A DNA stretch of 64,000 nucleotides from an uncultured Myxococcales bacterium (GTDB lineage Bacteria; Myxococcota_A; UBA9042; DTJE01): positions 20,459 through 84,458 of the forward strand of contig CAINDP010000044.1 in NCBI GenBank assembly GCA_903847405.1, read 5' to 3'. A program made the position numbers and the translations under genes. Below are positions 1 through 64,000 of this stretch, in pieces. The stretch's first letter is position 1. Every line of letters starts with the position of its first letter. The notes under the pieces were generated by a model that was not told the DNA's origin, searched no databases, and was given only the letters and a program-made list of their open reading frames with translations.

Positions 1-218
1 ACGTCAACATCCGCGCGGGCATCTCGGTGCTGGCCTACGTCCAATCTGCCCGAAGTGCCCATCTGGACGGGCCAACCGACTGGGTGGCTCACTACAACGA
101 GGGCGTGCTGGTATCCTCGGGAGGGCCGGGGGAGCGGTACGCCCGCCGGGTGAAGTACCTGATGCGGCGCCATCGGCTGCTGGCCGAAGAGCGCTATCGT
201 TCGTTCCGCGGCTGGTAG
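1..218 (+). CDS. Lytic transglycosylase, C-terminal fragment (cut by window edge)
   Basis: The open frame enters from the left edge (codons start at base 3) and stops at TAG 216-218. The visible ~70 residues contain NIRAGISVLAYV followed by VAHYNEGV. This matches the end of SLT-type lytic transglycosylase domains, where 'N..aG...L' and an 'aYN.G' motif line the peptidoglycan groove. The family cleaves the glycan strand of peptidoglycan in the periplasm. The catalytic Glu and any signal peptide lie outside the window, so the assignment rests on the tail only. The next gene starts 27 bases downstream on the same strand. The GTG at 27 used by the ORF track is internal, not a real start. Confidence 0.5.
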   Translation, partial: VNIRAGISVLAYVQSARSAHLDGPTDWVAHYNEGVLVSSGGPGERYARRVKYLMRRHRLLAEERYRSFRGW

Positions 219-245
219 TCAACCGCCAACAACAATAGGAAGACG

Positions 246-2789
246 ATGAACATCCATTCCTTCCAGGTGAAGCCGAACCTCCCGCCCGTCCTGGCGCCGC
301 TGCGCGAACTGGCCATGAACGTGTGGTACTCGTGGAACTGGGACGCGGTCCAGTTGTTCATCCGGCTGGATCCGGTGCTGTGGGAGAAGTGCGGCCAGAA
401 CCCCGTTCTGATGCTGGGGCAACTGTCCCAGGACGCCCTGGACGCCGCGGCCCGGGACGAGTCCTTCGTCAGCAACCTCAACCGCGTGCACGATCAGTTC
501 CGGCGCTACCTTTCGCAGCCCGGTTGGTTCACCGAGAACCACGGGGCCGAGCGCCGGTTCCTGACCGCCTACTTTTCGACCGAGTACGGCCTGGACGAGG
601 GCCTTCCGATCTACTCCGGCGGCCTGGGCGTCCTGTCGGGCGACCACCTGAAGAGCGCGTCGGACCTGGGCCTGCCGCTGGTGGGCGTGGGCCTGCTGTA
701 CCAGAAGGGCTACTTCCGGCAGATCCTGAACGCCGACGGCTGGCAGCAGGAACTGTACCCGGACAACGACTGGTACAACATGCCGGTCCACATCGAAACC
801 GGGGACGACCACAACCCCCTGACCATCGACGTGGATCTGGCGGGCGAGCGCGTGCTGGCCCGCGTGTGGCGCGTGCAGGTCGGGCGGACGCCGCTGATCC
901 TGCTGGACACCAACGTGGACGGGAATGCGCAGCATCACCGCGAGATCACGTCGACCCTGTACGGCGGCGACCGCGAGATGCGCATCCGGCAGGAGATGGT
1001 GCTGGGCGTGGGCGGTGTCCGGGCGCTGCGGGCGCTGGGGATGGAGCCCACGGTCTTCCACATGAACGAGGGGCACTCGGCGTTCCTGGCCCTGGAGCGC
1101 ATCCGCACGCTGATGAAGGACTTCGGGGTCACCGCCGGCGCCGCCCGGGAGTTCGTGGCCGCGACCAACGTGTTCACGACGCACACGCCGGTCCCTGCCG
1201 GCAACGAAACGTTCGACCCGGCGCTGGTCCTGAAGTACCTCCAGCCCATCGCCAGCGAGATCGGGCTGTCGGCGCAGGAATTCCTGGCGATCGGCCAGGA
1301 CGGTCCCCAGGCCGGGAAGACCTTCGGCATGACGGTCCTGGCGCTGCGCAACGCCTCGTTCGCGAACGGGGTCAGCAAGCTGCACGGCGAGGTGGCCCGG
1401 ACGATGTGGAAGGACCTGTGGCCGGGGCTGCCCGAGGCCGAGGTGCCGATCACGTCCATCACGAACGGCATCCACACGCGGTCGTGGATCAGCCACGACA
1501 TGGCCGAACTGTACCTGCGCTACCTGGGGCCCCGGTTCATCGAGAACCCGGGGGATGCCTCGGTGTGGGACCGGATCGACTCGATCCCGGCGTCCGAACT
1601 GTGGCGCATCCACCAGATCCGGAAGGAGCGCCTGGTGTTCTTCGTGCGCAAGCGTCTGGCCGCCCAGTTGCGACGGCAGGGTGCGGGCCCGGCGTCGCTG
1701 CGGACGGCCGAGGAGGTCCTGGATCCCCAGGCGCTGACGATGGGCTTTTCGCGGCGGTTCGCGACATACAAGCGCGCAAGCCTGCTGTTCCGGCAGCCCG
1801 AGCGGCTGGTGCGCCTGCTGACCGATTCCCAGCGCCCGGTGCAGATCCTGTTCGCCGGGAAGGCCCACCCCCAGGACCTGCCCGCGAAGGAAATCATCAA
1901 GTCGGTCGTGGGGCACGCCCGGGACGCCCGGCTGCGGCACCGGATCGTGTTCCTGGAGGACTACGACATCAACGTCGCGCGGTACCTGGTGCAGGGCGTG
2001 GACGTGTGGCTGAACACCCCCCGGCGCCCGCTGGAGGCCTCGGGCACGTCGGGCATGAAGGCGGCCGCGAACGGCGCGCTGAACTGCAGCGTGCTGGACG
2101 GGTGGTGGGAAGAGGGCCACGACGTGGACACGGGCTGGGCCATCGGCGACGCCGAGGTGTACCCGGACCCGGAGGAGCAGGATCGCATCGAATGCGAGTC
2201 GCTGTACCACCTGCTGGAAAACGAGATCGTCCCCCTGTTCTGGGACCGGGACCGCAGCGGGATGCCGCGCCAGTGGCTGACCATGATGAAGGCCTCGATC
2301 AAGAAGCTGGGTTCCGTGTTCAACACCCACCGCATGGTCCGCGAATACACCGAGCGCGCGTACCTGCCGGCCCATCGCCTGGGGCGGCGGTGGCTGGACG
2401 AAAGCCTGGAAGGCGCGACGGCCCTGAACCTGTGGCGCCAGCGCGTTGATTCTGCGTGGCCGCAGGTGTCCGTGCGCCTGGACGAAACCCCGGCCCGCGA
2501 GATCGGCGTCGGCACCACGCTGGAAGTCCCGGTGCGCGTGCGGCTGGGCTCGCTGTCCCCCGAGGACGTGGCCGTGGAAGTGCGGTATGGGCCCCTGGCT
2601 CCGGACGGCGAGATTCGGGATGCGGTCGTCAGCCGTGCCGAACTGGTCCGCAGCGAGGGCGCCGAGCACCTGTTCCTGGCGAAGCTGCCTTGCACCGTGA
2701 CCGGCCGATGCGGCTTTGCTGCGCGCATCCTGCCCCTGCACAAGGACCTTCTGGCCCCCTACACCCCGCTGCGCATCACCTGGGAGTGA
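246..2789 (+). CDS. glgP: Alpha-glucan phosphorylase (GT35, DUF3417-containing type)
   Basis: 847-residue cytoplasmic enzyme that would phosphorolyse alpha-1,4-glucans (glycogen or maltodextrin) to glucose 1-phosphate with pyridoxal phosphate. The N-terminal ~115 residues look like the DUF3417 cap of the shorter bacterial phosphorylase subfamily. They are followed by the conserved STEYGLDEGLPIYSGGLGVLSGDH block. The PLP-binding lysine is expected at about K605 in EASGTSGMKAAANG. HMNEGHSAF and FTTHTPVPAGNETF are further family signatures. The start follows an AGGAAG Shine-Dalgarno motif. It lies 27 bases after the transglycosylase fragment and 81 bases before an alpha/beta hydrolase. No other glycogen gene is in the window. 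Confidence 0.93.
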   Translation: MNIHSFQVKPNLPPVLAPLRELAMNVWYSWNWDAVQLFIRLDPVLWEKCGQNPVLMLGQLSQDALDAAARDESFVSNLNRVHDQFRRYLSQPGWFTENHGAERRFLTAYFSTEYGLDEGLPIYSGGLGVLSGDHLKSASDLGLPLVGVGLLYQKGYFRQILNADGWQQELYPDNDWYNMPVHIETGDDHNPLTIDVDLAGERVLARVWRVQVGRTPLILLDTNVDGNAQHHREITSTLYGGDREMRIRQEMVLGVGGVRALRALGMEPTVFHMNEGHSAFLALERIRTLMKDFGVTAGAAREFVAATNVFTTHTPVPAGNETFDPALVLKYLQPIASEIGLSAQEFLAIGQDGPQAGKTFGMTVLALRNASFANGVSKLHGEVARTMWKDLWPGLPEAEVPITSITNGIHTRSWISHDMAELYLRYLGPRFIENPGDASVWDRIDSIPASELWRIHQIRKERLVFFVRKRLAAQLRRQGAGPASLRTAEEVLDPQALTMGFSRRFATYKRASLLFRQPERLVRLLTDSQRPVQILFAGKAHPQDLPAKEIIKSVVGHARDARLRHRIVFLEDYDINVARYLVQGVDVWLNTPRRPLEASGTSGMKAAANGALNCSVLDGWWEEGHDVDTGWAIGDAEVYPDPEEQDRIECESLYHLLENEIVPLFWDRDRSGMPRQWLTMMKASIKKLGSVFNTHRMVREYTERAYLPAHRLGRRWLDESLEGATALNLWRQRVDSAWPQVSVRLDETPAREIGVGTTLEVPVRVRLGSLSPEDVAVEVRYGPLAPDGEIRDAVVSRAELVRSEGAEHLFLAKLPCTVTGRCGFAARILPLHKDLLAPYTPLRITWE

Positions 2790-2870
2790 TTGCGCTTTGC
2801 GGCGAACCTCGACGCGCCCCCGACCGCGTCGGATTCCCCCTTCAAGCATTCCAACTGATCGGGAGGCGGC

Positions 2871-3674
2871 ATGGTCCGGGAAACCCGCCAGGTCCAGGTG
2901 GACGACGTCGAACTTGCCTTCCGCGTCGTGGGCGAGGGGCCGCCCCTGCTGCTGGTGATGGGGCATACGGGAACCCAGGACCAGTGGCCCCTGGCGTTCG
3001 TCAATGCGCTGGCCCGCGATCACCGGGTCATCACGTACGACCATCGGGGCATGGGTGACTCGTCGTCGCCGCCCGGGGAATGGACCATCGAACGGCTGGC
3101 GGATGACGCGGCCGGTCTGCTGGCCGCCCTGGGCACCGGGCCCGCCGACGTCCTGGGGTGGTCCCTGGGAGGGTTGGTCGTGCAGGAACTGGCGCTGCGG
3201 CATCCCGGCGCCGTCCGGCGACTGGTCCTGCTGGCGACCTCCGCCGGGGGGGCCGAGGCCCTGCTGCCGGACCCGGAGGTGTTGGCAGTGCTGCACGACG
3301 ATTCGGTGATCGGCGCCCAGCGCGCCCGCCGGATCCTGGCACTGCTGCTGCCCGCCGCGTGGCTGGCTGCCCATCGGGCCTTCCTGATGGAGTATCCGCG
3401 TCCCCGTCACGTGGCGTCGCAGGACGCCGCCCGCCGCCAGTGGAGGGCGGTCACCTCGTGGCAGGGGGCCTGGGAACGCCTTCCCGGACTGCGCGTGCCC
3501 ACCCTGATCGTCACCGGGGACCAGGACGCCGTGACCCCGCCGGAAAACAGCCTGCACCTCGCAGGACGCATCCCGGGGGCCTGGCTGGTCCGCCTGGAAG
3601 GGGGAGGGCACGGCGTGCTGTACCAGGTCCCCCGACGCCTGGCGCAGATCGTCCACGTGTTCCTGGAGGATTGA
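2871..3674 (+). CDS. Alpha/beta hydrolase
   Basis: 267-residue soluble hydrolase of the alpha/beta fold. The nucleophile is S98 in GWSLGG. The acid is probably the Asp in TGDQDAVTP and the base the His in GGGHGVLY near the C-terminus; spacing and order are those of the family. An HG-like oxyanion segment (MGHTGTQDQW) and YDHRGMGDSS match esterase, lactonase or haloperoxidase-like members. No signal peptide is visible, so it should be cytoplasmic. The ATG follows a GGGAGG motif. It lies between the phosphorylase and a sensor kinase on the same strand. The substrate cannot be read from sequence. Confidence 0.85.
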   Translation: MVRETRQVQVDDVELAFRVVGEGPPLLLVMGHTGTQDQWPLAFVNALARDHRVITYDHRGMGDSSSPPGEWTIERLADDAAGLLAALGTGPADVLGWSLGGLVVQELALRHPGAVRRLVLLATSAGGAEALLPDPEVLAVLHDDSVIGAQRARRILALLLPAAWLAAHRAFLMEYPRPRHVASQDAARRQWRAVTSWQGAWERLPGLRVPTLIVTGDQDAVTPPENSLHLAGRIPGAWLVRLEGGGHGVLYQVPRRLAQIVHVFLED

Positions 3675-3702
3675 TTCCAGGGCCTTCCGGCGCCGCCCCC
3701 AT

Positions 3703-3731
3703 TTGACTCGCACCGCCGATGCAGGGAAGAT
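3703..3731 (+). promoter_or_regulatory. Possible weak promoter upstream of the kinase gene
   Basis: TTGACT, a 17-base spacer and GAAGAT (only 3 of 6 matches to the -10 consensus). It would start transcription about 30 bases before the TTG start of the kinase. The -35 is good and the -10 poor, so this is a tentative call. Confidence 0.25.
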
Positions 3732-3767
3732 CGTCCGGACAAATATGCGGTTCCCCGGGGGGAGTGC

Positions 3768-6194
3768 TTGGCGCGATCCTGCGTCGACGACAGGGAAGCG
3801 GACGCGCGGCGGGCGGCGACGCGGCCGCGGCGGCTCCCGGGTCATGCATCGACGCACCTGCGGAACCTCCTGCTGACGATCTTCCTGCTGTTCCTGGCCT
3901 GCCTGCTCGCCGGGACCGCTGCGTACTACCGGATCCAGAGCGACCAACTCCTTGACGACCAGCGGGTCGCCCTGGAGGAGGTCGCCGACCTCAAGGTGCG
4001 CCAGATCGAACAATGGATGGCCGAGCGCAGGGCCGACGCGGAGGTTCTGCGGGAGAACGGCGCGATATTGCCGTCGCTGCAGCAACTCGCTTCCGGGGAA
4101 CCGAACCTCCGGGCGCGGGAAGACGTCCAGGCCTGGTTGGCGCCCATGCAGCGCAGTTACGGGTACCTGGGCATCGTGGTGCTGTCCTCCGACAATCGCG
4201 CGCTGGCGTGGGTCCCGGAAGGCGTGCCGATGAACCTGGGACCGGAGGACCTTCAGGACGCCCGGGAAGTCCGCGGGAATCCCGACCTTGTGCGGATCGG
4301 TCTGCACGTGCAGGAACCCGCGGAAAGCGTCGTCATCGACATCGCGATCGCCTTGAGGGCCGGGGGGGGCACGCGACCGGAAGACCCCTTCGTGGCCGTC
4401 TTCCGGATGGACGCCGACAAGGCCCTGATCCATTACGTCCAGGACTGGCCCGCCCAGAGTCCCTCCGCCGAGGCGCTGCTGGTCCAGCAGGACGGGGACG
4501 AGGTGGTGTACCTGACGGGGACCCGGCTGGGCCGGCATCGGCCGCTGGCCCTGAGGGTGCCGATCGGATCGCCGTCCCTGCCCGCGGCGCGGGCCCTGCG
4601 GGGCGATCATGGGGTGTTCGAGGGGATCGACTACCGGGGCGTCGAGGTGTTGTTTGCGACCCGGAAGGTTTCGGGGACCGGATGGGCGCTGGTCGCCAAG
4701 AAGGATTCCCTGGAAGTCCAGGCGCCCCTGCGATTCCGGATGGCCTGGGCCCTGTTCGCGCTGGTCCTGACGTCGCTGGCCGCAGCGCTGGGCCTTCGGC
4801 TGGTCTGGCGCGGGGCCGAGGCGGAACTGGTGCGGGAGCGCCTGGCCACGGCCGCGGATCGGGCCGAACTGTCGAAGCTGTACCAGACCCTCGGCGACGT
4901 GAACGCCGCCGTCATCCGGACGCGGGACCGGAGGGTCCTGCTGGATCGGGTGTGCGAGATCGCGGTGCAGATGGGAGGATTCCGGCTGGCCTGGGTCGGG
5001 TGGCCCGATGCCGAAACGAACCGGATCGTTTCCCTGGCGCGGCACGGGGAGGCGGCCGGATTCCTGGACGATGCCCGCATGTCGAACCTGGATCAACCGG
5101 AGGGACGCGGTCCCACGGGGACGGCCCTCCGGGAAGGTCGGATCGTCGTGTGCGAGGACGTCCAGTCCGACCCGAGGATGCAGCCCTGGCGGGTCCAGAT
5201 GATGGCCTACGGGCTGGGATCGGCGGCGGCCTTCCCGCTGACCGTCCGGGGCGCCGTGGTCGGCGTGTTCTCCCTCTATGCGGTCGAGACCTCGGCATTC
5301 GCGCCCAGGCGCCTGGACCTGCTGGAACGTCTGGCGGCCGACGTGTCGTACGCGCTGGAATTCCTGGAGGAAGCTGACCTGCGTGAGGAAGCCGAGGAGG
5401 CGATCCGGCGGCTGAACGTCGAACTGGAGGAGAGGGTACGCCGGCGAACGGCGCAGGTGGACGCCGTGAATCGCGAACTGGAGTCCTTCGCCTACTCGGT
5501 TTCGCACGACCTCCGCGCGCCGTTGCGGGCCATGGACGGCTTCGCCCAGGCCCTCATCGAGGACTGCAGCGACCAGGTTCCGCCCCAGGGCCAGGTGTAC
5601 CTCCAGCGCATCCAGGCGGCGTCCCAGCGCATGGGACACCTGATCGACGACCTGCTGCGGCTGTCGCGGGTCACCCGGGCCGAGATGCGGAACGAGCGGG
5701 TGGACCTGTCGGCGCTGGTGAACCGGATCGTGGCCGAACTGCGCGCCGTCGAGCCGGATCGGCAGGTCCTGGTGACCGTGCAGCCGGGCCTGGAGGCTGT
5801 CGGGGATGCGAACCTCCTGTGGATCGCCCTGGACAACCTCCTGGGAAACGCCTGGAAGTTCACGCAGAGGCGGCTGGTCGCGCACATCGACGTGGGCGCC
5901 CGGGTGCGCGGCGGCGTGCACGAGTTCTATGTGACCGACGACGGGGAAGGGTTCGATCCCAACCTCGCGGGCCAGTTGTTCGCGCCGTTCCAGCGCCTTC
6001 ACTCGGCCAGCGAGTTCCCCGGGACCGGGATCGGACTGGCCACGGTCCAGCGGGTCGTGGCAAGGCATGGCGGGCACGTGGGGGCCGTGGCGATGCCGGG
6101 GGAAGGGGCGACCTTCTGGTTCACCCTGGGGGAAACTGCAACGGAGGGCGATGCCCATGAAACCGATCCTGCTGGTCGAAGACAGCCAGGATGA
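3768..6194 (+). CDS. Membrane sensor histidine kinase with GAF domain, phytochrome-type transmitter
   Basis: 808 residues. One transmembrane helix at about residues 33-53 is followed by an extracytoplasmic sensor region, a second helix at about 325-347, a GAF domain at about 385-530 and a short coiled coil. Next come HisKA with H580 in YSVSHDLRAP and a HATPase domain (N-box LDNLLGNAWKF, then DDGEGF and GTGIGL). The transmitter resembles those of bacteriophytochromes, though no chromophore Cys was looked for or is obvious. The TTG start is chosen because a GGGGGGAG motif precedes it and no in-frame ATG lies before the first helix. The 3' end overlaps the next gene by 44 bases, so the two are translationally coupled and should form one phosphorelay. 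Confidence 0.88.
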   Translation: MARSCVDDREADARRAATRPRRLPGHASTHLRNLLLTIFLLFLACLLAGTAAYYRIQSDQLLDDQRVALEEVADLKVRQIEQWMAERRADAEVLRENGAILPSLQQLASGEPNLRAREDVQAWLAPMQRSYGYLGIVVLSSDNRALAWVPEGVPMNLGPEDLQDAREVRGNPDLVRIGLHVQEPAESVVIDIAIALRAGGGTRPEDPFVAVFRMDADKALIHYVQDWPAQSPSAEALLVQQDGDEVVYLTGTRLGRHRPLALRVPIGSPSLPAARALRGDHGVFEGIDYRGVEVLFATRKVSGTGWALVAKKDSLEVQAPLRFRMAWALFALVLTSLAAALGLRLVWRGAEAELVRERLATAADRAELSKLYQTLGDVNAAVIRTRDRRVLLDRVCEIAVQMGGFRLAWVGWPDAETNRIVSLARHGEAAGFLDDARMSNLDQPEGRGPTGTALREGRIVVCEDVQSDPRMQPWRVQMMAYGLGSAAAFPLTVRGAVVGVFSLYAVETSAFAPRRLDLLERLAADVSYALEFLEEADLREEAEEAIRRLNVELEERVRRRTAQVDAVNRELESFAYSVSHDLRAPLRAMDGFAQALIEDCSDQVPPQGQVYLQRIQAASQRMGHLIDDLLRLSRVTRAEMRNERVDLSALVNRIVAELRAVEPDRQVLVTVQPGLEAVGDANLLWIALDNLLGNAWKFTQRRLVAHIDVGARVRGGVHEFYVTDDGEGFDPNLAGQLFAPFQRLHSASEFPGTGIGLATVQRVVARHGGHVGAVAMPGEGATFWFTLGETATEGDAHETDPAGRRQPG

Positions 6195-6579
6195 CGAACT
6201 GCTGGTGATTCGGACCCTGAAGAAGAACCACATCGCGAACGAGATCCTGGTGGCCCGGGACGGTGCGGAGGCGCTGGACTACCTGTTCGGCCAGGGCACC
6301 CGGCTGGGGCACGCGCCGCTGGACCCGCAGGTCGTGCTGCTGGACCTGAAACTGCCCAAGCTGTCGGGGCTGGACGTCCTGCGGGAAATCCGGAAGGACC
6401 CGCGGATTCGACTGGTGCCGGTGGTGGTGCTGACGTCGTCGGACGAGGACGGGGACGTCGAGGAGTCCTATCGGCTGGGCGCGAACAGCTACGTGAAGAA
6501 GCCGGTCGCCTTCCCGGAATTCTCGGAAGCCATCCGGAACGTGGGTCTGTACTGGATGGTCATCAACCGCCCGGCATAG
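6151..6579 (+). CDS. Rcp1-like single-domain response regulator
   Basis: 142-residue CheY-like receiver with no output domain. The phosphoacceptor is D65 in VVLLDLKLPK, the acidic pocket is in LLVEDSQDD, and a conserved Lys follows in YVKKPVAF. The extended loop after the phosphorylation helix and the phrase ALDYLF are typical of regulators paired with phytochrome-type kinases (Rcp1 family). The start at 6151 follows GGAGGG. An in-frame ATG two codons later is an alternative. The upstream extension in the ORF track lies inside the kinase gene and is not used. It overlaps the kinase by 44 bases and is its likely partner. Confidence 0.9.
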   Translation: MPMKPILLVEDSQDDELLVIRTLKKNHIANEILVARDGAEALDYLFGQGTRLGHAPLDPQVVLLDLKLPKLSGLDVLREIRKDPRIRLVPVVVLTSSDEDGDVEESYRLGANSYVKKPVAFPEFSEAIRNVGLYWMVINRPA

Positions 6580-6606
6580 TGCCGCGGCCGGCGGGTTCGA
6601 ACCGCG

Positions 6607-7824
6607 TCACACGTCCAGGCGTCGACGGGCGTCGTCCAGCAGGCGGGCGATCGGGAGGCCGTGCGGGCAGGCGCGCTCGGCAGCGGTCCAGTCCGCCCCG
6701 GCCAGGCGGGCACGGTCGGCGGCCGGGATGGCGTGGAAGGCTTCCCGGGCCCGGTGGATGTCACCGTAGGCGTTGTCGTACATCAGGCAGCGCATCGCGT
6801 CGGCGACCGGGGCCCCGCCGGATGCGTCCTCGCAGGCCCCGCACGCGCGGCAGAATGTTTCGTGGGTCTCGGCGGCGAAGCGGTGGAGGGCGTCGCGGTC
6901 GTCGAGGGCCAGCGTGGTCCTGTCGAAGGCCGCCGCCACGTATTCCTGCAAGGTTCCGAAGGAGGTCATCCGGGCGCAGATCGTCGCGATGGCCGGGTGC
7001 TCCCAGAGGGCCTTCAGCATCGCCTGCTCGGGCGTGAAGCCGCGCTTCAGGAAGCCCGCCGCCATGCGCGCCTCGGCATCGTCGGAGGGGGTGATGGGCC
7101 CGCCGCCCTTGAACTTCATGCCGATGATGCCGACGCCTGCTGCGCGGCAGGATTCGAGGGCGGCGGCCATCTTCCGATCCGCCAGCAGGCGGTAGTTCAC
7201 GGCGGTCATCACGACGTCGATCCACCCGAGGGAGGCGGCCGATTCCAGCAGGTATTCCATGCGTTTGTGGCAGCTGAACCCGAAGTGGCGGATGCGCCCC
7301 TCGGCCTTGTTGCGCGCGGCCCACTCCTTGACCTGGGGCGTCAGGACGTCCGCGTCCTTGATGCCGTGGAGCAGGTAGAGGTCGATGGTGGGGGTCGACA
7401 GGCGCCGCAGGGACTGGTCGAGAAGGGTCGTCATCCCCGCGGGGTCGGTCGCGTCGGACTTGGTCACCAGGAACACGCGGGCGCGGTCCTCGGGGCTGCG
7501 CTGGAAATACCGGCCGAAGCCTTCCTCGCTGTTCCCGTTTTCGTAGCAGTCCGCCGTGTCCCAGTGGGTCACGCCCCAGGCCAGGGTCTGGCGCAGGAAC
7601 AGTTGGGCGGAGCGCGTGTCGAACATGCCGCCCAGGGCCAGCATCGGGACGTTCACGCCGGTGCGTCCCAGGGGGCGGGTCGGGATGGGCTTCGGGGTCA
7701 GGGGCGGGGCCGCCTGGGCGGGGGCCGCGTGCGCCTGGGCGAGGGCCGCGGGTGCGCCGAGGATCGTCGCGCCGGTGAGGCAGCCGACCTTCAGGAAGCC
7801 GCGTCGGGTCAGGCGATGGTCCAT
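6607..7824 (-). CDS. TAT-exported aldo/keto reductase with C-terminal Fe-S-type cysteine cluster
   Basis: 405 residues. The N-terminus RRGFLKVG plus a hydrophobic stretch ending near AHA is a twin-arginine signal. The core is an aldo/keto reductase barrel (PTRPLGRTGVNVPMLALGG; DTADCYENG; HFGFSCHKR). The C-terminus has CRACGAC and later CPHGLPI, the pattern of the subfamily that appends a small 4Fe-4S domain. It would therefore reduce or oxidise a carbonyl outside the cytoplasm, with electrons passing through Fe-S rather than only NADPH (inference). The ATG follows an ideal AGGAGG. It is the last gene of the redox operon, 9 bases after the poly-ferredoxin gene, and converges on the response regulator gene. 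Confidence 0.85.
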   Translation of the reverse strand: MDHRLTRRGFLKVGCLTGATILGAPAALAQAHAAPAQAAPPLTPKPIPTRPLGRTGVNVPMLALGGMFDTRSAQLFLRQTLAWGVTHWDTADCYENGNSEEGFGRYFQRSPEDRARVFLVTKSDATDPAGMTTLLDQSLRRLSTPTIDLYLLHGIKDADVLTPQVKEWAARNKAEGRIRHFGFSCHKRMEYLLESAASLGWIDVVMTAVNYRLLADRKMAAALESCRAAGVGIIGMKFKGGGPITPSDDAEARMAAGFLKRGFTPEQAMLKALWEHPAIATICARMTSFGTLQEYVAAAFDRTTLALDDRDALHRFAAETHETFCRACGACEDASGGAPVADAMRCLMYDNAYGDIHRAREAFHAIPAADRARLAGADWTAAERACPHGLPIARLLDDARRRLDV

Positions 7825-7833
7825 GGGGTCCTC

Positions 7834-9768
7834 CTATCCCCTGCCCATGGAGCGGCGGGGGTCACGGGACTCGTTCTCGCTGGTGATGCGGACGGCACGG
7901 AGGCCGACCACGGGGCACTCGTGTTCGCAGACCCCGCAACCCGTGCAACGGCCGGGGTCGATGTAGGGCCGGTGCAGGCGGACGCGCAGTTCGACCCGCG
8001 CCCCGGCGGCCAGTAGCGCCCCGTCCTCGGGCCGCGCCAGGACCACCTGGTCCGCCGTGTTGTCCCGGACCCGCAGGCCCGGTTCCGGGGTGCCGACGAC
8101 GGCCACGAGGTAGTCCCCCCCGGCGACCCGGCCCGGGCGCAGGGGCGCGCCGTCCAGTCGCACGGTGGCGTCGTCGATCGCCGCGACGTCCCAGGGCCCT
8201 TCCCGAAGGGTTTCGACCCAGGATTCCAGCACGATGGCCTTCGGGCTGACCGGGCAGTTTTCCTGGCACACGATGCACGGCCGGCCCATGGCCCAGGGCA
8301 GGCACCGGCCGCGATCGATGAAGGCGCAGCCCATCTTGAGGGGCCCGGTGGCGTGGTGGTCGCCGCGGCCCAGCTTTTCGTCCAGCGTGAAGGGGCGGAT
8401 GGCGGCCGTGGGGCAGACGAAGCCGCAGGCGACGCAGTTCGGCTGGCAGCCGCTGGTGCCGATGCGGTTGTTCAGGACCGGGGTCCAGAGGGCCTCGACC
8501 CCGGTGTCGATGCCGGCGGGCTGGAGCACGCCGGTCGGGCAGATGCGCATGCACTGGCCGCAGCGCAGGCAGCGGTCCAGGAACTCGGGTTCTGGCAGCG
8601 CGCCCGGAGGACGCACCAGGGCGGGCGGGGTCGAGGCGCCGGCCTCCCCGGCCAGGCGCAGCAGGGGGGGCAGCGCCAGGCCCGACGCCAGCGACAGCAG
8701 GACGCCCCGGCGCGACACGTCGGGCAGGGGCCGCTCGCCGGCCTCGGACGGGCGCGTCCGGAAGGTGATCACGCCCTCCTTGCACGCCGGCAGGCAGTTC
8801 ATGCACAGGACGCACTCGGCGGTGCGGATCGTGCCCGAGGGCTCGCATGCGCCCTCGCAGTCCGCGTCGCAGGCCTTGCAGTTCGAGCAGGCGGGCGTCG
8901 TCCGGGCCACCCGCCACAGGGAATTGCGCCCCAGCAGTCCCATCAGGGCGCCGGACGGGCACAGGAAGCGACAGTAGAAGCGGGGGATGGCCAGGTTCGC
9001 CAGGAGCGACGCGGCCAGGAGGATCCCCAGCAGCGCGCCGCCCTGGACGTGCCGGGGCGCCGAAAAGAACAGGCCCACGGTACGGTCCAGCAAGGGCAGG
9101 ACGACGGTGTCCATCCCGCGGGTCAGGAAGGCGATGGGCGACAGCCAGCCGACGAGGTCCGTGGAGGCGAAGACCTCGTCGCCGGGAAGGACCCGGCCGG
9201 CCAGCATCCACAGGACGACCAGCGCCAGGGACCACGCCGCGGCGCGGCCCCGGGAACGGACGACGCGCGACAGGGCCAGGTACGCCAGGACGACGGCCCC
9301 GAAGGCGACCGCCGCCTGCACCGTCATGGGCCACCGGGCGCCCGGGCTGGCGCTGCCCCGGACGAGGTCGGCGGCGGCGGATGCCAGGAGGACGGCCAGC
9401 AGGTAGTACTTGACGCCCTGCCACTGCGAGGGCCGGTTCACCCGGGCCCGGTCGCCGCGCAGGAAGGACCGGCCCATCCAGCCGATGGCCTGGTGGAGCG
9501 TGCCGAAGGGGCAGATCCATCCGCAGAACGCACGGCCGACGATCACCGTGAGGGCGACGGTCGCCAGCGCCCAGAGCATGCCCGCGTACAGGGTGCCGGT
9601 GGCCAGGGTGGTCGCCAGGGCGGGCAGGGGGTCCAGTTCCAGGAACAGGTTCACGGGCCAACCGCGCACCTGGAACCGCCCTTCGCCGAAGGTCGTCACG
9701 GCGCAGAACCACAGGAACCATCCCAGGAAGAAGATCTGGGACACGCGGCGAACCGTTACGATGCGCAT
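7834..9768 (-). CDS. NapH/NapG-like membrane poly-[4Fe-4S] ferredoxin fusion protein
   Basis: 644 residues. The N-terminal half has several membrane helices with two CxxxCP motifs (FCGWICPFG, FYCRFLCPSG), as in NapH/NosR/CcoG-type proteins. Two short Cys clusters follow (CSNCKACDADC, CVLCMNCLPAC), then an internal SRRGVLLSLASG segment like a TAT anchor. The C-terminal half is NapG-like, with further clusters (CLRCGQCMRICPTG, CVACGFVC, CIVCQENCPV, CTGCGVCEHECPV). It could hold about six Fe-S clusters and move electrons across or along the membrane. The start at 9768 shares one base with the stop of the DUF362 gene (TGATG). The longer ORF-track version reads through that gene in another frame. 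Confidence 0.85.
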   Translation of the reverse strand: MRIVTVRRVSQIFFLGWFLWFCAVTTFGEGRFQVRGWPVNLFLELDPLPALATTLATGTLYAGMLWALATVALTVIVGRAFCGWICPFGTLHQAIGWMGRSFLRGDRARVNRPSQWQGVKYYLLAVLLASAAADLVRGSASPGARWPMTVQAAVAFGAVVLAYLALSRVVRSRGRAAAWSLALVVLWMLAGRVLPGDEVFASTDLVGWLSPIAFLTRGMDTVVLPLLDRTVGLFFSAPRHVQGGALLGILLAASLLANLAIPRFYCRFLCPSGALMGLLGRNSLWRVARTTPACSNCKACDADCEGACEPSGTIRTAECVLCMNCLPACKEGVITFRTRPSEAGERPLPDVSRRGVLLSLASGLALPPLLRLAGEAGASTPPALVRPPGALPEPEFLDRCLRCGQCMRICPTGVLQPAGIDTGVEALWTPVLNNRIGTSGCQPNCVACGFVCPTAAIRPFTLDEKLGRGDHHATGPLKMGCAFIDRGRCLPWAMGRPCIVCQENCPVSPKAIVLESWVETLREGPWDVAAIDDATVRLDGAPLRPGRVAGGDYLVAVVGTPEPGLRVRDNTADQVVLARPEDGALLAAGARVELRVRLHRPYIDPGRCTGCGVCEHECPVVGLRAVRITSENESRDPRRSMGRG

Positions 9769-10760
9769 CAGTCCACCGCCTCCCGCCGGGGCTTCAGCGA
9801 TTCCCAGTCGACGGTCCCCATGCCGGCGGCGGAGGCCATGCCCAGCCAGGGAAGGTCGCCCGCGACACGGCCCAGCAGCGTCGCCCCGAAGGCGTCCGCG
9901 GCGACCTGGTCCAGCGAGGCGATCAGGGTGTTGCGGATTTCCACGTCGTCGAGGGCCCCGCCGGTCGGACCGTTGCGGCGCATCACGGCGGTTCCGTCCA
10001 GGATCACGAGGGTGGGGCGAACCATCACCGCCAGGTCCCGGATGATTTCGCTGATGCGCTGGTGGAACAGGTTGCGCCGGCCACCCAGCAGCCCGTACCA
10101 GTTCTTCAAGGCCATCGTCGCGCCGCTGCGGGAGTGGTCCTTCACCGGGCAGATGCCGATCACGCGGTCGATGCCGTCGAAGGGTTCCGCGAGGATCGGC
10201 CAGTCCCGGATCAGCGTGGACCCGGGCAGCGACAGGGACCGGAACAGGGACTCCCGGGGAAGGACGACGGTCGCGCCCGCCTGCTCGGCCGCCTCGGCGA
10301 TGCCCGACAGGCGGAACGAGGTGGCGGGATCCCCGACCGGGTTGTCGGTGACGATCACGGAGCGGGCCCCGGCGCCCAGGCACAACCGGACCATCGCCCC
10401 GACCAGGTCGGGGTGCGTGGTGGCGCACAGGTCCGGAGGTGTCGCGAATCCCGCGTTGGGCTTCAGGAGGACACGATCGCCCGGCCGGATGAAGCGGCCG
10501 ATCCCCCCCAGGGCGTCGATGGAGCGCTCCAGCGTCCGTCGCCGATCCCGCCCGGTGATGATGGCCAGGCGGGGACCGTCGTCCCGCAGGGACCAGTCCG
10601 GAAGGGGAGGGCCGGAGGCGGTCGACGCCGTGACACCGGTCGGGGCGCTGGTGTCGTGGAGGGCCAGCCCCGCCGTGCCGGCCAGGGCCAGGGTCGCACC
10701 GGCCCGCGCTGCGCGGATCAGGAACTCGCGGCGGGAACCTTCGTCCGAACCTGCCTTCAC
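9768..10760 (-). CDS. TAT-exported DUF362 family protein
   Basis: 330 residues. The start is GTG preceded by GAGGT at good spacing. The N-terminus has SRREFLIRAARAG followed by a hydrophobic run, a twin-arginine signal. The body matches DUF362 proteins: VLLKPNAGF, HPDLVGAMVRLCL, VTDNPVGDP, CPVKDHSRSGATMALKNWYGLL. The family's reaction is not established; members often sit next to ferredoxins. Its stop overlaps the next start by one base and its start overlaps the previous stop as GTGA, so it is tightly coupled within the redox operon. It probably works in the periplasm with the poly-ferredoxin. Confidence 0.85.
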   Translation of the reverse strand: MKAGSDEGSRREFLIRAARAGATLALAGTAGLALHDTSAPTGVTASTASGPPLPDWSLRDDGPRLAIITGRDRRRTLERSIDALGGIGRFIRPGDRVLLKPNAGFATPPDLCATTHPDLVGAMVRLCLGAGARSVIVTDNPVGDPATSFRLSGIAEAAEQAGATVVLPRESLFRSLSLPGSTLIRDWPILAEPFDGIDRVIGICPVKDHSRSGATMALKNWYGLLGGRRNLFHQRISEIIRDLAVMVRPTLVILDGTAVMRRNGPTGGALDDVEIRNTLIASLDQVAADAFGATLLGRVAGDLPWLGMASAAGMGTVDWESLKPRREAVD

Positions 10761-11743
10761 GGGTCTACCTCGGGACGATCCGCCTGGAGGGTCGTCCACA
10801 GGGATGCGGCCAGGGCATCGGCGACCGGCCGCGAATCCGCCTCGTGGATGCCGGCCACCAACGTCCCCCGCGCGAACGCGATTTCCGTCCAGCCTGCCGC
10901 GTCCAGTGCCCAGGCGCCGGGGATGCCGGCCGGGGCCGGGACCGCAGCGGCCCCCTGCGCCACCAGGGCGTCGCGCCAGGTTGCTGCGAGCGCTGCGGCC
11001 TCCTCGGGCGTTCCCCGGGAGCACACGAAGGCCGTGGCCTCCTTGTCCTGGATCCGGTAGCGTGCGATGTGGACCCGGTCGAATCCGTCCAGGCCGAAGG
11101 CGCTGGTGGCCAGAAGCGCCTCGGTCCCGGCCACACGGCCCTCCACCGGCAGCAGTTCCCCCTGGGCGGCCGCGGCTCCGTCCCCGGTGTTGGCCGCCGC
11201 GAACGCCCCGGCGAAGGACCGTGCCAGCGCCAGCGCGGACGTGCCGCCCCGGGCCGCCAGGACTTCCAGGTAGAACCTGCCCGTGGCAACGAACAGGCCG
11301 TTCGACACGGCGTACGAGTGGCGGCCGATCAAGGCGTCGGGTGCCCCGGCGCGGCGCTGCTGGGACCAGGCGGAGTAGGCGTTCTGCGGGGACCCGAGGT
11401 CGTACACGCACGCTTCGACGACGTCGGGATCGCCCACCGCGGCGGCGAACCGGCGACACCGCAGGCCCTGGAACCCCGCGGCGAGGTAGAGGTCCGCCCG
11501 GCCGTCGATCTTGTCGGACAGGGTCGTGGCGTCGAAGCGCTCCTGCGGGGATGCGGCAATGGCGCCCGACGGCAGCGCCAGGGCGTCGCCCGGACCGGAA
11601 GGCGCGCCCGGTACGAGTCCCAGGCGGAACCGTTCCGGATCGTACCGGTACTGCTGCAGGAACAGCGCGGTGCCGATTGCGACCAGGGCCAGCAGGATGG
11701 CCAGACCCACCCGTGTCTGGATCGCCGAGGAGGGATGCTTCAC
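10757..11743 (-). CDS. DUF6599-like membrane-anchored protein
   Basis: 328 residues with a GTG start overlapping the upstream stop (GTGA). The N-terminus has one hydrophobic segment (VGLAILLALVAIGTALFL), an uncleaved anchor or signal. The extracytoplasmic part contains TTLSDKIDGRADLYLAAGFQGL, which I recall from the DUF6599 family; the function is unknown. No cysteine cluster or haem motif is present except isolated Cys. It is the second gene of the redox operon, between the trihaem lipoprotein and the DUF362 protein, so an assembly or partner role in the same complex is the simplest inference. The family name is from memory and should be checked with a profile search. Confidence 0.65.
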   Translation of the reverse strand: MKHPSSAIQTRVGLAILLALVAIGTALFLQQYRYDPERFRLGLVPGAPSGPGDALALPSGAIAASPQERFDATTLSDKIDGRADLYLAAGFQGLRCRRFAAAVGDPDVVEACVYDLGSPQNAYSAWSQQRRAGAPDALIGRHSYAVSNGLFVATGRFYLEVLAARGGTSALALARSFAGAFAAANTGDGAAAAQGELLPVEGRVAGTEALLATSAFGLDGFDRVHIARYRIQDKEATAFVCSRGTPEEAAALAATWRDALVAQGAAAVPAPAGIPGAWALDAAGWTEIAFARGTLVAGIHEADSRPVADALAASLWTTLQADRPEVDP

Positions 11744-12585
11744 GGCGCAACCACCCGCCCCGGTGCCCCGTTCGCCCCGGCGACGGTATGGCAGTTGGCG
11801 CAGTTCAGGTCGGTCTGTGCCGTGGTCATGTAGCGCGGGGTGCCGGTTCCCGACAGGTGCGCCTTGTAGGGCAGGGCGATGGACCACTCGCCGGTGTCGA
11901 ACCAGAAGTTGCCGGCAGCGTTGGTCGTCTTGGTCCGGATGACCTTGTCGGCCCCCTCGATGACCACCAGCACGTCCTGGACGCCGTTGCAGTCGGTTTC
12001 GTCGTGCAGCGCGCCCATCACGGTGCCCGCGATCATGTAGGACGGCGATTCGTACTTCGTGCTGTGGCAGGTGATGCAGTTGCCGCCGGGGCTCATCTGG
12101 AACCCCTCGCCGTCGGCCTGGGTCCAGTGGCGACCGCTGGTGCAGGTCGGGGTCCAGGCGTTGTCCACGGCGGGAACGTCCGGGACGTCGACCGGGGTGT
12201 CCTCGGAAACCACGGCGCCGCAATCCCGCATGCCCGTGTCGATCCATTCCAGGAACAGGCCCAGGTCCACGTCGGGAATCCTGCCGCTGGGTGGCATCGC
12301 CCCTTTCTGCATGAACCCCTTCGCCGCCGTGGCGGAGGGCGCCGTCGTCGCGTAGGTGTCGAAGTCCGCGCCTGCCGGTGCCCCCTGGCGCGCCGCACCC
12401 GATTTCGCCGAGTCGTGGCAGGAGGCGCAGAAGCGCGCCATCAGCGGTTGGATGTCGTTGCACCACGTGACGCCGGCTGCGGGAAGGTCGAGGGGGCCGA
12501 CGTCGCGGTCCTGCACCGCGTCGATCTTGGTGCCGCAGGACACCGTCGCCAAGAGGATCGCCGCCAGGCCCACGGAGCGGTTCAT
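11740..12585 (-). CDS. Trihaem cytochrome c lipoprotein
   Basis: 281 residues. The signal peptide ends in a lipobox (LLATVSC), giving a lipid-anchored protein facing the periplasm or cell surface. Three haem c attachment motifs are visible: CASCH, CITCH and CANCH. A linker rich in Asp-Val-Pro (DTPVDVPDVP) separates the first haem domain from the second and third. The first domain resembles planctomycete-type or PQQ-linked cytochrome c lids (IQPLMARFCASCH ... GAMPPSGRIPD). It is the first gene of the five-gene redox operon and overlaps the next gene by four bases. It probably exchanges electrons with the Fe-S proteins encoded downstream. Confidence 0.85.
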   Translation of the reverse strand: MNRSVGLAAILLATVSCGTKIDAVQDRDVGPLDLPAAGVTWCNDIQPLMARFCASCHDSAKSGAARQGAPAGADFDTYATTAPSATAAKGFMQKGAMPPSGRIPDVDLGLFLEWIDTGMRDCGAVVSEDTPVDVPDVPAVDNAWTPTCTSGRHWTQADGEGFQMSPGGNCITCHSTKYESPSYMIAGTVMGALHDETDCNGVQDVLVVIEGADKVIRTKTTNAAGNFWFDTGEWSIALPYKAHLSGTGTPRYMTTAQTDLNCANCHTVAGANGAPGRVVAP

Positions 12586-12633
12586 CGTTGTCTCCTGTCG
12601 ACAGTGCCGACGGCCGAAACTTGCGTCGTGGGG

Positions 12634-12662
12634 ATGATAGCCCGATCGGGAGCCGCCGGAAA
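12634..12662 (-). promoter_or_regulatory. Promoter of the redox operon
   Basis: On the minus strand: TTTCCG, a 17-base spacer and TATCAT (a strong -10). The leader to the ATG at 12585 would be about 42 bases. It lies in the divergent region shared with the alpha-galactosidase gene. Confidence 0.45.
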
Positions 12663-12665
12663 GTG

Positions 12666-12687
12666 GCGAACCCCTTGCGAACCCCTT
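12666..12687 (+). repeat. Two perfect tandem 11-bp repeats in the alpha-galactosidase promoter
   Basis: GCGAACCCCTT is repeated twice without a gap, about one helical turn per unit. It ends inside the -35 box of the forward promoter and lies just upstream of the divergent operon's -35. The arrangement suits cooperative binding of a regulator on one DNA face. No regulator gene is adjacent. Confidence 0.5.
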
Positions 12688-12714
12688 GCCGCCAACCCGC
12701 GGAAGGGCTATTTA
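12686..12714 (+). promoter_or_regulatory. Promoter of the alpha-galactosidase gene
   Basis: TTGCCG, exactly 17 bases, then TATTTA. Transcription would start near 12721, about 20 bases before the ATG and just ahead of the GGGGGAGGGGG Shine-Dalgarno run. The -35 overlaps the tandem 11-bp repeat. Confidence 0.55.
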
Positions 12715-12741
12715 CGGCGTGTCGCGGGGGAGGGGGCGCTG

Positions 12742-14769
12742 ATGGCGGATCCGGTGGTGCGTATTGCGGGTGACCTGGGGTTCAGTGTCGAAAGCGACGG
12801 GGCGATCGGAGTCTCGCTGACGAACGGCGAACTGGTGGCCTCGGGAATGCAGTTCATCGTGCGCCTGGTCGACGGCCGGTTCCTTCGTCCCGATGCGGGC
12901 GCCTCGGTCGTGGAGGCCCGCGAGGGCCTCGTGAAGACGCGCATCCGGCTGGGCAACGGCGCCCTGGAGGTCCGGGCGGACTGGACGTTCGACGGGGTCC
13001 GGGTGGATGGCACGGCGACGATCCACAACCTGGGCGCCGAGCCCCTGGCGCTGGACCGGGTGCTTCTGTGCACCCTGCCGGACGGCCTGGCGATCGACGG
13101 GGAACCGGCGCGGTGGTCCTTCTACAAGATGGGCTGGAACGTCGCCTCCGCGTCGGGGTTCCTGCCCTTCACCGCGGCCGAATCCCAGTTCTTCATGCGG
13201 CTGCCCTTCCGGTGGCTGCCGTCCTCGGTGCGGCACATGATGTACAACGAGGGGACGTCATTCTCGGACCGGCCCGGCGAGTTCCAGTCCGAGTGGCTGG
13301 GCGCCTTCGCCGGTCCCGGCGGGAAGACCCTGGTCTGCGGGTTCGCGGGTTCGGGCCGCCACTTTTCGCAGGTGGTGGCCTCGGCTCCGGATGCGTTCCT
13401 GCGCCTGGAAGCCCTGATGGACGGCGCGATGCTGCTGCCGGGGGCGGAAAAGGCGCTGGAGCCGATCCTGTTCCTGTCCGCAGACGACCCCGACACGGCG
13501 TTGCAGGGCTACGCCCGGGCCGTGGCCGTCCAGGACGGCGCCCGCGTGAACCCGATCCGCCTGTGGTGCTCGTGGTACTCCGGCTTCTACGATCGGGTCA
13601 CCGAGGAGGCGTTCGTCGAGAACGCGCGCCTGGCCCGGGCGGCCGACGTCCCCGTCGAGTACTTCCAGTTGGACGACGGCTACCAGCGGTGCGTCGGGGA
13701 CTGGCTGATCACGAACGACCGCTTCCCGTCGGGCCTGGCGGCCCTGGCCGCCACGATTGCCGACCTCGGCTTCCAGCCCGGCATCTGGACGGCGCCCTTC
13801 GCCCTGTCGCGGAAGTGCCAGGCCTTCGTCGACCATCCCGACTGGGTCGTCGCCGACCGGCGCGGGCGCCCCGTTCCCGCCGGATTCATCATGGGCAAGT
13901 TCGGTCCCCGGTACTACTACGGCCTGGACACCACGCGCCCCGAAGTGATCGAGTGGATCGAAACCCTGTACCGCACGCTGCGGGCCATGGGGTGGCGGCT
14001 GTTCAAGGTGGACTTCCTGACCGCCGCCTCGGTGCCCGGGGTGCGTCACGATCCGACCGTCACGCGTGCGGAAGCCTATCGTCGGGGCCTGGAAGCGGTC
14101 CGGCGGGGTGTCGGTGACGACGCGCTGCTGCTGTCGGGCATCGGGCCCGTCCTGGGCAACGCGGGCCTGATGGACATCCAGCGCCTGGGCCCCGACACGT
14201 CGTTCGGCGGCGCGTCCTGGCGCAACCGGATGCAGCGCTGGATGAACGATCGCATGACGCCGGGGTTCTACAACAACAGCCTCGGGTCCCTGGCGCGCAG
14301 CTTCACCGACGGCATCCTCTGGAGCGGCGACGGGGACGCGCTGATCCAGCAGGGGGCGCCGGCGGGCGAGGCCCGGACGCAGGCGGCGATCGCGCTGCTG
14401 TGCGGCGGGACCCTGTCCCTGGGCCACGACTACCGCAAGGGACCCTTCGACCTGGAAATCGTGCGCGAACTGGCGGGCCGCACCGGTCCTGCCCGGGTGC
14501 CGGACCGCGTCGCGGGGCCCGTTCCCAGGCAGGTGTTCACCGACGGCCTGTTCGAGGGGCGGCCCGTGCGCTGGCTGGCCCTGGCGAACCTGGACGACAC
14601 GCGGACGGCCGTGGCCCCGCATCCGGAGGCCCTGCCCGGCGGGAATTCCTGCGAGGCCGTGGAAACCGGCACCGGCGCCACGGTCCTTCTGGACCCCGCG
14701 TGCGCACTGGCCGTCGAGGGACGTGGTGTGCGGCTGTTCCGGATCACGCTGCCCGCGCAGGGCGTCTGA
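12742..14769 (+). CDS. GH36-type alpha-galactosidase
   Basis: 675-residue glycoside hydrolase without an obvious signal peptide. A beta-sandwich-like N-terminal domain is followed by a TIM barrel with LWCSWYSGFYDRV, YFQLDDGYQ and LFKVDFL. D424 in FKVDFL is the expected nucleophile and D485 in QRLGPDTS the expected acid/base of family GH36/GH-D melibiases. It should release alpha-galactosyl residues from raffinose-type sugars or related glycans. The ATG at 12742 follows a purine-rich ribosome site; the giant ORF-track version starting at 8353 is an antisense read-through. The gene stands alone behind its own promoter. The exact substrate (galactose or N-acetylgalactosamine) is not certain. Confidence 0.85.
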   Translation: MADPVVRIAGDLGFSVESDGAIGVSLTNGELVASGMQFIVRLVDGRFLRPDAGASVVEAREGLVKTRIRLGNGALEVRADWTFDGVRVDGTATIHNLGAEPLALDRVLLCTLPDGLAIDGEPARWSFYKMGWNVASASGFLPFTAAESQFFMRLPFRWLPSSVRHMMYNEGTSFSDRPGEFQSEWLGAFAGPGGKTLVCGFAGSGRHFSQVVASAPDAFLRLEALMDGAMLLPGAEKALEPILFLSADDPDTALQGYARAVAVQDGARVNPIRLWCSWYSGFYDRVTEEAFVENARLARAADVPVEYFQLDDGYQRCVGDWLITNDRFPSGLAALAATIADLGFQPGIWTAPFALSRKCQAFVDHPDWVVADRRGRPVPAGFIMGKFGPRYYYGLDTTRPEVIEWIETLYRTLRAMGWRLFKVDFLTAASVPGVRHDPTVTRAEAYRRGLEAVRRGVGDDALLLSGIGPVLGNAGLMDIQRLGPDTSFGGASWRNRMQRWMNDRMTPGFYNNSLGSLARSFTDGILWSGDGDALIQQGAPAGEARTQAAIALLCGGTLSLGHDYRKGPFDLEIVRELAGRTGPARVPDRVAGPVPRQVFTDGLFEGRPVRWLALANLDDTRTAVAPHPEALPGGNSCEAVETGTGATVLLDPACALAVEGRGVRLFRITLPAQGV

Positions 14770-14772
14770 CCG

Positions 14773-15618
14773 CTACTCCCAGGGCACCGTCAGGACCGCT
14801 TCGGACATCCCGGGGGCGTTGGCCCACCGCACGATCCCCTGCCGCGGATGCAGGATCACCTGGGACACCAGGGGCTCGCCCCCCCCGACGTACTCGCCGG
14901 ACAGGGTCACGCGCAGTTCGGCGCAGTCCAGGGTCGCTTCCAGGGGCAGCGGGCACGGGGCGGCGTACGAGATCGCCTGGATGTCCAGCGCCACCTGGAG
15001 ATTCTGCGGCTCCCCGCCGGAGGACGCGACCGTCACCTGCGTGTCGATGTGGTGGGGCGTGCCCATGGGCGCCAGGTCCATCGGGATCACCAGGGGCGTC
15101 GGGAACCACTGCCCCTGGGGCTCCAGGTACAACGGCAGGTGGGTTTCGGATCCCAGCACCGTGATCTTCCACGGCGTTTCGTGATTGAAGTACAGCGCCA
15201 TGGCGTCCTCGGGGATGCCGGCCACCAGCCTGCCGAACAGCAGCCGCGTCCAGGCGCCATTGCCCCCCACGTCGGGCTTCACCTGTCCTTCCTTCAGGCT
15301 GGCCGGGACGTCCGCTTCCGCCTGGTCCAGCGAGAACTTGACGTGGTAGGTGGCCGTGACGCCCGTCATGGCGGTCCAGATCCCGTCCCACGTCACGCCC
15401 GCCCAGTAGGGATGGGGATGGCCCGGGGCGTTCACGTCGATGGCCGGTCCCGGGTCCGGAGCCCCCGGGTCGTCGGTCGCGGCGGGATCGGTCGGGACGT
15501 CGGGCGTGACGGCGATTTCGGCACCCGGGTCCGCGCCCGCGGTGGTGCCGGACGCGCACGACGTCGCAGCGACCAGGCAGAGCAGGGCCATGCACCAACG
15601 GGACTGGACATGCGTCAT
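14773..15618 (-). CDS. Hypothetical lipoprotein with Asp-Pro-rich linker
   Basis: 281 residues. The signal peptide ends in the lipobox VAATSC, followed by a low-complexity linker (TPDVPTDPAATDDPGAPDPG). The remaining ~220 residues are rich in predicted beta strands (VTATYHVKFSLD, HIDTQVTVASSG) with no family I recognise; two Cys (PCPLPLEATLDC) could form a disulphide. The start is the Met just before the signal peptide; the longer ORF adds an improbable Arg/Pro-rich stretch. It is convergent with the alpha-galactosidase gene (3-base gap) and 68 bases downstream of hppD, with a TAGACT -10-like sequence between. Confidence 0.7.
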   Translation of the reverse strand: MTHVQSRWCMALLCLVAATSCASGTTAGADPGAEIAVTPDVPTDPAATDDPGAPDPGPAIDVNAPGHPHPYWAGVTWDGIWTAMTGVTATYHVKFSLDQAEADVPASLKEGQVKPDVGGNGAWTRLLFGRLVAGIPEDAMALYFNHETPWKITVLGSETHLPLYLEPQGQWFPTPLVIPMDLAPMGTPHHIDTQVTVASSGGEPQNLQVALDIQAISYAAPCPLPLEATLDCAELRVTLSGEYVGGGEPLVSQVILHPRQGIVRWANAPGMSEAVLTVPWE

Positions 15619-15686
15619 CGGGGTCTCCCGGGTCGAGTCGAGGGGGAGTCTACTCCAGGGCGGCGAAAGGGGGGATGGGGGAATTG

Positions 15687-16772
15687 CTACAGGTTCCCGC
15701 GGCGCGCCTGCTCCACCTCGATCGCCTCGAAGAGGGTCTTGAACGAGGTTCCGCCGAAGGTTTCGGCGCCCCGGCGCTCGATCAGTTCCAGGAACAGCGT
15801 CGGGCGGTCGGTCACCGGCCGGGTCCACGCCTGCAGCAGGCAGCCCTTGTCGTCGTGATCCACCAGGATGTTCAGGCGCTCCAGGGTGTCACGGTCCAGG
15901 TGGCATTGGCCGGCCAGTGCGCTGATCCGGTCGTAGTAGCCCTCGGGCACCGGAAGGAATTCCAGGCCGTTTTCCTTCATGGCCGTCGCGGTCTTCACGA
16001 TGTCCCCGGTCGTCAGGGCCAGGTGCTGCACGCCCGCCGTCATGTGGTAGTCCAGGAACTCCTGGACCTGGCTGCGCCGGCTGGCGACGGCAGGCTCGTT
16101 GATCGCGATGCGGATGCGCTGGTCCGGGCTGGTCACGATCTGGCTGTGCAGCGCGGTCCGGTCCGTCTGGACGTCCTTGCCCTCCCAGGTTTCCTGCGTG
16201 TGGAATCCCAGGATGTTTTCGTAGTACTCGACCCAGCGATCCAGTTGCCGGCCCTCGACGTTCACCGTGAAGTGGTCCAGGCCGGTCAGGCCCGAATCGT
16301 AGCCCGGGCGCTTGCGGGATTCGAAGCCGGGCAGGAACGGGCCGTCGTAGCCGCCGCGCGCCACGAAGGAGTGGACCGTGTCGCCGAAGGCCTTGATGGA
16401 CGCGATGCGGACGGTGCCGTGGCTGTCCGACACGGCGCAGGGGCGCTGGACGAAGGTCGCGCCGCGCTTCTCCAGGACCTCGCAGACGCCGTCCAGATCC
16501 TCGACCTCGAAGGCCACATCCTTGACCGAATCGCCGTGCAGCGCCAAAAAGATGACGCGGGGGTCCTCGTGGGTCAAAGGCGACGTGATGACCAGGCGCA
16601 GGTCGCCCCGGGCCAGCGCATACGACGCGGATCCGGGGTTGCCCGTTTCGGGTCCCCGGTAGGCCACGAGGTCCAGGCCCAGGGCCTTCCGGCAGAAGAA
16701 GGACACCAGGCGGGCATTGCCCACGATCAGTTCCACATGGTGCACGCGTCGAATCGGGATGGGATGGGTCAT
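15687..16772 (-). CDS. hppD: 4-hydroxyphenylpyruvate dioxygenase
   Basis: 361 residues, the usual length. Two vicinal-oxygen-chelate halves are visible. The iron ligands are expected to be the His in GLDHFTVNV, the His in GVQHLALTT and the Glu in FLELIERRG. The C-terminus FGGTSFKTLFEAIEVEQARRG is the typical end that closes the active site. The enzyme converts 4-hydroxyphenylpyruvate to homogentisate in tyrosine breakdown. No homogentisate dioxygenase is nearby, but IorAB at 27-30 kb handles related arylpyruvates. The ribosome site GGAGG sits in an inverted repeat, see separate entry. The preceding gene on this strand is the cyclophilin, 72 bases away. Confidence 0.93.
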   Translation of the reverse strand: MTHPIPIRRVHHVELIVGNARLVSFFCRKALGLDLVAYRGPETGNPGSASYALARGDLRLVITSPLTHEDPRVIFLALHGDSVKDVAFEVEDLDGVCEVLEKRGATFVQRPCAVSDSHGTVRIASIKAFGDTVHSFVARGGYDGPFLPGFESRKRPGYDSGLTGLDHFTVNVEGRQLDRWVEYYENILGFHTQETWEGKDVQTDRTALHSQIVTSPDQRIRIAINEPAVASRRSQVQEFLDYHMTAGVQHLALTTGDIVKTATAMKENGLEFLPVPEGYYDRISALAGQCHLDRDTLERLNILVDHDDKGCLLQAWTRPVTDRPTLFLELIERRGAETFGGTSFKTLFEAIEVEQARRGNL

Positions 16773-16778
16773 GGCAAC

Positions 16779-16798
16779 CTCCGTGGTACGTCACGGAG
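16779..16798 (-). promoter_or_regulatory. Inverted repeat covering the hppD ribosome binding site
   Basis: CTCCGTG, six bases, CACGGAG. On the hppD mRNA the second arm contains most of the GGAGG Shine-Dalgarno, 6-7 bases before the ATG. The 7-bp stem could hide the ribosome site, or the DNA could serve as an operator. Confidence 0.4.
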
Positions 16799-16844
16799 AA
16801 GTTTGGTCCGTATAGCGGCGTTGGCAAGGGGGGGGGCCGGATGT

Positions 16845-17348
16845 CTACAGAACCTTGGCGGCCTTGATGGCGATGACCTGGGACGGGAAGGCCTCGCTGA
16901 CGTTGTTGGAAGTCACGGGAACCGCAGCGATCGCGTCCACGACGTCCATGCCCGCCGTCACGTGCGCGAACACGCAGTAGCCGAACCCGTCCGACGTCGG
17001 GGCCGTGTGGTCCAGGAACGTGTTGTCGATCAGGTTGATGAAGAACTGGGAAGTGGCGCTGTTGACGTCGCTGGTGCGGGCCATGGCCAGGGTGCCGCGC
17101 TTGTTCTTCAGGCCGTTGCCGGCCTCGTTCTGGATCGCCGCCTTGGTGGGCTTCTGGCGCCGGGCGACGTCGAAGCCGCCGCCCTGGGCCATGAAGTTCT
17201 TGATCACCCGGTGGAAGATGGTGCCGTTGTAGTAGCCGGAGTTCACGTACTCCAGGAAGTTCGCGGTCGTGATCGGGGCCTTGTCGGCATCCAGTTCGAT
17301 CGTGATGTTGCCCTTGTTCGTTTCCAGCAGCACCTGCGGATTCGCCAT
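16845..17348 (-). CDS. ppiB: Cyclophilin-type peptidyl-prolyl cis-trans isomerase
   Basis: 167-residue cytoplasmic cyclophilin without a signal peptide. Family signatures are FHRVIKNFMAQGGGF (catalytic Arg), TSDVNSATSQFFINL and YCVFAHVTAGMDVV. It catalyses proline isomerisation during protein folding. The ATG follows AGGAGG at good spacing. It lies 18 bases after the stop-to-start gap from the S46 peptidase gene upstream on the same strand, so the two may be co-transcribed. Confidence 0.93.
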   Translation of the reverse strand: MANPQVLLETNKGNITIELDADKAPITTANFLEYVNSGYYNGTIFHRVIKNFMAQGGGFDVARRQKPTKAAIQNEAGNGLKNKRGTLAMARTSDVNSATSQFFINLIDNTFLDHTAPTSDGFGYCVFAHVTAGMDVVDAIAAVPVTSNNVSEAFPSQVIAIKAAKVL

Positions 17349-17366
17349 GAGTGTCCTCCTTGTCCT

Positions 17367-19403
17367 CTACTTCCTGAGTTCCTTGACCACCCGGTCCGCG
17401 CCATAGACCTTCTTCAACGTTTCCAGGATGGCGGCCGACGACACGGCCACCGTCCGGTTCACGGACTCATCGAACCAGAACGCGCCGCCCAGGGACTGCA
17501 GGTTCCCGTCGAACACCAGCCCGACCAGTTCCATCTTGCGGTTGAACACCGGGCTGCCGGAGTTCCCGCCGATGATGTCGTTCGTGGTCGCGATGTTGAA
17601 CGGGGTCTTCAGGTCCAGGCGCTTCTTCGCGTCCAGCCACGTCTTCGGCAGGGCGAAGGGGTCCTTGCCCGTGTGGCGTTCAAAGGCCCCCGCGAGGGTC
17701 GTCACCGGATTGACCTTCTTCCCCTTTTCCAGGTAGCCCTTCACCGCGCCGTACGACAGGCGCAGGCTGAACGTCGCGTCGGGGTACGTCTTCTTCCCCA
17801 TGGCCTCGAAGTGGGCCTTCGCGATGATCTCGCTGTTCTTGCGGACGACCGAATCGACCTCGTCGTCGAAGCGCTTGCGCACGGCCCGGGCGTCGGGATC
17901 GACCAGGCGGGCCAGCACAATCATCGGGTCGTCGGACGCGTCCACCGCGGCCTTGCCCCCTTCCCACAGGGCCTTGCGCACGGCCACGTCGGCCAGTTTC
18001 GTGCCGCGCACCGCCGCCGTCGCCAGGCTCTCCGGGGACTCCTTGCCCAGGATGCGTCGGACGGTCGGATCGTCCGCGGTCAACAGTTCACGCAGCTTGG
18101 TCAGGCCGAACGACAGCCACGCCTCCTGGACGTCCGGATAGATGGGCGCCGTGCTGAAGAGGCGCTGGGTCAGCGTGGGCAGGGACGAGTCGGTGTACTC
18201 GCGCAGGCGGGCCTCGTTGGGCTTCTCGCGCTCGGCCGTCCCGCGGACCAGCATGCGCGCGATGCCGAACAGATCGCTGGGGAAGGCGCCGCCGGCCTCC
18301 AGGAGGTAGTAGGCGTCATAGAAGTCCCGGAAGGTCGCTTCCGCACGCGCAATCGCGTCCCAGGCCCCCGCCTTTGCCGGGTCCTGCACGAACAGGCGCA
18401 GGGCACCCTCGTCGTCGACCTTGCGGCCGAACTGGACCGGGTCCAGCAGCGCCCGCCATTCGCCCAGGATCGCCTTGTACGAGTTCTCGACGAAGAACAG
18501 GCTTTCCTGGCTGGTGCGCCGGGCTTCGGGGGACTGCTTGCCGAACTGGGTCAGCATGCCGCGGGCCTCGGCCAGCCGTGCCAGGCGCGCCGGGAAGGCC
18601 ACGTCGCGCAGGAAGGTCAGTTGCGCGATCGTCATCAGGCGCTGTGTGCGGCCGGGGTGGCCCGACACGAAGGTCAGGTCGCCTTCACGAGCGCCCTTCG
18701 GGTCCATCCGGAAGAAGTCCGGCGTCACCGCGGGCTTGCCGTTTTCGTAGACGCGCAGCAGCGACATGTCCAGGTCGTACCGGGGGAACGTGAAGTTGTC
18801 CGGGTCGCCGCCGAAGAAGGCGATGCGGAACTCGGGGGCCGCGACCAGGCGGACGTCCTGGTACCGCTTGTAGCGGTACAGGTGATAGGCGCCGCCGTGG
18901 TACAGGGTGACCACGTCGCAGCGCCACGTGCCGTCCTGGGCGCAGTCGTGCTCGATGCGCGACATCTCGGCCTTCTGTGCCAGGCCGAAGGCCGCGGCAT
19001 CCTTGCCCGCCGTCGCGGCCGTCACGCGGTCGGTGACGTCCTGGATTTCGACCAACTGGTTGATCTCGATTTCCGGGCACTTCGCCTCGTCGCCGATCGC
19101 GGCCGCCACGAAGCCGTTCTCGCTGAGGTCCTTTTCCGCGGTGGACAACTGCTGGATGCACTCGGAAGCACAGTGGTGATTGGTCAGGACCAGGCCGCCG
19201 GCGGACACGAACGAACCGCTGCAGCCGCCGGCCAGCCGGACGGACGCCAGGCGCGCCCGGGTCAGCCATGCGGTGTCGGGCGCGAAGCCGTACTTCGCCT
19301 TGACCGCATCGGACGGAAAATCGTTGTACAGCCACATGCCTTCGTCGGCACGGGCGGGAAGGGCGGTGGCCACCAGGGCCGCGACGATCAGGAAACGCTT
19401 CAT
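17367..19403 (-). CDS. S46 family peptidase (DPP7/DPP11 type)
   Basis: 678 residues. The signal peptide MKRFLIVAALVATALPARA is followed by EGMWLYNDFP, the mature N-terminus typical of S46 dipeptidyl-peptidases. The catalytic triad candidates are His in TNHHC, Asp in FPRYDLDMSL and Ser in GGNSGSPVFN. It should remove dipeptides from peptide N-termini in the periplasm. Two Cys pairs (GGCSG / NHHCASEC) fit the disulphides of the family. The ATG is preceded by GGAGG; the longer ORF upstream would run through the hairpin element and is rejected. Its own promoter lies at 19432-19461. Confidence 0.92.
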   Translation of the reverse strand: MKRFLIVAALVATALPARADEGMWLYNDFPSDAVKAKYGFAPDTAWLTRARLASVRLAGGCSGSFVSAGGLVLTNHHCASECIQQLSTAEKDLSENGFVAAAIGDEAKCPEIEINQLVEIQDVTDRVTAATAGKDAAAFGLAQKAEMSRIEHDCAQDGTWRCDVVTLYHGGAYHLYRYKRYQDVRLVAAPEFRIAFFGGDPDNFTFPRYDLDMSLLRVYENGKPAVTPDFFRMDPKGAREGDLTFVSGHPGRTQRLMTIAQLTFLRDVAFPARLARLAEARGMLTQFGKQSPEARRTSQESLFFVENSYKAILGEWRALLDPVQFGRKVDDEGALRLFVQDPAKAGAWDAIARAEATFRDFYDAYYLLEAGGAFPSDLFGIARMLVRGTAEREKPNEARLREYTDSSLPTLTQRLFSTAPIYPDVQEAWLSFGLTKLRELLTADDPTVRRILGKESPESLATAAVRGTKLADVAVRKALWEGGKAAVDASDDPMIVLARLVDPDARAVRKRFDDEVDSVVRKNSEIIAKAHFEAMGKKTYPDATFSLRLSYGAVKGYLEKGKKVNPVTTLAGAFERHTGKDPFALPKTWLDAKKRLDLKTPFNIATTNDIIGGNSGSPVFNRKMELVGLVFDGNLQSLGGAFWFDESVNRTVAVSSAAILETLKKVYGADRVVKELRK

Positions 19404-19431
19404 CCGGGGATCCTCCAGATTCGGACGGCGG

Positions 19432-19461
19432 ACTCTAGCGCGAGGCCGGGGGTGGGGGCAA
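19432..19461 (-). promoter_or_regulatory. Promoter of the S46 peptidase gene
   Basis: On the minus strand: TTGCCC, 18-base spacer, TAGAGT. It is placed about 28 bases before the ATG and directly downstream of hairpin element copy 1. Confidence 0.5.
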
Positions 19462-19465
19462 GTGT

Positions 19466-19544
19466 TCCCCGGGCGCGGAGGCGCAGGCGATGGGTTTCCG
19501 AAGGAAACTCTCGCCGGAGACGAAGCCGACTCGGGGCGATTCAA
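19466..19544 (+). repeat. Hairpin element, class 1, copy 1
   Basis: Outer arms CCCGGG (19468-) and CTCGGG (-19535) pair with one G-U wobble. The inner stem is GGCGA/TCGCC and the apical stem GTTTCC-GAA-GGAAAC. The element follows the stop codon of the repeat lipoprotein gene; that TGA is the element's own conserved flank. It lies before the S46 promoter. It could serve as a 3' hairpin for the former gene. Confidence 0.85.
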
Positions 19545-20047
19545 TGGGACCCGGGCGCGGGGCCGTCAGGGAGGGTGTCGGCAGGTTCGTCGAGGTCGGC
19601 AGGCAGGTCTGGTACGGCCGCTTCGTCCAGCGGCACGTCGGGCAGCGACCCCATGTCGGTGCCGCCGATGCCGCCGAGGTCGGGGTACGTGAAAGGCGCG
19701 TCCAGCGGCACGTCGGGCGCTTCACCGACGTCGCGGCCGGCCAGGTCACCCGGGCCCATCGGTACGTCCGGGAGCACGCCTACGTCGGCGCCGCCGATCT
19801 CCGGGTAGGTCCAGGGCGCGTCCATCGGGACGTCCGGGGACTGCCCGTAGTCCGAGCCTGCGAGCTGCGCGATGTCCCTTGCCGCCGTCGCGTCGCACCC
19901 CGTGATGCCGCCGGCCAGCGCCACGACGGCGCCGCCCGCGACCACGGCACGGCGTCCCGACCACAGGGCCAGATCCAGCAGCGACGGGTAGGCCGGCGCG
20001 ACGGGTGCCGGGCGTGACGGATCGGGCGGGTTCGACGAACGCTTCAT
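19541..20047 (-). CDS. Small lipoprotein of two tandem DVP/TYP repeats, candidate substrate of the adjacent radical SAM enzyme
   Basis: 168 residues. A long N-region with SGRR is followed by a hydrophobic stretch and the lipobox ITGC (C51), so it is a predicted lipoprotein, perhaps TAT-routed. Residues 62-97 and 102-140 form two near-identical units of the form LAG.D.G..PDVP.DAP(W/F)TYP..GG...D.G.LPDVP. The tail is Pro/Asp-rich and there is no folded domain. The start follows GGGAGAAAG, and a good promoter (TTGCAT-18-TACGAT) sits in front, so it can be expressed apart from the maturase. The radical SAM gene ends 65 bases upstream. I infer a ribosomally made, post-translationally modified substrate. 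The alternative is a plain surface lipoprotein, because DVP linkers occur in several other lipoproteins here. Confidence 0.7.
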   Translation of the reverse strand: MKRSSNPPDPSRPAPVAPAYPSLLDLALWSGRRAVVAGGAVVALAGGITGCDATAARDIAQLAGSDYGQSPDVPMDAPWTYPEIGGADVGVLPDVPMGPGDLAGRDVGEAPDVPLDAPFTYPDLGGIGGTDMGSLPDVPLDEAAVPDLPADLDEPADTLPDGPAPGSH

Positions 20048-20072
20048 GACGCTTTCTCCCGGGACGGAAGGC

Positions 20073-20102
20073 ATCGTACGGAAACGGGGGGGAAGGATGC
20101 AA
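20073..20102 (-). promoter_or_regulatory. Promoter of the repeat lipoprotein gene
   Basis: On the minus strand: TTGCAT, 18 bases, TACGAT. Transcription would begin about 19 bases before the ATG at 20047. It lets the putative substrate be made in excess of the maturase. Confidence 0.5.
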
Positions 20103-20112
20103 GCCCGCGTTC

Positions 20113-21297
20113 TCAGGAGGTCACAAGATTTGCCGGTCCCTCCCCCGCCCGGTCGGTTTCGTCGAACAGCCCGTCCGGGTCCAGCCCGCGGCAGGCCAGC
20201 GCGGACAGCGCGTCGGGGCTGCCGTAGAAGCGGCGCCGGAAGGTCGCGTTGCCCTCGGCGAACAGCGGTTCCGCCAGTCGGTCCGCCGCGGCGATCAGGA
20301 CCTCCTCCAGGCGGCACAACCCTTCCGGGAAGGCGTCGATCCGTCCTGTCAGCGCCCAGCGGATGCAGGACCCGCCGAACGAACAACGGTGGGCGATCGC
20401 GCAGGTCCGGCACCGCACCGGGGTGCCGTCGTGGCATCCCAGAAAGCGTGCCCGGGCCGCGGAATCGAAGCCGGTGTCGATGTGCCCGATGACGCAGCCG
20501 GTGCCGTCGTCCGCGCCCACCATGCGATCGCACGGATACATCCTTCCCGACGGCGCCACGACGAACTGCCCGCGGCCGCAGGCGCAACGCGTGATGCGGA
20601 CCAGGCGATGCAGGACGTGCCGGGCGATTTTGGCGTCCAGGATCGGAACGCTGACGGGCCGCCCCGCCCGGTACGTGTCGGCGACCGCGTCGGCCACCTC
20701 GCCCAGGGAAATCGCCAGGGCCGCGACCGCCGCATCGTCCCAGGCCGCGTTGTAGTCCAGGGCCAGGTGATGCCGGCGCACCCCCAGCGACGTGACGTGG
20801 TCGAAGCAGGCGCGCACCCGGGCTGCCTGCGACGGCCCCACGACCGTGATGACCGGCAGGTCCGGCATGCGGGGCAGCAGGGCGCGCAGGTTCGCGACGA
20901 CGACCGCGTGGGATCCGGAACCGCCGGCGAACGGGCGGGCGCGATCGTGCACGTCCGCCGGGCCGTCCAGGCTGATCGCCACGCGAAACCGCCGTCCGAC
21001 CACGAAGTCCGCCCGCATCCCCGACAGCAGCGTCCCGTTCGTGGTCATGCGGTACCGCACCGGCCGACCCGTATCCCGGGACGCCGCATCGCACCGCTCC
21101 ACGGCGGCGACGATGGAATCGAACGCCAGCAGCGGTTCGCCCCCGAAGAACGCGATGTCCACGGGCCCCGCGCCTTCCCGGAAGGCCAGGTCCACCGCGC
21201 GCTCCATCACGTCCTGCGGCATCGCGCGGGCGAACGGGGCGCCGTTGTAGCAGTAGGTGCAGTGGAGGTTGCAGGCGTGCGTGAGGAAGAGTTCCAC
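20113..21297 (-). CDS. Radical SAM/SPASM-like peptide maturase
   Basis: 394 residues. CNLHCTYC near the N-terminus is the CxxxCxxC motif that holds the [4Fe-4S] cluster and binds S-adenosylmethionine. FFGGEPLL and the TTNG/ISLDGP segments complete the radical SAM core. The C-terminal part has CACGRG, YPCDRM, RCRTCAIAHRC and CIRW, the cysteine layout of a SPASM or twitch domain with auxiliary clusters. It resembles the anSME/PqqE/sactionine-type group that alters peptides or proteins at Cbeta or Calpha. The GTG start lacks a Shine-Dalgarno; TACAAT lies 6 bases before it, see leaderless finding. It follows the ABC exporter genes and precedes a repetitive lipoprotein, its likely substrate. Confidence 0.88.
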   Translation of the reverse strand: MELFLTHACNLHCTYCYNGAPFARAMPQDVMERAVDLAFREGAGPVDIAFFGGEPLLAFDSIVAAVERCDAASRDTGRPVRYRMTTNGTLLSGMRADFVVGRRFRVAISLDGPADVHDRARPFAGGSGSHAVVVANLRALLPRMPDLPVITVVGPSQAARVRACFDHVTSLGVRRHHLALDYNAAWDDAAVAALAISLGEVADAVADTYRAGRPVSVPILDAKIARHVLHRLVRITRCACGRGQFVVAPSGRMYPCDRMVGADDGTGCVIGHIDTGFDSAARARFLGCHDGTPVRCRTCAIAHRCSFGGSCIRWALTGRIDAFPEGLCRLEEVLIAAADRLAEPLFAEGNATFRRRFYGSPDALSALACRGLDPDGLFDETDRAGEGPANLVTS

Positions 21298-21303
21298 GGG
21301 GGG

Positions 21304-21309
21304 ATTGTA
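21304..21309 (-). promoter_or_regulatory. -10 box adjacent to the radical SAM start codon
   Basis: TACAAT on the minus strand, six bases before the GTG. CTGACG lies further upstream at 20-base spacing, which is long. If it is used, the mRNA would begin at or next to the start codon. Confidence 0.35.
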
Positions 21310-21331
21310 CGCGTTTCCCGTGACCGGAGCG

Positions 21332-22450
21332 TCAGGTCCAGCGGAACCAGCGCAGCCCGACGGTCAGGGTCAGCAGCGCGCCGCCGGTCAGGGCCAGCAG
21401 CGGCAGGGCCACGTCCCCCAGGCCCGCGCCCTCGTTGATCACCGCGCGAAGCCCATCGTTCAACAAGGTCAAGGGCAGCGGCCGGATGAACGTCTGCATC
21501 CAGTCCGGGAAGTGGGACGCGCTGAAGAACACGCCGGACAGCACGAACATGGGCAGCATGATGATGTTCATCAGGCCCGACACCGTTTCGGTGGACGTCG
21601 TCCGGGAGGCGGCCACCAGGCCCAGGCCCGCGAAGGCCATGGCGCCGGCGATGGACAGCAGTGCGGCGGCCAGGATCGATCCCTGGAACTGCACGTCGAA
21701 GACCGGCACCGCGAAGGCCAGGATCGCCGCGACCTCGGTCACCAGGAACACCATCCGGGCGATCAGGAACGAGCCCACGAAGTGCGACCGCTTCATGGGC
21801 GTGGCCGCCAGGCGCTTCAACAGTTTGCGCTTGCGGGCCTCGACCAGGGCGTAGCCGATGCCCCACATGCTGGACGACATGACGTTCATGCCGATCAGTC
21901 CCGGGATCAGGAAGTCGATATAGCGCGACCCGGGGGCCTGGACGAGGTCGGTGCGGGTCGCAACGGCATCCTTCCGGCCCGCCGCGCGCTGCAGCAGGTC
22001 GTCCACGCGGCGGCGCGTCGCATCGGCCTCGGGGTTGGTCGGGTCGAACAGGAAGCGGGCCTCGTCGTCCCCGCCCACGGCCAGGACGATCCGCGCGCCC
22101 TGGAAGCGGCGGCGGGCTTCGTCCTCGGACACCGCCACGACGCCCAGGGCCGGGTCCTGCTGCAGGACCTCGACGCGCGCGGCCTGGCGGGGACCGTCCA
22201 GTACGGCGATCGGGATGGCCTTCGGGTCGGTGCCGCCGCTGAAGGCGACGCCCAGGGCCAGGGCCAGCACGGTCGGGAAGCCGTACGTCCAGAAGATGGC
22301 GGCCGGCTCGCGGAAGAACTCCCGCAGGCGCGCCAGGACCAGTTCCCACAGCGGGCTCCAGATGCGGGCCGGGGGCGTGGGGACGGCAGGCGTTGGGACC
22401 GGCGTCGCCGCGTCGGGGGTGATGGGAGGTTCCTGGGTCCCCGGGCTCAT
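21332..22450 (-). CDS. ABC-2 type exporter permease
   Basis: 372 residues. After a Pro/Thr-rich cytoplasmic N-terminus there is one helix (FWTYGFPTVLALALGVAF), a ~150-residue extracytoplasmic domain (VVAVSEDEARRRF ... GSRYIDFLIPGLIG) and then five more helices. This is the NodJ/DrrB-like or YhfG-type ABC-2 layout with an ABC2_membrane_3 loop. It should export a substrate together with the ATPase encoded just before it. Its ATG overlaps the ATPase stop (ATGA), and the radical SAM gene starts 34 bases after its stop. Context suggests it exports, or confers immunity to, the modified product (inference). Confidence 0.87.
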   Translation of the reverse strand: MSPGTQEPPITPDAATPVPTPAVPTPPARIWSPLWELVLARLREFFREPAAIFWTYGFPTVLALALGVAFSGGTDPKAIPIAVLDGPRQAARVEVLQQDPALGVVAVSEDEARRRFQGARIVLAVGGDDEARFLFDPTNPEADATRRRVDDLLQRAAGRKDAVATRTDLVQAPGSRYIDFLIPGLIGMNVMSSSMWGIGYALVEARKRKLLKRLAATPMKRSHFVGSFLIARMVFLVTEVAAILAFAVPVFDVQFQGSILAAALLSIAGAMAFAGLGLVAASRTTSTETVSGLMNIIMLPMFVLSGVFFSASHFPDWMQTFIRPLPLTLLNDGLRAVINEGAGLGDVALPLLALTGGALLTLTVGLRWFRWT

Positions 22451-23370
22451 GCATCCCCCCGCAGCGTTCGCCCGGTCAGCACCACGAACACGTCGTCCAG
22501 CGACGCCTGGTGGGTGGACAGGGCGGTCAGGTTCGCGCCGCTGCGCTGCAGGCGATCCAGCAGCGCCGGCACGGCTTCGTGGGCGGCGTCGACCGTCAGG
22601 CGCCAGCGATCCAGCACCTGGCGCACCTCCCGCACGCCGGGCAGCCCCTCCAGCGCCTCGGCCGTCATTTCCGGAACGGAACCGAACTCCAGGACCTGGG
22701 AGCCGCCCACGCGACCGATCAGTTCCGCGGGCGTGCCCAGGGCGATCACCTTGCCCTTGTCCACGATCGCGACCCGGTGGCACAGGCGCTCGGCCTCCTC
22801 CATGTAGTGCGTGGTCAGCAGGCACGTCTTGCCCCGGCGCACCACGTTGCCCACGACCTCCCAGAGGTCGCGCCGGGCCTGGGGATCCAGGCCCGTGGTG
22901 GGCTCGTCCAGGAACAGGAGGTCGGGATCGCCGACCAGGGCGCACGCGATGGCCAGGCGCTGCTTCTGGCCGCCGGACAGCTTCATGACCCAGTCGTCCT
23001 TCTTGTCCGTCAGGGCGACGGTCGCCAGGACCTCGTCGGGGTCCACGCCGTGGTCGTGGAAGGAACGGAACAGGATGACGATTTCGCGCACGGTCAGGCG
23101 GTCCGCCAGGGTCGTTTCCTGCAGGGCGATGCCCAGGCGCTGGCGCAGGGCGTTGGCGTCGCCGTTCCAGGTCTGGCCCAGCACGCGGACCACGCCGGAG
23201 GTCGGTTCCAGCAGGCCCTCCAGGATTTCCACCGTGGTCGTCTTGCCGGCGCCGTTGGGCCCCAGCAGGCCGAAGCATTCGCCCTCGGACACCTCGAGGT
23301 CGATGCCGTTGACGGCCGTCACCTCGCCGTACTTGTGGACCAGGTTGTGCACTTCGATGGCCAGGGGCAC
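22447..23370 (-). CDS. ABC-2 exporter ATP-binding protein
   Basis: 307 residues from the GTG chosen at 23370, which has GGAG at suitable distance; another GTG 15 codons upstream (23415) is possible. Walker A is GPNGAGKTT, the signature LSGGQKQRLAIA, Walker B DLLFLDEPTTGLD, and the H-loop TTHYMEEAE. The C-terminal ~80 residues form the DUF4162-like tail of drug or peptide exporters. It powers the permease encoded immediately downstream with a 4-base overlap. It is the first gene of the exporter/radical SAM/lipoprotein cluster and is divergent from the 638-residue lipoprotein gene. Confidence 0.9.
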   Translation of the reverse strand: MPLAIEVHNLVHKYGEVTAVNGIDLEVSEGECFGLLGPNGAGKTTTVEILEGLLEPTSGVVRVLGQTWNGDANALRQRLGIALQETTLADRLTVREIVILFRSFHDHGVDPDEVLATVALTDKKDDWVMKLSGGQKQRLAIACALVGDPDLLFLDEPTTGLDPQARRDLWEVVGNVVRRGKTCLLTTHYMEEAERLCHRVAIVDKGKVIALGTPAELIGRVGGSQVLEFGSVPEMTAEALEGLPGVREVRQVLDRWRLTVDAAHEAVPALLDRLQRSGANLTALSTHQASLDDVFVVLTGRTLRGDA

Positions 23371-23464
23371 GACGCGACTCCGCTGGGGGCGGCGGCCGGA
23401 CGATCCGGCGGCCACGCCAGCAAGGTAAGTCGCACGCGGGGGGAAGGGAAGGGCAAACGGGGGA

Positions 23465-23494
23465 TTGATTTTGCGACCCCAACGTCCCTAGACT
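23465..23494 (+). promoter_or_regulatory. Promoter of the 638-residue lipoprotein gene
   Basis: TTGATT, 18-base spacer, TAGACT. The start codon is 60 bases downstream. It lies in the divergent gap with the ABC ATPase gene. Confidence 0.45.
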
Positions 23495-23554
23495 CTGCGC
23501 GGGCGGGAGGGCCGACGCGGTCGCCTCCGTTCAACCCCTGACCCGGAGGTCCCC

Positions 23555-25471
23555 ATGCGTCGCCTGACGGTCCTCGCGTTCGCCTCGATGGCCTGGCTGG
23601 CCTGCGGTTCGTCCAGCGGGGGCAGCGACACGTCGTCCCAGGACGTGCCCTTGAACCCCGACATCCCGATCGCCGACATCACCTACGACCAGCCCGGCGA
23701 CGACGTGCCGCCCGCGGACGACGTCGTCGTGGATCCGGACGCGGTGGCGTCCACCCGGCGCATCGAGTTCCTGGTCGACACGTCGCTGCCGATCCAGATC
23801 GGCGCGAAGCAGCCCTACACGATCCGCGGCAAGGTCGTGGATGCGACCACGGGCGAGGGCGTCCCCAACGTCTCGGTCGCGTTCAAGATCGTGAAGTGCA
23901 CCGAGGGCCTGGGCGGCGCCGAACTGCTGGACTACGACAGCGCGATGACCACCGCGGCCTCCATCACCGAGCCGAACGGTCGCGTGGACGGCGTCTTCCT
24001 GGCGGGCGAGTCCGTCGGCCTGGTCTACACGGTGGAACTGACCGCGAAGGACATCCCGGCGGCGCGGGTGGACCTGATGGTCGCGAACATGGACTGCGCG
24101 AAGGTGAAGGTCGCGATGACCTACGCGGGCAACCTGTCCCCGGCCGCGTCCTACCTCATCACCGTCCTGCCCCCCGAACACAAGTGCGCCGACCTGACGG
24201 CCGGCGACCTGCCGAACCCGGTTGCCGAGGCCGCGGGCAGCGATTTCGTGGTCGGCGGCGAGGTGCCGTGCGTGCAGCCGAACGCGACGTTCACCGTGGT
24301 CGTGACCGCCAAGGAAGCCTGCCCATTCGCGTTCGGTTGCGTCGAGAACGTGGCGACCCCGGCGAAGGACGGCACCGTCGAGACGGCCGTGGACCTGGCG
24401 GGCGTGGACGTGTCGCTGGACGGCGCCTACACCGGGACGCACAACTTCAAGCTGACCGACGCGTTCCCGGACTGCACGGGGCTGACGACGGCCGGGGAGT
24501 GCGCGGCGCCCGCCGGCCTGTCCTTCGGGAAAGTCGCCTGCTGCTACCTCGGGGCGATCGAGGGCTTCTTCCAGACCGATGCCGCCGGGTTCGCGACCGC
24601 GATGAAGGGCGGCGCGGCCTCGTGGAGCGGCGGGAAGATCCCGGCGGGCCGGGAATCGGATTTCAACCAGGCCGTGGATTCCGCGATGGCCACGTTCCTG
24701 GCCGCCAACACGCCGGCCTGGGTCGCCCAGTACGCGGCCGTCAGCAAGGGCGCACTGCCCGCCGTCCGGCAGGTCAACCTGACCTCGACCCTGACGCTGC
24801 AGGCCGCCACCCCGGAGGGCGACTACCCGGCCACCGAGGCGTGGACCGCGTACACCCTGTACTGGAAGGTGGGCTGCGACCCCGCGGACCCGCTGTACTA
24901 CCAGTGCGGCAAGGCGACGTACGCGATGGGGTCCTTCGGCGGCGTCGGCTACACGCCCGTGATTTCCCCGTCCACCCTCACGGTCGCGCGCGGCGCGGGG
25001 AACCTGTTCAACGTCGGCGAGCACACGATCGCCATGAACCCGGGACGGTTGCTGGCGTTCATCGTCAACGATCTGGCCGCGAACGCCCTGACCGGCGGGA
25101 AGATCCGCGACGGCATCTTCAAGGACGGCGCAGCCAAGAACGTGCTGGAGGCCGCGGACCTCTGGATCGCCTGCCCGACGATCGCGGCGTCCCTGTTCGG
25201 CAGCATCTCGACGTGGTTCACCGGTACCCAGGCGGACCTGCAGACGCTGTGCGCAACGTCGGTGGACGGCCTGCTGGCGCCCGTGACGGTCCTGCAGACG
25301 GCCGTGACGCAGACGTCGTCGCTGAAGGTCACGGGCAGCGGTTCGTGGACCGACACGAATTGCGACCTCAAGACCGATCGCTTCCAGTCGGGCGCTTACG
25401 CGGGAACGTTCCAGCCTGCGTCGGGCGACCCCGTGGCGATCACGGGCAGCCTGTCGGCGACCCGGAACTGA
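23555..25471 (+). CDS. Large lipoprotein with Ig-like domain
   Basis: 638 residues. The signal peptide ends in the lipobox AWLAC, followed by a Ser/Gly and Asp-Pro linker (DVPLNPDIPIADITYDQPGDDVPP). A beta-rich domain at about 70-170 (YTIRGKVVDATTGEGVPNVSVAFKI ... TEPNGRVDGVFLAG) looks like a bacterial Ig-like (Big_1) or carboxypeptidase-regulatory fold. The rest has about ten paired Cys and no family I recognise. It is probably exposed at the outer membrane. The ATG follows CCCGGAGGTCCCC. It has its own promoter, is divergent from the exporter/radical SAM cluster, and converges on the DUF4019 gene. Confidence 0.8.
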   Translation: MRRLTVLAFASMAWLACGSSSGGSDTSSQDVPLNPDIPIADITYDQPGDDVPPADDVVVDPDAVASTRRIEFLVDTSLPIQIGAKQPYTIRGKVVDATTGEGVPNVSVAFKIVKCTEGLGGAELLDYDSAMTTAASITEPNGRVDGVFLAGESVGLVYTVELTAKDIPAARVDLMVANMDCAKVKVAMTYAGNLSPAASYLITVLPPEHKCADLTAGDLPNPVAEAAGSDFVVGGEVPCVQPNATFTVVVTAKEACPFAFGCVENVATPAKDGTVETAVDLAGVDVSLDGAYTGTHNFKLTDAFPDCTGLTTAGECAAPAGLSFGKVACCYLGAIEGFFQTDAAGFATAMKGGAASWSGGKIPAGRESDFNQAVDSAMATFLAANTPAWVAQYAAVSKGALPAVRQVNLTSTLTLQAATPEGDYPATEAWTAYTLYWKVGCDPADPLYYQCGKATYAMGSFGGVGYTPVISPSTLTVARGAGNLFNVGEHTIAMNPGRLLAFIVNDLAANALTGGKIRDGIFKDGAAKNVLEAADLWIACPTIAASLFGSISTWFTGTQADLQTLCATSVDGLLAPVTVLQTAVTQTSSLKVTGSGSWTDTNCDLKTDRFQSGAYAGTFQPASGDPVAITGSLSATRN

Positions 25472-25498
25472 TCCTCCGCGTTCCCGCCCGACGAACCC

Positions 25499-25921
25499 CT
25501 ACTGGATGAAATAGCCCGCCGACCGCCACGCGCCGTCCTTGTCCAGCACGAACGTGACGGTTTCGATGGCGGACGCGCGTCCCTGGAACGACGTCTTGAA
25601 CTGCATCACGACGTAGCGGCCCGCCGGCGCCCCCGGGGGCGACATCGTTTCGGTGGCGCGATCGAGGGTGCGGGACCGGCGCTTGCCGAGGGGCTTGCGG
25701 GTCGCGTCCAGGGCGGCGGTCCAACGCGCCTGCCCGATGGAGCCGCGGAAGAAACTGGACGCCTCCTTCCAACTGTCGGCGTAGCGGCCGTCATCGACCA
25801 GGGACAGCCAGGCCGTCGCGCCGGCCACCGCCGCCTTGGTGGCATCGGGCGGGGCCGCGAATCCGCGGGTCGATGCCAGCGCCATCGCCGCCATCACGCA
25901 CAGTGCGACACGGGTCTTCAT
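25499..25921 (-). CDS. DUF4019 family secreted protein
   Basis: 140 residues with a cleavable signal peptide (ALCVMAAMALASTRGFA). The mature part (AWLSLVDDGRYADSWKEASSFFR ... LGKRRSRTL ... GRYVVMQFKTSF ... VTFVLDKDGAWRSAGYFIQ) matches the DUF4019 fold, an NTF2-like domain of unknown function found in the periplasm. The ATG at 25921 is chosen because GGAGG lies seven bases upstream; the ATG two codons earlier is too close to it. It is convergent with the large lipoprotein gene and follows the methyltransferase gene by 71 bases. Confidence 0.8.
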   Translation of the reverse strand: MKTRVALCVMAAMALASTRGFAAPPDATKAAVAGATAWLSLVDDGRYADSWKEASSFFRGSIGQARWTAALDATRKPLGKRRSRTLDRATETMSPPGAPAGRYVVMQFKTSFQGRASAIETVTFVLDKDGAWRSAGYFIQ

Positions 25922-25992
25922 GGGCATTCCTCCACGGGGCGGGCAGGTCCGGGGTCAGGCTACCACCGGGAACCCGGTTGTCAACGCGGCTG

Positions 25993-26751
25993 CTACGGCA
26001 CCCTGCCGACCCGCATGCCCAGGGGCCATCGCACCGGGCGGGGCAGGGCGGGATCGCCCCAGGCCGCCTCCAGCGCCGGCAGGGTTCCGGCCAGCGGGTC
26101 GCAGCCCAGCGCGACGCCGGCACGAATCGTCGCGGACCACGTGCGAAGGTAGCCGACCAGGTGCGGCAGGTCCCACCGGACCTCCAGGTCGATCGGCGGC
26201 GGCGCGAGGGGGGCGAAGGGGAACGGCAGGTTCCGGTAGCCGTCCTCGACGTGGCGGCGTTCCATGGGCCAGTAGGGACCCACGACGTTGCCGTAGTAGC
26301 CCTCGACGATCGCGTCGATCGGGGGCGTGATGAACGCCCGGGTATAGCACCAGGCCGCGATGACGCTGCCCGGCCTCGCGACGCGCCGGACCTCGGCATA
26401 GAAACGGTCCAGGTCGAACCAGTGCAGGGCGACGGCGACCGTCACGAGGTCCACGGATGCATCGGGCAGTCCCGAAGCCTCGGCCGGCGCGACGCCGTAG
26501 GTGACGGCCGGGTGGGGGGCCGCGTGGGCCACCTGCTCGGCCGAGGGGTCGGTCGCGAAGACGTGACCGAAGTGGGCCGCCAATCCCCGGGCGGCCTGAC
26601 CGGTCCCGGTGCCGCAGTCCCAGGCCGCCTCGTGTCGCGGACACTGGGCCGCCAGCCAGGAGTAGAGGGACGCCGGGTACGCGGGACGGAAGCGGGCGTA
26701 GGACTCGGCGACCGTGCTGAAATGGTCTTCGAAGGAGGGGGATGGTGTCAC
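25993..26751 (-). CDS. SAM-dependent class I methyltransferase
   Basis: 252 residues. The GTG start at 26751 is preceded by AGGAG; the ATG at 26940 in the track has no ribosome site and adds low-complexity sequence. The fold opens with FSTVAESYARFRPAYP, typical of UbiE/trans-aconitate-type methyltransferases. Motif I is WDCGTGTGQAARGLA, then the acidic FATDPSAEQ loop and SVDLVTVAVALHWFD as motif IV. Cytoplasmic, substrate unknown. It reads away from the small-protein gene at 26957 across a ~200-base divergent gap. Confidence 0.87.
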   Translation of the reverse strand: MTPSPSFEDHFSTVAESYARFRPAYPASLYSWLAAQCPRHEAAWDCGTGTGQAARGLAAHFGHVFATDPSAEQVAHAAPHPAVTYGVAPAEASGLPDASVDLVTVAVALHWFDLDRFYAEVRRVARPGSVIAAWCYTRAFITPPIDAIVEGYYGNVVGPYWPMERRHVEDGYRNLPFPFAPLAPPPIDLEVRWDLPHLVGYLRTWSATIRAGVALGCDPLAGTLPALEAAWGDPALPRPVRWPLGMRVGRVP

Positions 26752-26842
26752 GATCGCTCCTGTCCGGGTGCAAGCGTCCGCCCTGGCGGCCGGTACGTCA
26801 AGGACGAATCCCGTGGAATGACGCGGTCGCTGGCGATCATCG

Positions 26843-26870
26843 TTGACACCCCCCCCCGGATCGGGCAAAT
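26843..26870 (+). promoter_or_regulatory. Possible promoter of the small-protein gene
   Basis: TTGACA followed after 16 bases by GCAAAT. The -35 is perfect and the -10 is poor. The leader to 26957 would be about 80 bases. A run of nine C lies in the spacer. Confidence 0.25.
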
Positions 26871-26956
26871 AGGCTGCCGCACAAGGCTCCAGTTGACTTT
26901 GACACGGCGGATTATGGGCGGGTGACTGCCTTTTTGTCATCCGGAAGGGAGGAGGA

Positions 26957-27160
26957 GTGGGCGAATCGAAGCTGCGCGTGATCGTGTGTGCCGACCTCGA
27001 GGAAGCCGAGGCCCGCTGGCACGAGTGGACCCGGAATGGATATCAGGCCGAGCGTCCCGAGTGGGTCGCCCGGGTGGACTGGGATACGACGCCGATCGGC
27101 GGGCTCGGTGAGTACCAGAAGGACCGATACGTGATCATCCTGCGCAAGACCATCGTCTGA
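26957..27160 (+). CDS. Small hypothetical protein (67 aa)
   Basis: 67 residues starting at a GTG placed directly after a strong GGAGGAGGA ribosome site. The sequence is charged, with a conserved-looking core (VIVCADLEEAEARWHEWTRNGY ... PEWVARVDWDTTPIGGLGEYQKDRYVIILRKTI), suggesting a small alpha/beta domain. No signal peptide or motif is seen. The codon third positions are GC-rich like the neighbours. It sits between a divergent methyltransferase and iorA (121 bases upstream of it) with no clear operon partner. I do not recognise the family. Confidence 0.6.
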   Translation: MGESKLRVIVCADLEEAEARWHEWTRNGYQAERPEWVARVDWDTTPIGGLGEYQKDRYVIILRKTIV

Positions 27161-27199
27161 CCCCGCGCCCGAAACCCGGTTCCCCTGCGCGAAAAGGGG

Positions 27200-27228
27200 T
27201 TGATCTCGCCCGCGCGGATGGGTAGAAG
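27200..27228 (+). promoter_or_regulatory. Promoter of iorA
   Basis: TTGATC, 17-base spacer, TAGAAG. The leader to the ATG at 27282 would be about 46 bases and includes GAGGAGG as ribosome site. Confidence 0.4.
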
Positions 27229-27281
27229 GGGACGGGTCCGAACCGTCACTGGTCCCTGGTCGAACGAGGAGGTCCACGTCC

Positions 27282-28868
27282 ATGGCTGAACGCGAACTGC
27301 TGCTGGGCGACGAGGCGGTGGCGCTGGGAGCGATCCACGCGGGCATCAGCGGGGCATACGGATATCCGGGCACCCCGTCCACGGAACTGTTTGAATTCGT
27401 GCAGGGCTGCGCGGAGGCCGAAGGCATCCACGCCGTCTGGTCCGCGAACGAAAAGGTGGCCTACGAGGAAGCGCTGGGCATGTCCTTCGCCGGCAAGCGC
27501 AGCATCATCAGCATGAAGCACGTCGGCCTGAACGTGGCCGCCGACGCCTTCGTGAACTCGGGCGTGACCGGGATCCACGGCGGGCTGGTCCTGTGCGTGG
27601 CCGACGACCCGGGCATGCATTCGTCCCAGAACGAGCAGGACTCGCGCTACTACGCGAAGTTCGCCCTGGTGCCCTGCCTGGAACCGGCGGACCAGCAGGA
27701 AGCCTACGACATGGCCCGCGTCGCCTTCGACCTGTCCGAGCAGACGAAGCTGCCGGTGGTGATGCGCATCGTGACGCGCCTGGCGCACAGCCGCGCCGAC
27801 GTCGTGACGGGGGACCGCAGTCCGCAGAACGCGATGAACCCCCTGGCCGACACGTTCAACTTCACGCTGCTGCCGACGATCGCGCGGGTCCTGTACCAGC
27901 GCCTGACCGACAAGCAGCCGGACCTGGAGGCGCGGTCGGAGCGGTCGCCGTGGAACGTGCTGCTGGACGGCCCGGACCACAGCCGCGGCGTGATCGTGAA
28001 CGGCATCGCCTGGAACTACCTGGGCGAGGCCTACGAGGGGAGGATTCCCTACCCGGTCCTGAAGGTCGGCCAGTACCCGGCGCCGGTGGCGAAGATCCGC
28101 GCCCTGCTGGAAATGGTGGACGAGCTGGTCATCCTGGAGGAGGGCTACCCCTTCCTGGAGGAAATGATCCGGGGCGTCACCGGCGTCCACGGCAAGCGCA
28201 TCCGCGGCAAGCTGGACGGCGCGGTCCCGCGCTGCGGCGAACTGACGCCGATGATCGTGGCGAAGGCCATGGGCCTGCCGGTGCCCGATGGCATGGCGCC
28301 CACGCTGGAGGTGGTTCCGAACCGGCCGCCGACGCTGTGCCCGGGGTGCGGCCATATCGACGCGTTCGCCATCATCAAGGCTGCCCTGGCACCCTGGGGC
28401 GACGTGCGGATGTTCGGCGACATCGGCTGCTACACGCTGGGCTACTACCCGCCGCACAACGCGATCGGTTCCTGCGTGGACATGGGCGCCAGCATCAGCA
28501 TGGCGTCCGGCGCGGCCCACGCGGGCATGCACCCCGTCGTCGCGGCGATCGGCGATTCGACCTTCGGGCACTCGGGCATGACGGGCCTGATGACCGCGAT
28601 CCGGGAAAACACGCCGATGACGCTGGTGATCCTGGACAACGGCACGGTTGCCATGACCGGCACGCAGAAGACGATGTGCACGGGCGAGGACCTGGTGAAC
28701 ATCGTCAAGGGGCTGGGCGTGGACCCCGACCATTTCAAGATCATCGAGCCCCACCGCGCCAAGGCGGCGGAACAGGCGGCGATCCTGCGGGCGGAATTCG
28801 AATACCGCGGCACCTCCGTGGTCATCGCCCGTCGTCCCTGCGTGCAGATGAAGCGGAAGGGCGGCTGA
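27282..28868 (+). CDS. iorA: Indolepyruvate ferredoxin oxidoreductase, alpha subunit (short form without ferredoxin domain)
   Basis: 528 residues. The N-terminal domain (GAIHAGISGAYGYPGTPSTELFE) and the thiamine-diphosphate domain (LCPGCGH, GDIGCYTLG, IGDSTFGHSGMTGL, LDNGTVAMTGTQ) are complete. The protein ends at RRPCVQMKRKGG, just where longer IorA proteins continue into a domain with two [4Fe-4S] clusters. It should decarboxylate aryl-2-oxoacids (indolepyruvate, phenylpyruvate) to aryl-acetyl-CoA with IorB. A similar short form exists in other phyla as I recall, so it need not be broken. A hairpin spans the stop codon and two hairpin elements follow directly. Confidence 0.9.
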   Translation: MAERELLLGDEAVALGAIHAGISGAYGYPGTPSTELFEFVQGCAEAEGIHAVWSANEKVAYEEALGMSFAGKRSIISMKHVGLNVAADAFVNSGVTGIHGGLVLCVADDPGMHSSQNEQDSRYYAKFALVPCLEPADQQEAYDMARVAFDLSEQTKLPVVMRIVTRLAHSRADVVTGDRSPQNAMNPLADTFNFTLLPTIARVLYQRLTDKQPDLEARSERSPWNVLLDGPDHSRGVIVNGIAWNYLGEAYEGRIPYPVLKVGQYPAPVAKIRALLEMVDELVILEEGYPFLEEMIRGVTGVHGKRIRGKLDGAVPRCGELTPMIVAKAMGLPVPDGMAPTLEVVPNRPPTLCPGCGHIDAFAIIKAALAPWGDVRMFGDIGCYTLGYYPPHNAIGSCVDMGASISMASGAAHAGMHPVVAAIGDSTFGHSGMTGLMTAIRENTPMTLVILDNGTVAMTGTQKTMCTGEDLVNIVKGLGVDPDHFKIIEPHRAKAAEQAAILRAEFEYRGTSVVIARRPCVQMKRKGG

Positions 28869-28877
28869 CAGCCGCCC
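28859..28877 (+). terminator. Strong hairpin over the iorA stop codon
   Basis: GGGCGGC, TGACA, GCCGCCC: seven GC pairs with the TGA in the loop. No T-tract follows, so it is at best an attenuator or mRNA 3'-end stabiliser rather than a classical terminator. Confidence 0.35.
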
Positions 28878-28959
28878 GCCCGAGCACGGAGGCGGAGGCA
28901 TCGGGATTGCGCATGCAATCTCATGCCGCAGCCGGAGTCGACTCGGGCGCTCTGAATGG
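28873..28959 (+). repeat. Hairpin element, class 2, tandem copy a
   Basis: Outer arms CCCGAG (28879) and CTCGGG (to 28947). Inner stem GGCAT/ATGCC, apical stem GATTGC-GCAT-GCAATC. It has the same layout as the class 1 elements but a different stem sequence. It is 85 of 87 identical to copy b. Confidence 0.85.
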
Positions 28960-28960
28960 T

Positions 28961-29047
28961 CGCCCGCCCGAGCACGGAGGCGGAGGCATTGGGATTGCGC
29001 ATGCAATCTCATGCCGCAGCCGGAGTCGACTCGGGCGCTCTTAATGG
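28961..29047 (+). repeat. Hairpin element, class 2, tandem copy b
   Basis: Second copy at an 88-base period. It differs from copy a by two substitutions. Its 3' edge (AATGG) runs into the GGAGG ribosome site of iorB, so the structured element ends right at the initiation region. Confidence 0.85.
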
Positions 29048-29058
29048 AGGTACCCATC

Positions 29059-29832
29059 ATGAAGTACGACATCATCCTCGCCGGCGTCGGCGGCCAGGGC
29101 ATCCTGAGCATCGCGTACCTGCTGGATCACGCGGCGATCGCCCGGGGCTTGCGGTTCAAGCAGGCCGAGGTGCACGGCATGGCGCAGCGCGGCGGGGCGG
29201 TCTACTCGCACATGCGCATCAGCGACGCGCCGATCCTCAGCGACCTGATCCCGGAAGGCCACGCCGACATGATCCTCAGCGTGGAACCGCTGGAGGTCCA
29301 GCGCTACCTGAACTACCTGCGGCCGGGCGGCGTGGTCATCAGCAACGACGAGCCGGTCAAGAACATCGCGGACTACCCGGCGGACGGGCTGGTGGACGCG
29401 GCCCTGATGGCGCTGCCCCGGGCCATCCTGGTCGACGCGGCGGGCATCGCCTCGGCGGCGAAGATGTCCAAGGCGCAGAACATGGTCATGGTCGGTGCGG
29501 CCACGCCGTTCCTGCCGTTCCAGTGGGCGGAGTTCGAACCCTTCGTCCAGCGGTTGTTCGGCGCCAAGGGCGATCACGTCGTCCAGGCGAACATGACGGT
29601 GCTGGAGGCGGGTTGGCGCGTGGGCGCCTTCGCGAAGGAACTGCTGGACGCGGGCGTGTCGTCGGCCCTGGTCGGGCGGTTCCTGGCGCGGCTGCAGCCG
29701 ATGACGCTGGACCCGGCGGCGGCCCGGGGCTACGCCGGAGTGCTGGAAGGGGTGCGGGCCCAGGCGTTCCTGGCGACCGAGGGGGCGCGCGTGGCCTGTG
29801 ACACGGCCCTGCTGAACACCCTGTCGGCTTGA
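29059..29832 (+). CDS. iorB: Indolepyruvate oxidoreductase, beta subunit
   Basis: 257 residues. GVGGQGILSIAYLLDHAAI and VHGMAQRGGAVYSHMRI are the diagnostic motifs of the gamma/beta-type domain of 2-oxoacid:ferredoxin oxidoreductases, which closes the CoA side of the active site. The C-terminal ~60 residues are the usual helical extension of IorB. The start at 29059 follows GGAGG; the ORF-track start 16 codons earlier lies inside the repeat. It forms a complex with IorA, from which it is separated by two tandem hairpin elements. The synthetase gene follows after 43 bases. Confidence 0.92.
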   Translation: MKYDIILAGVGGQGILSIAYLLDHAAIARGLRFKQAEVHGMAQRGGAVYSHMRISDAPILSDLIPEGHADMILSVEPLEVQRYLNYLRPGGVVISNDEPVKNIADYPADGLVDAALMALPRAILVDAAGIASAAKMSKAQNMVMVGAATPFLPFQWAEFEPFVQRLFGAKGDHVVQANMTVLEAGWRVGAFAKELLDAGVSSALVGRFLARLQPMTLDPAAARGYAGVLEGVRAQAFLATEGARVACDTALLNTLSA

Positions 29833-29875
29833 GTTTCAAGCGCCCAGGTCCGGGCGATCCTCGTGGAGGTGTTGC

Positions 29876-32161
29876 ATGTCGATGGAGCAGGTGGCGATTC
29901 GTTTGATCCGGGCTGCGGCCGCCGAAGGGCGCGACACGCTGCTGGAACCGGAACTGTACACGCTGCTCCAGGCGGGCGGTGTCGCCACCCCGGCGTTCTA
30001 CTGCGTGAAGGCGGGGGACGAGGACCTGCCTGCGCCGCTGGTCCTGCCGGGCGTGAAGGCCGTGGTCAAGGTCGTGTCGCCGCAGATCACCCACAAGACC
30101 GAGATGGGCGGCGTGCGGATCGTGGCGAACACCCCGGCCGCCATCGCGGCGGCGGCGCGGGAAGTCCGGGAAAACGTGCGGCAGCGCGGCGGCGATGCCC
30201 TGGCGGCGACGGTGCGCGAGGTCCTGGTCAGCGAGTTCGTGAGGGGCGATGACGCCCTGGGCGGGCAGTTGTTCGTGGGACTGCGGCACAGCGACGACTT
30301 CGGCCCGGTGCTGGCCGTGGGCTTCGGCGGGCTGGACGCCGAGGAGATGGCCGAGCGCTTCACGCCGGGGCAGGGCACCGTGCTGGCGTCGCCCGTCCTG
30401 ACGACCCCCGAGGAACTGCACGCGAAGCTGGCCGCGTCCTTCGTGGGTCGGCGGCTGTCGGGGTCCACCCGGGAGGCGAAGCGCCGTGCGACGGACGCCT
30501 CGGTCATCGAGGTCCTTCGGTTCTTCGGGCAGGTCGCGACCGACCTTTCGAACCAGCCCCAGAACGGCTTCATCGTGACCGACTTCGAGGTCAACCCGTT
30601 CTTCGCCACGGGCGATCGCCTGGTGGCCGTTGACGCGTTCCTGAAGTTCCGGATGGGCGTGGTGCCCTTCCGCACGACCCTCCTGGGGCAGGTCGAAACG
30701 CTGCTGCAGCCCAGGACCGTCGCGATCATGGGCGTGTCGGCCAAGGACCTGAACCCCGGGCGCGTGATCCTGCGCAACCTGCTGCGCGAGCAGTTCCCCC
30801 TGGAGAACATCCGGGTCATCCGGGCGGACTGCGCCGAGGTGGACGGGGTGGCGTGCTGCCCGTCGATCACGGACCTGCCCTGGCGGGCGGACCTGGTGGT
30901 GGTGGCCGTGGGCGCCCAGCAGGTGCCGGACATCATCCAGGAGGCGCTGCGGACCGCGAAGGTCACGTCGATGGTCCTGATCCCCGGCGGCATGGGGGAA
31001 ACCGAGGAGGGCCAGGAGGCGGACCTGGCGGTACGGAAGGCCATGGCCGAAGCGCGGGCCGCGGGGGCGTATTCGCCGGTGCTGGTGGGCCCGAACTGCC
31101 TGGGGATCCGGTCCCGGCCCGGGCGCTACGACACGCTGTTCATCCCGTCGATGAAACTGCCGCTGCCCGAGGCCGGCGGGGTCCAGAACGTGGGCCTGGT
31201 GTGCCAGAGCGGCGCGTTCATGATCACCCGGATGAGCGACCTCCCGTTCCTGGACCCCCGCTATTCCATCAGCACGGGCAACCAGTTGGACCTGTCGCTG
31301 ACGGACTTCGTCGAAGCGCTGCTGGACGAAGGCGTGGTCGAGGTCCTGGGTCTGTACATCGAGGGCTTCCAGCCCCTGGACGGCCTGCGGCTGGCGAAAC
31401 TGATCCAGCGGGCGCGCAAGGCGGGAAAGGACGTGCTGGTCTACAAGGCCGGGCGGACGTCCGAGGGCCGGACCGCCAGTTCCAGCCACACCGCGTCGAT
31501 CAGCGGCGACTATGCCTCCTGCGCGGAACTGCTGAAGGACGCCGGGGCGCTGGTGGCGTCGTCGTTCGAGGAATTCAACCTGCTGCTGACCTTCCTGTCG
31601 ATGCTGCGCGGGAAGCACGTGAACGGAACGCGGCTGGCCGCGCTGTCGAATGCCGGCTACGAAACCGTCGGTATCGCGGACAACCTGCTGACGTCGCCGA
31701 AGTTCTCGCTGGCGACCTACAGCCCGGCCGGTGCGGCAAGCATCCAGGGGATCCTGGCGGCGAACCGGCTGGGCGCCCTGGTGAACCTGCGCAATCCGCT
31801 GGACATCACGCCGATGGCGCCGGACAAGGTCTACGCGGACTGCCTGCAGGCCATGGTGGACGATCCCAACATCGACGCGGTCGTGGTGGGCGTCGTGCCG
31901 CTGACGCCGGCCATGAAGACGCTGCCGCCGGGCGTGGATCCGCGCGGCGTAGACACCGTGGAGGCGCCGACGGGGCTCCCGGCGCTGCTTCCGCCCATCG
32001 TGGCCGCGTCGTCCAAGCCGGTCGTCGTGACCGTGGACTCGGGCGTGCTGTTCGACCCCCTGGTCGCCGGCCTGCGCCGCGGGGGCGTGCCCACCTTCCG
32101 CAGCGTGGACGCGGCGATGCGCGCGTTCCAGCGCTACCTGGCCTACCGAATGGGGGCTTGA
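29876..32161 (+). CDS. Acyl-CoA synthetase (NDP-forming), fused beta-alpha chains
   Basis: 761 residues. The N-terminal ~235 residues are an ATP-grasp (beta-like) domain (VVKVVSPQITHKTEMGGV). They are followed from about 275 by the CoA-binding Rossmann domain (TVAIMGVSA ... NPGRVILRNL) and the succinyl-CoA-ligase-like domains. The phospho-histidine is expected in SSSHTASISG. The enzyme converts an acyl-CoA, ADP and Pi to the free acid and ATP. After IorAB this would recover ATP from aryl-acetyl-CoA, as in archaeal aromatic amino-acid fermentation. The order beta then alpha is the reverse of the commoner fused form. The ATG follows GGAGG; a 43-base gap from iorB indicates one operon. Confidence 0.9.
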   Translation: MSMEQVAIRLIRAAAAEGRDTLLEPELYTLLQAGGVATPAFYCVKAGDEDLPAPLVLPGVKAVVKVVSPQITHKTEMGGVRIVANTPAAIAAAAREVRENVRQRGGDALAATVREVLVSEFVRGDDALGGQLFVGLRHSDDFGPVLAVGFGGLDAEEMAERFTPGQGTVLASPVLTTPEELHAKLAASFVGRRLSGSTREAKRRATDASVIEVLRFFGQVATDLSNQPQNGFIVTDFEVNPFFATGDRLVAVDAFLKFRMGVVPFRTTLLGQVETLLQPRTVAIMGVSAKDLNPGRVILRNLLREQFPLENIRVIRADCAEVDGVACCPSITDLPWRADLVVVAVGAQQVPDIIQEALRTAKVTSMVLIPGGMGETEEGQEADLAVRKAMAEARAAGAYSPVLVGPNCLGIRSRPGRYDTLFIPSMKLPLPEAGGVQNVGLVCQSGAFMITRMSDLPFLDPRYSISTGNQLDLSLTDFVEALLDEGVVEVLGLYIEGFQPLDGLRLAKLIQRARKAGKDVLVYKAGRTSEGRTASSSHTASISGDYASCAELLKDAGALVASSFEEFNLLLTFLSMLRGKHVNGTRLAALSNAGYETVGIADNLLTSPKFSLATYSPAGAASIQGILAANRLGALVNLRNPLDITPMAPDKVYADCLQAMVDDPNIDAVVVGVVPLTPAMKTLPPGVDPRGVDTVEAPTGLPALLPPIVAASSKPVVVTVDSGVLFDPLVAGLRRGGVPTFRSVDAAMRAFQRYLAYRMGA

Positions 32162-32280
32162 CGACGCCCCGGGAAACGCCCCGATGCCGCGTCCCGCCGT
32201 CACCTCAGACCGTCGCTGCTGTCGCAATCTTGTCCGGGCGGACGTCTGAGGGTAGCCTTCCCTTGGAACAGGAGGCCCGG

Positions 32281-32847
32281 ATGGAAGGTCGTCGCAAGTC
32301 CGATCGTCAGCCCGAACCGGATGAAGCCCCCGCCCCGGGCGGGTATCACGCCGCCGTCCGCGACCCGCTGACGGGCGTCTACGTGCGACAGTATTTCAAC
32401 GAGTTCCTGTTGCGGGAGTGCGCATTCGCCTCCCGTCACGGGAGCCTCCTCAGCGTGATCCTGGTCCAGGTGGACGCCCTGGACGCCCTGAAGACGCAAT
32501 GGGGTCCCAAGGCGGCCGAGGTCGTGCTGGCCGGCGTGGCCGGCAAGATGCGGGGGACGCTGCGGGCCGAGGACATGATCGCCAACTGGGACGAGGGGAC
32601 CTTCGCCCTCATCCTGCGGGACGTGGACACGGGGACCGCATCCATCGTGGCCGAGCGTCTGCGGCGGACCGTCGCGGCGGCGAAGGATCTGTTCGACGGG
32701 TTCCCCGTGCGGCCGACCGTCAGCGTCGGCCTGGCCACGACGCACCTGGATCCGGGAGGCCGTCCGACGGACCTGGTTGCCGGGGCGCTGGGGAACCTGA
32801 AGCGTGCGGCGGATGCCGGCGGCAACCGCGTGGTGCCGGGGTTGTGA
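32281..32847 (+). CDS. Degenerate GGDEF domain protein
   Basis: 188 residues. It has the start of a diguanylate cyclase domain (RDPLTGVYVRQYFNEFLLRE) and its later parts (VAERLRRTVA ... VRPTVSVGLATT ... LKRAADAGGNRV). The signature loop reads NWDEGTF instead of GGDEF, and the I-site RxxD is not obvious. Catalysis of cyclic di-GMP synthesis is therefore unlikely; a GTP- or c-di-GMP-sensing or structural role is more plausible. No transmembrane segment or sensor domain precedes it, only a short polar N-terminus. The ATG follows GGAGG. It lies between the synthetase (119 bases) and udk (31 bases), so may be co-transcribed with udk. Confidence 0.8.
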   Translation: MEGRRKSDRQPEPDEAPAPGGYHAAVRDPLTGVYVRQYFNEFLLRECAFASRHGSLLSVILVQVDALDALKTQWGPKAAEVVLAGVAGKMRGTLRAEDMIANWDEGTFALILRDVDTGTASIVAERLRRTVAAAKDLFDGFPVRPTVSVGLATTHLDPGGRPTDLVAGALGNLKRAADAGGNRVVPGL

Positions 32848-32878
32848 AGTTCCAGGGGCCCGGAAACCAGGACGCATC

Positions 32879-33502
32879 ATGGCAACGGCCTTCGTGATCG
32901 GGATCGCGGGTGGAACGGGGTCGGGCAAGACGACGGTGGCGGACCTGATCGCCGAGGATCTGGGCCCGGATCGCGTCGCCATGATCATCCAGGACCACTA
33001 CTACCGGGACCTGTCGCACCTGTCCTTCGAGGAGCGGGCCCGGTTCAACTTCGACCACCCCGGCGCCATCGACGCCGCGCGGATGGCGGAGGACGTCCGG
33101 GCGCTGAAGGCGGGGCTGCCCGTCGAGCGCCCGGTCTACGATTTCAAGACGCACACGCGCCTGCCCCGGACCGTGCGGGTCGAGCCCCGGGAAACGCTGA
33201 TCGTGGAAGGCATCCTGGTGCTGGAACTGGAGGAGATCCGGTCGCAGATGGACGTGAAACTGTACGTCGAGACCGACGACGACCTGCGGTTCATCCGACG
33301 GTTGCGTCGCGACGTGTCCGAGCGGGGCCGCACGGTCGAAAGCGTCATCGAGCAGTACATGAAGACCGTGCGTCCGATGCACCTGGAGTTCGTCGAAAAG
33401 AGCCGGCGTCACGCCGACATCATCCTGCCCTGGCGCGAGTTCAACCAGACCGGGGTCAGCATGCTGGTCCGGATGCTGCGGTACGGCGTCCAGGACTCGT
33501 AG
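32879..33502 (+). CDS. udk: Uridine kinase
   Basis: 207 residues, the family length. The P-loop is GIAGGTGSGKTT. DHYYRDLSHL, NFDHPGAID and PVYDFKTHTR are the uridine-binding signatures, and ETLIVEGILVLE the Walker B region. It phosphorylates uridine and cytidine in pyrimidine salvage in the cytoplasm. The ATG at 32879 is used; the 25 extra residues in the ORF track come from the end of the upstream gene in another frame. No strong Shine-Dalgarno is visible. It ends 10 bases before the convergent methyltransferase gene. Confidence 0.93.
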   Translation: MATAFVIGIAGGTGSGKTTVADLIAEDLGPDRVAMIIQDHYYRDLSHLSFEERARFNFDHPGAIDAARMAEDVRALKAGLPVERPVYDFKTHTRLPRTVRVEPRETLIVEGILVLELEEIRSQMDVKLYVETDDDLRFIRRLRRDVSERGRTVESVIEQYMKTVRPMHLEFVEKSRRHADIILPWREFNQTGVSMLVRMLRYGVQDS

Positions 33503-33512
33503 GGCCCCCGCG

Positions 33513-34070
33513 TCAACCCGCGCGCCGCAGCAGCACGGCACGGCTGAACCGGATCCCGGTCAGCGGCGTCGCCGAAAACCCTGCCGCCTTTGCCCGCGCC
33601 ACCTCGTCGTCGAACTGCGCACGGCCGACGTGAACCGACGGCTCGACCACCAGGAAGGTACCGCCCGGCGCCAGGGAATCGCGGACCTGGGCCAGGAAGG
33701 CATCGACGCCCGGCACCTCGTGCAGCATCCAGAACGCCAGGGCGAAGGCGATGCCGGGGGGCAGGGGCAGCGGCTCGGCGGGCTGGGCAGCCCGGGTTTC
33801 GATCCGCGACTGGAGCCCCTCCCGCGCGGCGCGCCGGTTCACGGCCTCCAGTTGCCGGGCCTGCAGGTCGATGGCGAGGACCCGCCCCGACGGGCCCACG
33901 GCGCGGGCCAGACCCAGCGAGAAGTGCCCCATGCCGCAGCCGATGTCGGCGACCATGTCCCCGGGGTGGACGAAGGGGCCGACGATGCGCTGCGGATCGT
34001 GGATCAGCCGGCGGACCGGGTTGTCGAACGTCCAGGTCAGCCACCAGGGACACAGGAAGGGGTGCGGCAT
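33513..34070 (-). CDS. SAM-dependent methyltransferase (small)
   Basis: 185 residues. The Rossmann core starts after WLTWTFDNPVRRLIHDPQRIVGPFV. Motif I is VADIGCGMGHFSLGLA, followed by LAIDLQARQLEAV and ALAFWMLHEVPG. Size and motifs fit the UbiE/Methyltransf_11-type cytoplasmic enzymes; the Trp-rich N-terminus may contact a lipid or hydrophobic substrate. The ATG at 34070 follows GGAGG with a short spacer. It is convergent with udk and divergent from the propeller/toroid lipoprotein. Substrate unknown. Confidence 0.87.
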   Translation of the reverse strand: MPHPFLCPWWLTWTFDNPVRRLIHDPQRIVGPFVHPGDMVADIGCGMGHFSLGLARAVGPSGRVLAIDLQARQLEAVNRRAAREGLQSRIETRAAQPAEPLPLPPGIAFALAFWMLHEVPGVDAFLAQVRDSLAPGGTFLVVEPSVHVGRAQFDDEVARAKAAGFSATPLTGIRFSRAVLLRRAG

Positions 34071-34171
34071 GGGGGCCTCCGGTTTGCGCCCCCCGGAGGA
34101 TAGCGCGGGTCGCCTGGAACGGGAACCTCGGACCCTGCGGAAAGGCGTGGATTGTCGTGCGGGTGTTGGCG

Positions 34172-34177
34172 TAGAAT
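34172..34177 (+). promoter_or_regulatory. -10 box of the propeller/toroid lipoprotein gene
   Basis: TAGAAT, 26 bases before the ATG at 34204. No good -35 is found at 16-18 bases; TTGTCG lies at a 14-base spacing. Confidence 0.35.
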
Positions 34178-34203
34178 CCCGCTGTTTCCACTGGGGGTTC
34201 GGA

Positions 34204-36696
34204 ATGCGCGTGCTGGGCTGTGCGATCGTGGCCATGATGCTGACGGTGGGGTGCGGGGGCGGGAGTACGGCGACGGACACGGCCCTGCCGGACGTGGCCG
34301 GGGACGTCACCCCCGACGTGCCGACGGACGTGCCCCAGGGCGACGTGCCCTCCGAAGAAGGGGACGTTCCGCTGGTGGATCTGCCCGAGGAAGTCGCCGA
34401 CGCGCCGGCGCTGCCGGACCCGGCCTTCATCCACGCGGTGCGCGAGCACGCGGACAAGGTCGTGGACTCGCCGGCGCTGATCGACGAGCCCGTGCAGTAC
34501 AGCATGGGCAGCATGCCGGACCCGGAGGTGCGGAAGATCGTCGTGGTGGGTGACACCGTGTGGGTGGGCACCGGCTCGGGCATCGCCCGCTACAACGCGG
34601 TCACGGACGTGTTCGACGGCATCGGGCTGCCCCAGGACCCCTCGCATCCCGGCCCCCTGGCCATGACCGTCCTGGACATGGCCGCTTCCCCGGACGGCAC
34701 CTTGATCGCCGTCGCGCTGCGGAACGCGTTCCATATCCTGGGGGCCGACGGGGACATCCTGCGTTCGTTCACCACCGAGGATCCCACCATCGCCATCGAC
34801 GTCCAGAACGACGGGTCGCTGGTCGTGGGAACCCAGACCGACATGTGGGCGGCGCCCGCGGCGGGCGATTTCACATCGATCGTGTATTCCGAAGGGTGGG
34901 ACGTCCGGGACGTGCTGTACGCCGGCGGCAGCCTGTTCACGGTGACGACCAGCGGCATGGTCTACCGGGACGACCAGCCCCTGACGTTGCCGGAGGAACC
35001 CGGTGTCGCGATCGGGCTGGCCCGGGCCGGCGACGACGGCGTGTTGATCGCGTGCACGAACGGCATCGCGCGGGCCGATTTCAGCGGGGACGTCGAAACG
35101 ATCCTGCTGCCGGGGAAGGGCGGGCTGCCGACCGACATGGTGACGTCGGCGGTGCAGTCCGGGAATTCCGTGCTGGTCGGGCACGCCATCGGCGCGTCGG
35201 CCGTCACGATCGCCGGCGGCGTTCCTGCGTCGGCCTTCGATCACTACGTGGGCGAGCGGTGGATTGCAAACAACGCGGTCATGGCCGTCGCGATCGATTC
35301 CAGCGGATCGCGCTGGCTGGGCACGCCCGGCGGCGCGACGCGCGTCCGGCTCAGCAACCGGCGCATCGCCGACAAGGTGGGCCCGACCTTCGATCTGTGG
35401 ATGGCCCATTTCTGGCGCATGGGCGGCTTCCTGATGTCCGACGCGGGGACCGACGACGCGTGGAACCCGACGGTCTGGACCACCAGCGACTACGACAACG
35501 ACGGTCTGTGGACCCAGATGGGCATCGGCGCGCTGTGCATGGCCTACAGCGTCACCCAGGACGAGAAGTACTACCAGGCCGCCCGCAAGGCCATGGACAA
35601 CATGTTCCTGCTGATCGACGTACCCGCCGTGGACTTCGAACAGACCAGCCTGGGCCGCGGGTTCATCACGCGCTCGCTGGTGCGGGAGGACGAGGGCGCG
35701 CTGTACACCAGCAAACTGACCCAGACGAACTGGCACCCGGTGACCTACAAGGGCCTCAACTACGTCTGGAAGGACGACACCTCGTCCGACGAAACCACCG
35801 GGCATTTCTTCGGCTTCCCCCTGTTCTACGACCTCTGCGCGAAGGACGACGCCGAGCGGGCCGCGGTGGCCGAGCATGCCGGGGCCCTGGCGAAGTACAT
35901 CGTGGACGGCGGGTACACCCTGCGGGACCTGGACGGCATGCCCACGTCGTTCGGGCACTACGAGCCGTCGCACGTCAGCATCGCGGTGGACGGCCTGGTG
36001 ACGTGCAGTGACAACGGGTACTCGATCGACGACTGCGTGGGCGCGATGTACGGCGCGGGTTGGCTGAACGGGATCGAGATTCTGGGCCACCTGCTGGCGA
36101 CCTGGCACATGACGGGCGACCGGTTCTTCTACGACGCCTACGAAACCCTCATCAGCACGCACCGGTATGACGAGGTTGCCGTAACCTCCCGGGACGCGGA
36201 AACCGTCACGAACCCGAAACTGGCGAACCACTCCGATCACGAACTGGCGATGCTGGCCTACGCGACCCTGATCCGGTACGAACCGAATGCCGACCGTCGG
36301 GCGAAGTGGATCGATTCGCTGCTGGGAATGTACGAGTTCGAAATCCCGGAACGGCAGCCCCTGTGGGCCGCCATCGTGGCCCTGGCGACGGCGGGCCAGG
36401 CGGAGGTCCCCGCGGCGGTCCAGACCCTGCGCGAAATGCCGCAGGACCTGCGGGATTGGGCCGTGGACAACACCCACCGGAAGGACGCGGTCCATGGACC
36501 CAGCGACCGCTTCGAGAACCCGCAGTGGACCACGGTCTTCCCGTATGACGAAATCCGCACGATGTGGTGGAACGGGAACCCCTACGCGGTGGCCGGCGGT
36601 TCCTGGGGCCGCAACACGGTCAGTCCCACCGCGTTCCAGTTGGCGTATTGGGCCCAGCGGTATGCCGGCATCCTGGTCGATCCGCCCGCGAAGTAG
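34204..36696 (+). CDS. Large lipoprotein: beta-propeller-like domain plus alpha/alpha-toroid-like domain
   Basis: 830 residues. The lipobox MLTVGC is followed by a ~70-residue linker of Asp-Val-Pro repeats. Residues about 105-390 contain repeated short strands (VVVGDTVWVGTGSGIARYN, SLVVGTQTDMWAA, SSGSRWLGTPGGATRV), as in propellers of the sensor-kinase 'Reg_prop' type. From about 400 the sequence turns helical with WTTSDYDNDGLWTQMGIGAL, AYSVTQDEKYYQAARKAM and GWLNGIEILGHLLATWHMTGD. This pattern resembles (alpha/alpha)6 barrels of glycoside hydrolases, lyases or epimerases. It would be anchored in the outer membrane. Function unknown; a surface polysaccharide-active or -binding protein is my best guess. 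Confidence 0.7.
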   Translation: MRVLGCAIVAMMLTVGCGGGSTATDTALPDVAGDVTPDVPTDVPQGDVPSEEGDVPLVDLPEEVADAPALPDPAFIHAVREHADKVVDSPALIDEPVQYSMGSMPDPEVRKIVVVGDTVWVGTGSGIARYNAVTDVFDGIGLPQDPSHPGPLAMTVLDMAASPDGTLIAVALRNAFHILGADGDILRSFTTEDPTIAIDVQNDGSLVVGTQTDMWAAPAAGDFTSIVYSEGWDVRDVLYAGGSLFTVTTSGMVYRDDQPLTLPEEPGVAIGLARAGDDGVLIACTNGIARADFSGDVETILLPGKGGLPTDMVTSAVQSGNSVLVGHAIGASAVTIAGGVPASAFDHYVGERWIANNAVMAVAIDSSGSRWLGTPGGATRVRLSNRRIADKVGPTFDLWMAHFWRMGGFLMSDAGTDDAWNPTVWTTSDYDNDGLWTQMGIGALCMAYSVTQDEKYYQAARKAMDNMFLLIDVPAVDFEQTSLGRGFITRSLVREDEGALYTSKLTQTNWHPVTYKGLNYVWKDDTSSDETTGHFFGFPLFYDLCAKDDAERAAVAEHAGALAKYIVDGGYTLRDLDGMPTSFGHYEPSHVSIAVDGLVTCSDNGYSIDDCVGAMYGAGWLNGIEILGHLLATWHMTGDRFFYDAYETLISTHRYDEVAVTSRDAETVTNPKLANHSDHELAMLAYATLIRYEPNADRRAKWIDSLLGMYEFEIPERQPLWAAIVALATAGQAEVPAAVQTLREMPQDLRDWAVDNTHRKDAVHGPSDRFENPQWTTVFPYDEIRTMWWNGNPYAVAGGSWGRNTVSPTAFQLAYWAQRYAGILVDPPAK

Positions 36697-36717
36697 GCCC
36701 CGCGCCGCGAGGCCGAT

Positions 36718-37281
36718 CTAGCCGACGTTCGAGCGCAGCGGCTTCGGCGTTCCGAAATCCTTCAGCCACGCACGATCCCGCGCACCGTCCCGCGCCTTCT
36801 TTTCCTGGAAGGCCGCCACCACTTCGGGCGGCAGGTGGGCGAAGGCGTCCTTCAGTTGCAGGGGGCGGCGCAGGGGCTCCTGGCCGATTTCCAGGGCGTC
36901 GCACAGGTAGATGATGCGATCACCCGAGTCCAGGCGATCGACGATGCGCAGTTCCATCCAGCCGCAGGTGCCGGGCAGGACCGGCAGCCCCGAGCGGGTC
37001 TGGCCCAGGGGGATGCCGGCGAACTTGTCCACGTCCTGGCTGGACGACAGGCCGAAGACCCGCAGCCACTCCAGTTGGTCCTCGGCCAGCAGGTGCAGGA
37101 CGAAGCGGCCGGTCTCGCGGATCAGCGTGTGCGTGAAGTTGAGGGGCGACAGGACCACGACGACCCGCGTGGCCTCGGGGACCAGGGACGCGGGGAGGGT
37201 CCAGGTGGTGACCTGTCCCGCGATGCGATCCCCGCTGCGCGCCGTGATGACGTAGACCTCGTGGTTCGTGTGCTGGAACAT
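36718..37281 (-). CDS. Flavin reductase-like (FMN-binding split barrel) protein
   Basis: 187 residues from the ATG at 37281, which has GGGGG at proper distance; the GTG two codons upstream in the track would be too close. VYVITARSGDRIAGQVTTWTLPASLVP and FVLHLLAEDQLEWLRVFGLSS are the core strands of flavin reductase-like domains that bind FMN. The Ser-Ser-rich FGLSSSQDVDKF segment is where members contact flavin. It is cytoplasmic. Reaction and partner are unknown. It lies 15 bases downstream of uppP on the same strand and is probably co-transcribed with it. Confidence 0.8.
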   Translation of the reverse strand: MFQHTNHEVYVITARSGDRIAGQVTTWTLPASLVPEATRVVVVLSPLNFTHTLIRETGRFVLHLLAEDQLEWLRVFGLSSSQDVDKFAGIPLGQTRSGLPVLPGTCGWMELRIVDRLDSGDRIIYLCDALEIGQEPLRRPLQLKDAFAHLPPEVVAAFQEKKARDGARDRAWLKDFGTPKPLRSNVG

Positions 37282-37296
37282 GCGCACCCCCGATCG

Positions 37297-38124
37297 TCAG
37301 GTGGCCTCGAGAACCTGGCTTGCCAGCAGCGCCAGCGTGACCAGCGCCAGGAGCATCCGGTACCAGCCGAAGCCGGCCAGGCTGCGCCGCGTGAGGTAGC
37401 CGACCATCCAGCGGATCGCCAGGGCTGCCGACACGAACGCGGCGACCAGTCCGATCGCGACGGACGCGCCGCCCAGGTTCGTCAGCATCGCCGCGCCCGA
37501 GGACAGCGTTTCCTTCCCGGTTGCGGCGAACAGGGTCACGACGCCCAGCAGGAAGCTGAATTCGACCGCCGCCGTCAGGCTGAGGCCCACTGCGAGGCCC
37601 CCGAGGATGGTCGCCAGGCTGCGGCTGACCCCGGGCCACATGGCGACCACCTGGACCAGGCCGATGACGAGGGCCGTGCGGGCGGTCAACTGCTCGATGG
37701 TGGCGCCGGCGCCGGCGTCGATGCCCTCCCGGCGGCGCGACACCCAGACGATGACCGCCCCGCCCACCAGCCACGCCGCGGCGACGACCCAAAGGTTGAA
37801 CAGCGAGGCCTTGATGACGCGACCGAACAGCAGGCCGACGACCCCCGCCGGGACGAAGGCCAGCACCAGGTGCAGGCCCAGGCGGAACCCCGCCGGATCG
37901 CGACCGACCAGGCCCCGGAAGACCGACCGGACGCGGGACCAGAACAGGCCGACGACCGCCAGGATCGCGCCGAACTGCACGATGATCGCGAATGCGGTGT
38001 CGGACTCGGTTTCGCCAATCCCCATCGCACGCTGGGCCAGGATCAGGTGGCCCGTGGACGACACGGGGAGGAACTCGGTGACGCCCTCGACGATGCCGAG
38101 GACCAGGGCCTGGAGCCAGTCCAT
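37297..38124 (-). CDS. uppP: Undecaprenyl-diphosphatase
   Basis: 275-residue integral membrane protein of the BacA/UppP family. EGVTEFLPVSSTGHLIL near the N-terminus and WPGVSRSLATI in the middle carry the catalytic Glu, Ser and Arg motifs. It dephosphorylates undecaprenyl diphosphate to recycle the lipid carrier for peptidoglycan and O-antigen synthesis, and can give bacitracin resistance. The ATG at 38124 follows GAGG. The ORF-track extension runs back through a hairpin element. A consensus promoter (38233-38261) would start transcription at the outer stem of that element, so the mRNA would have a ~100-base structured leader. Confidence 0.93.
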   Translation of the reverse strand: MDWLQALVLGIVEGVTEFLPVSSTGHLILAQRAMGIGETESDTAFAIIVQFGAILAVVGLFWSRVRSVFRGLVGRDPAGFRLGLHLVLAFVPAGVVGLLFGRVIKASLFNLWVVAAAWLVGGAVIVWVSRRREGIDAGAGATIEQLTARTALVIGLVQVVAMWPGVSRSLATILGGLAVGLSLTAAVEFSFLLGVVTLFAATGKETLSSGAAMLTNLGGASVAIGLVAAFVSAALAIRWMVGYLTRRSLAGFGWYRMLLALVTLALLASQVLEAT

Positions 38125-38155
38125 GACGACCTCACGAAAACCGGTTCGACTGTTC

Positions 38156-38234
38156 CTCTCGAGCGCGCAGGCGCAGGCGACGGGTTTCCTCAGGAAACTC
38201 TCGCCGTAGCCGAAGCCGACTCGGGACGATCCAA
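38156..38234 (-). repeat. Hairpin element, class 1, copy 2, in the uppP 5' leader
   Basis: Arms CTCGAG (38158) and CTCGGG (to 38225) pair with one G-T wobble. Inner stem GGCGA/TCGCC; apical GTTTCC-TCA-GGAAAC. The predicted uppP transcription start lies at its edge, so the whole element would be the first structure of the mRNA. Confidence 0.85.
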
Positions 38235-38261
38235 TGTACGACGGGGGAGGGGGGTGGTCAA
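38233..38261 (-). promoter_or_regulatory. Promoter of uppP
   Basis: On the minus strand: TTGACC, 17 bases, TACATT. The -10 overlaps the conserved TTGGATCG flank of the hairpin element. Confidence 0.55.
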
Positions 38262-38321
38262 CGTGACGGCCATCCGGCCGAAGGCGCAAGGGCGGACACC
38301 GGGCGCGCGATGGTCGTCCGA

Positions 38322-38350
38322 TTGACAGCAACCGGGGCCGCCGCTAGCAT
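38322..38350 (+). promoter_or_regulatory. Promoter of trpS, almost consensus
   Basis: TTGACA, exactly 17 bases, TAGCAT. Only eight bases separate the -10 from the ATG at 38359, so transcription should begin at or within two bases of the start codon. Confidence 0.65.
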
Positions 38351-38358
38351 CCGCGACC

Positions 38359-39342
38359 ATGAAGAAGCGCATCCTTTCCGGGATCCAGCCCTCAGGTCGC
38401 CTGCATGTCGGAAACTGGTTCGGCGCGATCCGCCAGCACGTGAGGCTGCAGGACGAAGGCCACGACTGTTTCTACTTCGTGGCCAACTACCACGCGTTGA
38501 CGTCCACGCAGGACCGCGAGCGTCTGACCGACGCGACGCGGCACATCGTGATGGGCTACCTGGCCCTGGGCATCGATCCGGAACGCAGCACGCTGTTCCT
38601 GCAGAGCGACGTGCCCCAGGTGGTCGAACTGGCGTGGTTCCTGAACTGCGTCTGCCCGATGGGCCTGCTGGAGCGCGCGACGTCCTACAAGGACAAGGTG
38701 GCGCGCGGCATGATGGCGAACGTCGGGTTGTTTGCCTACCCGGTCCTGCAGGCGGCGGACATCACGGCGTACGACGCGAACCTGGTGCCGGTGGGCGCGG
38801 ATCAAAAGCAGCACCTGGAAATCACGCGGGACCTGGTCGGCAAGCTGAACCAGGTGTACGGCGCGAACCTGCTGGTCGAACCCGAACCGTTCATCGTGGA
38901 ATCGGTGGCGGTCGTGCCGGGGCTGGACGGCCAGAAGATGTCGAAGTCCTACGACAACACCATCGAGATCTTCACGGCCCCGAAGGCGACGTCCAAGCGC
39001 GTGATGCAGATCGTGACGGACTCGACGCCCCTGGAAGACCCGAAGGACCCGGCGACGTGCAACGTGTTCGCGCTGCTGAAGCTGTTCGCGACCGCGGAAG
39101 AAACGGCGGAAATCGCCGATTCGTACCGCCGCGGGGGGTACGGGTACGGACACGCCAAGAAGCGCCTGGGCGAACTGGTCAACGAGGCCTTCGGGCCTGC
39201 CCGGGAGCGCTATGCCGAACTGGAGGCCCACCCCGATCACGTGACCGACGTGATGCGCGAGGGGGGGAAGAAGGCGAGGGCGGTGGCGGAAGCGACCCTG
39301 GCCCGCGTTCGCGAAGCCGCCGGGATCCTCACGAACCGCTGA
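38359..39342 (+). CDS. trpS: Tryptophanyl-tRNA synthetase
   Basis: 327 residues, typical for the bacterial enzyme. The class I signatures are SGRLHVGNWFGAI (HIGH-like, HVGN) and GQKMSKSYDN (KMSKS). AYPVLQAADITAYDANLVPVGADQKQHLE is the tryptophan- and tRNA-handling helix region. It charges tRNA-Trp in the cytoplasm. No Shine-Dalgarno precedes the ATG; with the promoter at 38322-38350 the mRNA is probably leaderless. It is divergent from uppP and convergent with the COG2509 flavoprotein gene. Confidence 0.95.
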   Translation: MKKRILSGIQPSGRLHVGNWFGAIRQHVRLQDEGHDCFYFVANYHALTSTQDRERLTDATRHIVMGYLALGIDPERSTLFLQSDVPQVVELAWFLNCVCPMGLLERATSYKDKVARGMMANVGLFAYPVLQAADITAYDANLVPVGADQKQHLEITRDLVGKLNQVYGANLLVEPEPFIVESVAVVPGLDGQKMSKSYDNTIEIFTAPKATSKRVMQIVTDSTPLEDPKDPATCNVFALLKLFATAEETAEIADSYRRGGYGYGHAKKRLGELVNEAFGPARERYAELEAHPDHVTDVMREGGKKARAVAEATLARVREAAGILTNR

Positions 39343-39375
39343 CGGGCGTCCGGCGCCGTCGCCCGGTCCTGCACC

Positions 39376-40995
39376 TCACGAATCCCACCCACGCCCCGGT
39401 TCGATGCGGGCCCACCGCGACACGATCGACTCCGCAGCCCGCAGGCCGTCCACCGCGGCAGACACGATCCCGCCCGCGTGGCCGGCGCCCTCGCCCGCGG
39501 GGAACAGGCCCGCGATGGGGGATTCGCAGGCGTCGTCCCGGGGAATGCGGACCGGGGAGGACGTACGGGTTTCGACCCCCGTCAGGATCGCATCGGGTCG
39601 GGCGAACCCGGCCATGCGGCGGTCCAGGAAGGGCAGGGCCGCGCGCAACGTGGCGGTCACGGGGCCGGGCAGGCACGCCGAAAGGTCGCAGGGCCGGACG
39701 CCCCGGGGGAAGGACGGCGCGATCCGACCGAAGGTCGTGGAATCGCGGCCCGCCAGGAAGTCCCCGACGGTCTGGGCGGGGCCGACATGGCCGCCGCCGC
39801 CGGCCTCGAAGGCCAGGCGCTCGTGGTGTCGCTGGAATTCGGCGCCCGACAGGGGGGTGCCGCCGGGGAAGTCTTCCGGACCGACGGTGACCACCAGCGC
39901 GCTGTTGGCGTTGCGGCCGTCCCGGGCGTGGAGGCTCATGCCGTTCGTGACGACGTGTCCCGGTTCGCTGCAGGCCGCGACCACGGTTCCGCCCGGGCAC
40001 ATGCAGAAGGTGTACGCACCGCGGCCCGACGGGGCCTGCCAGGCCAACTGGTACGATGCGGGCCCCAGGCGCGGGTGTCCGGCCAGATCGCGGTACTGGG
40101 CGCGGTCGATGTCCGCCTGGAGGTGCTCGATGCGGACACCCACGGCGAAGGCCTTGGGCTCCAGCGCCAGACCGCGCCGGACCAGCATGGCGAACGTGTC
40201 CCGCGCGCTGTGGCCGATGGCGAGGATCGCCGCGCCGCAGGGGATCCGCTCGCCCCCCCCGACCTCGACGCCGACGATGCGGCCTCCTTCGACGATCAGG
40301 TCCGTGACCGGCGCGTTGAAGCGGACCTCCGCGCCCAGGTCCAGCAGCGTCGCCCTCAGGACGCGGATCACGTCCCGGAGGCGATCGGTGCCCACGTGGG
40401 GGCGCCAGGACCAGGCGACCTCGTCGGGGGCCCCCGCGCGGACCAGTTCGTCGGTCACCAGGGCGCATCGCGGGTCCTTGATGCGTGTGGTCAGTTTTCC
40501 GTCGCTGAAGGTTCCGGCGCCGCCCTCGCCGAACTGCACGTTGCTGTCGGGGTCCAGGACGCCGGTGCTCCAGAACCGCGCGACCGCCCCGACGCGGGCC
40601 TCCACCGGATCGCCGCGTTCCAGCAGGATCGGCCGGTAGCCCAGGCGTGCCAGCAGCAGCCCGGCGAACAGACCCGCGGGCCCGGTGCCGATGACGACCG
40701 GGCGCGCGGCCAGGACCTGCGTGCCGGACGGGGGCGGGGCATAGTGGAAGTCGGGGGTCGGCTCGACGTCGGCATCGCCGTGCAGGCAGGCGAGGGCGCC
40801 GGCCTCGTCCCGGACCGCGACGTCCACGGACAGGACGAAGGCCAGGGCGCCCCGGCGGCGGGCGTCGACGGAGCGGCGGACCACGCGCAGCGACCGGATC
40901 CGGCCGGTTCCCACGCGCAGGCGGGCCGCGACGATACCCAGGACCTTGTCGTCGTCGGCTTCGACCGGCACCCGGACACCGGACACGCGGATCAC
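39376..40995 (-). CDS. FAD-dependent oxidoreductase of the COG2509 type
   Basis: 539 residues from a GTG with GGAGG five bases upstream. A ~100-residue N-terminal domain (VIRVSGVRVPVEADDDKVLGIVAARLRV ... VVRRSVDARRRG) precedes the FAD-binding GTGPAGLFAGLLLARLG. FGEGGAGTFSDGKLTTRIKD and the closing PAGEGAGHAGGIVSAAVDGL are family hallmarks. CMCPGG and the HxSARDTF segment are also conserved in COG2509. These proteins are cytoplasmic flavoproteins of unknown reaction. The gene starts 14 bases after the multihaem cytochrome stop on the same strand, so they may share a transcript. Confidence 0.88.
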   Translation of the reverse strand: MIRVSGVRVPVEADDDKVLGIVAARLRVGTGRIRSLRVVRRSVDARRRGALAFVLSVDVAVRDEAGALACLHGDADVEPTPDFHYAPPPSGTQVLAARPVVIGTGPAGLFAGLLLARLGYRPILLERGDPVEARVGAVARFWSTGVLDPDSNVQFGEGGAGTFSDGKLTTRIKDPRCALVTDELVRAGAPDEVAWSWRPHVGTDRLRDVIRVLRATLLDLGAEVRFNAPVTDLIVEGGRIVGVEVGGGERIPCGAAILAIGHSARDTFAMLVRRGLALEPKAFAVGVRIEHLQADIDRAQYRDLAGHPRLGPASYQLAWQAPSGRGAYTFCMCPGGTVVAACSEPGHVVTNGMSLHARDGRNANSALVVTVGPEDFPGGTPLSGAEFQRHHERLAFEAGGGGHVGPAQTVGDFLAGRDSTTFGRIAPSFPRGVRPCDLSACLPGPVTATLRAALPFLDRRMAGFARPDAILTGVETRTSSPVRIPRDDACESPIAGLFPAGEGAGHAGGIVSAAVDGLRAAESIVSRWARIEPGRGWDS

Positions 40996-41009
40996 CAGGA
41001 CCTCCAGCG

Positions 41010-43358
41010 CTAGGGCTTGGCAGCCGTTTCGGGAGCCGGGCACTTGTCGCGCGCCGACGGCATCTCCTTGCCCGGTGGGTGCTCGATCGGCTCGCGCGTC
41101 ATGACGGCGAAGGTGCTCAGGATGTCCCTCGGATCCCGGCGACCCGGGCGCGACACCAGCGTCGTATCGACGGCGTAGGACCCGTCGTCCTGCCGCTTCA
41201 CCACGATCGCGTGCTCCGATTCGTCCAGGACCATGACGGGCATGGTCACGCCCTTGCCGTCCCAGACCCAGTTCGCGATTCGCTGGCTCATGCGCCGGAA
41301 GTTCCACTTCAGTTTCAGGCGGTACTCGCCCGCGGGGACCTCCGGCAACCGCAGTTCGACGACGTCCTCGACCGATCCGAAGGGCTCCAGGACGCGCTTG
41401 CCGATGATCTTCGCAATCTTCCAGAACTCGTGACGCACCAGGGGGCGGCCCTGGGCATCCTCGACCCCCCGGCATCCCAGGATCGGCGACCGGGGATCGA
41501 CGAAGTTGTCGGCGTCCAGCGCCCCCATGCGGTCCACCACGGCCCCGGCGGAATCCAGCAGTTCCGCCTCCAGCCAGATTTCCTGCACGTCGATGGGCCC
41601 CGACGGGAAGTTGTGGCCGACCCGCGCGTTCGAGGTCGTGACGTCCACCCGCAGGCCCCGGGCGGGCGTGAGGCTTTCCGACACCTTCGCGACCATGTCG
41701 ATGATCGGCCCGGCGCTGAGGAAGAACATCGTGGCGAAGTACCGCCGGATTTCCTTCAGGCTGCCCAGGGTGAACGGGTTGATTTCCCCGGCGGGATTCC
41801 TGCTGAACAGGTAGGCGCACGGATCGGCCAGCACCTCGTAGGCCCCGGTATCCAGATCCCCGGCGATGTACCGGGTGGTGTAGTCGATGAAGTCCTGGAC
41901 GTACACGGCGTCCTCGGGCGCCACCTTGGCGCCCAGCAGCAGGTCGGAATTGATCCCCAGGAACCGGTGGTCGAAGAACGTGTACCCGTTCTCGTCCATC
42001 TGGAACCGGGGCATGTGGCAATCCACGCAGTTCAGGACCTCGCTCCACTCGCTGTTGCGCCACTGGTCGAACAGGGTGTGCAGCGTCGCGGGCGGCCCCC
42101 CCGTGACCTCGGAGGGCATGTGGACCAGGTGGCACGTGATGCAGTACTCCGAGCCACGGTACAGGGACTTCCGCCGGAAGTCGCGCAGGTGGCTGCGCGG
42201 GTCCAGGTGCAGCGCCGCGTCATGCCGGGCACGGTCGCGGGACCCCGGAGCGCCGTTCTCGTCGGGGTAGGGCACGGGCGCCTTGATCGTGTACAGGCCG
42301 TTGCCGCGTTCGGCGTCGTAGGTGGTGATCGAGTGGCATGCCGGGCACGAGATCCCTTCCGGGTTGTCGTAGCGCCCCGACGCGTACAGGGCCTCCGCGC
42401 CCGGCGTCAGGGCCGCGATGGGGTCGTGGCAGTTGATGCAGGTCCGGACGTATTCGGTCCCCTCCATCTCGATGAACAGGGCGACCTCCTTCTGGAAGAA
42501 GGCGTTGTCGACCGAGAAGCGATGGGAGGAACCCCGCCACTGGTTGGTGATGTCGTTGTGGCACCCGGGCCCGCCGCATCGCAACGAACCGCCCAGGGGC
42601 GGGTGCGCGTTCGGCTTCAACTGCCCCACGTCGGCCGTCCTCTCGACGGTCGACAGCACGTCCGGCCGGGTCTTGTCGACCTCGGCGCTGCGGTCGATCT
42701 GCTTGGCGTAGTAAAGCCAGCCCACGACCACCAGGAACGCCAGCAGCGCCGCGCTGGACGCCATCCGGGCGACAGGGGCCAGGGGACGGATGCGACGGGC
42801 CGCGAACCAGACCACCAGCAGCGGCAGCGCCAGTCCGTGGATCCGGTGGAACATCAGCATGACGGGGCTGCAGGCGACGGCGATCAGCAGGCCTGTCAGG
42901 AGGCTCTGCAGCAGCACGGCGAAATCCAGGTATGTCCGGCGCGCCTGCAGCAGCGCGGCCGCGGTCGCGCCCTGCCGCGCCATCACCCGGCGGGTCCACC
43001 GCCAGTCCAGCAGCAGGACGGTCGACGTGCAGGCCAGCAGCATTTCCCCCGTGAACGGAACGAAGTTGCTGAAGATCACCAGGGCCAGAACCGGGATCTT
43101 CCACAGCGCGTACCGCAGGCCCAGGGCCCTGCGGAATCGCCGGAAGGCCAGGACCAGGAACGACACCAGGGCCAGGCTGCCCAGGAACACGTGGACCTGC
43201 AGCCGGTCGATGGTCCCGTGGTCCACCTTCAACTGCGGGAACAGTGACAGCCCGTTCAGGCCGGTCAGCGCCAGCAGCGTGAAGACGGCGATTCCGAGCC
43301 GGCCGTCGGGGCCGCGCAGGGTGGCAAGATGATGACGGAAGCGTGACCCGATCTTCAT
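41010..43358 (-). CDS. Membrane-anchored multihaem cytochrome c (five motifs, one CX4CH)
   Basis: 782 residues from the ATG with GGGAG upstream (a GTG one codon earlier is the track start). The N-terminal ~220 residues contain about six membrane helices. Four canonical haem c motifs follow: CINCH, CPACH, CITCH and CVDCH. A fifth, near residue 260, is CGGPGCH with four residues between the cysteines. Additional His residues (HMPSEV, HDAALHLDPRSH, HNFPSG) could be distal ligands. The last ~250 residues are beta-rich without haem motifs. It would pass electrons between the membrane pool and periplasmic acceptors. It lies upstream of a flavoprotein gene on the same strand. Confidence 0.87.
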   Translation of the reverse strand: MKIGSRFRHHLATLRGPDGRLGIAVFTLLALTGLNGLSLFPQLKVDHGTIDRLQVHVFLGSLALVSFLVLAFRRFRRALGLRYALWKIPVLALVIFSNFVPFTGEMLLACTSTVLLLDWRWTRRVMARQGATAAALLQARRTYLDFAVLLQSLLTGLLIAVACSPVMLMFHRIHGLALPLLVVWFAARRIRPLAPVARMASSAALLAFLVVVGWLYYAKQIDRSAEVDKTRPDVLSTVERTADVGQLKPNAHPPLGGSLRCGGPGCHNDITNQWRGSSHRFSVDNAFFQKEVALFIEMEGTEYVRTCINCHDPIAALTPGAEALYASGRYDNPEGISCPACHSITTYDAERGNGLYTIKAPVPYPDENGAPGSRDRARHDAALHLDPRSHLRDFRRKSLYRGSEYCITCHLVHMPSEVTGGPPATLHTLFDQWRNSEWSEVLNCVDCHMPRFQMDENGYTFFDHRFLGINSDLLLGAKVAPEDAVYVQDFIDYTTRYIAGDLDTGAYEVLADPCAYLFSRNPAGEINPFTLGSLKEIRRYFATMFFLSAGPIIDMVAKVSESLTPARGLRVDVTTSNARVGHNFPSGPIDVQEIWLEAELLDSAGAVVDRMGALDADNFVDPRSPILGCRGVEDAQGRPLVRHEFWKIAKIIGKRVLEPFGSVEDVVELRLPEVPAGEYRLKLKWNFRRMSQRIANWVWDGKGVTMPVMVLDESEHAIVVKRQDDGSYAVDTTLVSRPGRRDPRDILSTFAVMTREPIEHPPGKEMPSARDKCPAPETAAKP

Positions 43359-43380
43359 CACGATCTCCCGGGAGGCCGGC

Positions 43381-43410
43381 AGTATTGACTCCGGCGGCCC
43401 GGCAGGTCAA
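43381..43410 (-). promoter_or_regulatory. Promoter of the multihaem cytochrome gene
   Basis: On the minus strand: TTGACC, 18 bases, AATACT. The leader would be short, about 15-20 bases, and carry a palindromic CTCCCGGGAG that includes the ribosome site. Confidence 0.45.
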
Positions 43411-43429
43411 GTGGCGCGCATGCCGGTTC

Positions 43430-43459
43430 TTGCCCGTCGGGTCGCGGCGGGTGTATTCC
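43430..43459 (+). promoter_or_regulatory. Promoter of the DUF5924/DUF2914 gene
   Basis: TTGCCC, 18 bases, TATTCC. Transcription would start near 43466, five bases before hairpin element copy 3, so the element forms the start of the leader, as in uppP. Confidence 0.45.
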
Positions 43460-43470
43460 AGCCTTTGTTC

Positions 43471-43549
43471 CTCCCGAGCGCGCAGGCGCAGGCGATGGGT
43501 TTCCGCAGGAAACTCTCGCCGGAGCCGAAGCCGACTCGGGACGATCCAA
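43471..43549 (+). repeat. Hairpin element, class 1, copy 3 (closest to consensus)
   Basis: Arms CCCGAG (43473) and CTCGGG (to 43540). Inner stem GGCGA/TCGCC, apical GTTTCC-GCA-GGAAAC. It lies in the leader of the DUF5924/DUF2914 gene, 40 bases before the ATG. Copy 4 lies inverted just after the same gene. Confidence 0.88.
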
Positions 43550-43589
43550 CAGAGGCCGGCGTTCTCCAGCCCGCCCGCGCGAGGGGACC

Positions 43590-44579
43590 ATGGCGTTCGA
43601 CTACGAGCGGTTCAACCGGCGATACGGCCCGTGGATCTCGCTGGGACTGGGCGTGACGACCGTGGTGTTCGTTCGTCGCGGAGCCGGGTACGCCCCGGTG
43701 GCCGCGGCATTCCTGATCGTGGGGTGGGTGCTGGCGCTGGCCCTGCGCCGCTGGCTGGATGCGTCGAAGAAGGCGGGGGACCAGGCGCAGCCGGGGCGCA
43801 TTCGCAGATTGCTGCCGGCCGCGGCGGCCACGGCCTCGGTCGGCCTGTACCAGAACGTACTCTTCTACCTGGTCCCCATCTGGGCGGCCTCGGCGACCTG
43901 GCCCACGGTGAACGTGGTGTTCCCGGTCCTCCTGGCGGCCATGGCGCTGTTCAGTTGCTTCGAGTACCCCTACCGCGCCTACGTGCTGGACCGGCCGCCC
44001 GTGCTGGGCGTCTTCAGCGCCGTCACGCTGTTCGCGGCCCTGGTGCCCGCGTTCACGGTGCTGCTGGACGTTCCGTTGCGCATGGCGCTGGCCGGCGCCG
44101 CGGTCGTCGCCGGGCTGGCATCCGCCGCGGGGGTCGTGCCGGCGCGGCGCCTGGGCTGGCGCAAGGGATTGCCGGTGTTCCTGGGCGCCCTGGGCCTGTC
44201 CCTGGGGATCCTGGTGTCGTCGGGGCCGTACCTGCCTCCCGTGCCCGTCGTCTGCGTCGGGCATGACGCGGGAACCGCCATCGCGCAGCGGGAACTGGTC
44301 GGACGCGCCGGGTCGTTCCCGACGGGGACCCGCCGGGTCTACGCGTGGTTTTCCGTGGCCGCCCCGGCCCGCTGGCGCCAGCCCGTGCAGTTCCACTGGT
44401 TCCACGACGGCGTTTCGTCGGGGAATCCCATCGATCACGAGGTCACGGGCGGGCGCGAGACGGGCTTTCGCACCTGGACCTGGCGGAACGCTCCGGCGGC
44501 GGGGAACTGGCGCGTCGACCTGGTGACCGACTCGGATCAACTGGTCGGGCGCGTCCGGTTCCGCGTGGAAGAGCCCTGA
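43590..44579 (+). CDS. DUF5924/DUF2914 membrane protein
   Basis: 329 residues. Seven or so hydrophobic segments (WISLGLGVTTVVFV, AAAFLIVGWVLALAL, NVLFYLVPIWAAS, VVFPVLLAAMALF, VFSAVTLFAALVPAFTVLL) are followed by a ~100-residue extracytoplasmic domain. The end, TRRVYAWFSVAAPARWRQPVQFHWFHDGV ... FRTWTWRNAPAAGNWRVDLVTDSDQLVGRVRFRVEE, is a clear DUF2914 domain. The function of these proteins is unknown. The ATG follows GAGGGG. The gene sits between two inverted copies of the hairpin element, see findings. Confidence 0.8.
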   Translation: MAFDYERFNRRYGPWISLGLGVTTVVFVRRGAGYAPVAAAFLIVGWVLALALRRWLDASKKAGDQAQPGRIRRLLPAAAATASVGLYQNVLFYLVPIWAASATWPTVNVVFPVLLAAMALFSCFEYPYRAYVLDRPPVLGVFSAVTLFAALVPAFTVLLDVPLRMALAGAAVVAGLASAAGVVPARRLGWRKGLPVFLGALGLSLGILVSSGPYLPPVPVVCVGHDAGTAIAQRELVGRAGSFPTGTRRVYAWFSVAAPARWRQPVQFHWFHDGVSSGNPIDHEVTGGRETGFRTWTWRNAPAAGNWRVDLVTDSDQLVGRVRFRVEEP

Positions 44580-44584
44580 TTTGT

Positions 44585-44678
44585 TGGACCGTCCCGAGTC
44601 GGCTCCGGCTCCAGCGAGAGTTTCCTGCGGAAACCCATCCCGTCGCCTGAAGGCTCGGCCGCCTGCGCGCTCGGGAGG
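44585..44678 (-). repeat. Hairpin element, class 1, copy 4 (with ~15-base insertion)
   Basis: Arms CCCGAG (44593) and CTCGGG (to 44675). The apical stem GTTTCC-GCA-GGAAAC is intact. The side toward 44640-44665 carries extra sequence relative to other copies, so the hairpin spans 83 rather than 68 bases. It lies directly after the DUF5924/DUF2914 stop codon. Confidence 0.8.
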
Positions 44679-44743
44679 CGCAATTGACAGATCGGCCGGG
44701 AAACCACGATTCTTGCACCGTCGACCCCGATTCGAGGTGCGCC

Positions 44744-47140
44744 GTGGCACGGTCCGGCCCCCGTCTGGCGTGGATTCCCTGGCTGTGCGCAGCCGCGATG
44801 GTGTGCCGGGCCGGATCGGCCGACGCCACGCCCCTGCTGCGCTTCCAGATCGATCAACCGGGCGACATCCTGCTGCTGGGCAACACGCTGGTCCAGGACT
44901 GCCGCACCGGCGTACCCGCCCCGGTCGTGGGAACGGTGGGCGATTGCGGGGGCGACGCCTCCACCTCCGAGGACACCGGCGCCGACGTCTTCTGGTCGGC
45001 GGACACGCCCGAATCCGGCAGCGCGACGGCGTCCGTCGGGATCGGCACGTCGGCAGCGCGCTCGTCGGCGGTCCTGGCGCTGCCTCCCGGCGCCGCCGTG
45101 ACCTACGCGCGCCTGTACTGGTCGGCTCCGCGCGCCCTGGACGATCCGATCGCCACGATCGAGGTCCCCGGAGGAACCCGCCAGGATGTCGTGGCTGACG
45201 CGACGTTCACCGCCGCGCGGCCCTCCACGCCCGACACCCGCTTCTACCAGTCCACCGCCGACGTGACGGCCCTGGTCCGGGACGCGACGCCCCCCGGCGG
45301 GACGACGACCTTCCGGGTCGGCGGCGTGGACAGCGTGGACATCGGGACCACCGTGGACGAAATGGCCTACGCCGCCTGGACGCTGGTCGTGGTCACCTCC
45401 GACCCGTCGCAGCCCAACCGCAACCTGACCCTCTTCGACGGCCTGGACGTGGTCGAAAAGAACTCGACGGCGCAGGTATCGATCACCGGGTTCCACGTGC
45501 CGTCCGGCTTCATCGACGCGCACCTGGGCGTTGTGGCCTACGAGGGCGACAGTGCCATTCCCGGGGATGCCCTGTCGTTCAACGGCGCGACGCTGTCCGA
45601 CGCCCAGAACCCTCCGAACAACTTCTTCAACGGGTCGCGCAGCACCCGGGGCGTCGCCCAGTCCATCGCGGGGGATCTGCCCCGCTTGACGGGCGCACCC
45701 GGCAGCCTGTCGGGGGTGGACCTGGACATCGTGGACGTCGGGCCCCTGCTGGCGCCGGGGGAAACCGAGGCCTTCATCCAGGCGTCGACGACCCAGGACG
45801 TGTTCCTGCTGGGCCTGTTCGTGACGTCGATCGCCACGCTGGAGCCGTCCTTCCAGACCACCACCAAGGCGGCCGTCGATCGGAACGGAGGCCTGGTGCT
45901 GCCGGGCGACGAAATCGAGTTCACCATCGTGGCGGCGAACACGGGCAACGACGCGGCGCTGGACGCCGTGCTGATGGACTCGCTGCAGGCGGGTTTGTCC
46001 TACGTTCCCGGAACGATCGAGGTCCTTGACGGGCGGAACGCGGGCGCCAAGACCGATGCGCGGTACGACGATCAGGGGGACTACCTGACGGGTTCCCACG
46101 CTGTGGCTGTGCGCCTGGGGTTGGACGCGGACGGCAACCTGGGAGGGCGGCTGGAACCCGGCGAGTCCGCCACGGTGCGATTCCGTGCGGTGTTCACGGG
46201 GGCGGTCGCCGGGGTGGTGCGGAACCAGGCGTCGATCCTGGCCCGGGGGTTGGGCGGCGCGCCGATGCGGTCCTGGGCCTCGGACGGGGATCCGGACCGG
46301 CCGGGGAGCCAGCCGACTGAATGGTCGTCCGATACGGACCAGGACGGGTTGCAGGATTCGGTCGAGTCGCGCCTGGGCACGCGGTTGGATGCCGTGGACT
46401 CGGACGGCGACGGGCGCGGGGACGCGATCGAAACCGATGGCGGGTTGCCGATCGACACCGACGGCGACGGCGGAATCGACGCCCTGGATCTGGACTCGGA
46501 CGGGGACGCCGCGCCGGATTCCCTGGAAGGATCGGCCGACCTGGACGGCGACGGCGTGCCGGACTGGCGGGATGCCGACGACGACGGCGACGGTGTTCCT
46601 TCGGCGATCGACAACTGTGCCGCGGTCGGGAACCCGGACCAGGCGGACGCCGACGGGGACGAAATCGGGGATGCCTGTGACACGCCGGTGGCCGAGGACC
46701 TCGTCGCGGAAAGCGATGGCGAAACGTCGCCGGACGTGGTGGAAGACGTTGCAGACGAGGGGAGCCCCGACCTGGACCCGGCCGACGCCCTGGAGGCCGT
46801 GGCGGAGGATGCCGGGCCGGCGGACGTCGAAGGGGATTCCAGCGTGCCGGAGGCGGACGGGGGAGCGGAGGGCGACCTTCCGGACCGCGCTCCCGAACGA
46901 TTCGATGCGGGCCCGGAGGCCGATGCGGGCGACAACGGCGGCAGTGATGCCGACGAAGACGACGACGCGACGCCGGTCGTGGAACCCGAGGGGCACCGTG
47001 GCGGCGGGTGCGCTGCGTCGAACGGTCCCGACCGGGGCGCAGTTCCGGGCATGGCTGCGGGACTGGCGTTGCTGCTGTGCGTCTGGGGTGGATTGCGTAG
47101 GTTCGGTTCCGGGCGCAGGGGGCGGGCAGGCGCCTGGTGA
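44744..47140 (+). CDS. Secreted protein with thrombospondin type 3-like repeats and MYXO-CTERM-like anchor
   Basis: 798 residues from the GTG at 44744, which has GAGGT five bases upstream and gives a normal signal peptide ([21 protein letters not shown]). The track's TTG at 44684 coincides with a TTGACA promoter-like box and is rejected. Residues ~30-370 form a beta-rich head with [12 protein letters not shown] and [12 protein letters not shown]11-like isopeptide/Ig segment ([23 protein letters not shown]) follows. Next comes a run of Asp-rich calcium-binding repeats ([46 protein letters not shown]) and an Asp/Glu-rich linker. The end [10 protein letters not shown][21 protein letters not shown] looks like a MYXO-CTERM sorting tail. 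Probably displayed on the cell surface. Confidence 0.82.
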
Positions 47141-47143
47141 GGC

Positions 47144-48619
47144 CTAGCGCCGGCGACGACCGCCGCTGCCACCCGCGCCACCGCCACCACCGGCCGGACG
47201 GTCGCCGGCGGGACGCGGCGGCCGATCCGACGGGCCCCGGTCGTTCTCCCGGTGCTTGGAGCCGTGGGAGTTCTCGGGCTGTTCCGAGAGGGGCTTGGAC
47301 GTCAGGAAGGCGTCGATCAGCGTGGCGACCAGGCTCTCGGAGTCCGGGTCGGCCATGATCTCGCGGGCCATGACCTGGAACTCGTCGGGGATGACGCGTC
47401 CGGCCTCGATCATTTCCTTCATTTCACGGATCCGACGATCGGCCAGCATCTTCAGGGTCTCCTCACGCGTGGGCGTTTCCAGCAGTTTCAACTTGATGCC
47501 GTAGGACCACTCCAGGCGGCGGATGGACGTGGTGTCCTTCAGGGTCAACAGCGAAATGGCGCGCCCGTGGCGATCCACGCGACCCGTGCGGCCCGTCCGG
47601 TGGATGTACTGCTGGACGTCGTCGGGCAGGTCGTAGTGGATGACGCAGGGCAGGAACGAAATGTCGATGCCGCGGGCGGCGATGTCGGTGGCGACCAGCA
47701 GGCGCTGGTGCCCGGCCTTCATGCGGGCCATCACGGTTTCGCGATCCGTCTGGCACAGGTCGCTGTTCAGCAGGGCCGCGTCGAAGCCGCGTCGGCGCAG
47801 GTACGACGTCACGGCCTCGGTGGTGTGGCGCATGTTGCAGAAGATGATCGCCGCGGAGGGATCCTCGGCCTCGATCACCCCCAGGAGGGTCCGCATCTTG
47901 GTCTGGGTCGGATCGACGGCGTAGGCCACGTTGTCGATGCGGTCCACGTCCACGCGATCCTGGGACAGGTTCACCTTGACGGGTTCGGGCATGTACTTGC
48001 GGATCAGGCCCTGGAGGTTCGGCGGCAGCGTGGCTGAGAACAGCAGCACCTGCTGCAGGCCGGTCAGGGCGTCGAGAACCTTTCGGATGTCCTCGTAGAA
48101 GCCCGCCGACAGCATTTCGTCGGCCTCGTCCAGGACCAGGGTTTCCACGGAGTCGGTGCGGAAGGTGCGCCGACGGTGGTGATCCAGCACGCGCCCCGGG
48201 GTTCCGACGACGAGGTGCACGCCCGCGTGCAGCTTTTCCAACTGCTCCGTGAAGCGCGTCCCGCCGTAGATGCACACCGACTCGAGGCCCGTCCCCACCG
48301 CCAGTTTTTCGATTTCCTGGTGGACCTGCAGGGCGAGTTCCCGGGTGGGCGCCAGGATCAATACCTGGGGCCTCCGGTCCTCGTAGCGGATCCGGTGGAG
48401 CAACGGCAGCCCGAAAGCCGCAGTCTTGCCACTTCCCGTGCGCGATTGCACGACCAGGTGCCTGCCTTCCTTGACGGGGGCGAAGCACGCGGCCTGCACG
48501 GGCAGGGGCGCCTTGTAACCGGCCTCGCGGACAGCCGTCAGGACGGACTCGCAGAGGCCCAGGGCCTCGAAGGTCGTCGTGGGGATATCGGGGAGGGTGT
48601 TTTCGTCTTGTTCCAGCAC
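47144..48619 (-). CDS. DEAD-box ATP-dependent RNA helicase
   Basis: 491 residues. Q motif region PLPVQAACFAP, motif I SRTGSGKTAA, motif II DEAD in VLDEADEML, motif III SAT, motif V ARGIDIS and motif VI HRTGRTGR are all present. The C-terminus is a low-complexity Arg/Gly/Pro tail (GGGGGAGGSGGRRRR) that probably binds RNA. It should unwind RNA in ribosome assembly or mRNA decay. The GTG start has no Shine-Dalgarno, but TTGCGA-17-TATTCT ends seven bases upstream, so the mRNA is probably leaderless. It is convergent with the MYXO-CTERM-like gene (3-base gap). Confidence 0.94.
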   Translation of the reverse strand: MLEQDENTLPDIPTTTFEALGLCESVLTAVREAGYKAPLPVQAACFAPVKEGRHLVVQSRTGSGKTAAFGLPLLHRIRYEDRRPQVLILAPTRELALQVHQEIEKLAVGTGLESVCIYGGTRFTEQLEKLHAGVHLVVGTPGRVLDHHRRRTFRTDSVETLVLDEADEMLSAGFYEDIRKVLDALTGLQQVLLFSATLPPNLQGLIRKYMPEPVKVNLSQDRVDVDRIDNVAYAVDPTQTKMRTLLGVIEAEDPSAAIIFCNMRHTTEAVTSYLRRRGFDAALLNSDLCQTDRETVMARMKAGHQRLLVATDIAARGIDISFLPCVIHYDLPDDVQQYIHRTGRTGRVDRHGRAISLLTLKDTTSIRRLEWSYGIKLKLLETPTREETLKMLADRRIREMKEMIEAGRVIPDEFQVMAREIMADPDSESLVATLIDAFLTSKPLSEQPENSHGSKHRENDRGPSDRPPRPAGDRPAGGGGGAGGSGGRRRR

Positions 48620-48626
48620 GGCGGGG

Positions 48627-48655
48627 AGAATACCAGAACCCGCGGTTCATCGCAA
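48627..48655 (-). promoter_or_regulatory. Promoter of the DEAD-box helicase gene, abutting the start codon
   Basis: On the minus strand: TTGCGA, 17 bases, TATTCT, then seven bases to the GTG at 48619. It predicts a leaderless mRNA. Confidence 0.5.
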
Positions 48656-48674
48656 GGAGGCCTTCGGGGCGAAG

Positions 48675-48704
48675 ACCATCGCCTGCGTCTGCGTGCCCGG
48701 GCGG
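48675..48704 (-). repeat. Decayed half copy of the hairpin element
   Basis: About 25 of 30 bases match the right-hand part of the minus-orientation element (CATCGCCTGCG.CTGCG.G.CGGG). The other arm is missing. It lies just downstream of the RNA methyltransferase stop codon. Confidence 0.45.
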
Positions 48705-48705
48705 G

Positions 48706-50037
48706 CTAGGCTTGCGCCAGGACCACCGTGACGCGCAGGCCCCCATGGGACAGGTGCAGGTGCCGCGGCGCGCGCAGGCCCAGGGCATCGGCCGCCGCAG
48801 GGGAGGGCGCGACCACCGCCACCGACCAGCCCCACCAGGCCGACGTCAGGCGGCGCCCCACGCGACGGAAGAACGCGACCGGATCGTCGCCAGCGTCCTG
48901 GCGCAACCCGTAGGGCGGGTTCAGGACCACCAGGCCCGGAGGCAGGTCCGGGGCGGGCGTCGTGAAGAAGTCCGCCGCCTCGAACCGGATGTCCGGCCCG
49001 ACACCGGCACGCATCGCATGGCTGCGCGCCAGGTCCAGGACGGTCGCGTCCACGTCGCGGCACAGGATCGGGGCCGGCGCAGCGTCCAGGGCCGCCACGC
49101 CCGCAAGGCGCCGGAGGTGCTCCCAGGTCGCGGCGCGGTCGGACGGCCAATGGCGGAAGAGGAAGTCCCGCGAGCGCCCCGGGGGCAGGTGGCGGGCGAT
49201 GGCGGCCGCTTCCACGCCGAAGGTCCCGGAGCCGCACATCGGATCGGCCAGGACCCGGGTCCCGTCGTACCCGGCCGCCAGCAGGATCGTGGCCGCCAGG
49301 GTTTCCCGAAGGGGCGCACCGCCGTGCTCCAGCCGGAACCCGCGGCGATGCAGCAGTTCGCCGGACGAATCCAGGGAGAGGGTCAGACGGTTCCCGTCCA
49401 GGCGCGCCAGCAGCCGCTGGAGCGGCACGGGGGACGTCTCGGGGTCGCTCTCGTCGACAACGTCTTCCGCAGGACTGTCCACCCAGGTCGGGTCGGGGAG
49501 TCCCAGAGCGCGCAGGTGCCGGGCGATCGCGTCGCGCAGGGGGCGGCCCAGGAAGCCTCCTCCGAACAGCCGCGAACGGGACGTCGAGGCCTGGACCAGC
49601 AGCGGCACCCCCGCCGGAAGGAACGCTTCCCAGGGGCACTCGTGGGCTTCGCGGTAGACGTCCTCGGGGGCCCGGGCCGAAAAATCCATGACCCGCAGCC
49701 ACACCCGGTTGGCGGTGCGAAGGTGGAGGTTCGCGCGGTACCCGGCCTCCAGCTTCCCCCAGAACGTCACGCCGCCCGGGATGGCGGCCACGTCCTCCAG
49801 GCCAAGGGCGCGGGCCTCGACGACCAGCACGGGCTCGACGCCGGGGGCACAGGCGGCGAACCACCCGTGGACCGGGGCGTGGACGTGGCGCTTGACGCGA
49901 CGTTCCAGGTTGACCACATCGGGCGGCGCCGCCGACGGGGCCGTGGCGGCTTCGGGCAAGGCGCCCTGGGCGCGGCCCGATCGATCCAACGCTGCCTGGA
50001 CACGAACCCGAGGGGAATTGGGAGGGCGCTTTTTCAT
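48706..50037 (-). CDS. THUMP-type class I RNA methyltransferase (RlmL/RlmKL N-terminal family)
   Basis: 443 residues. After a variable ~50-residue N-terminus there is a THUMP-like region (TANRVWLRVMDFSARAPEDVYREAHECPWEAFLP, LVQASTSRSRLF). It is followed by the methyltransferase core with MCGSGTFGVEAAAIA as motif I, and VVLNPPYGLR (NPPY), the amino-methylation motif for guanine N2. RDFLFRHWPS is typical of RlmL-like enzymes. It probably methylates 23S rRNA in the cytoplasm. The C-terminus HLSHGGLRVTVVLAQA completes the fold. A possible divergent promoter region of ~118 bases separates it from the MFS gene. Confidence 0.87.
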   Translation of the reverse strand: MKKRPPNSPRVRVQAALDRSGRAQGALPEAATAPSAAPPDVVNLERRVKRHVHAPVHGWFAACAPGVEPVLVVEARALGLEDVAAIPGGVTFWGKLEAGYRANLHLRTANRVWLRVMDFSARAPEDVYREAHECPWEAFLPAGVPLLVQASTSRSRLFGGGFLGRPLRDAIARHLRALGLPDPTWVDSPAEDVVDESDPETSPVPLQRLLARLDGNRLTLSLDSSGELLHRRGFRLEHGGAPLRETLAATILLAAGYDGTRVLADPMCGSGTFGVEAAAIARHLPPGRSRDFLFRHWPSDRAATWEHLRRLAGVAALDAAPAPILCRDVDATVLDLARSHAMRAGVGPDIRFEAADFFTTPAPDLPPGLVVLNPPYGLRQDAGDDPVAFFRRVGRRLTSAWWGWSVAVVAPSPAAADALGLRAPRHLHLSHGGLRVTVVLAQA

Positions 50038-50155
50038 GGGCGCAGTGTATCACCTCCGCCGTCGCGCTTGTCATCGCACGCGCCCGATGGTAGGGATGTT
50101 CCGCCCCGGAGGCCTCCTCGGCCCCGACGCTCTTCCCTCAACCAGGAGACCTGGC

Positions 50156-51523
50156 ATGGCGACCCCGATGGCGGCCGGCCCCGCGACCTCCGATCCCCGC
50201 GTCCTGTGGCGCTGGCAGGTGCAGACCTTCGCCCTGCTGTGGACCGCGTACGCGTCCTACTACCTCTGCCGCATGAACTTCGCGGTCGCACAGCCGTTGA
50301 TCCTGGCCGAGTTCCCCGACTGGTCGGCGGCGCAGGTCGGCTGGATCCCCTCGGTCTACGCCGCGGTCTACGCCGTGGGGCAGTTCGTCAACGGCCAACT
50401 GGGCGAGAAACTGGGCGCCCGGCGCATGATGACGGTCGCGATGGCCCTGGCGGCGCTGTCGAACCTGGCGTTCTCGATGACGTCCTCGTACACCATGATG
50501 CTGGTGCTGTGGGGCATCAACGGCTACGCGCAGTCCGCGGGCTGGGCCCTGGTCGTCAAGACGCTGACGAACTGGACGCCGTCGAAGCGCCGGGGCCTCC
50601 TGGTGGGCCTGATCTCGACCAGCTACCAGGTGGGCAACGTGATCGCGTGGCTGCTGGCCGGCGTCCTTGCCGAGCAGTACGGCTGGCGCACCGCCTTCTG
50701 GCTTCCCTCGATCCTGCTCGCCGTGATGGGCATCATCTTTGCCATCGGCTTGCGCAACAGTCCCCAGGACGCGGGTCTCCCCCCCGTGCGGGACGACCTG
50801 GGAAACGGCACGACCACCGATTCCAACGGTGTCGTCGTCGACAACGATCGTCCGCTGTCCGCCGCGGAAGTCCTGCGCCTGACGTTCGCGAACAGGATCC
50901 TGTGGGTTCTGGGCCTGGGCTACTTCTGCGCGAACTCGGTGCGGTACGCCTTCATGAACTGGGCCGTGACCTACATGAACGACTTCCACGGCCAGTCGAT
51001 CAAGGGCAGCGCGTTCACCGCGGTCGCCCTGCCGTTGATCGGGGCGGTCGGCGCCGTGTCGGCCGGATGGTTCTCGGACCGGCTCTTCGGCGGCCGTCGG
51101 GCGCCCGTGTGTGCCATCAGCCTGTACTTCCTGGCGGCCGTCTGCCTGGGCTTCATCTTCATTCCCAAGGGCCAGTGGATGGTCGCCACGGCGATGCTGG
51201 GCCTGGCCGGCTTCCTGATCTACGGGCCCGACATGCTGATGAGCGGCGCGGCCACGGCCGACGTCCATCCCCGGGCCACCGCGGCCGCGACCGGCTTCAC
51301 CATGTCCCTGGGCGCGGCCGGCTCCATCCTGTCCGGCGCCGGCGTCGGCTACCTCAAGGACATCTCCCCAAATCTGGTCCTCTCCCTCCAGTCCATCGCC
51401 CCGCCCTCCATCGGACCCCTCCTGGGCGAATGGACCGTGATCTTCCTGGTCCTGGCAGGACTCTCCATGGTCCCTGCCACCCTCATGGTCACTATCTGGA
51501 ACGCGCGTCCCAAGGGGGCGTAA
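50156..51523 (+). CDS. MFS transporter, organophosphate:Pi antiporter (GlpT/UhpT) type
   Basis: 455 residues with 12 predicted helices. YASYYLCRMNFAVAQPLI in helix 1 and GARRMMTVAMAL after helix 2 match the GlpT/UhpT group, in which the Arg-containing YLCR(M/K) motif binds phosphate. GWFSDRLFGGRRAP is the mirrored loop in the second half. It would exchange a phosphorylated metabolite for phosphate across the inner membrane; the substrate cannot be named. The ATG at 50156 follows AGGAG; the track's longer N-terminus is antisense to the RNA methyltransferase gene. A GGGGGC-GTAA-GCCCCC hairpin spans its stop codon. Confidence 0.9.
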   Translation: MATPMAAGPATSDPRVLWRWQVQTFALLWTAYASYYLCRMNFAVAQPLILAEFPDWSAAQVGWIPSVYAAVYAVGQFVNGQLGEKLGARRMMTVAMALAALSNLAFSMTSSYTMMLVLWGINGYAQSAGWALVVKTLTNWTPSKRRGLLVGLISTSYQVGNVIAWLLAGVLAEQYGWRTAFWLPSILLAVMGIIFAIGLRNSPQDAGLPPVRDDLGNGTTTDSNGVVVDNDRPLSAAEVLRLTFANRILWVLGLGYFCANSVRYAFMNWAVTYMNDFHGQSIKGSAFTAVALPLIGAVGAVSAGWFSDRLFGGRRAPVCAISLYFLAAVCLGFIFIPKGQWMVATAMLGLAGFLIYGPDMLMSGAATADVHPRATAAATGFTMSLGAAGSILSGAGVGYLKDISPNLVLSLQSIAPPSIGPLLGEWTVIFLVLAGLSMVPATLMVTIWNARPKGA

Positions 51524-51529
51524 GCCCCC
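51514..51529 (+). terminator. GC hairpin with GTAA loop at the end of the MFS gene
   Basis: GGGGGC, GTAA, GCCCCC. The stop codon TAA lies in the loop, which is a GNRA-type tetraloop. No T-tract follows, so it is more likely an mRNA-end stabiliser than an intrinsic terminator. Confidence 0.35.
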
Positions 51530-52275
51530 CGGAAACCTCGCTCCAGCGACCCAACGACTACCGGGATTGCGCTCCTTGCTTGGGGCAGGGCTGGGCGGGC
51601 CGGGTGCGGTGCGCGTGGGATTGTGGATGGGCCGGTTTCGGGGGTGCCCCTCCGGGGACGGCGTGCCCGGGGGCGTTGCCCCCGTTCCCGCCTCTGTCCT
51701 CGCCGGCGGCATTTCTTTGGTGCCCCCTCAAGGTGCCGCCGGCTGCGGAGCCCCTCCGCGGCACTCCCGAACCCGGCCCACCGCTGTTCTCACGGGGGAC
51801 AGGCCGGCCCGCCCAGGGCCCCCGCAAGTCGCGGCGTTTCCGGGGTCGGTGGGTGCGTGGAATCGCGCTTTCGCCAGGGCCTACCCCAATCTGGGACGGA
51901 CGCGGTTCGCCGGCAAGCCGGCGTTGTCGTTCTACGGGGGAAGGGAGCAGGAACAGAGCCGGCCCGGCCTCGACAGAGATCCGCGGGCCGGGTCCGGGGG
52001 TGCCAACGGGGAAGCCTCCGGAGGCGCGGTCCACCTTGGGGGGGAAATAATGATTGGACCGCGCCGAGTAGGCAGTTGCCGGCTGGGGGCAGCGCCCCCG
52101 GCCGGACAACGGTTCTCCCGTGGCACCACCGGGACCCGGCCCTCCACGATGTAACGGCCTGGCGATCCTTGTTCCAATTCCCTGTTCCAGGGACCCTGCC
52201 AAACAGCGCGCAAGACGGCCGATCTTTCGAATCGACAGGATTGGGGGGAAGGTGCGGTCGGAAGGGGGGATGGCT
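51524..52275. other. 750-base non-coding, hairpin-rich stretch
   Basis: No convincing gene is found here. Overlapping ORFs on both strands (51567-52154, 51558-52202) are Gly/Pro/Arg-rich and lack ribosome sites or recognisable folds. The stretch holds several near-perfect palindromes: CGCCGGC-AA-GCCGGCG at 51908-51923, GGGGGC-AGC-GCCCCC at 52085-52099 flanked by further complementary bases, and a GCGGAG/CTCCGC pair around 51755-51770. It could be the remnant of a lost gene, a replication or nucleoid-binding site, or a structured RNA. Confidence 0.5.
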
Positions 52276-53022
52276 CTACCGGACCCAGGTGCTCCAGCCG
52301 CGCTGGCGGGCCAGTGTCATCATGTCGTTTTCGGGCTCGCCCTTTGTTCCTACGACCAGGCGCCAGCGGGCCGCGTCGAGCAGCTCGTTGTCGCCCATGC
52401 TGTCGCCGATGGCGAAGGAGGCCATGCCCACGTTGGCGTCCAGGGTTTCGACCTTGCCGGCGTTGCACGTCAACGGCAGCACCAGGCGGTCGCTGACGAC
52501 CAGGCCCTTGCCGGCGACGTGATCCAGCTCGGTTTCGATGCCGTAGGCGCCGTCCACGTCAACGCCCATGTACAGCAGGGCGCGGCGGACGATCCAGGTG
52601 CAGCTGGAGCTGACGACGTAGACCTTCAGGTCGCCTTCCTCGCGCATCCCGTTGATCAGGTCCGCCATCTTCGGGCTGTAGTGGGGCCACTTCGAGGCGA
52701 CCAGGTCGATCCAGGAGGACAGGTCGGCGAACTCGATGCCCGCCATGCACTGGACCGCAAAGCCGTACGCCTTGTTCCGATCCTTCTTCAGCATCCGCTC
52801 GTAGGTGGTCCAGACCTTGGGGTCCAGGACGGGCGGATCGTCGGGGTCCTCGGACTGCGTCAGCAGTTCCATGAAGAACTCGCCGATGTCGTTCTTCCAC
52901 AGCGTCCGGTCGGCGTCGAACGCCACGATCCGCGAGTGGTCCTTCGACTGGACCGCCTCCATGACGTCGGCCTGGAAGCGCTTCGGGAACCCTTGCAGCC
53001 AATCGGGGTAGGTCGGATTCAT
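52276..53022 (-). CDS. HAD-family phosphatase (phosphoserine phosphatase-like)
   Basis: 248 residues. Motif I is FDADRTLW (DxDxT with the nucleophile Asp), motif II VVSSSCTWIV, and motifs III/IV K-GLVV and AIGDSMGDNELLDAA. The cap is helical and inserted after motif I, as in SerB/PSP- or HAD-IB-type enzymes acting on small phosphorylated molecules. Cytoplasmic; substrate unknown. The ATG follows a GAGGGA site that is itself part of the palindrome TCGAGG-ATC-CCTCGA. A consensus promoter sits at 53052-53081, overlapping the last bases of the hybrid kinase gene. Confidence 0.85.
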   Translation of the reverse strand: MNPTYPDWLQGFPKRFQADVMEAVQSKDHSRIVAFDADRTLWKNDIGEFFMELLTQSEDPDDPPVLDPKVWTTYERMLKKDRNKAYGFAVQCMAGIEFADLSSWIDLVASKWPHYSPKMADLINGMREEGDLKVYVVSSSCTWIVRRALLYMGVDVDGAYGIETELDHVAGKGLVVSDRLVLPLTCNAGKVETLDANVGMASFAIGDSMGDNELLDAARWRLVVGTKGEPENDMMTLARQRGWSTWVR

Positions 53023-53037
53023 TCGAGGATCCCTCGA
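53023..53037 (-). promoter_or_regulatory. Palindrome covering the HAD phosphatase ribosome site
   Basis: TCGAGG, ATC, CCTCGA directly before the ATG. The arm containing GAGG is the only Shine-Dalgarno, so the stem could hide it. Confidence 0.35.
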
Positions 53038-53051
53038 TGGAAGATGCGCGC

Positions 53052-53081
53052 ATTAGAGTCCAGGGCCCCGGGCGTTGTCAA
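53052..53081 (-). promoter_or_regulatory. Promoter of the HAD phosphatase gene
   Basis: On the minus strand: TTGACA, 18 bases, TCTAAT. The -35 overlaps the stop codon region of the upstream hybrid kinase. Confidence 0.55.
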
Positions 53082-55759
53082 CGGGACCCGGCCCTCGATC
53101 GCTCGAAAGCAAGCAGCAGCGCGGCTTCCAGCTGCGAAAGGGAGTACGGCTTCTGCAGGAACACGGTCGGGTGCCCCTCGACCTGCAGTTCCGGTACGGC
53201 CTCCTTGCTGTAGCCGCTGGTCAGGAGGATCGGGATTCGGGGGTTCACCGCCCGGATCAGGCGATGAACCTCGGCGCCACCCCTGCGGGGCATCGTCAGG
53301 TCCAGGATGACCGCCACCAGGTCCGGTCGGGACTGGAACGCCGCCCAGGCGGCGTCGCCGTCCGCGGCGTCCACCACCGTCATGCCGAATCGCTGGACCA
53401 TCTGTCGGGTCGCGTCCCGGACCGCGGGCTCGTCCTCCGCCAACAGCAGGGGCCCGCGAAGCGTCCGGACATCGACCTCGTCCCGGTGGGCCGTGTCCGG
53501 TCCGCGAACGGCAGACGGATCCACCGGAAAGTGGACCCGGAACAGGGTGCCCCGGCCCGGCTGGGACTGGATTTCGATGCCCGCCCGGTGGGCGCGCAGG
53601 ATGCCCCGCATGGCCGAAAGCCCCAGCCCCCGGCCCGCGGGCTTGGTCGTGAAGAACGGATCGAAGATCCGCGCCAGGACCTCCTGGGTCATTCCCATGC
53701 CGTTGTCCCGCACCGCCAGGGTCACGTAGGCCCCCGCCGCAAGACCCTGGCCGGGCATCAGGCGTTCGATGTCCTCCGCGGTCAGGAACGTCGCCCGGGT
53801 CGAAAGCTGCACGCAGCCGGCCTCGGCGCCGATGGCCTCGCTGGCGTTCGTAACCAGGTTCATCACGACCTGCTGCAACTGGACCGGGTCCCCACGGACG
53901 GCAGGCAGCCCCGGGGCCAGATCCTGCTCCAGGGTCACCTTCGTCAGGCGGCTGACGCCCAGCAGCCCGCTCATCTCCTCGACCAGGGCGTTCAGGTCCA
54001 CCTGCTCGACCTGGAACGACGCGTGACCGGAGTACGCCAGGAGTTGCCTGGCCAGGCTGGCTGCCCGCTGGATGCTGGCATCCATGCGCTCCAGGAAGTG
54101 CGACGGGTCCTTTCCCTCGTCCACGGCCAGCCGGCACAGCCCCTGGTACCCCTGGATCGACGTCAGCAGGTTGTTGAAATCGTGGGCGATCCCGCCCGCC
54201 AGCAATCCCAGGCCCTCCAGCTTCTGCGCCTGGAGGTGGGCGTCCTCCTGGGCCCGACGCTCGGAAACGTCACGGGCCACCCAGACCACGCAGGCGCGCC
54301 CGTCCACCTCGATGCCCATGGGCGCGACGCGTGCCTCGAAACGCACCAGCCCACGGGCGGTGTCGAGGGCGTATTCCAGCGATTCCACCCGGGCCTTGTC
54401 CAGGGAGCGTCGGATCGTCGAAATCACCTCGGTCGCGACCCCGGTCGGCAGCAGTTCCTGGACCGTTCGGCCGACCAGTTCGTCGGAGGCCTGGGACAGC
54501 CCGGATCGCTCGCCGTTGTGGACCTCGATGAACCGCCCGTCGGAATCCAGGACCAGGATGCCGTCGGGCATGACCTGGGTGACGGCGCGCAGCCGCGACT
54601 CGCTGCGGCGAAGCTGCTCGGTCATGCGATCCGCCAGGTCCCGCGCCCGCAGGCCGGTCCGGCTGATCGATCGGACCAGCGCCGCCAGCAGCAGGGCGAT
54701 CAGCAGGAATGCCGTCCCGACGATCCAGGGCAGTGCGATTTCGGGACCGTGGAAAAAGGTCGGTCCGGCGCTGAACTCCAGCGCCCACCTGCGGCCGGCC
54801 ACCAACCGCTCGACGTGCTCGTCCGGGCCGCCGGGCGCCAGGCGGTGCCACCAGCGCAAGGGGAGATCCCGGCCGCCCTCCAGGAACGGTTGCGGTCCAC
54901 CGGGCCCCGAAACGTCGGACATGCTGACCCGCACGCCGTCCACGGACAGGCGCCCGGTGGCGTCCTGGGCCAGCAACCGCAGCAGGAACACGGCGTTCAC
55001 GTACCCCGTGAAGTGCTCTCGGCGTTCTTCCGCGGTGTCCGGCACCACGGTGCCGTCGTACAGCGCCAGACGAAGGATCAGCCCGGGGCCTGCCGTCGGT
55101 GCCTGCATCACCGGCATCGGTGCGCTGGCCCGCAGCTCCCCCGAGTCCCGGGCCTCGATCAACGACGCCCGTTGCTGTTGGGAACTGGCGGAATTGAATC
55201 CCAGAACGGCAGAATTGACGCCTTCCGGCTCGCCGTACAGGACGATCGTGTCGTCGCCGAATCCCGCACCCGGGTGGATGTGCAGACCGGGGTTTCCATG
55301 CTCGGTTCGAAGCCGCTCCTCGAGGGCCTCCAGCCCGCCCTCGGGAACCGGGACTCCGTACGAAACCCCCAGCAGCCCCGGGTACCGGTCGTCCAGGCCC
55401 ATGGCCCGCAGGAGGATCCGGAAGCGCTGCCGGTCCAGGCGTCCGTTCGCCTGCTCGAATCCCCGCACCCCCCGCAGGAGGTCTTCGCAGACCCGCAGCC
55501 GCTCGGACAGCCGTCCCAGGGACTCGACCACGGCGGCGTCGAACCGTGCCTGCGCGCGCTTTTCCTGGAGGGCTCGGACGACCTGAAAGCCGCCGAGGCT
55601 GGCGGCAATCCCGCCGATCAGGATCCAGCCCGCCAGTCCCGGGCGAAATTGGAGCGTCCCGAGTCGGCTTCGGCTCCGGCGAGAGTCTCCCGTGGAAACC
55701 CATCGCCTACGCCTGCGCGCTCGGGAGGAGCAGATGCGGAGGACATCGCGGACATTCAT
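53078..55759 (-). CDS. CHASE-PAS hybrid histidine kinase with receiver domain
   Basis: 893 residues from the ATG at 55759, preceded by GAGG. Order: a short N-terminus, a basic insert encoded by a hairpin element (about residues 11-35), TM1 (LAGWILIGGIAASLGGF) and a CHASE domain (about 65-270; YPGLLGVSYG, GFNSASSQQQRAS). Next are TM2 (LPWIVGTAFLLIALLLAAL), PAS (VMPDGILVLDSDGRFIEV), HisKA (GGIAHDFNNLLTSIQGYQ), HATPase (NLVTNASEAI, GLGLSAM) and a C-terminal receiver with Asp in VILDLTMPRRGG. It senses a periplasmic ligand and probably autophosphorylates then transfers within the protein. The longer ORF-track start (56356) is antisense to the HAD-IIA gene. No DNA-binding partner is adjacent. Confidence 0.9.
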   Translation of the reverse strand: MNVRDVLRICSSRARRRRRWVSTGDSRRSRSRLGTLQFRPGLAGWILIGGIAASLGGFQVVRALQEKRAQARFDAAVVESLGRLSERLRVCEDLLRGVRGFEQANGRLDRQRFRILLRAMGLDDRYPGLLGVSYGVPVPEGGLEALEERLRTEHGNPGLHIHPGAGFGDDTIVLYGEPEGVNSAVLGFNSASSQQQRASLIEARDSGELRASAPMPVMQAPTAGPGLILRLALYDGTVVPDTAEERREHFTGYVNAVFLLRLLAQDATGRLSVDGVRVSMSDVSGPGGPQPFLEGGRDLPLRWWHRLAPGGPDEHVERLVAGRRWALEFSAGPTFFHGPEIALPWIVGTAFLLIALLLAALVRSISRTGLRARDLADRMTEQLRRSESRLRAVTQVMPDGILVLDSDGRFIEVHNGERSGLSQASDELVGRTVQELLPTGVATEVISTIRRSLDKARVESLEYALDTARGLVRFEARVAPMGIEVDGRACVVWVARDVSERRAQEDAHLQAQKLEGLGLLAGGIAHDFNNLLTSIQGYQGLCRLAVDEGKDPSHFLERMDASIQRAASLARQLLAYSGHASFQVEQVDLNALVEEMSGLLGVSRLTKVTLEQDLAPGLPAVRGDPVQLQQVVMNLVTNASEAIGAEAGCVQLSTRATFLTAEDIERLMPGQGLAAGAYVTLAVRDNGMGMTQEVLARIFDPFFTTKPAGRGLGLSAMRGILRAHRAGIEIQSQPGRGTLFRVHFPVDPSAVRGPDTAHRDEVDVRTLRGPLLLAEDEPAVRDATRQMVQRFGMTVVDAADGDAAWAAFQSRPDLVAVILDLTMPRRGGAEVHRLIRAVNPRIPILLTSGYSKEAVPELQVEGHPTVFLQKPYSLSQLEAALLLAFERSRAGSR
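55650..55735 (-). repeat. Hairpin element, class 1, copy 5, inside the hybrid kinase coding sequence
   Basis: Arms CCCGAG (55658) and CTCGGG (to 55725). Apical stem GTTTCC-ACG-GGAGAC, with the one changed base pairing as G-U. The element is translated in frame as an Arg/Ser-rich stretch just before TM1 and no start codon lies after it. Confidence 0.85.
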
Positions 55760-55879
55760 GACGGAGCCTCTTGAACGTTCCGATTCCTGATAGCGGACGA
55801 TAGCACGTCGGCTTCGGGGCTGGTATCCTTCGCCCCGCGGCGCCGGACGGGCTCCCGCACGGGACTTGCGAGGTTCGTC

Positions 55880-56704
55880 ATGATCGAAACCACCCCCGGG
55901 GCTTTCGCCTGGCTGCAGCGGATCCGCGCCTTCGCGCTGGACATGGACGGGACGACCTACCTGGGCGGGCGGCTGCTGCCGGGTGCCCGGGACTTCGTGG
56001 ACCTCATGATCGCCCGCGAAACGCCGTTCACGTTCCTGACGAACAACTCGTCGAAGAGTCGGGCGGAGTACGGGCGCAAGCTGCTGGGCCTGGGCCTGCC
56101 CTGCGGCCCTGAGCGCGTGATGACCTCGGGCGAGGCCACCATCCGGTACCTCCTGCGCGAGCGGCCCGGGCAGCGGGTCTACCTGGCCGCCACGCCGTCC
56201 TTCGAGGCCGAGGTGAGGGAGGCCGGCATCGTGCTGGCCGAAGGGCGGGCGGATGCGGACGTGGCGGTGCTGGGTTACGACACCACGCTGACCTTCGATC
56301 GGCTCGTGGCCCTGTGCGACCTGGTGCGGGACGGGAAGCCCCTGGTGGCGACCCACCCCGACGTGAACTGCCCGGTCGACGGCGGGTACTGGCCCGACGT
56401 GGGCGCGTTCCTGGCCCTGATCGAGCGTTCCACCGGCCGGGGCGCGGACCTGGTCGTGGGCAAGCCCGGCCCCCTCATGGTGACGGCCCTGTGCGAACGA
56501 CTGGACCTTCCCGCCGGGGACATCGCCTACGTCGGCGACCGGCTGTACACCGACGTCGCGATGGCGCGGCGCTCGGGCATGCTGGCCGTGCTGGTGCTGT
56601 CCGGCGAAACGACGCTGAAGGACCTGGAAGGAACGCCCGAGCCGCCCGACCTGGTGGTGACGGGCCTGGACGAACTGACGCTGCTGCTGTCGACGCCCCG
56701 GTGA
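55880..56704 (+). CDS. HAD-IIA family phosphatase (NagD/phosphoglycolate phosphatase-like)
   Basis: 274 residues. Motif I is FALDMDGTTYLGGRLLPGA, motif II FLTNNSSKSRAEY, motif III GKPGPLM and motif IV YVGDRLYTDVAMA. The cap domain is inserted between motifs II and III, as in class C2A (NagD, PNPase, PGP). It hydrolyses small phosphate esters such as phosphoglycolate or nucleotide monophosphates in the cytoplasm. The ATG follows GAGG. It is divergent from the hybrid kinase and convergent with the outer-membrane protein gene of the Mla-type operon. Confidence 0.9.
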   Translation: MIETTPGAFAWLQRIRAFALDMDGTTYLGGRLLPGARDFVDLMIARETPFTFLTNNSSKSRAEYGRKLLGLGLPCGPERVMTSGEATIRYLLRERPGQRVYLAATPSFEAEVREAGIVLAEGRADADVAVLGYDTTLTFDRLVALCDLVRDGKPLVATHPDVNCPVDGGYWPDVGAFLALIERSTGRGADLVVGKPGPLMVTALCERLDLPAGDIAYVGDRLYTDVAMARRSGMLAVLVLSGETTLKDLEGTPEPPDLVVTGLDELTLLLSTPR

Positions 56705-56725
56705 ACGTCGCGAAGGCCCCGGCCC

Positions 56726-58369
56726 CTACAGGATCTGCCAACTGAAGCGCAGCAGAACGCGGTGCTCGGTCTGAAGGCGATCCGATCGGTCCCGATCGTC
56801 CACCAGCCGGAAGATGTAGTTCACCGACACGAACGACGCCAGGCGGATCCCCACGTTGCTGTCCCAGTCGATGATCGGGTGGGCCCAGTCGCTGAACGGC
56901 TCCAGGACGTCCAGTTCGGTGGTCGCCAGGACCCACCGCGTGATGCGCAGCGAACCCACGAAGGTCGCCTCGGCCCCGACCTGGTAGGCGTTGCCGCGAC
57001 GGCGCACGTCCAGCCTGCGGGGGGTGTCCGTGAACGCGCTGGCGGTCAGCAGCCCCCGCGTGTACAGGGCGCGCCCGCCGATGCCCACGCGGATGTTGGC
57101 GTCGAACCAGTACGAACCGGTCACCAGGAACCCCAGGCCCGCGCCGGCCTTCAGCTCGCTGGGCGACAGGGACGGCGACAGTTGGTATTGGCCCTTGTGC
57201 GTCCCCAGGCTGCCGATCGGCGCCCCGTTCGCGTCCACCTCGCGCACTTCGGTGGCCTCGTCGAGGTAGGTGGTTCCCGGGAACAGCGAGGTCGCGGCGC
57301 CGACGCGCACGTACGGTCCCAGCCAGGGAAGGACGCGGTACACGTACAGCGCGTCCAGTTTGACCTCGTCCAGGTCCTTCTGGAACGGCTGCGAGGGAAC
57401 CTTGATCTGCTTTTCTTCCAGCTTCAGGCGCAGGTACAGGTAGTGCTTCAGCGGCTTGTACTGGGCCAGGAAGTCGAAGTAGCCGCCCAGGGTGAAACCG
57501 TTGCCCGACGGGAAGCCGACCATGTCCGAGCGGCGGTTGAACTCGGCATCCGCGCCCAGGACCAGGTGGATGCGCCAGTCCTTCGGCAGCAGGGATTTCG
57601 ATCCGACGGGTTCCACCTGGCCCGCGCCCAGGAACGACCCATCCTCGCGGCTCATGACCAGGCTCAGGTTCACCTGCTCGCCCGGAAGCACGCGGAAGGA
57701 GTAGAAGTCCCGTCGCGCCTGGGGGCTGCCGCCCGCCCGGATCAGCAGGTAGGCGCCGGGCTCCAGGATCCAGGTGCGCACCTCCTCGCCCAGTTCGACG
57801 TCCGCCCCCAGGCCCATGCCCAGGTTGCGCCGTTCGGGCAGCCGGAGCAGTTCGTACGAGCCGCGGAAGGGGGTCGAGCGCTCGTCCACGACCTGGATGA
57901 CGACCGCCGACCACGTGGCCGGGACGACGGTGGTCAGGCCCTCCTTGACCAGCACGCGCCGCCGGAAGCGCTCGGCCATGACGCCGGAGCCCAGGCGGAT
58001 TTCGTAGATTCCCGGGTCCAGGATGGCGCGGCGACCGGGCGCCACGGTCTGGAGGATGCTGCCGTCGCGGACCACCAGCCATGGCGGTTCCAGGCGGGGA
58101 TCGGTCATGGAAGGGACGAACACCGCGCCCTTGCCCGGGGGAATCAGGGTGCCGTCCAGTTCCAGTTGTTCGCGGGGCGGGGGGGAATCCCAGGTTTCCG
58201 GGCGCTCGCCGGGCGCGGGGGCCGGAGGCTGCGGGAGGGCCGTCGCCACCGGTTCCGGGGCATCGGCCACCGGCAGGTCTTCCGCACGGGCCGTACGCCC
58301 CGGCATCACCAGGCACGTCGCCACGATGACCAGGAGCAGCAGTTCCCCCTGCCGGCGCGATGGGCTCAT
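56726..58369 (-). CDS. Outer-membrane beta-barrel protein of the Mla-type operon
   Basis: 547 residues. A signal peptide (LLLLVIVATCLVMPGRTARA) is followed by a Pro-rich linker, a ~170-residue beta-rich periplasmic domain (VVRDGSILQTVAPGRRAILDPGIYEIRLGSG) and a C-terminal region of alternating strands. The last ~270 residues (HYLYLRLKLEEKQ, LGPYVRVGAAT, AGAGLGFLVTGSYWF, NYIFRLV) end in VLLRFSWQIL, consistent with a barrel of about 12 strands. Its start overlaps the stop of the auxiliary lipoprotein (ATGA), placing it at the end of the MCE operon. It may be the outer-membrane exit or receptor of the lipid pathway (inference). Confidence 0.75.
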   Translation of the reverse strand: MSPSRRQGELLLLVIVATCLVMPGRTARAEDLPVADAPEPVATALPQPPAPAPGERPETWDSPPPREQLELDGTLIPPGKGAVFVPSMTDPRLEPPWLVVRDGSILQTVAPGRRAILDPGIYEIRLGSGVMAERFRRRVLVKEGLTTVVPATWSAVVIQVVDERSTPFRGSYELLRLPERRNLGMGLGADVELGEEVRTWILEPGAYLLIRAGGSPQARRDFYSFRVLPGEQVNLSLVMSREDGSFLGAGQVEPVGSKSLLPKDWRIHLVLGADAEFNRRSDMVGFPSGNGFTLGGYFDFLAQYKPLKHYLYLRLKLEEKQIKVPSQPFQKDLDEVKLDALYVYRVLPWLGPYVRVGAATSLFPGTTYLDEATEVREVDANGAPIGSLGTHKGQYQLSPSLSPSELKAGAGLGFLVTGSYWFDANIRVGIGGRALYTRGLLTASAFTDTPRRLDVRRRGNAYQVGAEATFVGSLRITRWVLATTELDVLEPFSDWAHPIIDWDSNVGIRLASFVSVNYIFRLVDDRDRSDRLQTEHRVLLRFSWQIL

Positions 58370-59109
58370 CGGGTTCCCCCTTCGTCCGGGACGATCAGTT
58401 CGTCGGTGGACGCCGGTGAGCGCGCAGGCGCAGGCGTCACGGGGGCCGTTGCGGCGGACGGATTGTCCTGCGCGGGAGCCGGCATGGACAGCGTCACCGG
58501 GACGCCTCGATCCTGGGAGATGATCCGGTCCAGTTCCGCGGTCACGACCTTCATTTCGTCCCGGAGGATTTCGGACAGGGCCCGCACGATGTAGACCTGG
58601 CGCTGCTCGTGGACACGCCCCTTCCGATCGAATTCGTAGTGCCAGAGGACCCGCTGGTCGGAAAAGCGGATCAGGTCGAACCGCATCGCCAGATGCCCGT
58701 ACCAGGCGTCGCCCGCGTCGTACTCCTCGATCGCCAGCACTTCCGCGCCCAGTTCATAGGCGGGCGATTGGTCGCCGAAGTCCCGCGTGACCTCGCCCAT
58801 CAGTCGTGCCGCGACCAGGTGCTCCTCGACCAGTTCGCGCAACATCTGCTGGGGCTTGGACGCCCACAGCCGGTAGGGGTCGTAGTTGAACTCGAAGGGG
58901 GACTGCCGGTAGACCATCTGGGGGCGGTCGTAGGGCAGGGACACGCGGAACGGCTTGATGCGCATCTTGACCGGGTGGAGCGGGGGCCGGGACTCGGTCA
59001 CGCGATCCGACATCAGCGGATAGGACAGGGTGAAGTACCGTTTCTGGGGCGCGGCGCCGCACCCGGCGGCAACCAGGACGGCCAGTACCACCAGCGCGAC
59101 ATTCCTCAT
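58366..59109 (-). CDS. ABC transport auxiliary lipoprotein (PqiC/ABC_trans_aux-like)
   Basis: 247 residues. The lipobox VLVAAGC gives a lipid-anchored periplasmic protein. RYFTLSYPL, MRIKPFRVSLPYDRPQMVYR and LWASKPQQMLRELVEEHL are the hallmarks of the auxiliary component family found with MCE transporters (PqiC, MlaC-like position). The Pro/Ala/Ser tail after about 210 is low-complexity. A 19-base match to the left arm of the hairpin element (58418-58436) encodes part of that tail. It overlaps both neighbours by four bases (ATGA). Confidence 0.85.
   Translation of the reverse strand: MRNVALVVLAVLVAAGCGAAPQKRYFTLSYPLMSDRVTESRPPLHPVKMRIKPFRVSLPYDRPQMVYRQSPFEFNYDPYRLWASKPQQMLRELVEEHLVAARLMGEVTRDFGDQSPAYELGAEVLAIEEYDAGDAWYGHLAMRFDLIRFSDQRVLWHYEFDRKGRVHEQRQVYIVRALSEILRDEMKVVTAELDRIISQDRGVPVTLSMPAPAQDNPSAATAPVTPAPARSPASTDELIVPDEGGTR
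58418..58436 (+). repeat. 19-base match to the hairpin element's left arm, within a CDS
   Basis: GAGCGCGCAGGCGCAGGCG is identical to copies 2 and 3. The rest of the element is absent. It may be a remnant or chance in GC-rich DNA. Confidence 0.3.
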
Positions 59110-60119
59110 GGCAGTTTCCTCTCCTTCTCCTCGGCGCCACCCAGCAGCAGCGACGGGTTTTCGCGGATCTGGCGGCTGAACTCGCTGAGGTTTTCCATCG
59201 TTTCCAGCAGGTACGTCAGGCTGCCGAACAGGTCCTCGCGGCCCCGGAGCACCGTGGTGTCGATGTTCCTGACCGTCCGCTGCAGCGCGGTCATCAGGTC
59301 CTTGAACTGCGCCCCGACGGTGGGCAGGTCCGCCTTGTCCACGGCGACCCGAACCTGTGCCGAGATGCGCTCCACGTTCGTCACGATGGACCGGACCCGG
59401 GTCGGCTCGACCTCGTCGCGCACCCGCTCGGACACCTGCCGCAGGGCCCGCACGGCGGCGGTGGCCTCGACTTCCAGGGTGCGCACCGCGGAGTCCACGC
59501 GATCGCCGGCGCTCTTCAGCGAGGCCGTCAGGTCCCGGACCGCGGGGCGATTCTCTTCGATGGTGCCGGTGGCGCTGAGCACCAGGCCGTCCACGTGATC
59601 CACGACGGCCAGGATCTTCTTCTGGTTCTCGTCGGAAGACAGGCGGTTCAACTGCTCCACCAGGATCTGGATGCGTTCGGCGATGTCTTCGGCACGTACC
59701 GTCAGGCGATCCAGGGTGGACTCGCCGGCCGGGATCTGGCCGCCGGGCGGGATGAACGCCGACTCGGCCGTTCCCCCGGACAGTTCGATGAACTTCAGGC
59801 CCGTGATGCCGGCCAGGTTCACGATCGCCTTCGCGTCCTTCTTGACCGGGGTCCCCGCGTCCAGGCTGACCCCGACCACGACCGTGGCCGGGTCGTCCCG
59901 ATCGATCCGGATGGAGTCGACACGCCCCACGCGGATGCCGTTGAACTTGACCGGCGAGCCTGCCTCCAGGCCGCTCAGCGACATCTGGTAGCGGATGGTG
60001 TAGGTGTCCCGATCCTCGGCAAGGCGCAGCCCGCCCAGCACCGCCAGGGTGCCGACCAGCAGGGTCGTCGACACGGTGAGGAAGACGCCAAGCCGCACTT
60101 TCTGGGTCCGCGTGATCAT
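59106..60119 (-). CDS. mlaD: MlaD-like MCE-domain protein
   Basis: 337 residues. One N-terminal helix (VRLGVFLTVSTTLLVGTLAVLGGL) is followed by the MCE domain (YTIRYQMSLSGLEAGSPVKFNGIRVGRVDSI ... VVVGVSLDAGTPVKKDAKAIVNLAGITGLKFIEL). A long helical tail follows (IQILVEQLNRLSSDENQ ... AVRALRQVSERVRDEV), which may form a periplasmic needle. It binds phospholipid or similar lipids between membranes. The ATG overlaps the ATPase stop by four bases and its stop overlaps the lipoprotein start. Confidence 0.92.
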   Translation of the reverse strand: MITRTQKVRLGVFLTVSTTLLVGTLAVLGGLRLAEDRDTYTIRYQMSLSGLEAGSPVKFNGIRVGRVDSIRIDRDDPATVVVGVSLDAGTPVKKDAKAIVNLAGITGLKFIELSGGTAESAFIPPGGQIPAGESTLDRLTVRAEDIAERIQILVEQLNRLSSDENQKKILAVVDHVDGLVLSATGTIEENRPAVRDLTASLKSAGDRVDSAVRTLEVEATAAVRALRQVSERVRDEVEPTRVRSIVTNVERISAQVRVAVDKADLPTVGAQFKDLMTALQRTVRNIDTTVLRGREDLFGSLTYLLETMENLSEFSRQIRENPSLLLGGAEEKERKLP

Positions 60120-60922
60120 CGGCCTTGTCCCTCCTCCAGTACCTGCAGCAGGGAACGGGTCCCCGCCGGCGCCCCGACGCCGCGACGGGCGAAGAAATCC
60201 CCGACCTCGGGCACCGTGCAGGTCTTCGCGCCGGCCAGCGGACCGGCGTAGTGCAGGACGCCGCCAGGACCCAGGAAGACCACGTCGTCGGCGATGGCGT
60301 CGATGCTGGCCAGTTCGTGCGTGACGACCACGACGGTCATCCGGAACGTTTCCTTCAGACCCAGGATCAGGTCGTCCAGATCGGCAGCAGTCCGGGGATC
60401 CAGGCCCGCCGAGGGTTCGTCGCACAACAGCAGTTCCGGGTCCAGCGCCATCGCCCGGGCCAGGGCGGCCCGCTTGCGCATGCCCCCCGAGAGCTCGGAC
60501 GGGAACTTCGTCCCGGCATGGCCCAGGCCGACGGCCTGCAGCTTCAGCCGGACCGACTCCTCGATGATGCTGGCCGGCAGCGTGGTGTGCTCCTTCAGGG
60601 GCAACGCCACGTTGTCCGCCACCGTGGCCGAGTTCAGCATCGCGCCCTGCTGGAACAGCAGTCCGACGCGGGACAGGGCCTCGGGCAGGTCCCGTTCGTC
60701 CATCGTGGACAGGTCCCTCCCGGCGACCAGCACCTGGCCGGACCGGGGGCGCAGCAGGCCCACGATGCACTTGAACAGCGTGCTCTTGCCGCACCCGGAC
60801 CCGCCGACCACGGCGGTGACCCGGCCGCGAGGGAAGTCGATCGACAGGTTGGACAGCACCGCGGGCCCGTCGCCATACCCGGCGGTCAGGTCCACGACGC
60901 GGATGATCGGCTCGGCTGCCAC
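60116..60922 (-). CDS. mlaF: MlaF-like ABC transporter ATP-binding protein
   Basis: 268 residues. Walker A GGSGCGKST, Q-loop LFQQGAMLNSATVADNVALPL (the phrase typical of MlaF), signature LSGGMRKRAALARA, Walker B ELLLCDEPSAGLDP, H-loop VVVTHEL. It powers the lipid transporter with MlaE and MlaD. It starts at a GTG two bases after the MlaE stop and overlaps the MCE gene (ATGA). Confidence 0.94.
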   Translation of the reverse strand: MAAEPIIRVVDLTAGYGDGPAVLSNLSIDFPRGRVTAVVGGSGCGKSTLFKCIVGLLRPRSGQVLVAGRDLSTMDERDLPEALSRVGLLFQQGAMLNSATVADNVALPLKEHTTLPASIIEESVRLKLQAVGLGHAGTKFPSELSGGMRKRAALARAMALDPELLLCDEPSAGLDPRTAADLDDLILGLKETFRMTVVVVTHELASIDAIADDVVFLGPGGVLHYAGPLAGAKTCTVPEVGDFFARRGVGAPAGTRSLLQVLEEGQGR

Positions 60923-60923
60923 A

Positions 60924-62036
60924 CTAGCCCCCGAAGTAGAACAACAGGCTGAAGAAGGCGTCGGCGGCGATCACCAGGAAGATGGCCTGGACCACCGACG
61001 AGGTCGTCGCACGCCCCACGCCTTCCGCGCCGCCGTGGACCGCGAATCCGCGATGCGCCCCCACGAACACGATGATCCAGGCGAAGGCGACGCTCTTGAC
61101 CAGGCCCGTCAGGATGTCCTTGACCTGCAGGGCGCCCGTCAACTGGTCCAGGAACGGCGTCGCGCCCACCTGGAGATAGGTGACCGCGACGAAGAACCCG
61201 CCCAGGATGCCCAGCACGTCGGCCATGACGGTCAGCAACGGCTGCGTGATCGTGATGGCCAGGAAGCGCGGTACCACCAGAAACCGCACGGGGTTGACGC
61301 CCATGACCTTCAGGGCGTCCACCTCCTCCGTGATGACCATCGTCGAAATCTCGGCGGCCACGGACGAGCCGCAGCGGCCGGCGATCAGGATGGCCGTCAT
61401 CAGGGGGCCCATCTCGCGGGTCATCGCGATCCCGATCAGGTCCGCGATATAGATGTTCGCGCCGAACTGCCGCAACTGGAACGCGGACTGCAGCGCCACG
61501 GTCAGGCCGACCAGCAGCGAGATCAGCGACACGATGCCCAGGGACTCCAGGCCGATGCGGACCATCTGCTCGACGACGGTCGCGCCGCGCAGCTTTTCGT
61601 GGCGGCCGAAGATCCCCAGGAACGTGTAGTGCAGGGTGTCCGTGAACAGGACCAGCAGTTCCACCGTGGCAGCCGCAGCGGAGGCCACCGATCCCCCCAG
61701 GCGCTCGAAGAACGTGGTGGGGGGCGGGGCGGAATCGGTGGCGTCGGCATCGCGGACGCGGAACAGGGACAGGGCCTCCCGGGCTTCCGTGCTGGATGCC
61801 ACCAGGCGCAGGGTGCCCCCGGCGCGGACCACCGACGTCTGGACGACGTGGCACAGGGCCGCGCCCGCGGAATCCATCGACGTGACCGCGGAAAGGTCCA
61901 GGCGGACGTCGGGACCCTTGATGCCGCGCAGGCGGTCCTGCAGTTCCTGGTGGAATCGCGGGACCGTCGCCCGATCCAGCGGGCCCTCGGGCCGGAGGTC
62001 CAGGACGATCGCGGGGGGGGCGGAGGGGGCCGGCAT
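60924..62036 (-). CDS. mlaE: MlaE-like permease fused to an N-terminal STAS domain
   Basis: 370 residues from the ATG at 62036, which has GGGAG upstream; the track's start 18 codons earlier has none. Residues ~10-110 form a STAS domain (IVLDLRPEGPLDRATVPRFHQEL ... VRLDLSAVTSMDSAGAALCHVV). It is followed by the MlaE permease (LFTDTLHYTFLGIFGR, MVRIGLESLGIVSLISLLVGLTVALQSAFQLRQFGANIYIADLIGIAMTREMGPL). In E. coli the STAS subunit MlaB is separate; here it is fused. First gene of the lipid-transport operon, with its own promoter. Confidence 0.93.
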   Translation of the reverse strand: MPAPSAPPAIVLDLRPEGPLDRATVPRFHQELQDRLRGIKGPDVRLDLSAVTSMDSAGAALCHVVQTSVVRAGGTLRLVASSTEAREALSLFRVRDADATDSAPPPTTFFERLGGSVASAAAATVELLVLFTDTLHYTFLGIFGRHEKLRGATVVEQMVRIGLESLGIVSLISLLVGLTVALQSAFQLRQFGANIYIADLIGIAMTREMGPLMTAILIAGRCGSSVAAEISTMVITEEVDALKVMGVNPVRFLVVPRFLAITITQPLLTVMADVLGILGGFFVAVTYLQVGATPFLDQLTGALQVKDILTGLVKSVAFAWIIVFVGAHRGFAVHGGAEGVGRATTSSVVQAIFLVIAADAFFSLLFYFGG

Positions 62037-62088
62037 CGGGAACTCCCGGCAGTAGGCCCGGATTCGCACGTTTCGGGCGGTCGCGCCC

Positions 62089-62118
62089 ATTTTGCGCGTG
62101 CGCGGAGGCCCGCGTCAA
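62089..62118 (-). promoter_or_regulatory. Promoter of the Mla-type operon
   Basis: On the minus strand: TTGACG, 18 bases, CAAAAT. It starts transcription about 46 bases before the mlaE ATG; the -35 abuts the stop of the upstream hydrolase. Confidence 0.45.
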
Positions 62119-64000
62119 CTAGGCGGCGGCGGGGGAGGGAGGGGTTTTGCTGGCGCGCCGGTGCCTTGCGGCCCGCCAGCCCCCCCCCAGGAGCGTCAGC
62201 AGCAACCACGGGGGGGCACCGCCGCCGACGGGCCCGCCCGCACACCCGGAGGAGGCCGTCTGGCCGGCAGGCGGGGAGGGGACGTCCGCCTCGGGCTCCG
62301 GAGGAGTGTCGGTCATGTCGGGGACGTCGGGAACGGCCTCGTCGCGGCCGGCATCGTTCGGGACGGCGGCGTCGGGCGGATCGTCGTCGGGCGTCGGTTC
62401 CGTCGCGGCCCCCGGAAGGATCCCCGCGGTGACGGGCAGGGTCAGTCCGGACGGGTGCGCCGCATCGCGGTAGATCGTCAGGGTCGATGCCGACAGGGCC
62501 GGGTCGGACGCCAGGGGCGCCGAGGTCCCGGGATTCGGCTGGTAGCGGGGCGCAGAGGTCCCCGCGACGGACACCTGGATCGCGTGGCCGGGCGGCAGCA
62601 GGAAGGCGACGGGGCCCACGTCCACGTCGAACCGGGTGGGGGTCCCGGGGACCAGGGGGCGGGCGACGTCCGTCCCGCCGACGAAGCGCCCCCGCCGGAC
62701 ACCGTCCGCCAGCATCAGGATCCGCCCCGAGGGCGTGACCTGGGACAGCCGGACCACCACGTCGCCATCGTCGCTGGAGGAGGAGGCCCAGATGGCGGCC
62801 CGGACGTTGCCCTCGATCTGGACCGGAGTCGTGGCGACCGCCGTGCGGGCCGTCAGGACGCCGGGCAGAGCGTCCACCGCGGCCTGGTCGAAGGGACCCG
62901 CGGGTGTCGTCAGGTTCCCGCCGCCCTTCGACGGGATCGGGGTGGCGGGATCGACGGGGATGTCCGCGGCGATTCCGTCGGCGGGCGGTGGTGGTCCCTG
63001 GAGGCTCCCGTCGTCCCGGAGATACATGGGGACGTCCAGGCCCGCGGGCGGCCATGCATCGGTTGTGCGCCACTCGGCCTCGGCCGTCCGCCCGTCGTCG
63101 GACAGGCGGGTCAAGGCGTACCGGACGGGGGACCAGACCGGACGCGGGCCGTCCTGCAGGCACCAGTCGAAGAAATCGATGAAATCCCACCACAGGTCCC
63201 GGTAGCCCGCCGCGTTGGGGTAGGAAACCTCCCCCTCGACCAGCGGGCTGGATCGGTCATCGGGACCGGACAGCGCGCCATGCGTCCACGGACCCAGCAC
63301 CAGATACTGTGAGCTCCGGGCGTTCGGCGCTGCGCCCGCCTGGAACGTACCGTGGGTCCGGGGGGTGGCGGACGCGAAGATGTCGTAGAACCCGCCGGCC
63401 AGCAGCACGGGCACGCGGACGCGGGCCACCTCGTCGGCGTCCAGGCGCGCCGGGTCCCACCAGGCGTCCCCGGCCTCGTGGGCGCGCCACAGCGAGTAGG
63501 CGTCCGATGCATCCAGGTTGTGCAGCCAGGCGGTCGTCAGCTCGTCGCGCCAGGCCCCACCGGGGAACAGGCCGTCGTACACGTCGGCGGTCGCCACCAG
63601 GACGTTCGCGCATCGAAGGGCCTCCGGGGCGTCGGGCAGGGCCATCAACTGCACGATGCCTTCGGCCGATCCGCCCCAGGTCCCGACGCGGCCGTTGCTC
63701 CAGGGCTGGGCGGCAATCCAGGCGATCGTGTCCGGACCGTCTGCCCAGTCGTCAAAAAAAGGCAGGAAGCGTCCCGCGCTGTCGCCGCGCCCGCGGACGT
63801 CCTGGGACACGACGGCGTAGCCCAGCGCGCCCATGGCCGTCACGAACCCGTCGTCCAGGGCGCGTCCGTAGGGGGTGCGCCGGAGGATCACCGGGAGCAT
63901 CGCCGTCGCATCGCCGGCGGGGATGTGGACGTCGGTCGCCAGCACGACACCGTCGCGCATCGGGACGTCGACGCCCAGGGTGGGGATCGCGGGCGCCGCC
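62119..64000 (-). CDS. CocE/NonD-type (S15-like) hydrolase with MYXO-CTERM-like tail, 5' end outside the window
   Basis: At least 626 residues; the frame stays open to the right edge (PTLGVDVPMRDGVVL precedes the track's Met), so the real start and any signal peptide are missing. MRDGVVLATDVHIP, RRTPYGRA, QDVRGRGDSAG and the nucleophile motif GTWGGSAEG identify the X-Pro dipeptidyl-peptidase S15/cocaine-esterase family. The jelly-roll C-terminal domain follows (AIWASSSSDDGDVVVRLSQVTPSG). The end has a linker with DVPDMTDTPPEPEADVP and then SSGCAGGPVGGG-hydrophobic-RAARHRRA, a MYXO-CTERM-like anchor. It is probably a surface esterase or peptidase. Confidence 0.88.
   Translation of the reverse strand, partial: AAPAIPTLGVDVPMRDGVVLATDVHIPAGDATAMLPVILRRTPYGRALDDGFVTAMGALGYAVVSQDVRGRGDSAGRFLPFFDDWADGPDTIAWIAAQPWSNGRVGTWGGSAEGIVQLMALPDAPEALRCANVLVATADVYDGLFPGGAWRDELTTAWLHNLDASDAYSLWRAHEAGDAWWDPARLDADEVARVRVPVLLAGGFYDIFASATPRTHGTFQAGAAPNARSSQYLVLGPWTHGALSGPDDRSSPLVEGEVSYPNAAGYRDLWWDFIDFFDWCLQDGPRPVWSPVRYALTRLSDDGRTAEAEWRTTDAWPPAGLDVPMYLRDDGSLQGPPPPADGIAADIPVDPATPIPSKGGGNLTTPAGPFDQAAVDALPGVLTARTAVATTPVQIEGNVRAAIWASSSSDDGDVVVRLSQVTPSGRILMLADGVRRGRFVGGTDVARPLVPGTPTRFDVDVGPVAFLLPPGHAIQVSVAGTSAPRYQPNPGTSAPLASDPALSASTLTIYRDAAHPSGLTLPVTAGILPGAATEPTPDDDPPDAAVPNDAGRDEAVPDVPDMTDTPPEPEADVPSPPAGQTASSGCAGGPVGGGAPPWLLLTLLGGGWRAARHRRASKTPPSPAAA

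Follow-up and report, generated by a model that had tools for sequence, protein, structure and literature searches.

A small repeat lipoprotein encoded beside a predicted radical-SAM/SPASM enzyme in an uncultured Myxococcales bacterium: a probable multi-site peptide substrate

The repeat lipoprotein gene and its radical-SAM neighbor

The window analyzed here, a stretch of 64,000 nucleotides from a single contig, contains a short gene for a predicted lipoprotein with a repetitive tail. Its nearest upstream neighbor, separated by 65 bp and on the same strand, encodes a predicted radical-SAM/SPASM enzyme, a type that typically remodels peptides through radical chemistry (Table 1). DrrAB-like ABC transporter genes lie directly upstream, and an S46 peptidase gene is also among the neighbors.

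Table 1 Features of the repeat lipoprotein gene and the adjacent enzyme gene in the window
Feature	Position	Strand	Remarks
Repeat lipoprotein ORF, proposed radical-SAM substrate	19541..20047	-	168 aa, ATG start
N-terminal leader MKRSSNPPDPSRPAPVAPAYPSLLDLALWSGR, residues 1-32	19952..20047	-	conserved YP[ST]LL[DE]L in the family alignment; YP leader also in distant loci
Predicted signal-peptide hydrophobic stretch and lipobox I-T-G-C51, residues 33-51	19895..19951	-	read by eye from the sequence
Unit 1 LAGSDYGQSPDVPM, residues 62-75	19823..19864	-
Unit 2 IGGADVGVLPDVPM, residues 84-97	19757..19798	-
Unit 3 LAGRDVGEAPDVPL, residues 102-115	19703..19744	-
Unit 4 IGGTDMGSLPDVPL, residues 127-140	19628..19669	-
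Predicted radical-SAM/SPASM peptide maturase	20113..21297	-	GTG start, 394 aa, CX3CX2C at residues 9-16

The repeat lipoprotein matched no family in Pfam or NCBIfam. A twin arginine (R32-R33) opens its signal-peptide stretch, and the Gly and Cys of the lipobox are invariant in an alignment with six relatives. Read by eye, ITGC51 supplies the predicted lipoprotein signal with a lipobox Cys by which RiPP-lipoprotein hybrids are recognized. Cys51 is the sole cysteine of the protein, with none following it, and the precursor cores of relatives in the family likewise lack Cys. The tail adopts no fold in the predicted structure, which fits the expectation for a peptide substrate.

Within this protein, the initial annotation had singled out positions 19557-19864, corresponding to residues 62-164, and aligned residues 62-97 with 102-140 as near-identical repeats. 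The two segments can indeed be aligned: when the tail is matched to itself without gaps, the best 22-residue stretch has 15 identities, whereas 1,500 shuffles gave at most 11. The term "near-identical" is nevertheless too strong for an identity of 24/36 residues (67%) and 70% at the DNA level. Each long repeat consists of two shorter units, giving the gene four copies of [LI][AG]G-x-D-[YVM]-G-x-x-PDVP. The PDVP positions (residues 71, 93, 111 and 136) thus disclose a nested four-unit structure that the annotation had left unstated.

The level of DNA identity also sets aside the explanation that the annotation had placed against its own reading, namely a very recent duplication leaving identical DNA. 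The codon-level comparison it had suggested shows an excess of synonymous over non-synonymous change: across 36 aligned codons, 15.3 synonymous differences on 28.5 sites were counted versus 16.7 non-synonymous differences on 79.5 sites, a pN/pS of 0.39 (bootstrap 0.20-0.73, from a small sample). For pairs of single 14-codon units, a ratio of 1 stays within the range of five of the six comparisons. Taken whole, the long repeats show purifying selection, and their copies are old and conserved as protein. Between species (G000, the genome of the window, versus G001), the tail at 0.76 (0.56-1.03) is less constrained than the enzyme at 0.44 (0.36-0.53).

A DNA-level pattern search for the unit G-x-D-x-G-x-x-P-D-V gave four copies in the lipoprotein gene and five single copies elsewhere in the genome, compared with two for a backward-pattern control; the genome-wide linker statistics come from this search only, and four of the five single copies lie in frames that, by eye, do not resemble real genes. 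Ordinary lipoproteins encoded elsewhere in the window (14773-15828 and 23555-25471) also have acidic PDVP-like linkers, so part of the tail composition is house style. By far the strongest tandem repeat of the window lies at 28873-29047, where an 88-bp sequence is present in two adjacent copies that match at 97%.

The enzyme carries its cluster motif, CNLHCTYC, at the very start of the protein and scores 33.6 bits with Pfam Radical_SAM, above the cut-off, while Pfam SPASM gives 13 bits against a cut-off of 21.5. Seven further cysteines (C238, C256, C296, C299, C305, C311 and C328) are conserved in seven relatives. Structure prediction (pLDDT 81) places its fold nearest to CteB, the SCIFF maturase (5why; Foldseek TM 0.72), and to the anaerobic sulfatase maturase (anSME), with ChlB also high. 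Since the sequence opens with the cluster motif and aligns with CteB only from residue 100 of the latter, the enzyme lacks an N-terminal recognition domain. Judged by sequence and predicted structure, the enzyme is of the peptide-maturase type.

Its closest NCBIfam model is PapB (NF047865), at 164.1 bits versus a cut-off of 340. Membership of that family was rejected on this score and on the absence of a core Cys with a downstream Asp/Glu. This proximity and the Asp-rich tail would be expected of a PapB-like ranthipeptide with Cys to Asp/Glu thioether cross-links in its tail; with Cys51 as the only cysteine and the relatives' cores equally devoid of Cys, PapB-type thioethers in the core are excluded, and we give this reading virtually no credence.

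Pairing of enzyme and precursor in the close family

Enzyme orthologues were identified in G001 (71% identity), G012 (52%) and G030 (32%), together with a paralogue in G000 (C156; 51%), and all of them adjoin small acidic lipoprotein-like ORFs. In G001, in G012 and at the paralogue, this ORF is a same-strand neighbor with the same leader; in G030, such ORFs lie on the opposite strand from the enzyme. Throughout the family, the leader motif and the lipobox Gly-Cys are common to the precursors. G004 encodes an enzyme (49%) with no neighboring precursor, and a leader profile built without G004 found its precursor on another contig (E 2.7e-8). A leader profile also found a precursor in G010 (E 1.6e-9), an 86% complete assembly in which no enzyme was found. 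Among the 13 family genomes, four contain both leader and enzyme, one the leader only, none the enzyme only and eight neither (Fisher p 0.007); the presence of the two co-varies. In L031 (3883-5403), the genes for the paralogous enzyme and precursor of the same genome have a second, presumably HxsB-like radical-SAM gene nearby.

The orthologue comparison proposed in the initial annotation showed that the number of units varies, with four here and about three in the sister species G001. One G001 unit, GTDVGSLPDVPLD, is nearly identical in the alignment to GTDMGSLPDVPLD of the window protein. Under a strict count, a phi-x-G pattern is not enriched in the family's own tails over shuffled tails, so that a shared core motif there rests on the four-fold unit and the G001 match. 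Single members also display the motif: L031 has DLPLAGGMPLPEP and a near copy, DLPLAGGLPMPEP, while PLPGEPPI occurs in G004 and FLAGDPPIPDP in G010. The emphasis that had been placed on aromatic residues holds for TYP between the two copies in the window protein but does not extend to relatives, in which the recurring residues are Gly, Pro, an aliphatic residue and, within the window's family, acidic residues.

These data bear on a reading in which the enzyme acts elsewhere on the lipoprotein and the repeats form a flexible acidic spacer lifting the modified part off the membrane. Such a spacer would account for a tail composition like that of ordinary acidic lipoprotein linkers in the window, for the lack of phi-x-G enrichment in the family, and for the quicker divergence of the tail, relative to the signal region, from one species to another (46% versus 68% identity). 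It is harder to reconcile with units kept at the protein level within the gene, with the G001 match, and with distant precursors in which a Gly-centered unit is repeated up to about seven times; overall, we regard the spacer reading as unlikely.

Distribution of precursor-like proteins across phyla

Named genomes were scanned with the enzyme alignment, yielding 80 loci in many phyla. Precursors were counted with a leader pattern consisting of YP, basic residues and then a hydrophobic stretch, followed by a tail in which D, E and P outnumber K and R. In the 79 loci outside the family, 34 such ORFs fell within 168 strand-kb near the enzyme versus 9 in 1,110 strand-kb elsewhere, a density about 25-fold higher beside the enzyme; the strict pattern was passed by only 25 of these 79 distant loci. 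The 162 strand-kb examined around other radical-SAM genes contained no such ORF, and from the 64-kb window itself the pattern selects the repeat lipoprotein gene and two others. When 30 very diverse leaders were combined into one profile, it recovered L033 alone and missed the window protein; the pattern count and the within-family profile were used in its place.

The small exported proteins of the relatives combine a leader of the form MK...P.YP..., a signal peptide, often with a lipobox and often with a twin arginine (e.g., NRRRFLAIL in L039 and DRREFLKLL in L047), and a Pro/Gly-rich tail that often bears repeats of the phi-x-G motif. In 29 short precursors from outside the family, an aliphatic residue stands two positions before Gly in 46% of cases versus 19% after shuffling, with 0 of 2,000 shuffles as high. 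Among the loci with such ORFs, the Kiritimatiellia precursor of L051 contains RLGGELPAPQP, HIEGDIAIAEP and TIKGAVVAPQP, and the Akkermansia precursors of L046 and L061 contain LGGDVP; Verrucomicrobia (L055) and Riflebacteria (L069) provide further examples beside the enzyme. Ten representative precursors matched no specific precursor family in NCBIfam or Pfam, and PDB sequence searches with precursors returned nothing useful.

Several loci depart from this layout. The same enzyme family is accompanied in L039 and L041 (about 3.8-6.0 kb) by a tandem series of several twin-arginine precursors, at least some of them fused to a globular domain that is presumably FliL-like. In L043 of Akkermansia (4939-5986), four small tandem signal-peptide ORFs precede the enzyme, some without the exact YP leader. 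In L057, L067, L070 and L101, precursor-like proteins beside the enzyme have in common a C-terminal stretch like FIDWLESEGVL; those of L070 and L101 matched no Pfam family above cut-off.

On the enzyme tree, loci with and without a precursor are more clustered than shuffled labels yet mixed (19 changes versus about 27). About half of the tree has no precursor recognized alongside; precursors were assigned by eye and by pattern, and absence is not proof. The precursor group spans Myxococcota/Deltaproteobacteria, Verrucomicrobiota including Akkermansia, Kiritimatiellota, Lentisphaerota, Planctomycetota and Riflebacteria. One well-supported sub-branch without a recognized precursor (L063, L087, L089, L091, L094, L096, L098, L100, L116 and L117) comprises Chlorobi, archaea, Bacteroidota and others.

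That an ordinary lipoprotein with a repetitive linker lies by chance beside an unrelated radical-SAM gene is compatible with the PDVP-type linkers of other window lipoproteins. Chance does not explain why the association recurs in many phyla, why leader and enzyme co-vary, with one precursor encoded in trans, or why the leader is conserved ahead of the signal, and we consider this reading very improbable.

Besides repeated enzyme-recognition sites, the initial annotation had suggested a multi-core precursor; under this reading, every unit would be excised to give several small diffusible products. Repeated cores of varying copy number and the upstream transporter genes are in keeping with that idea. 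Against it, the enzyme-precursor pair has no conserved protease or dedicated exporter next to it, and the lipobox would keep the product at the membrane; we consider excision improbable, if somewhat less so than a chance neighborhood. At the corresponding loci of relatives, nothing matches the window's genes for the ABC transporter and the S46 peptidase; being absent beside the enzyme there, these genes were rejected as parts of the system.

Proposed maturation and comparison with known systems

We consider it likely that the repeat lipoprotein is a multi-site substrate of the adjacent enzyme, whose modification would take place in the cytoplasm, before export and processing through the ordinary lipoprotein pathway. 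The enzyme-substrate relationship is strongly inferred from the peptide-maturase type of the enzyme, the recurring association, the in-trans precursor of G004, the co-variation and the purifying selection on the repeats. The genes, their recurrent pairing, the leader, the arrangement of the signal and the repeats are observed, while the action of the enzyme on this particular protein, as well as its site, is inferred from them. Of the alternatives weighed in the initial annotation, a plain linker as against a multi-core precursor or repeated enzyme-recognition sites, the view of the repeats as enzyme sites is probably right, being well supported by the adjacent enzyme, the leader and signal conserved across phyla, and the varying unit number; the release of separate peptides is not supported, with neither a dedicated protease nor an exporter conserved next to the pair.

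In the proposed sequence of events, the leader, with its YPSLLDL motif, would recruit the enzyme in the cytoplasm, and the repeated Gly-containing units would be modified one after another. The modified peptide would then be exported, possibly by the Tat route as the RR suggests, although other members look Sec-like, and lipidated on Cys51. Cleavage by signal peptidase II would remove leader and signal together, leaving a membrane-anchored, acidic, multiply modified tail, and no dedicated protease or exporter would be required. The steps after modification are modeled on established lipoprotein biology and on DybA, an MNIO-modified peptide shown to be lipidated (PMC12636315). Our likeliest guess for the modification is a site at or near the recurring Gly or the flanking aliphatic residue.

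A broader proposal, to which we assign an even chance, is a cross-phylum class of radical-SAM-modified lipoproteins with a leader ahead of the signal, one housekeeping cut that would both free the leader and leave a poly-modified peptide anchored in the envelope, and a new chemistry on Cys-free phi-x-G units. In the open literature searched on radical-SAM lipoprotein or Tat RiPPs, including those of Akkermansia, no description was found, and within that scope the pairing of enzyme and small exported protein probably gives rise to a type of enzyme-modified surface peptide not described before.

Among known systems, TIGR04133 (rSAM_w_lipo) denotes, by name, the same general pairing of a radical-SAM enzyme with a lipoprotein, and membership was rejected, as the window enzyme is not among the 24 hits of this model in the genome. 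The best TIGR04133 score there, 347.6 bits against a 425-bit cut-off, belongs to a different radical-SAM gene (L149, G000:C99:69666-70718). In the Tvg system, a single SPASM enzyme, TvgB, acts repeatedly on the repeating TVGG motif of TvgA to form poly-cyclopropylglycine (PMC9062424). The window pair resembles it in combining a putative SPASM enzyme with a repeated Gly-containing motif, on which repeated action is proposed here. It differs in its lipoprotein signal and in lacking TVGG and the accompanying peptidase/oxidase/transporter set; its neighbors are the ABC and S46 peptidase genes rather than the tvgC-E partners, and the pair was not assigned to Tvg.

PapB/PapA, the freyrasin-type ranthipeptide system with PapB-type thioethers (PMC9413430), is the nearest named enzyme family by profile and shares a radical-SAM enzyme, with a putative SPASM domain here, and acidic residues in the substrate. 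The window enzyme, in contrast, reaches less than half of the family cut-off, and its candidate substrate is an exported lipoprotein with a Cys-free core.

DAG-RiPPs (DybA/DybH, NedA), reported in 2025, are MNIO-modified RiPP-lipoprotein hybrids (PMC12636315). As in these systems, a peptide with a lipoprotein signal would be modified in the cytoplasm before housekeeping lipidation and signal removal, a parallel proposed here from sequence. In DAG-RiPPs, an MNIO acts on Cys motifs of the cargo; the window instead pairs a predicted radical-SAM/SPASM enzyme with a protein whose repeated units are free of Cys and whose conserved leader precedes the signal. With a radical-SAM neighbor in place of the MNIO modifier, it is not a DAG-RiPP as published. 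Within the open literature searched, the pair appears to represent a RiPP-lipoprotein group not described before, in which a radical-SAM enzyme would stand where the DAG-RiPPs have an MNIO. Its layout is minimal, at two genes, and its precursors are widespread, with no model in Pfam or NCBIfam for the members scanned. If this is true, RiPP-lipoprotein hybrids would come to include radical-SAM enzymes besides MNIO, and new cysteine-free peptide chemistry could result.
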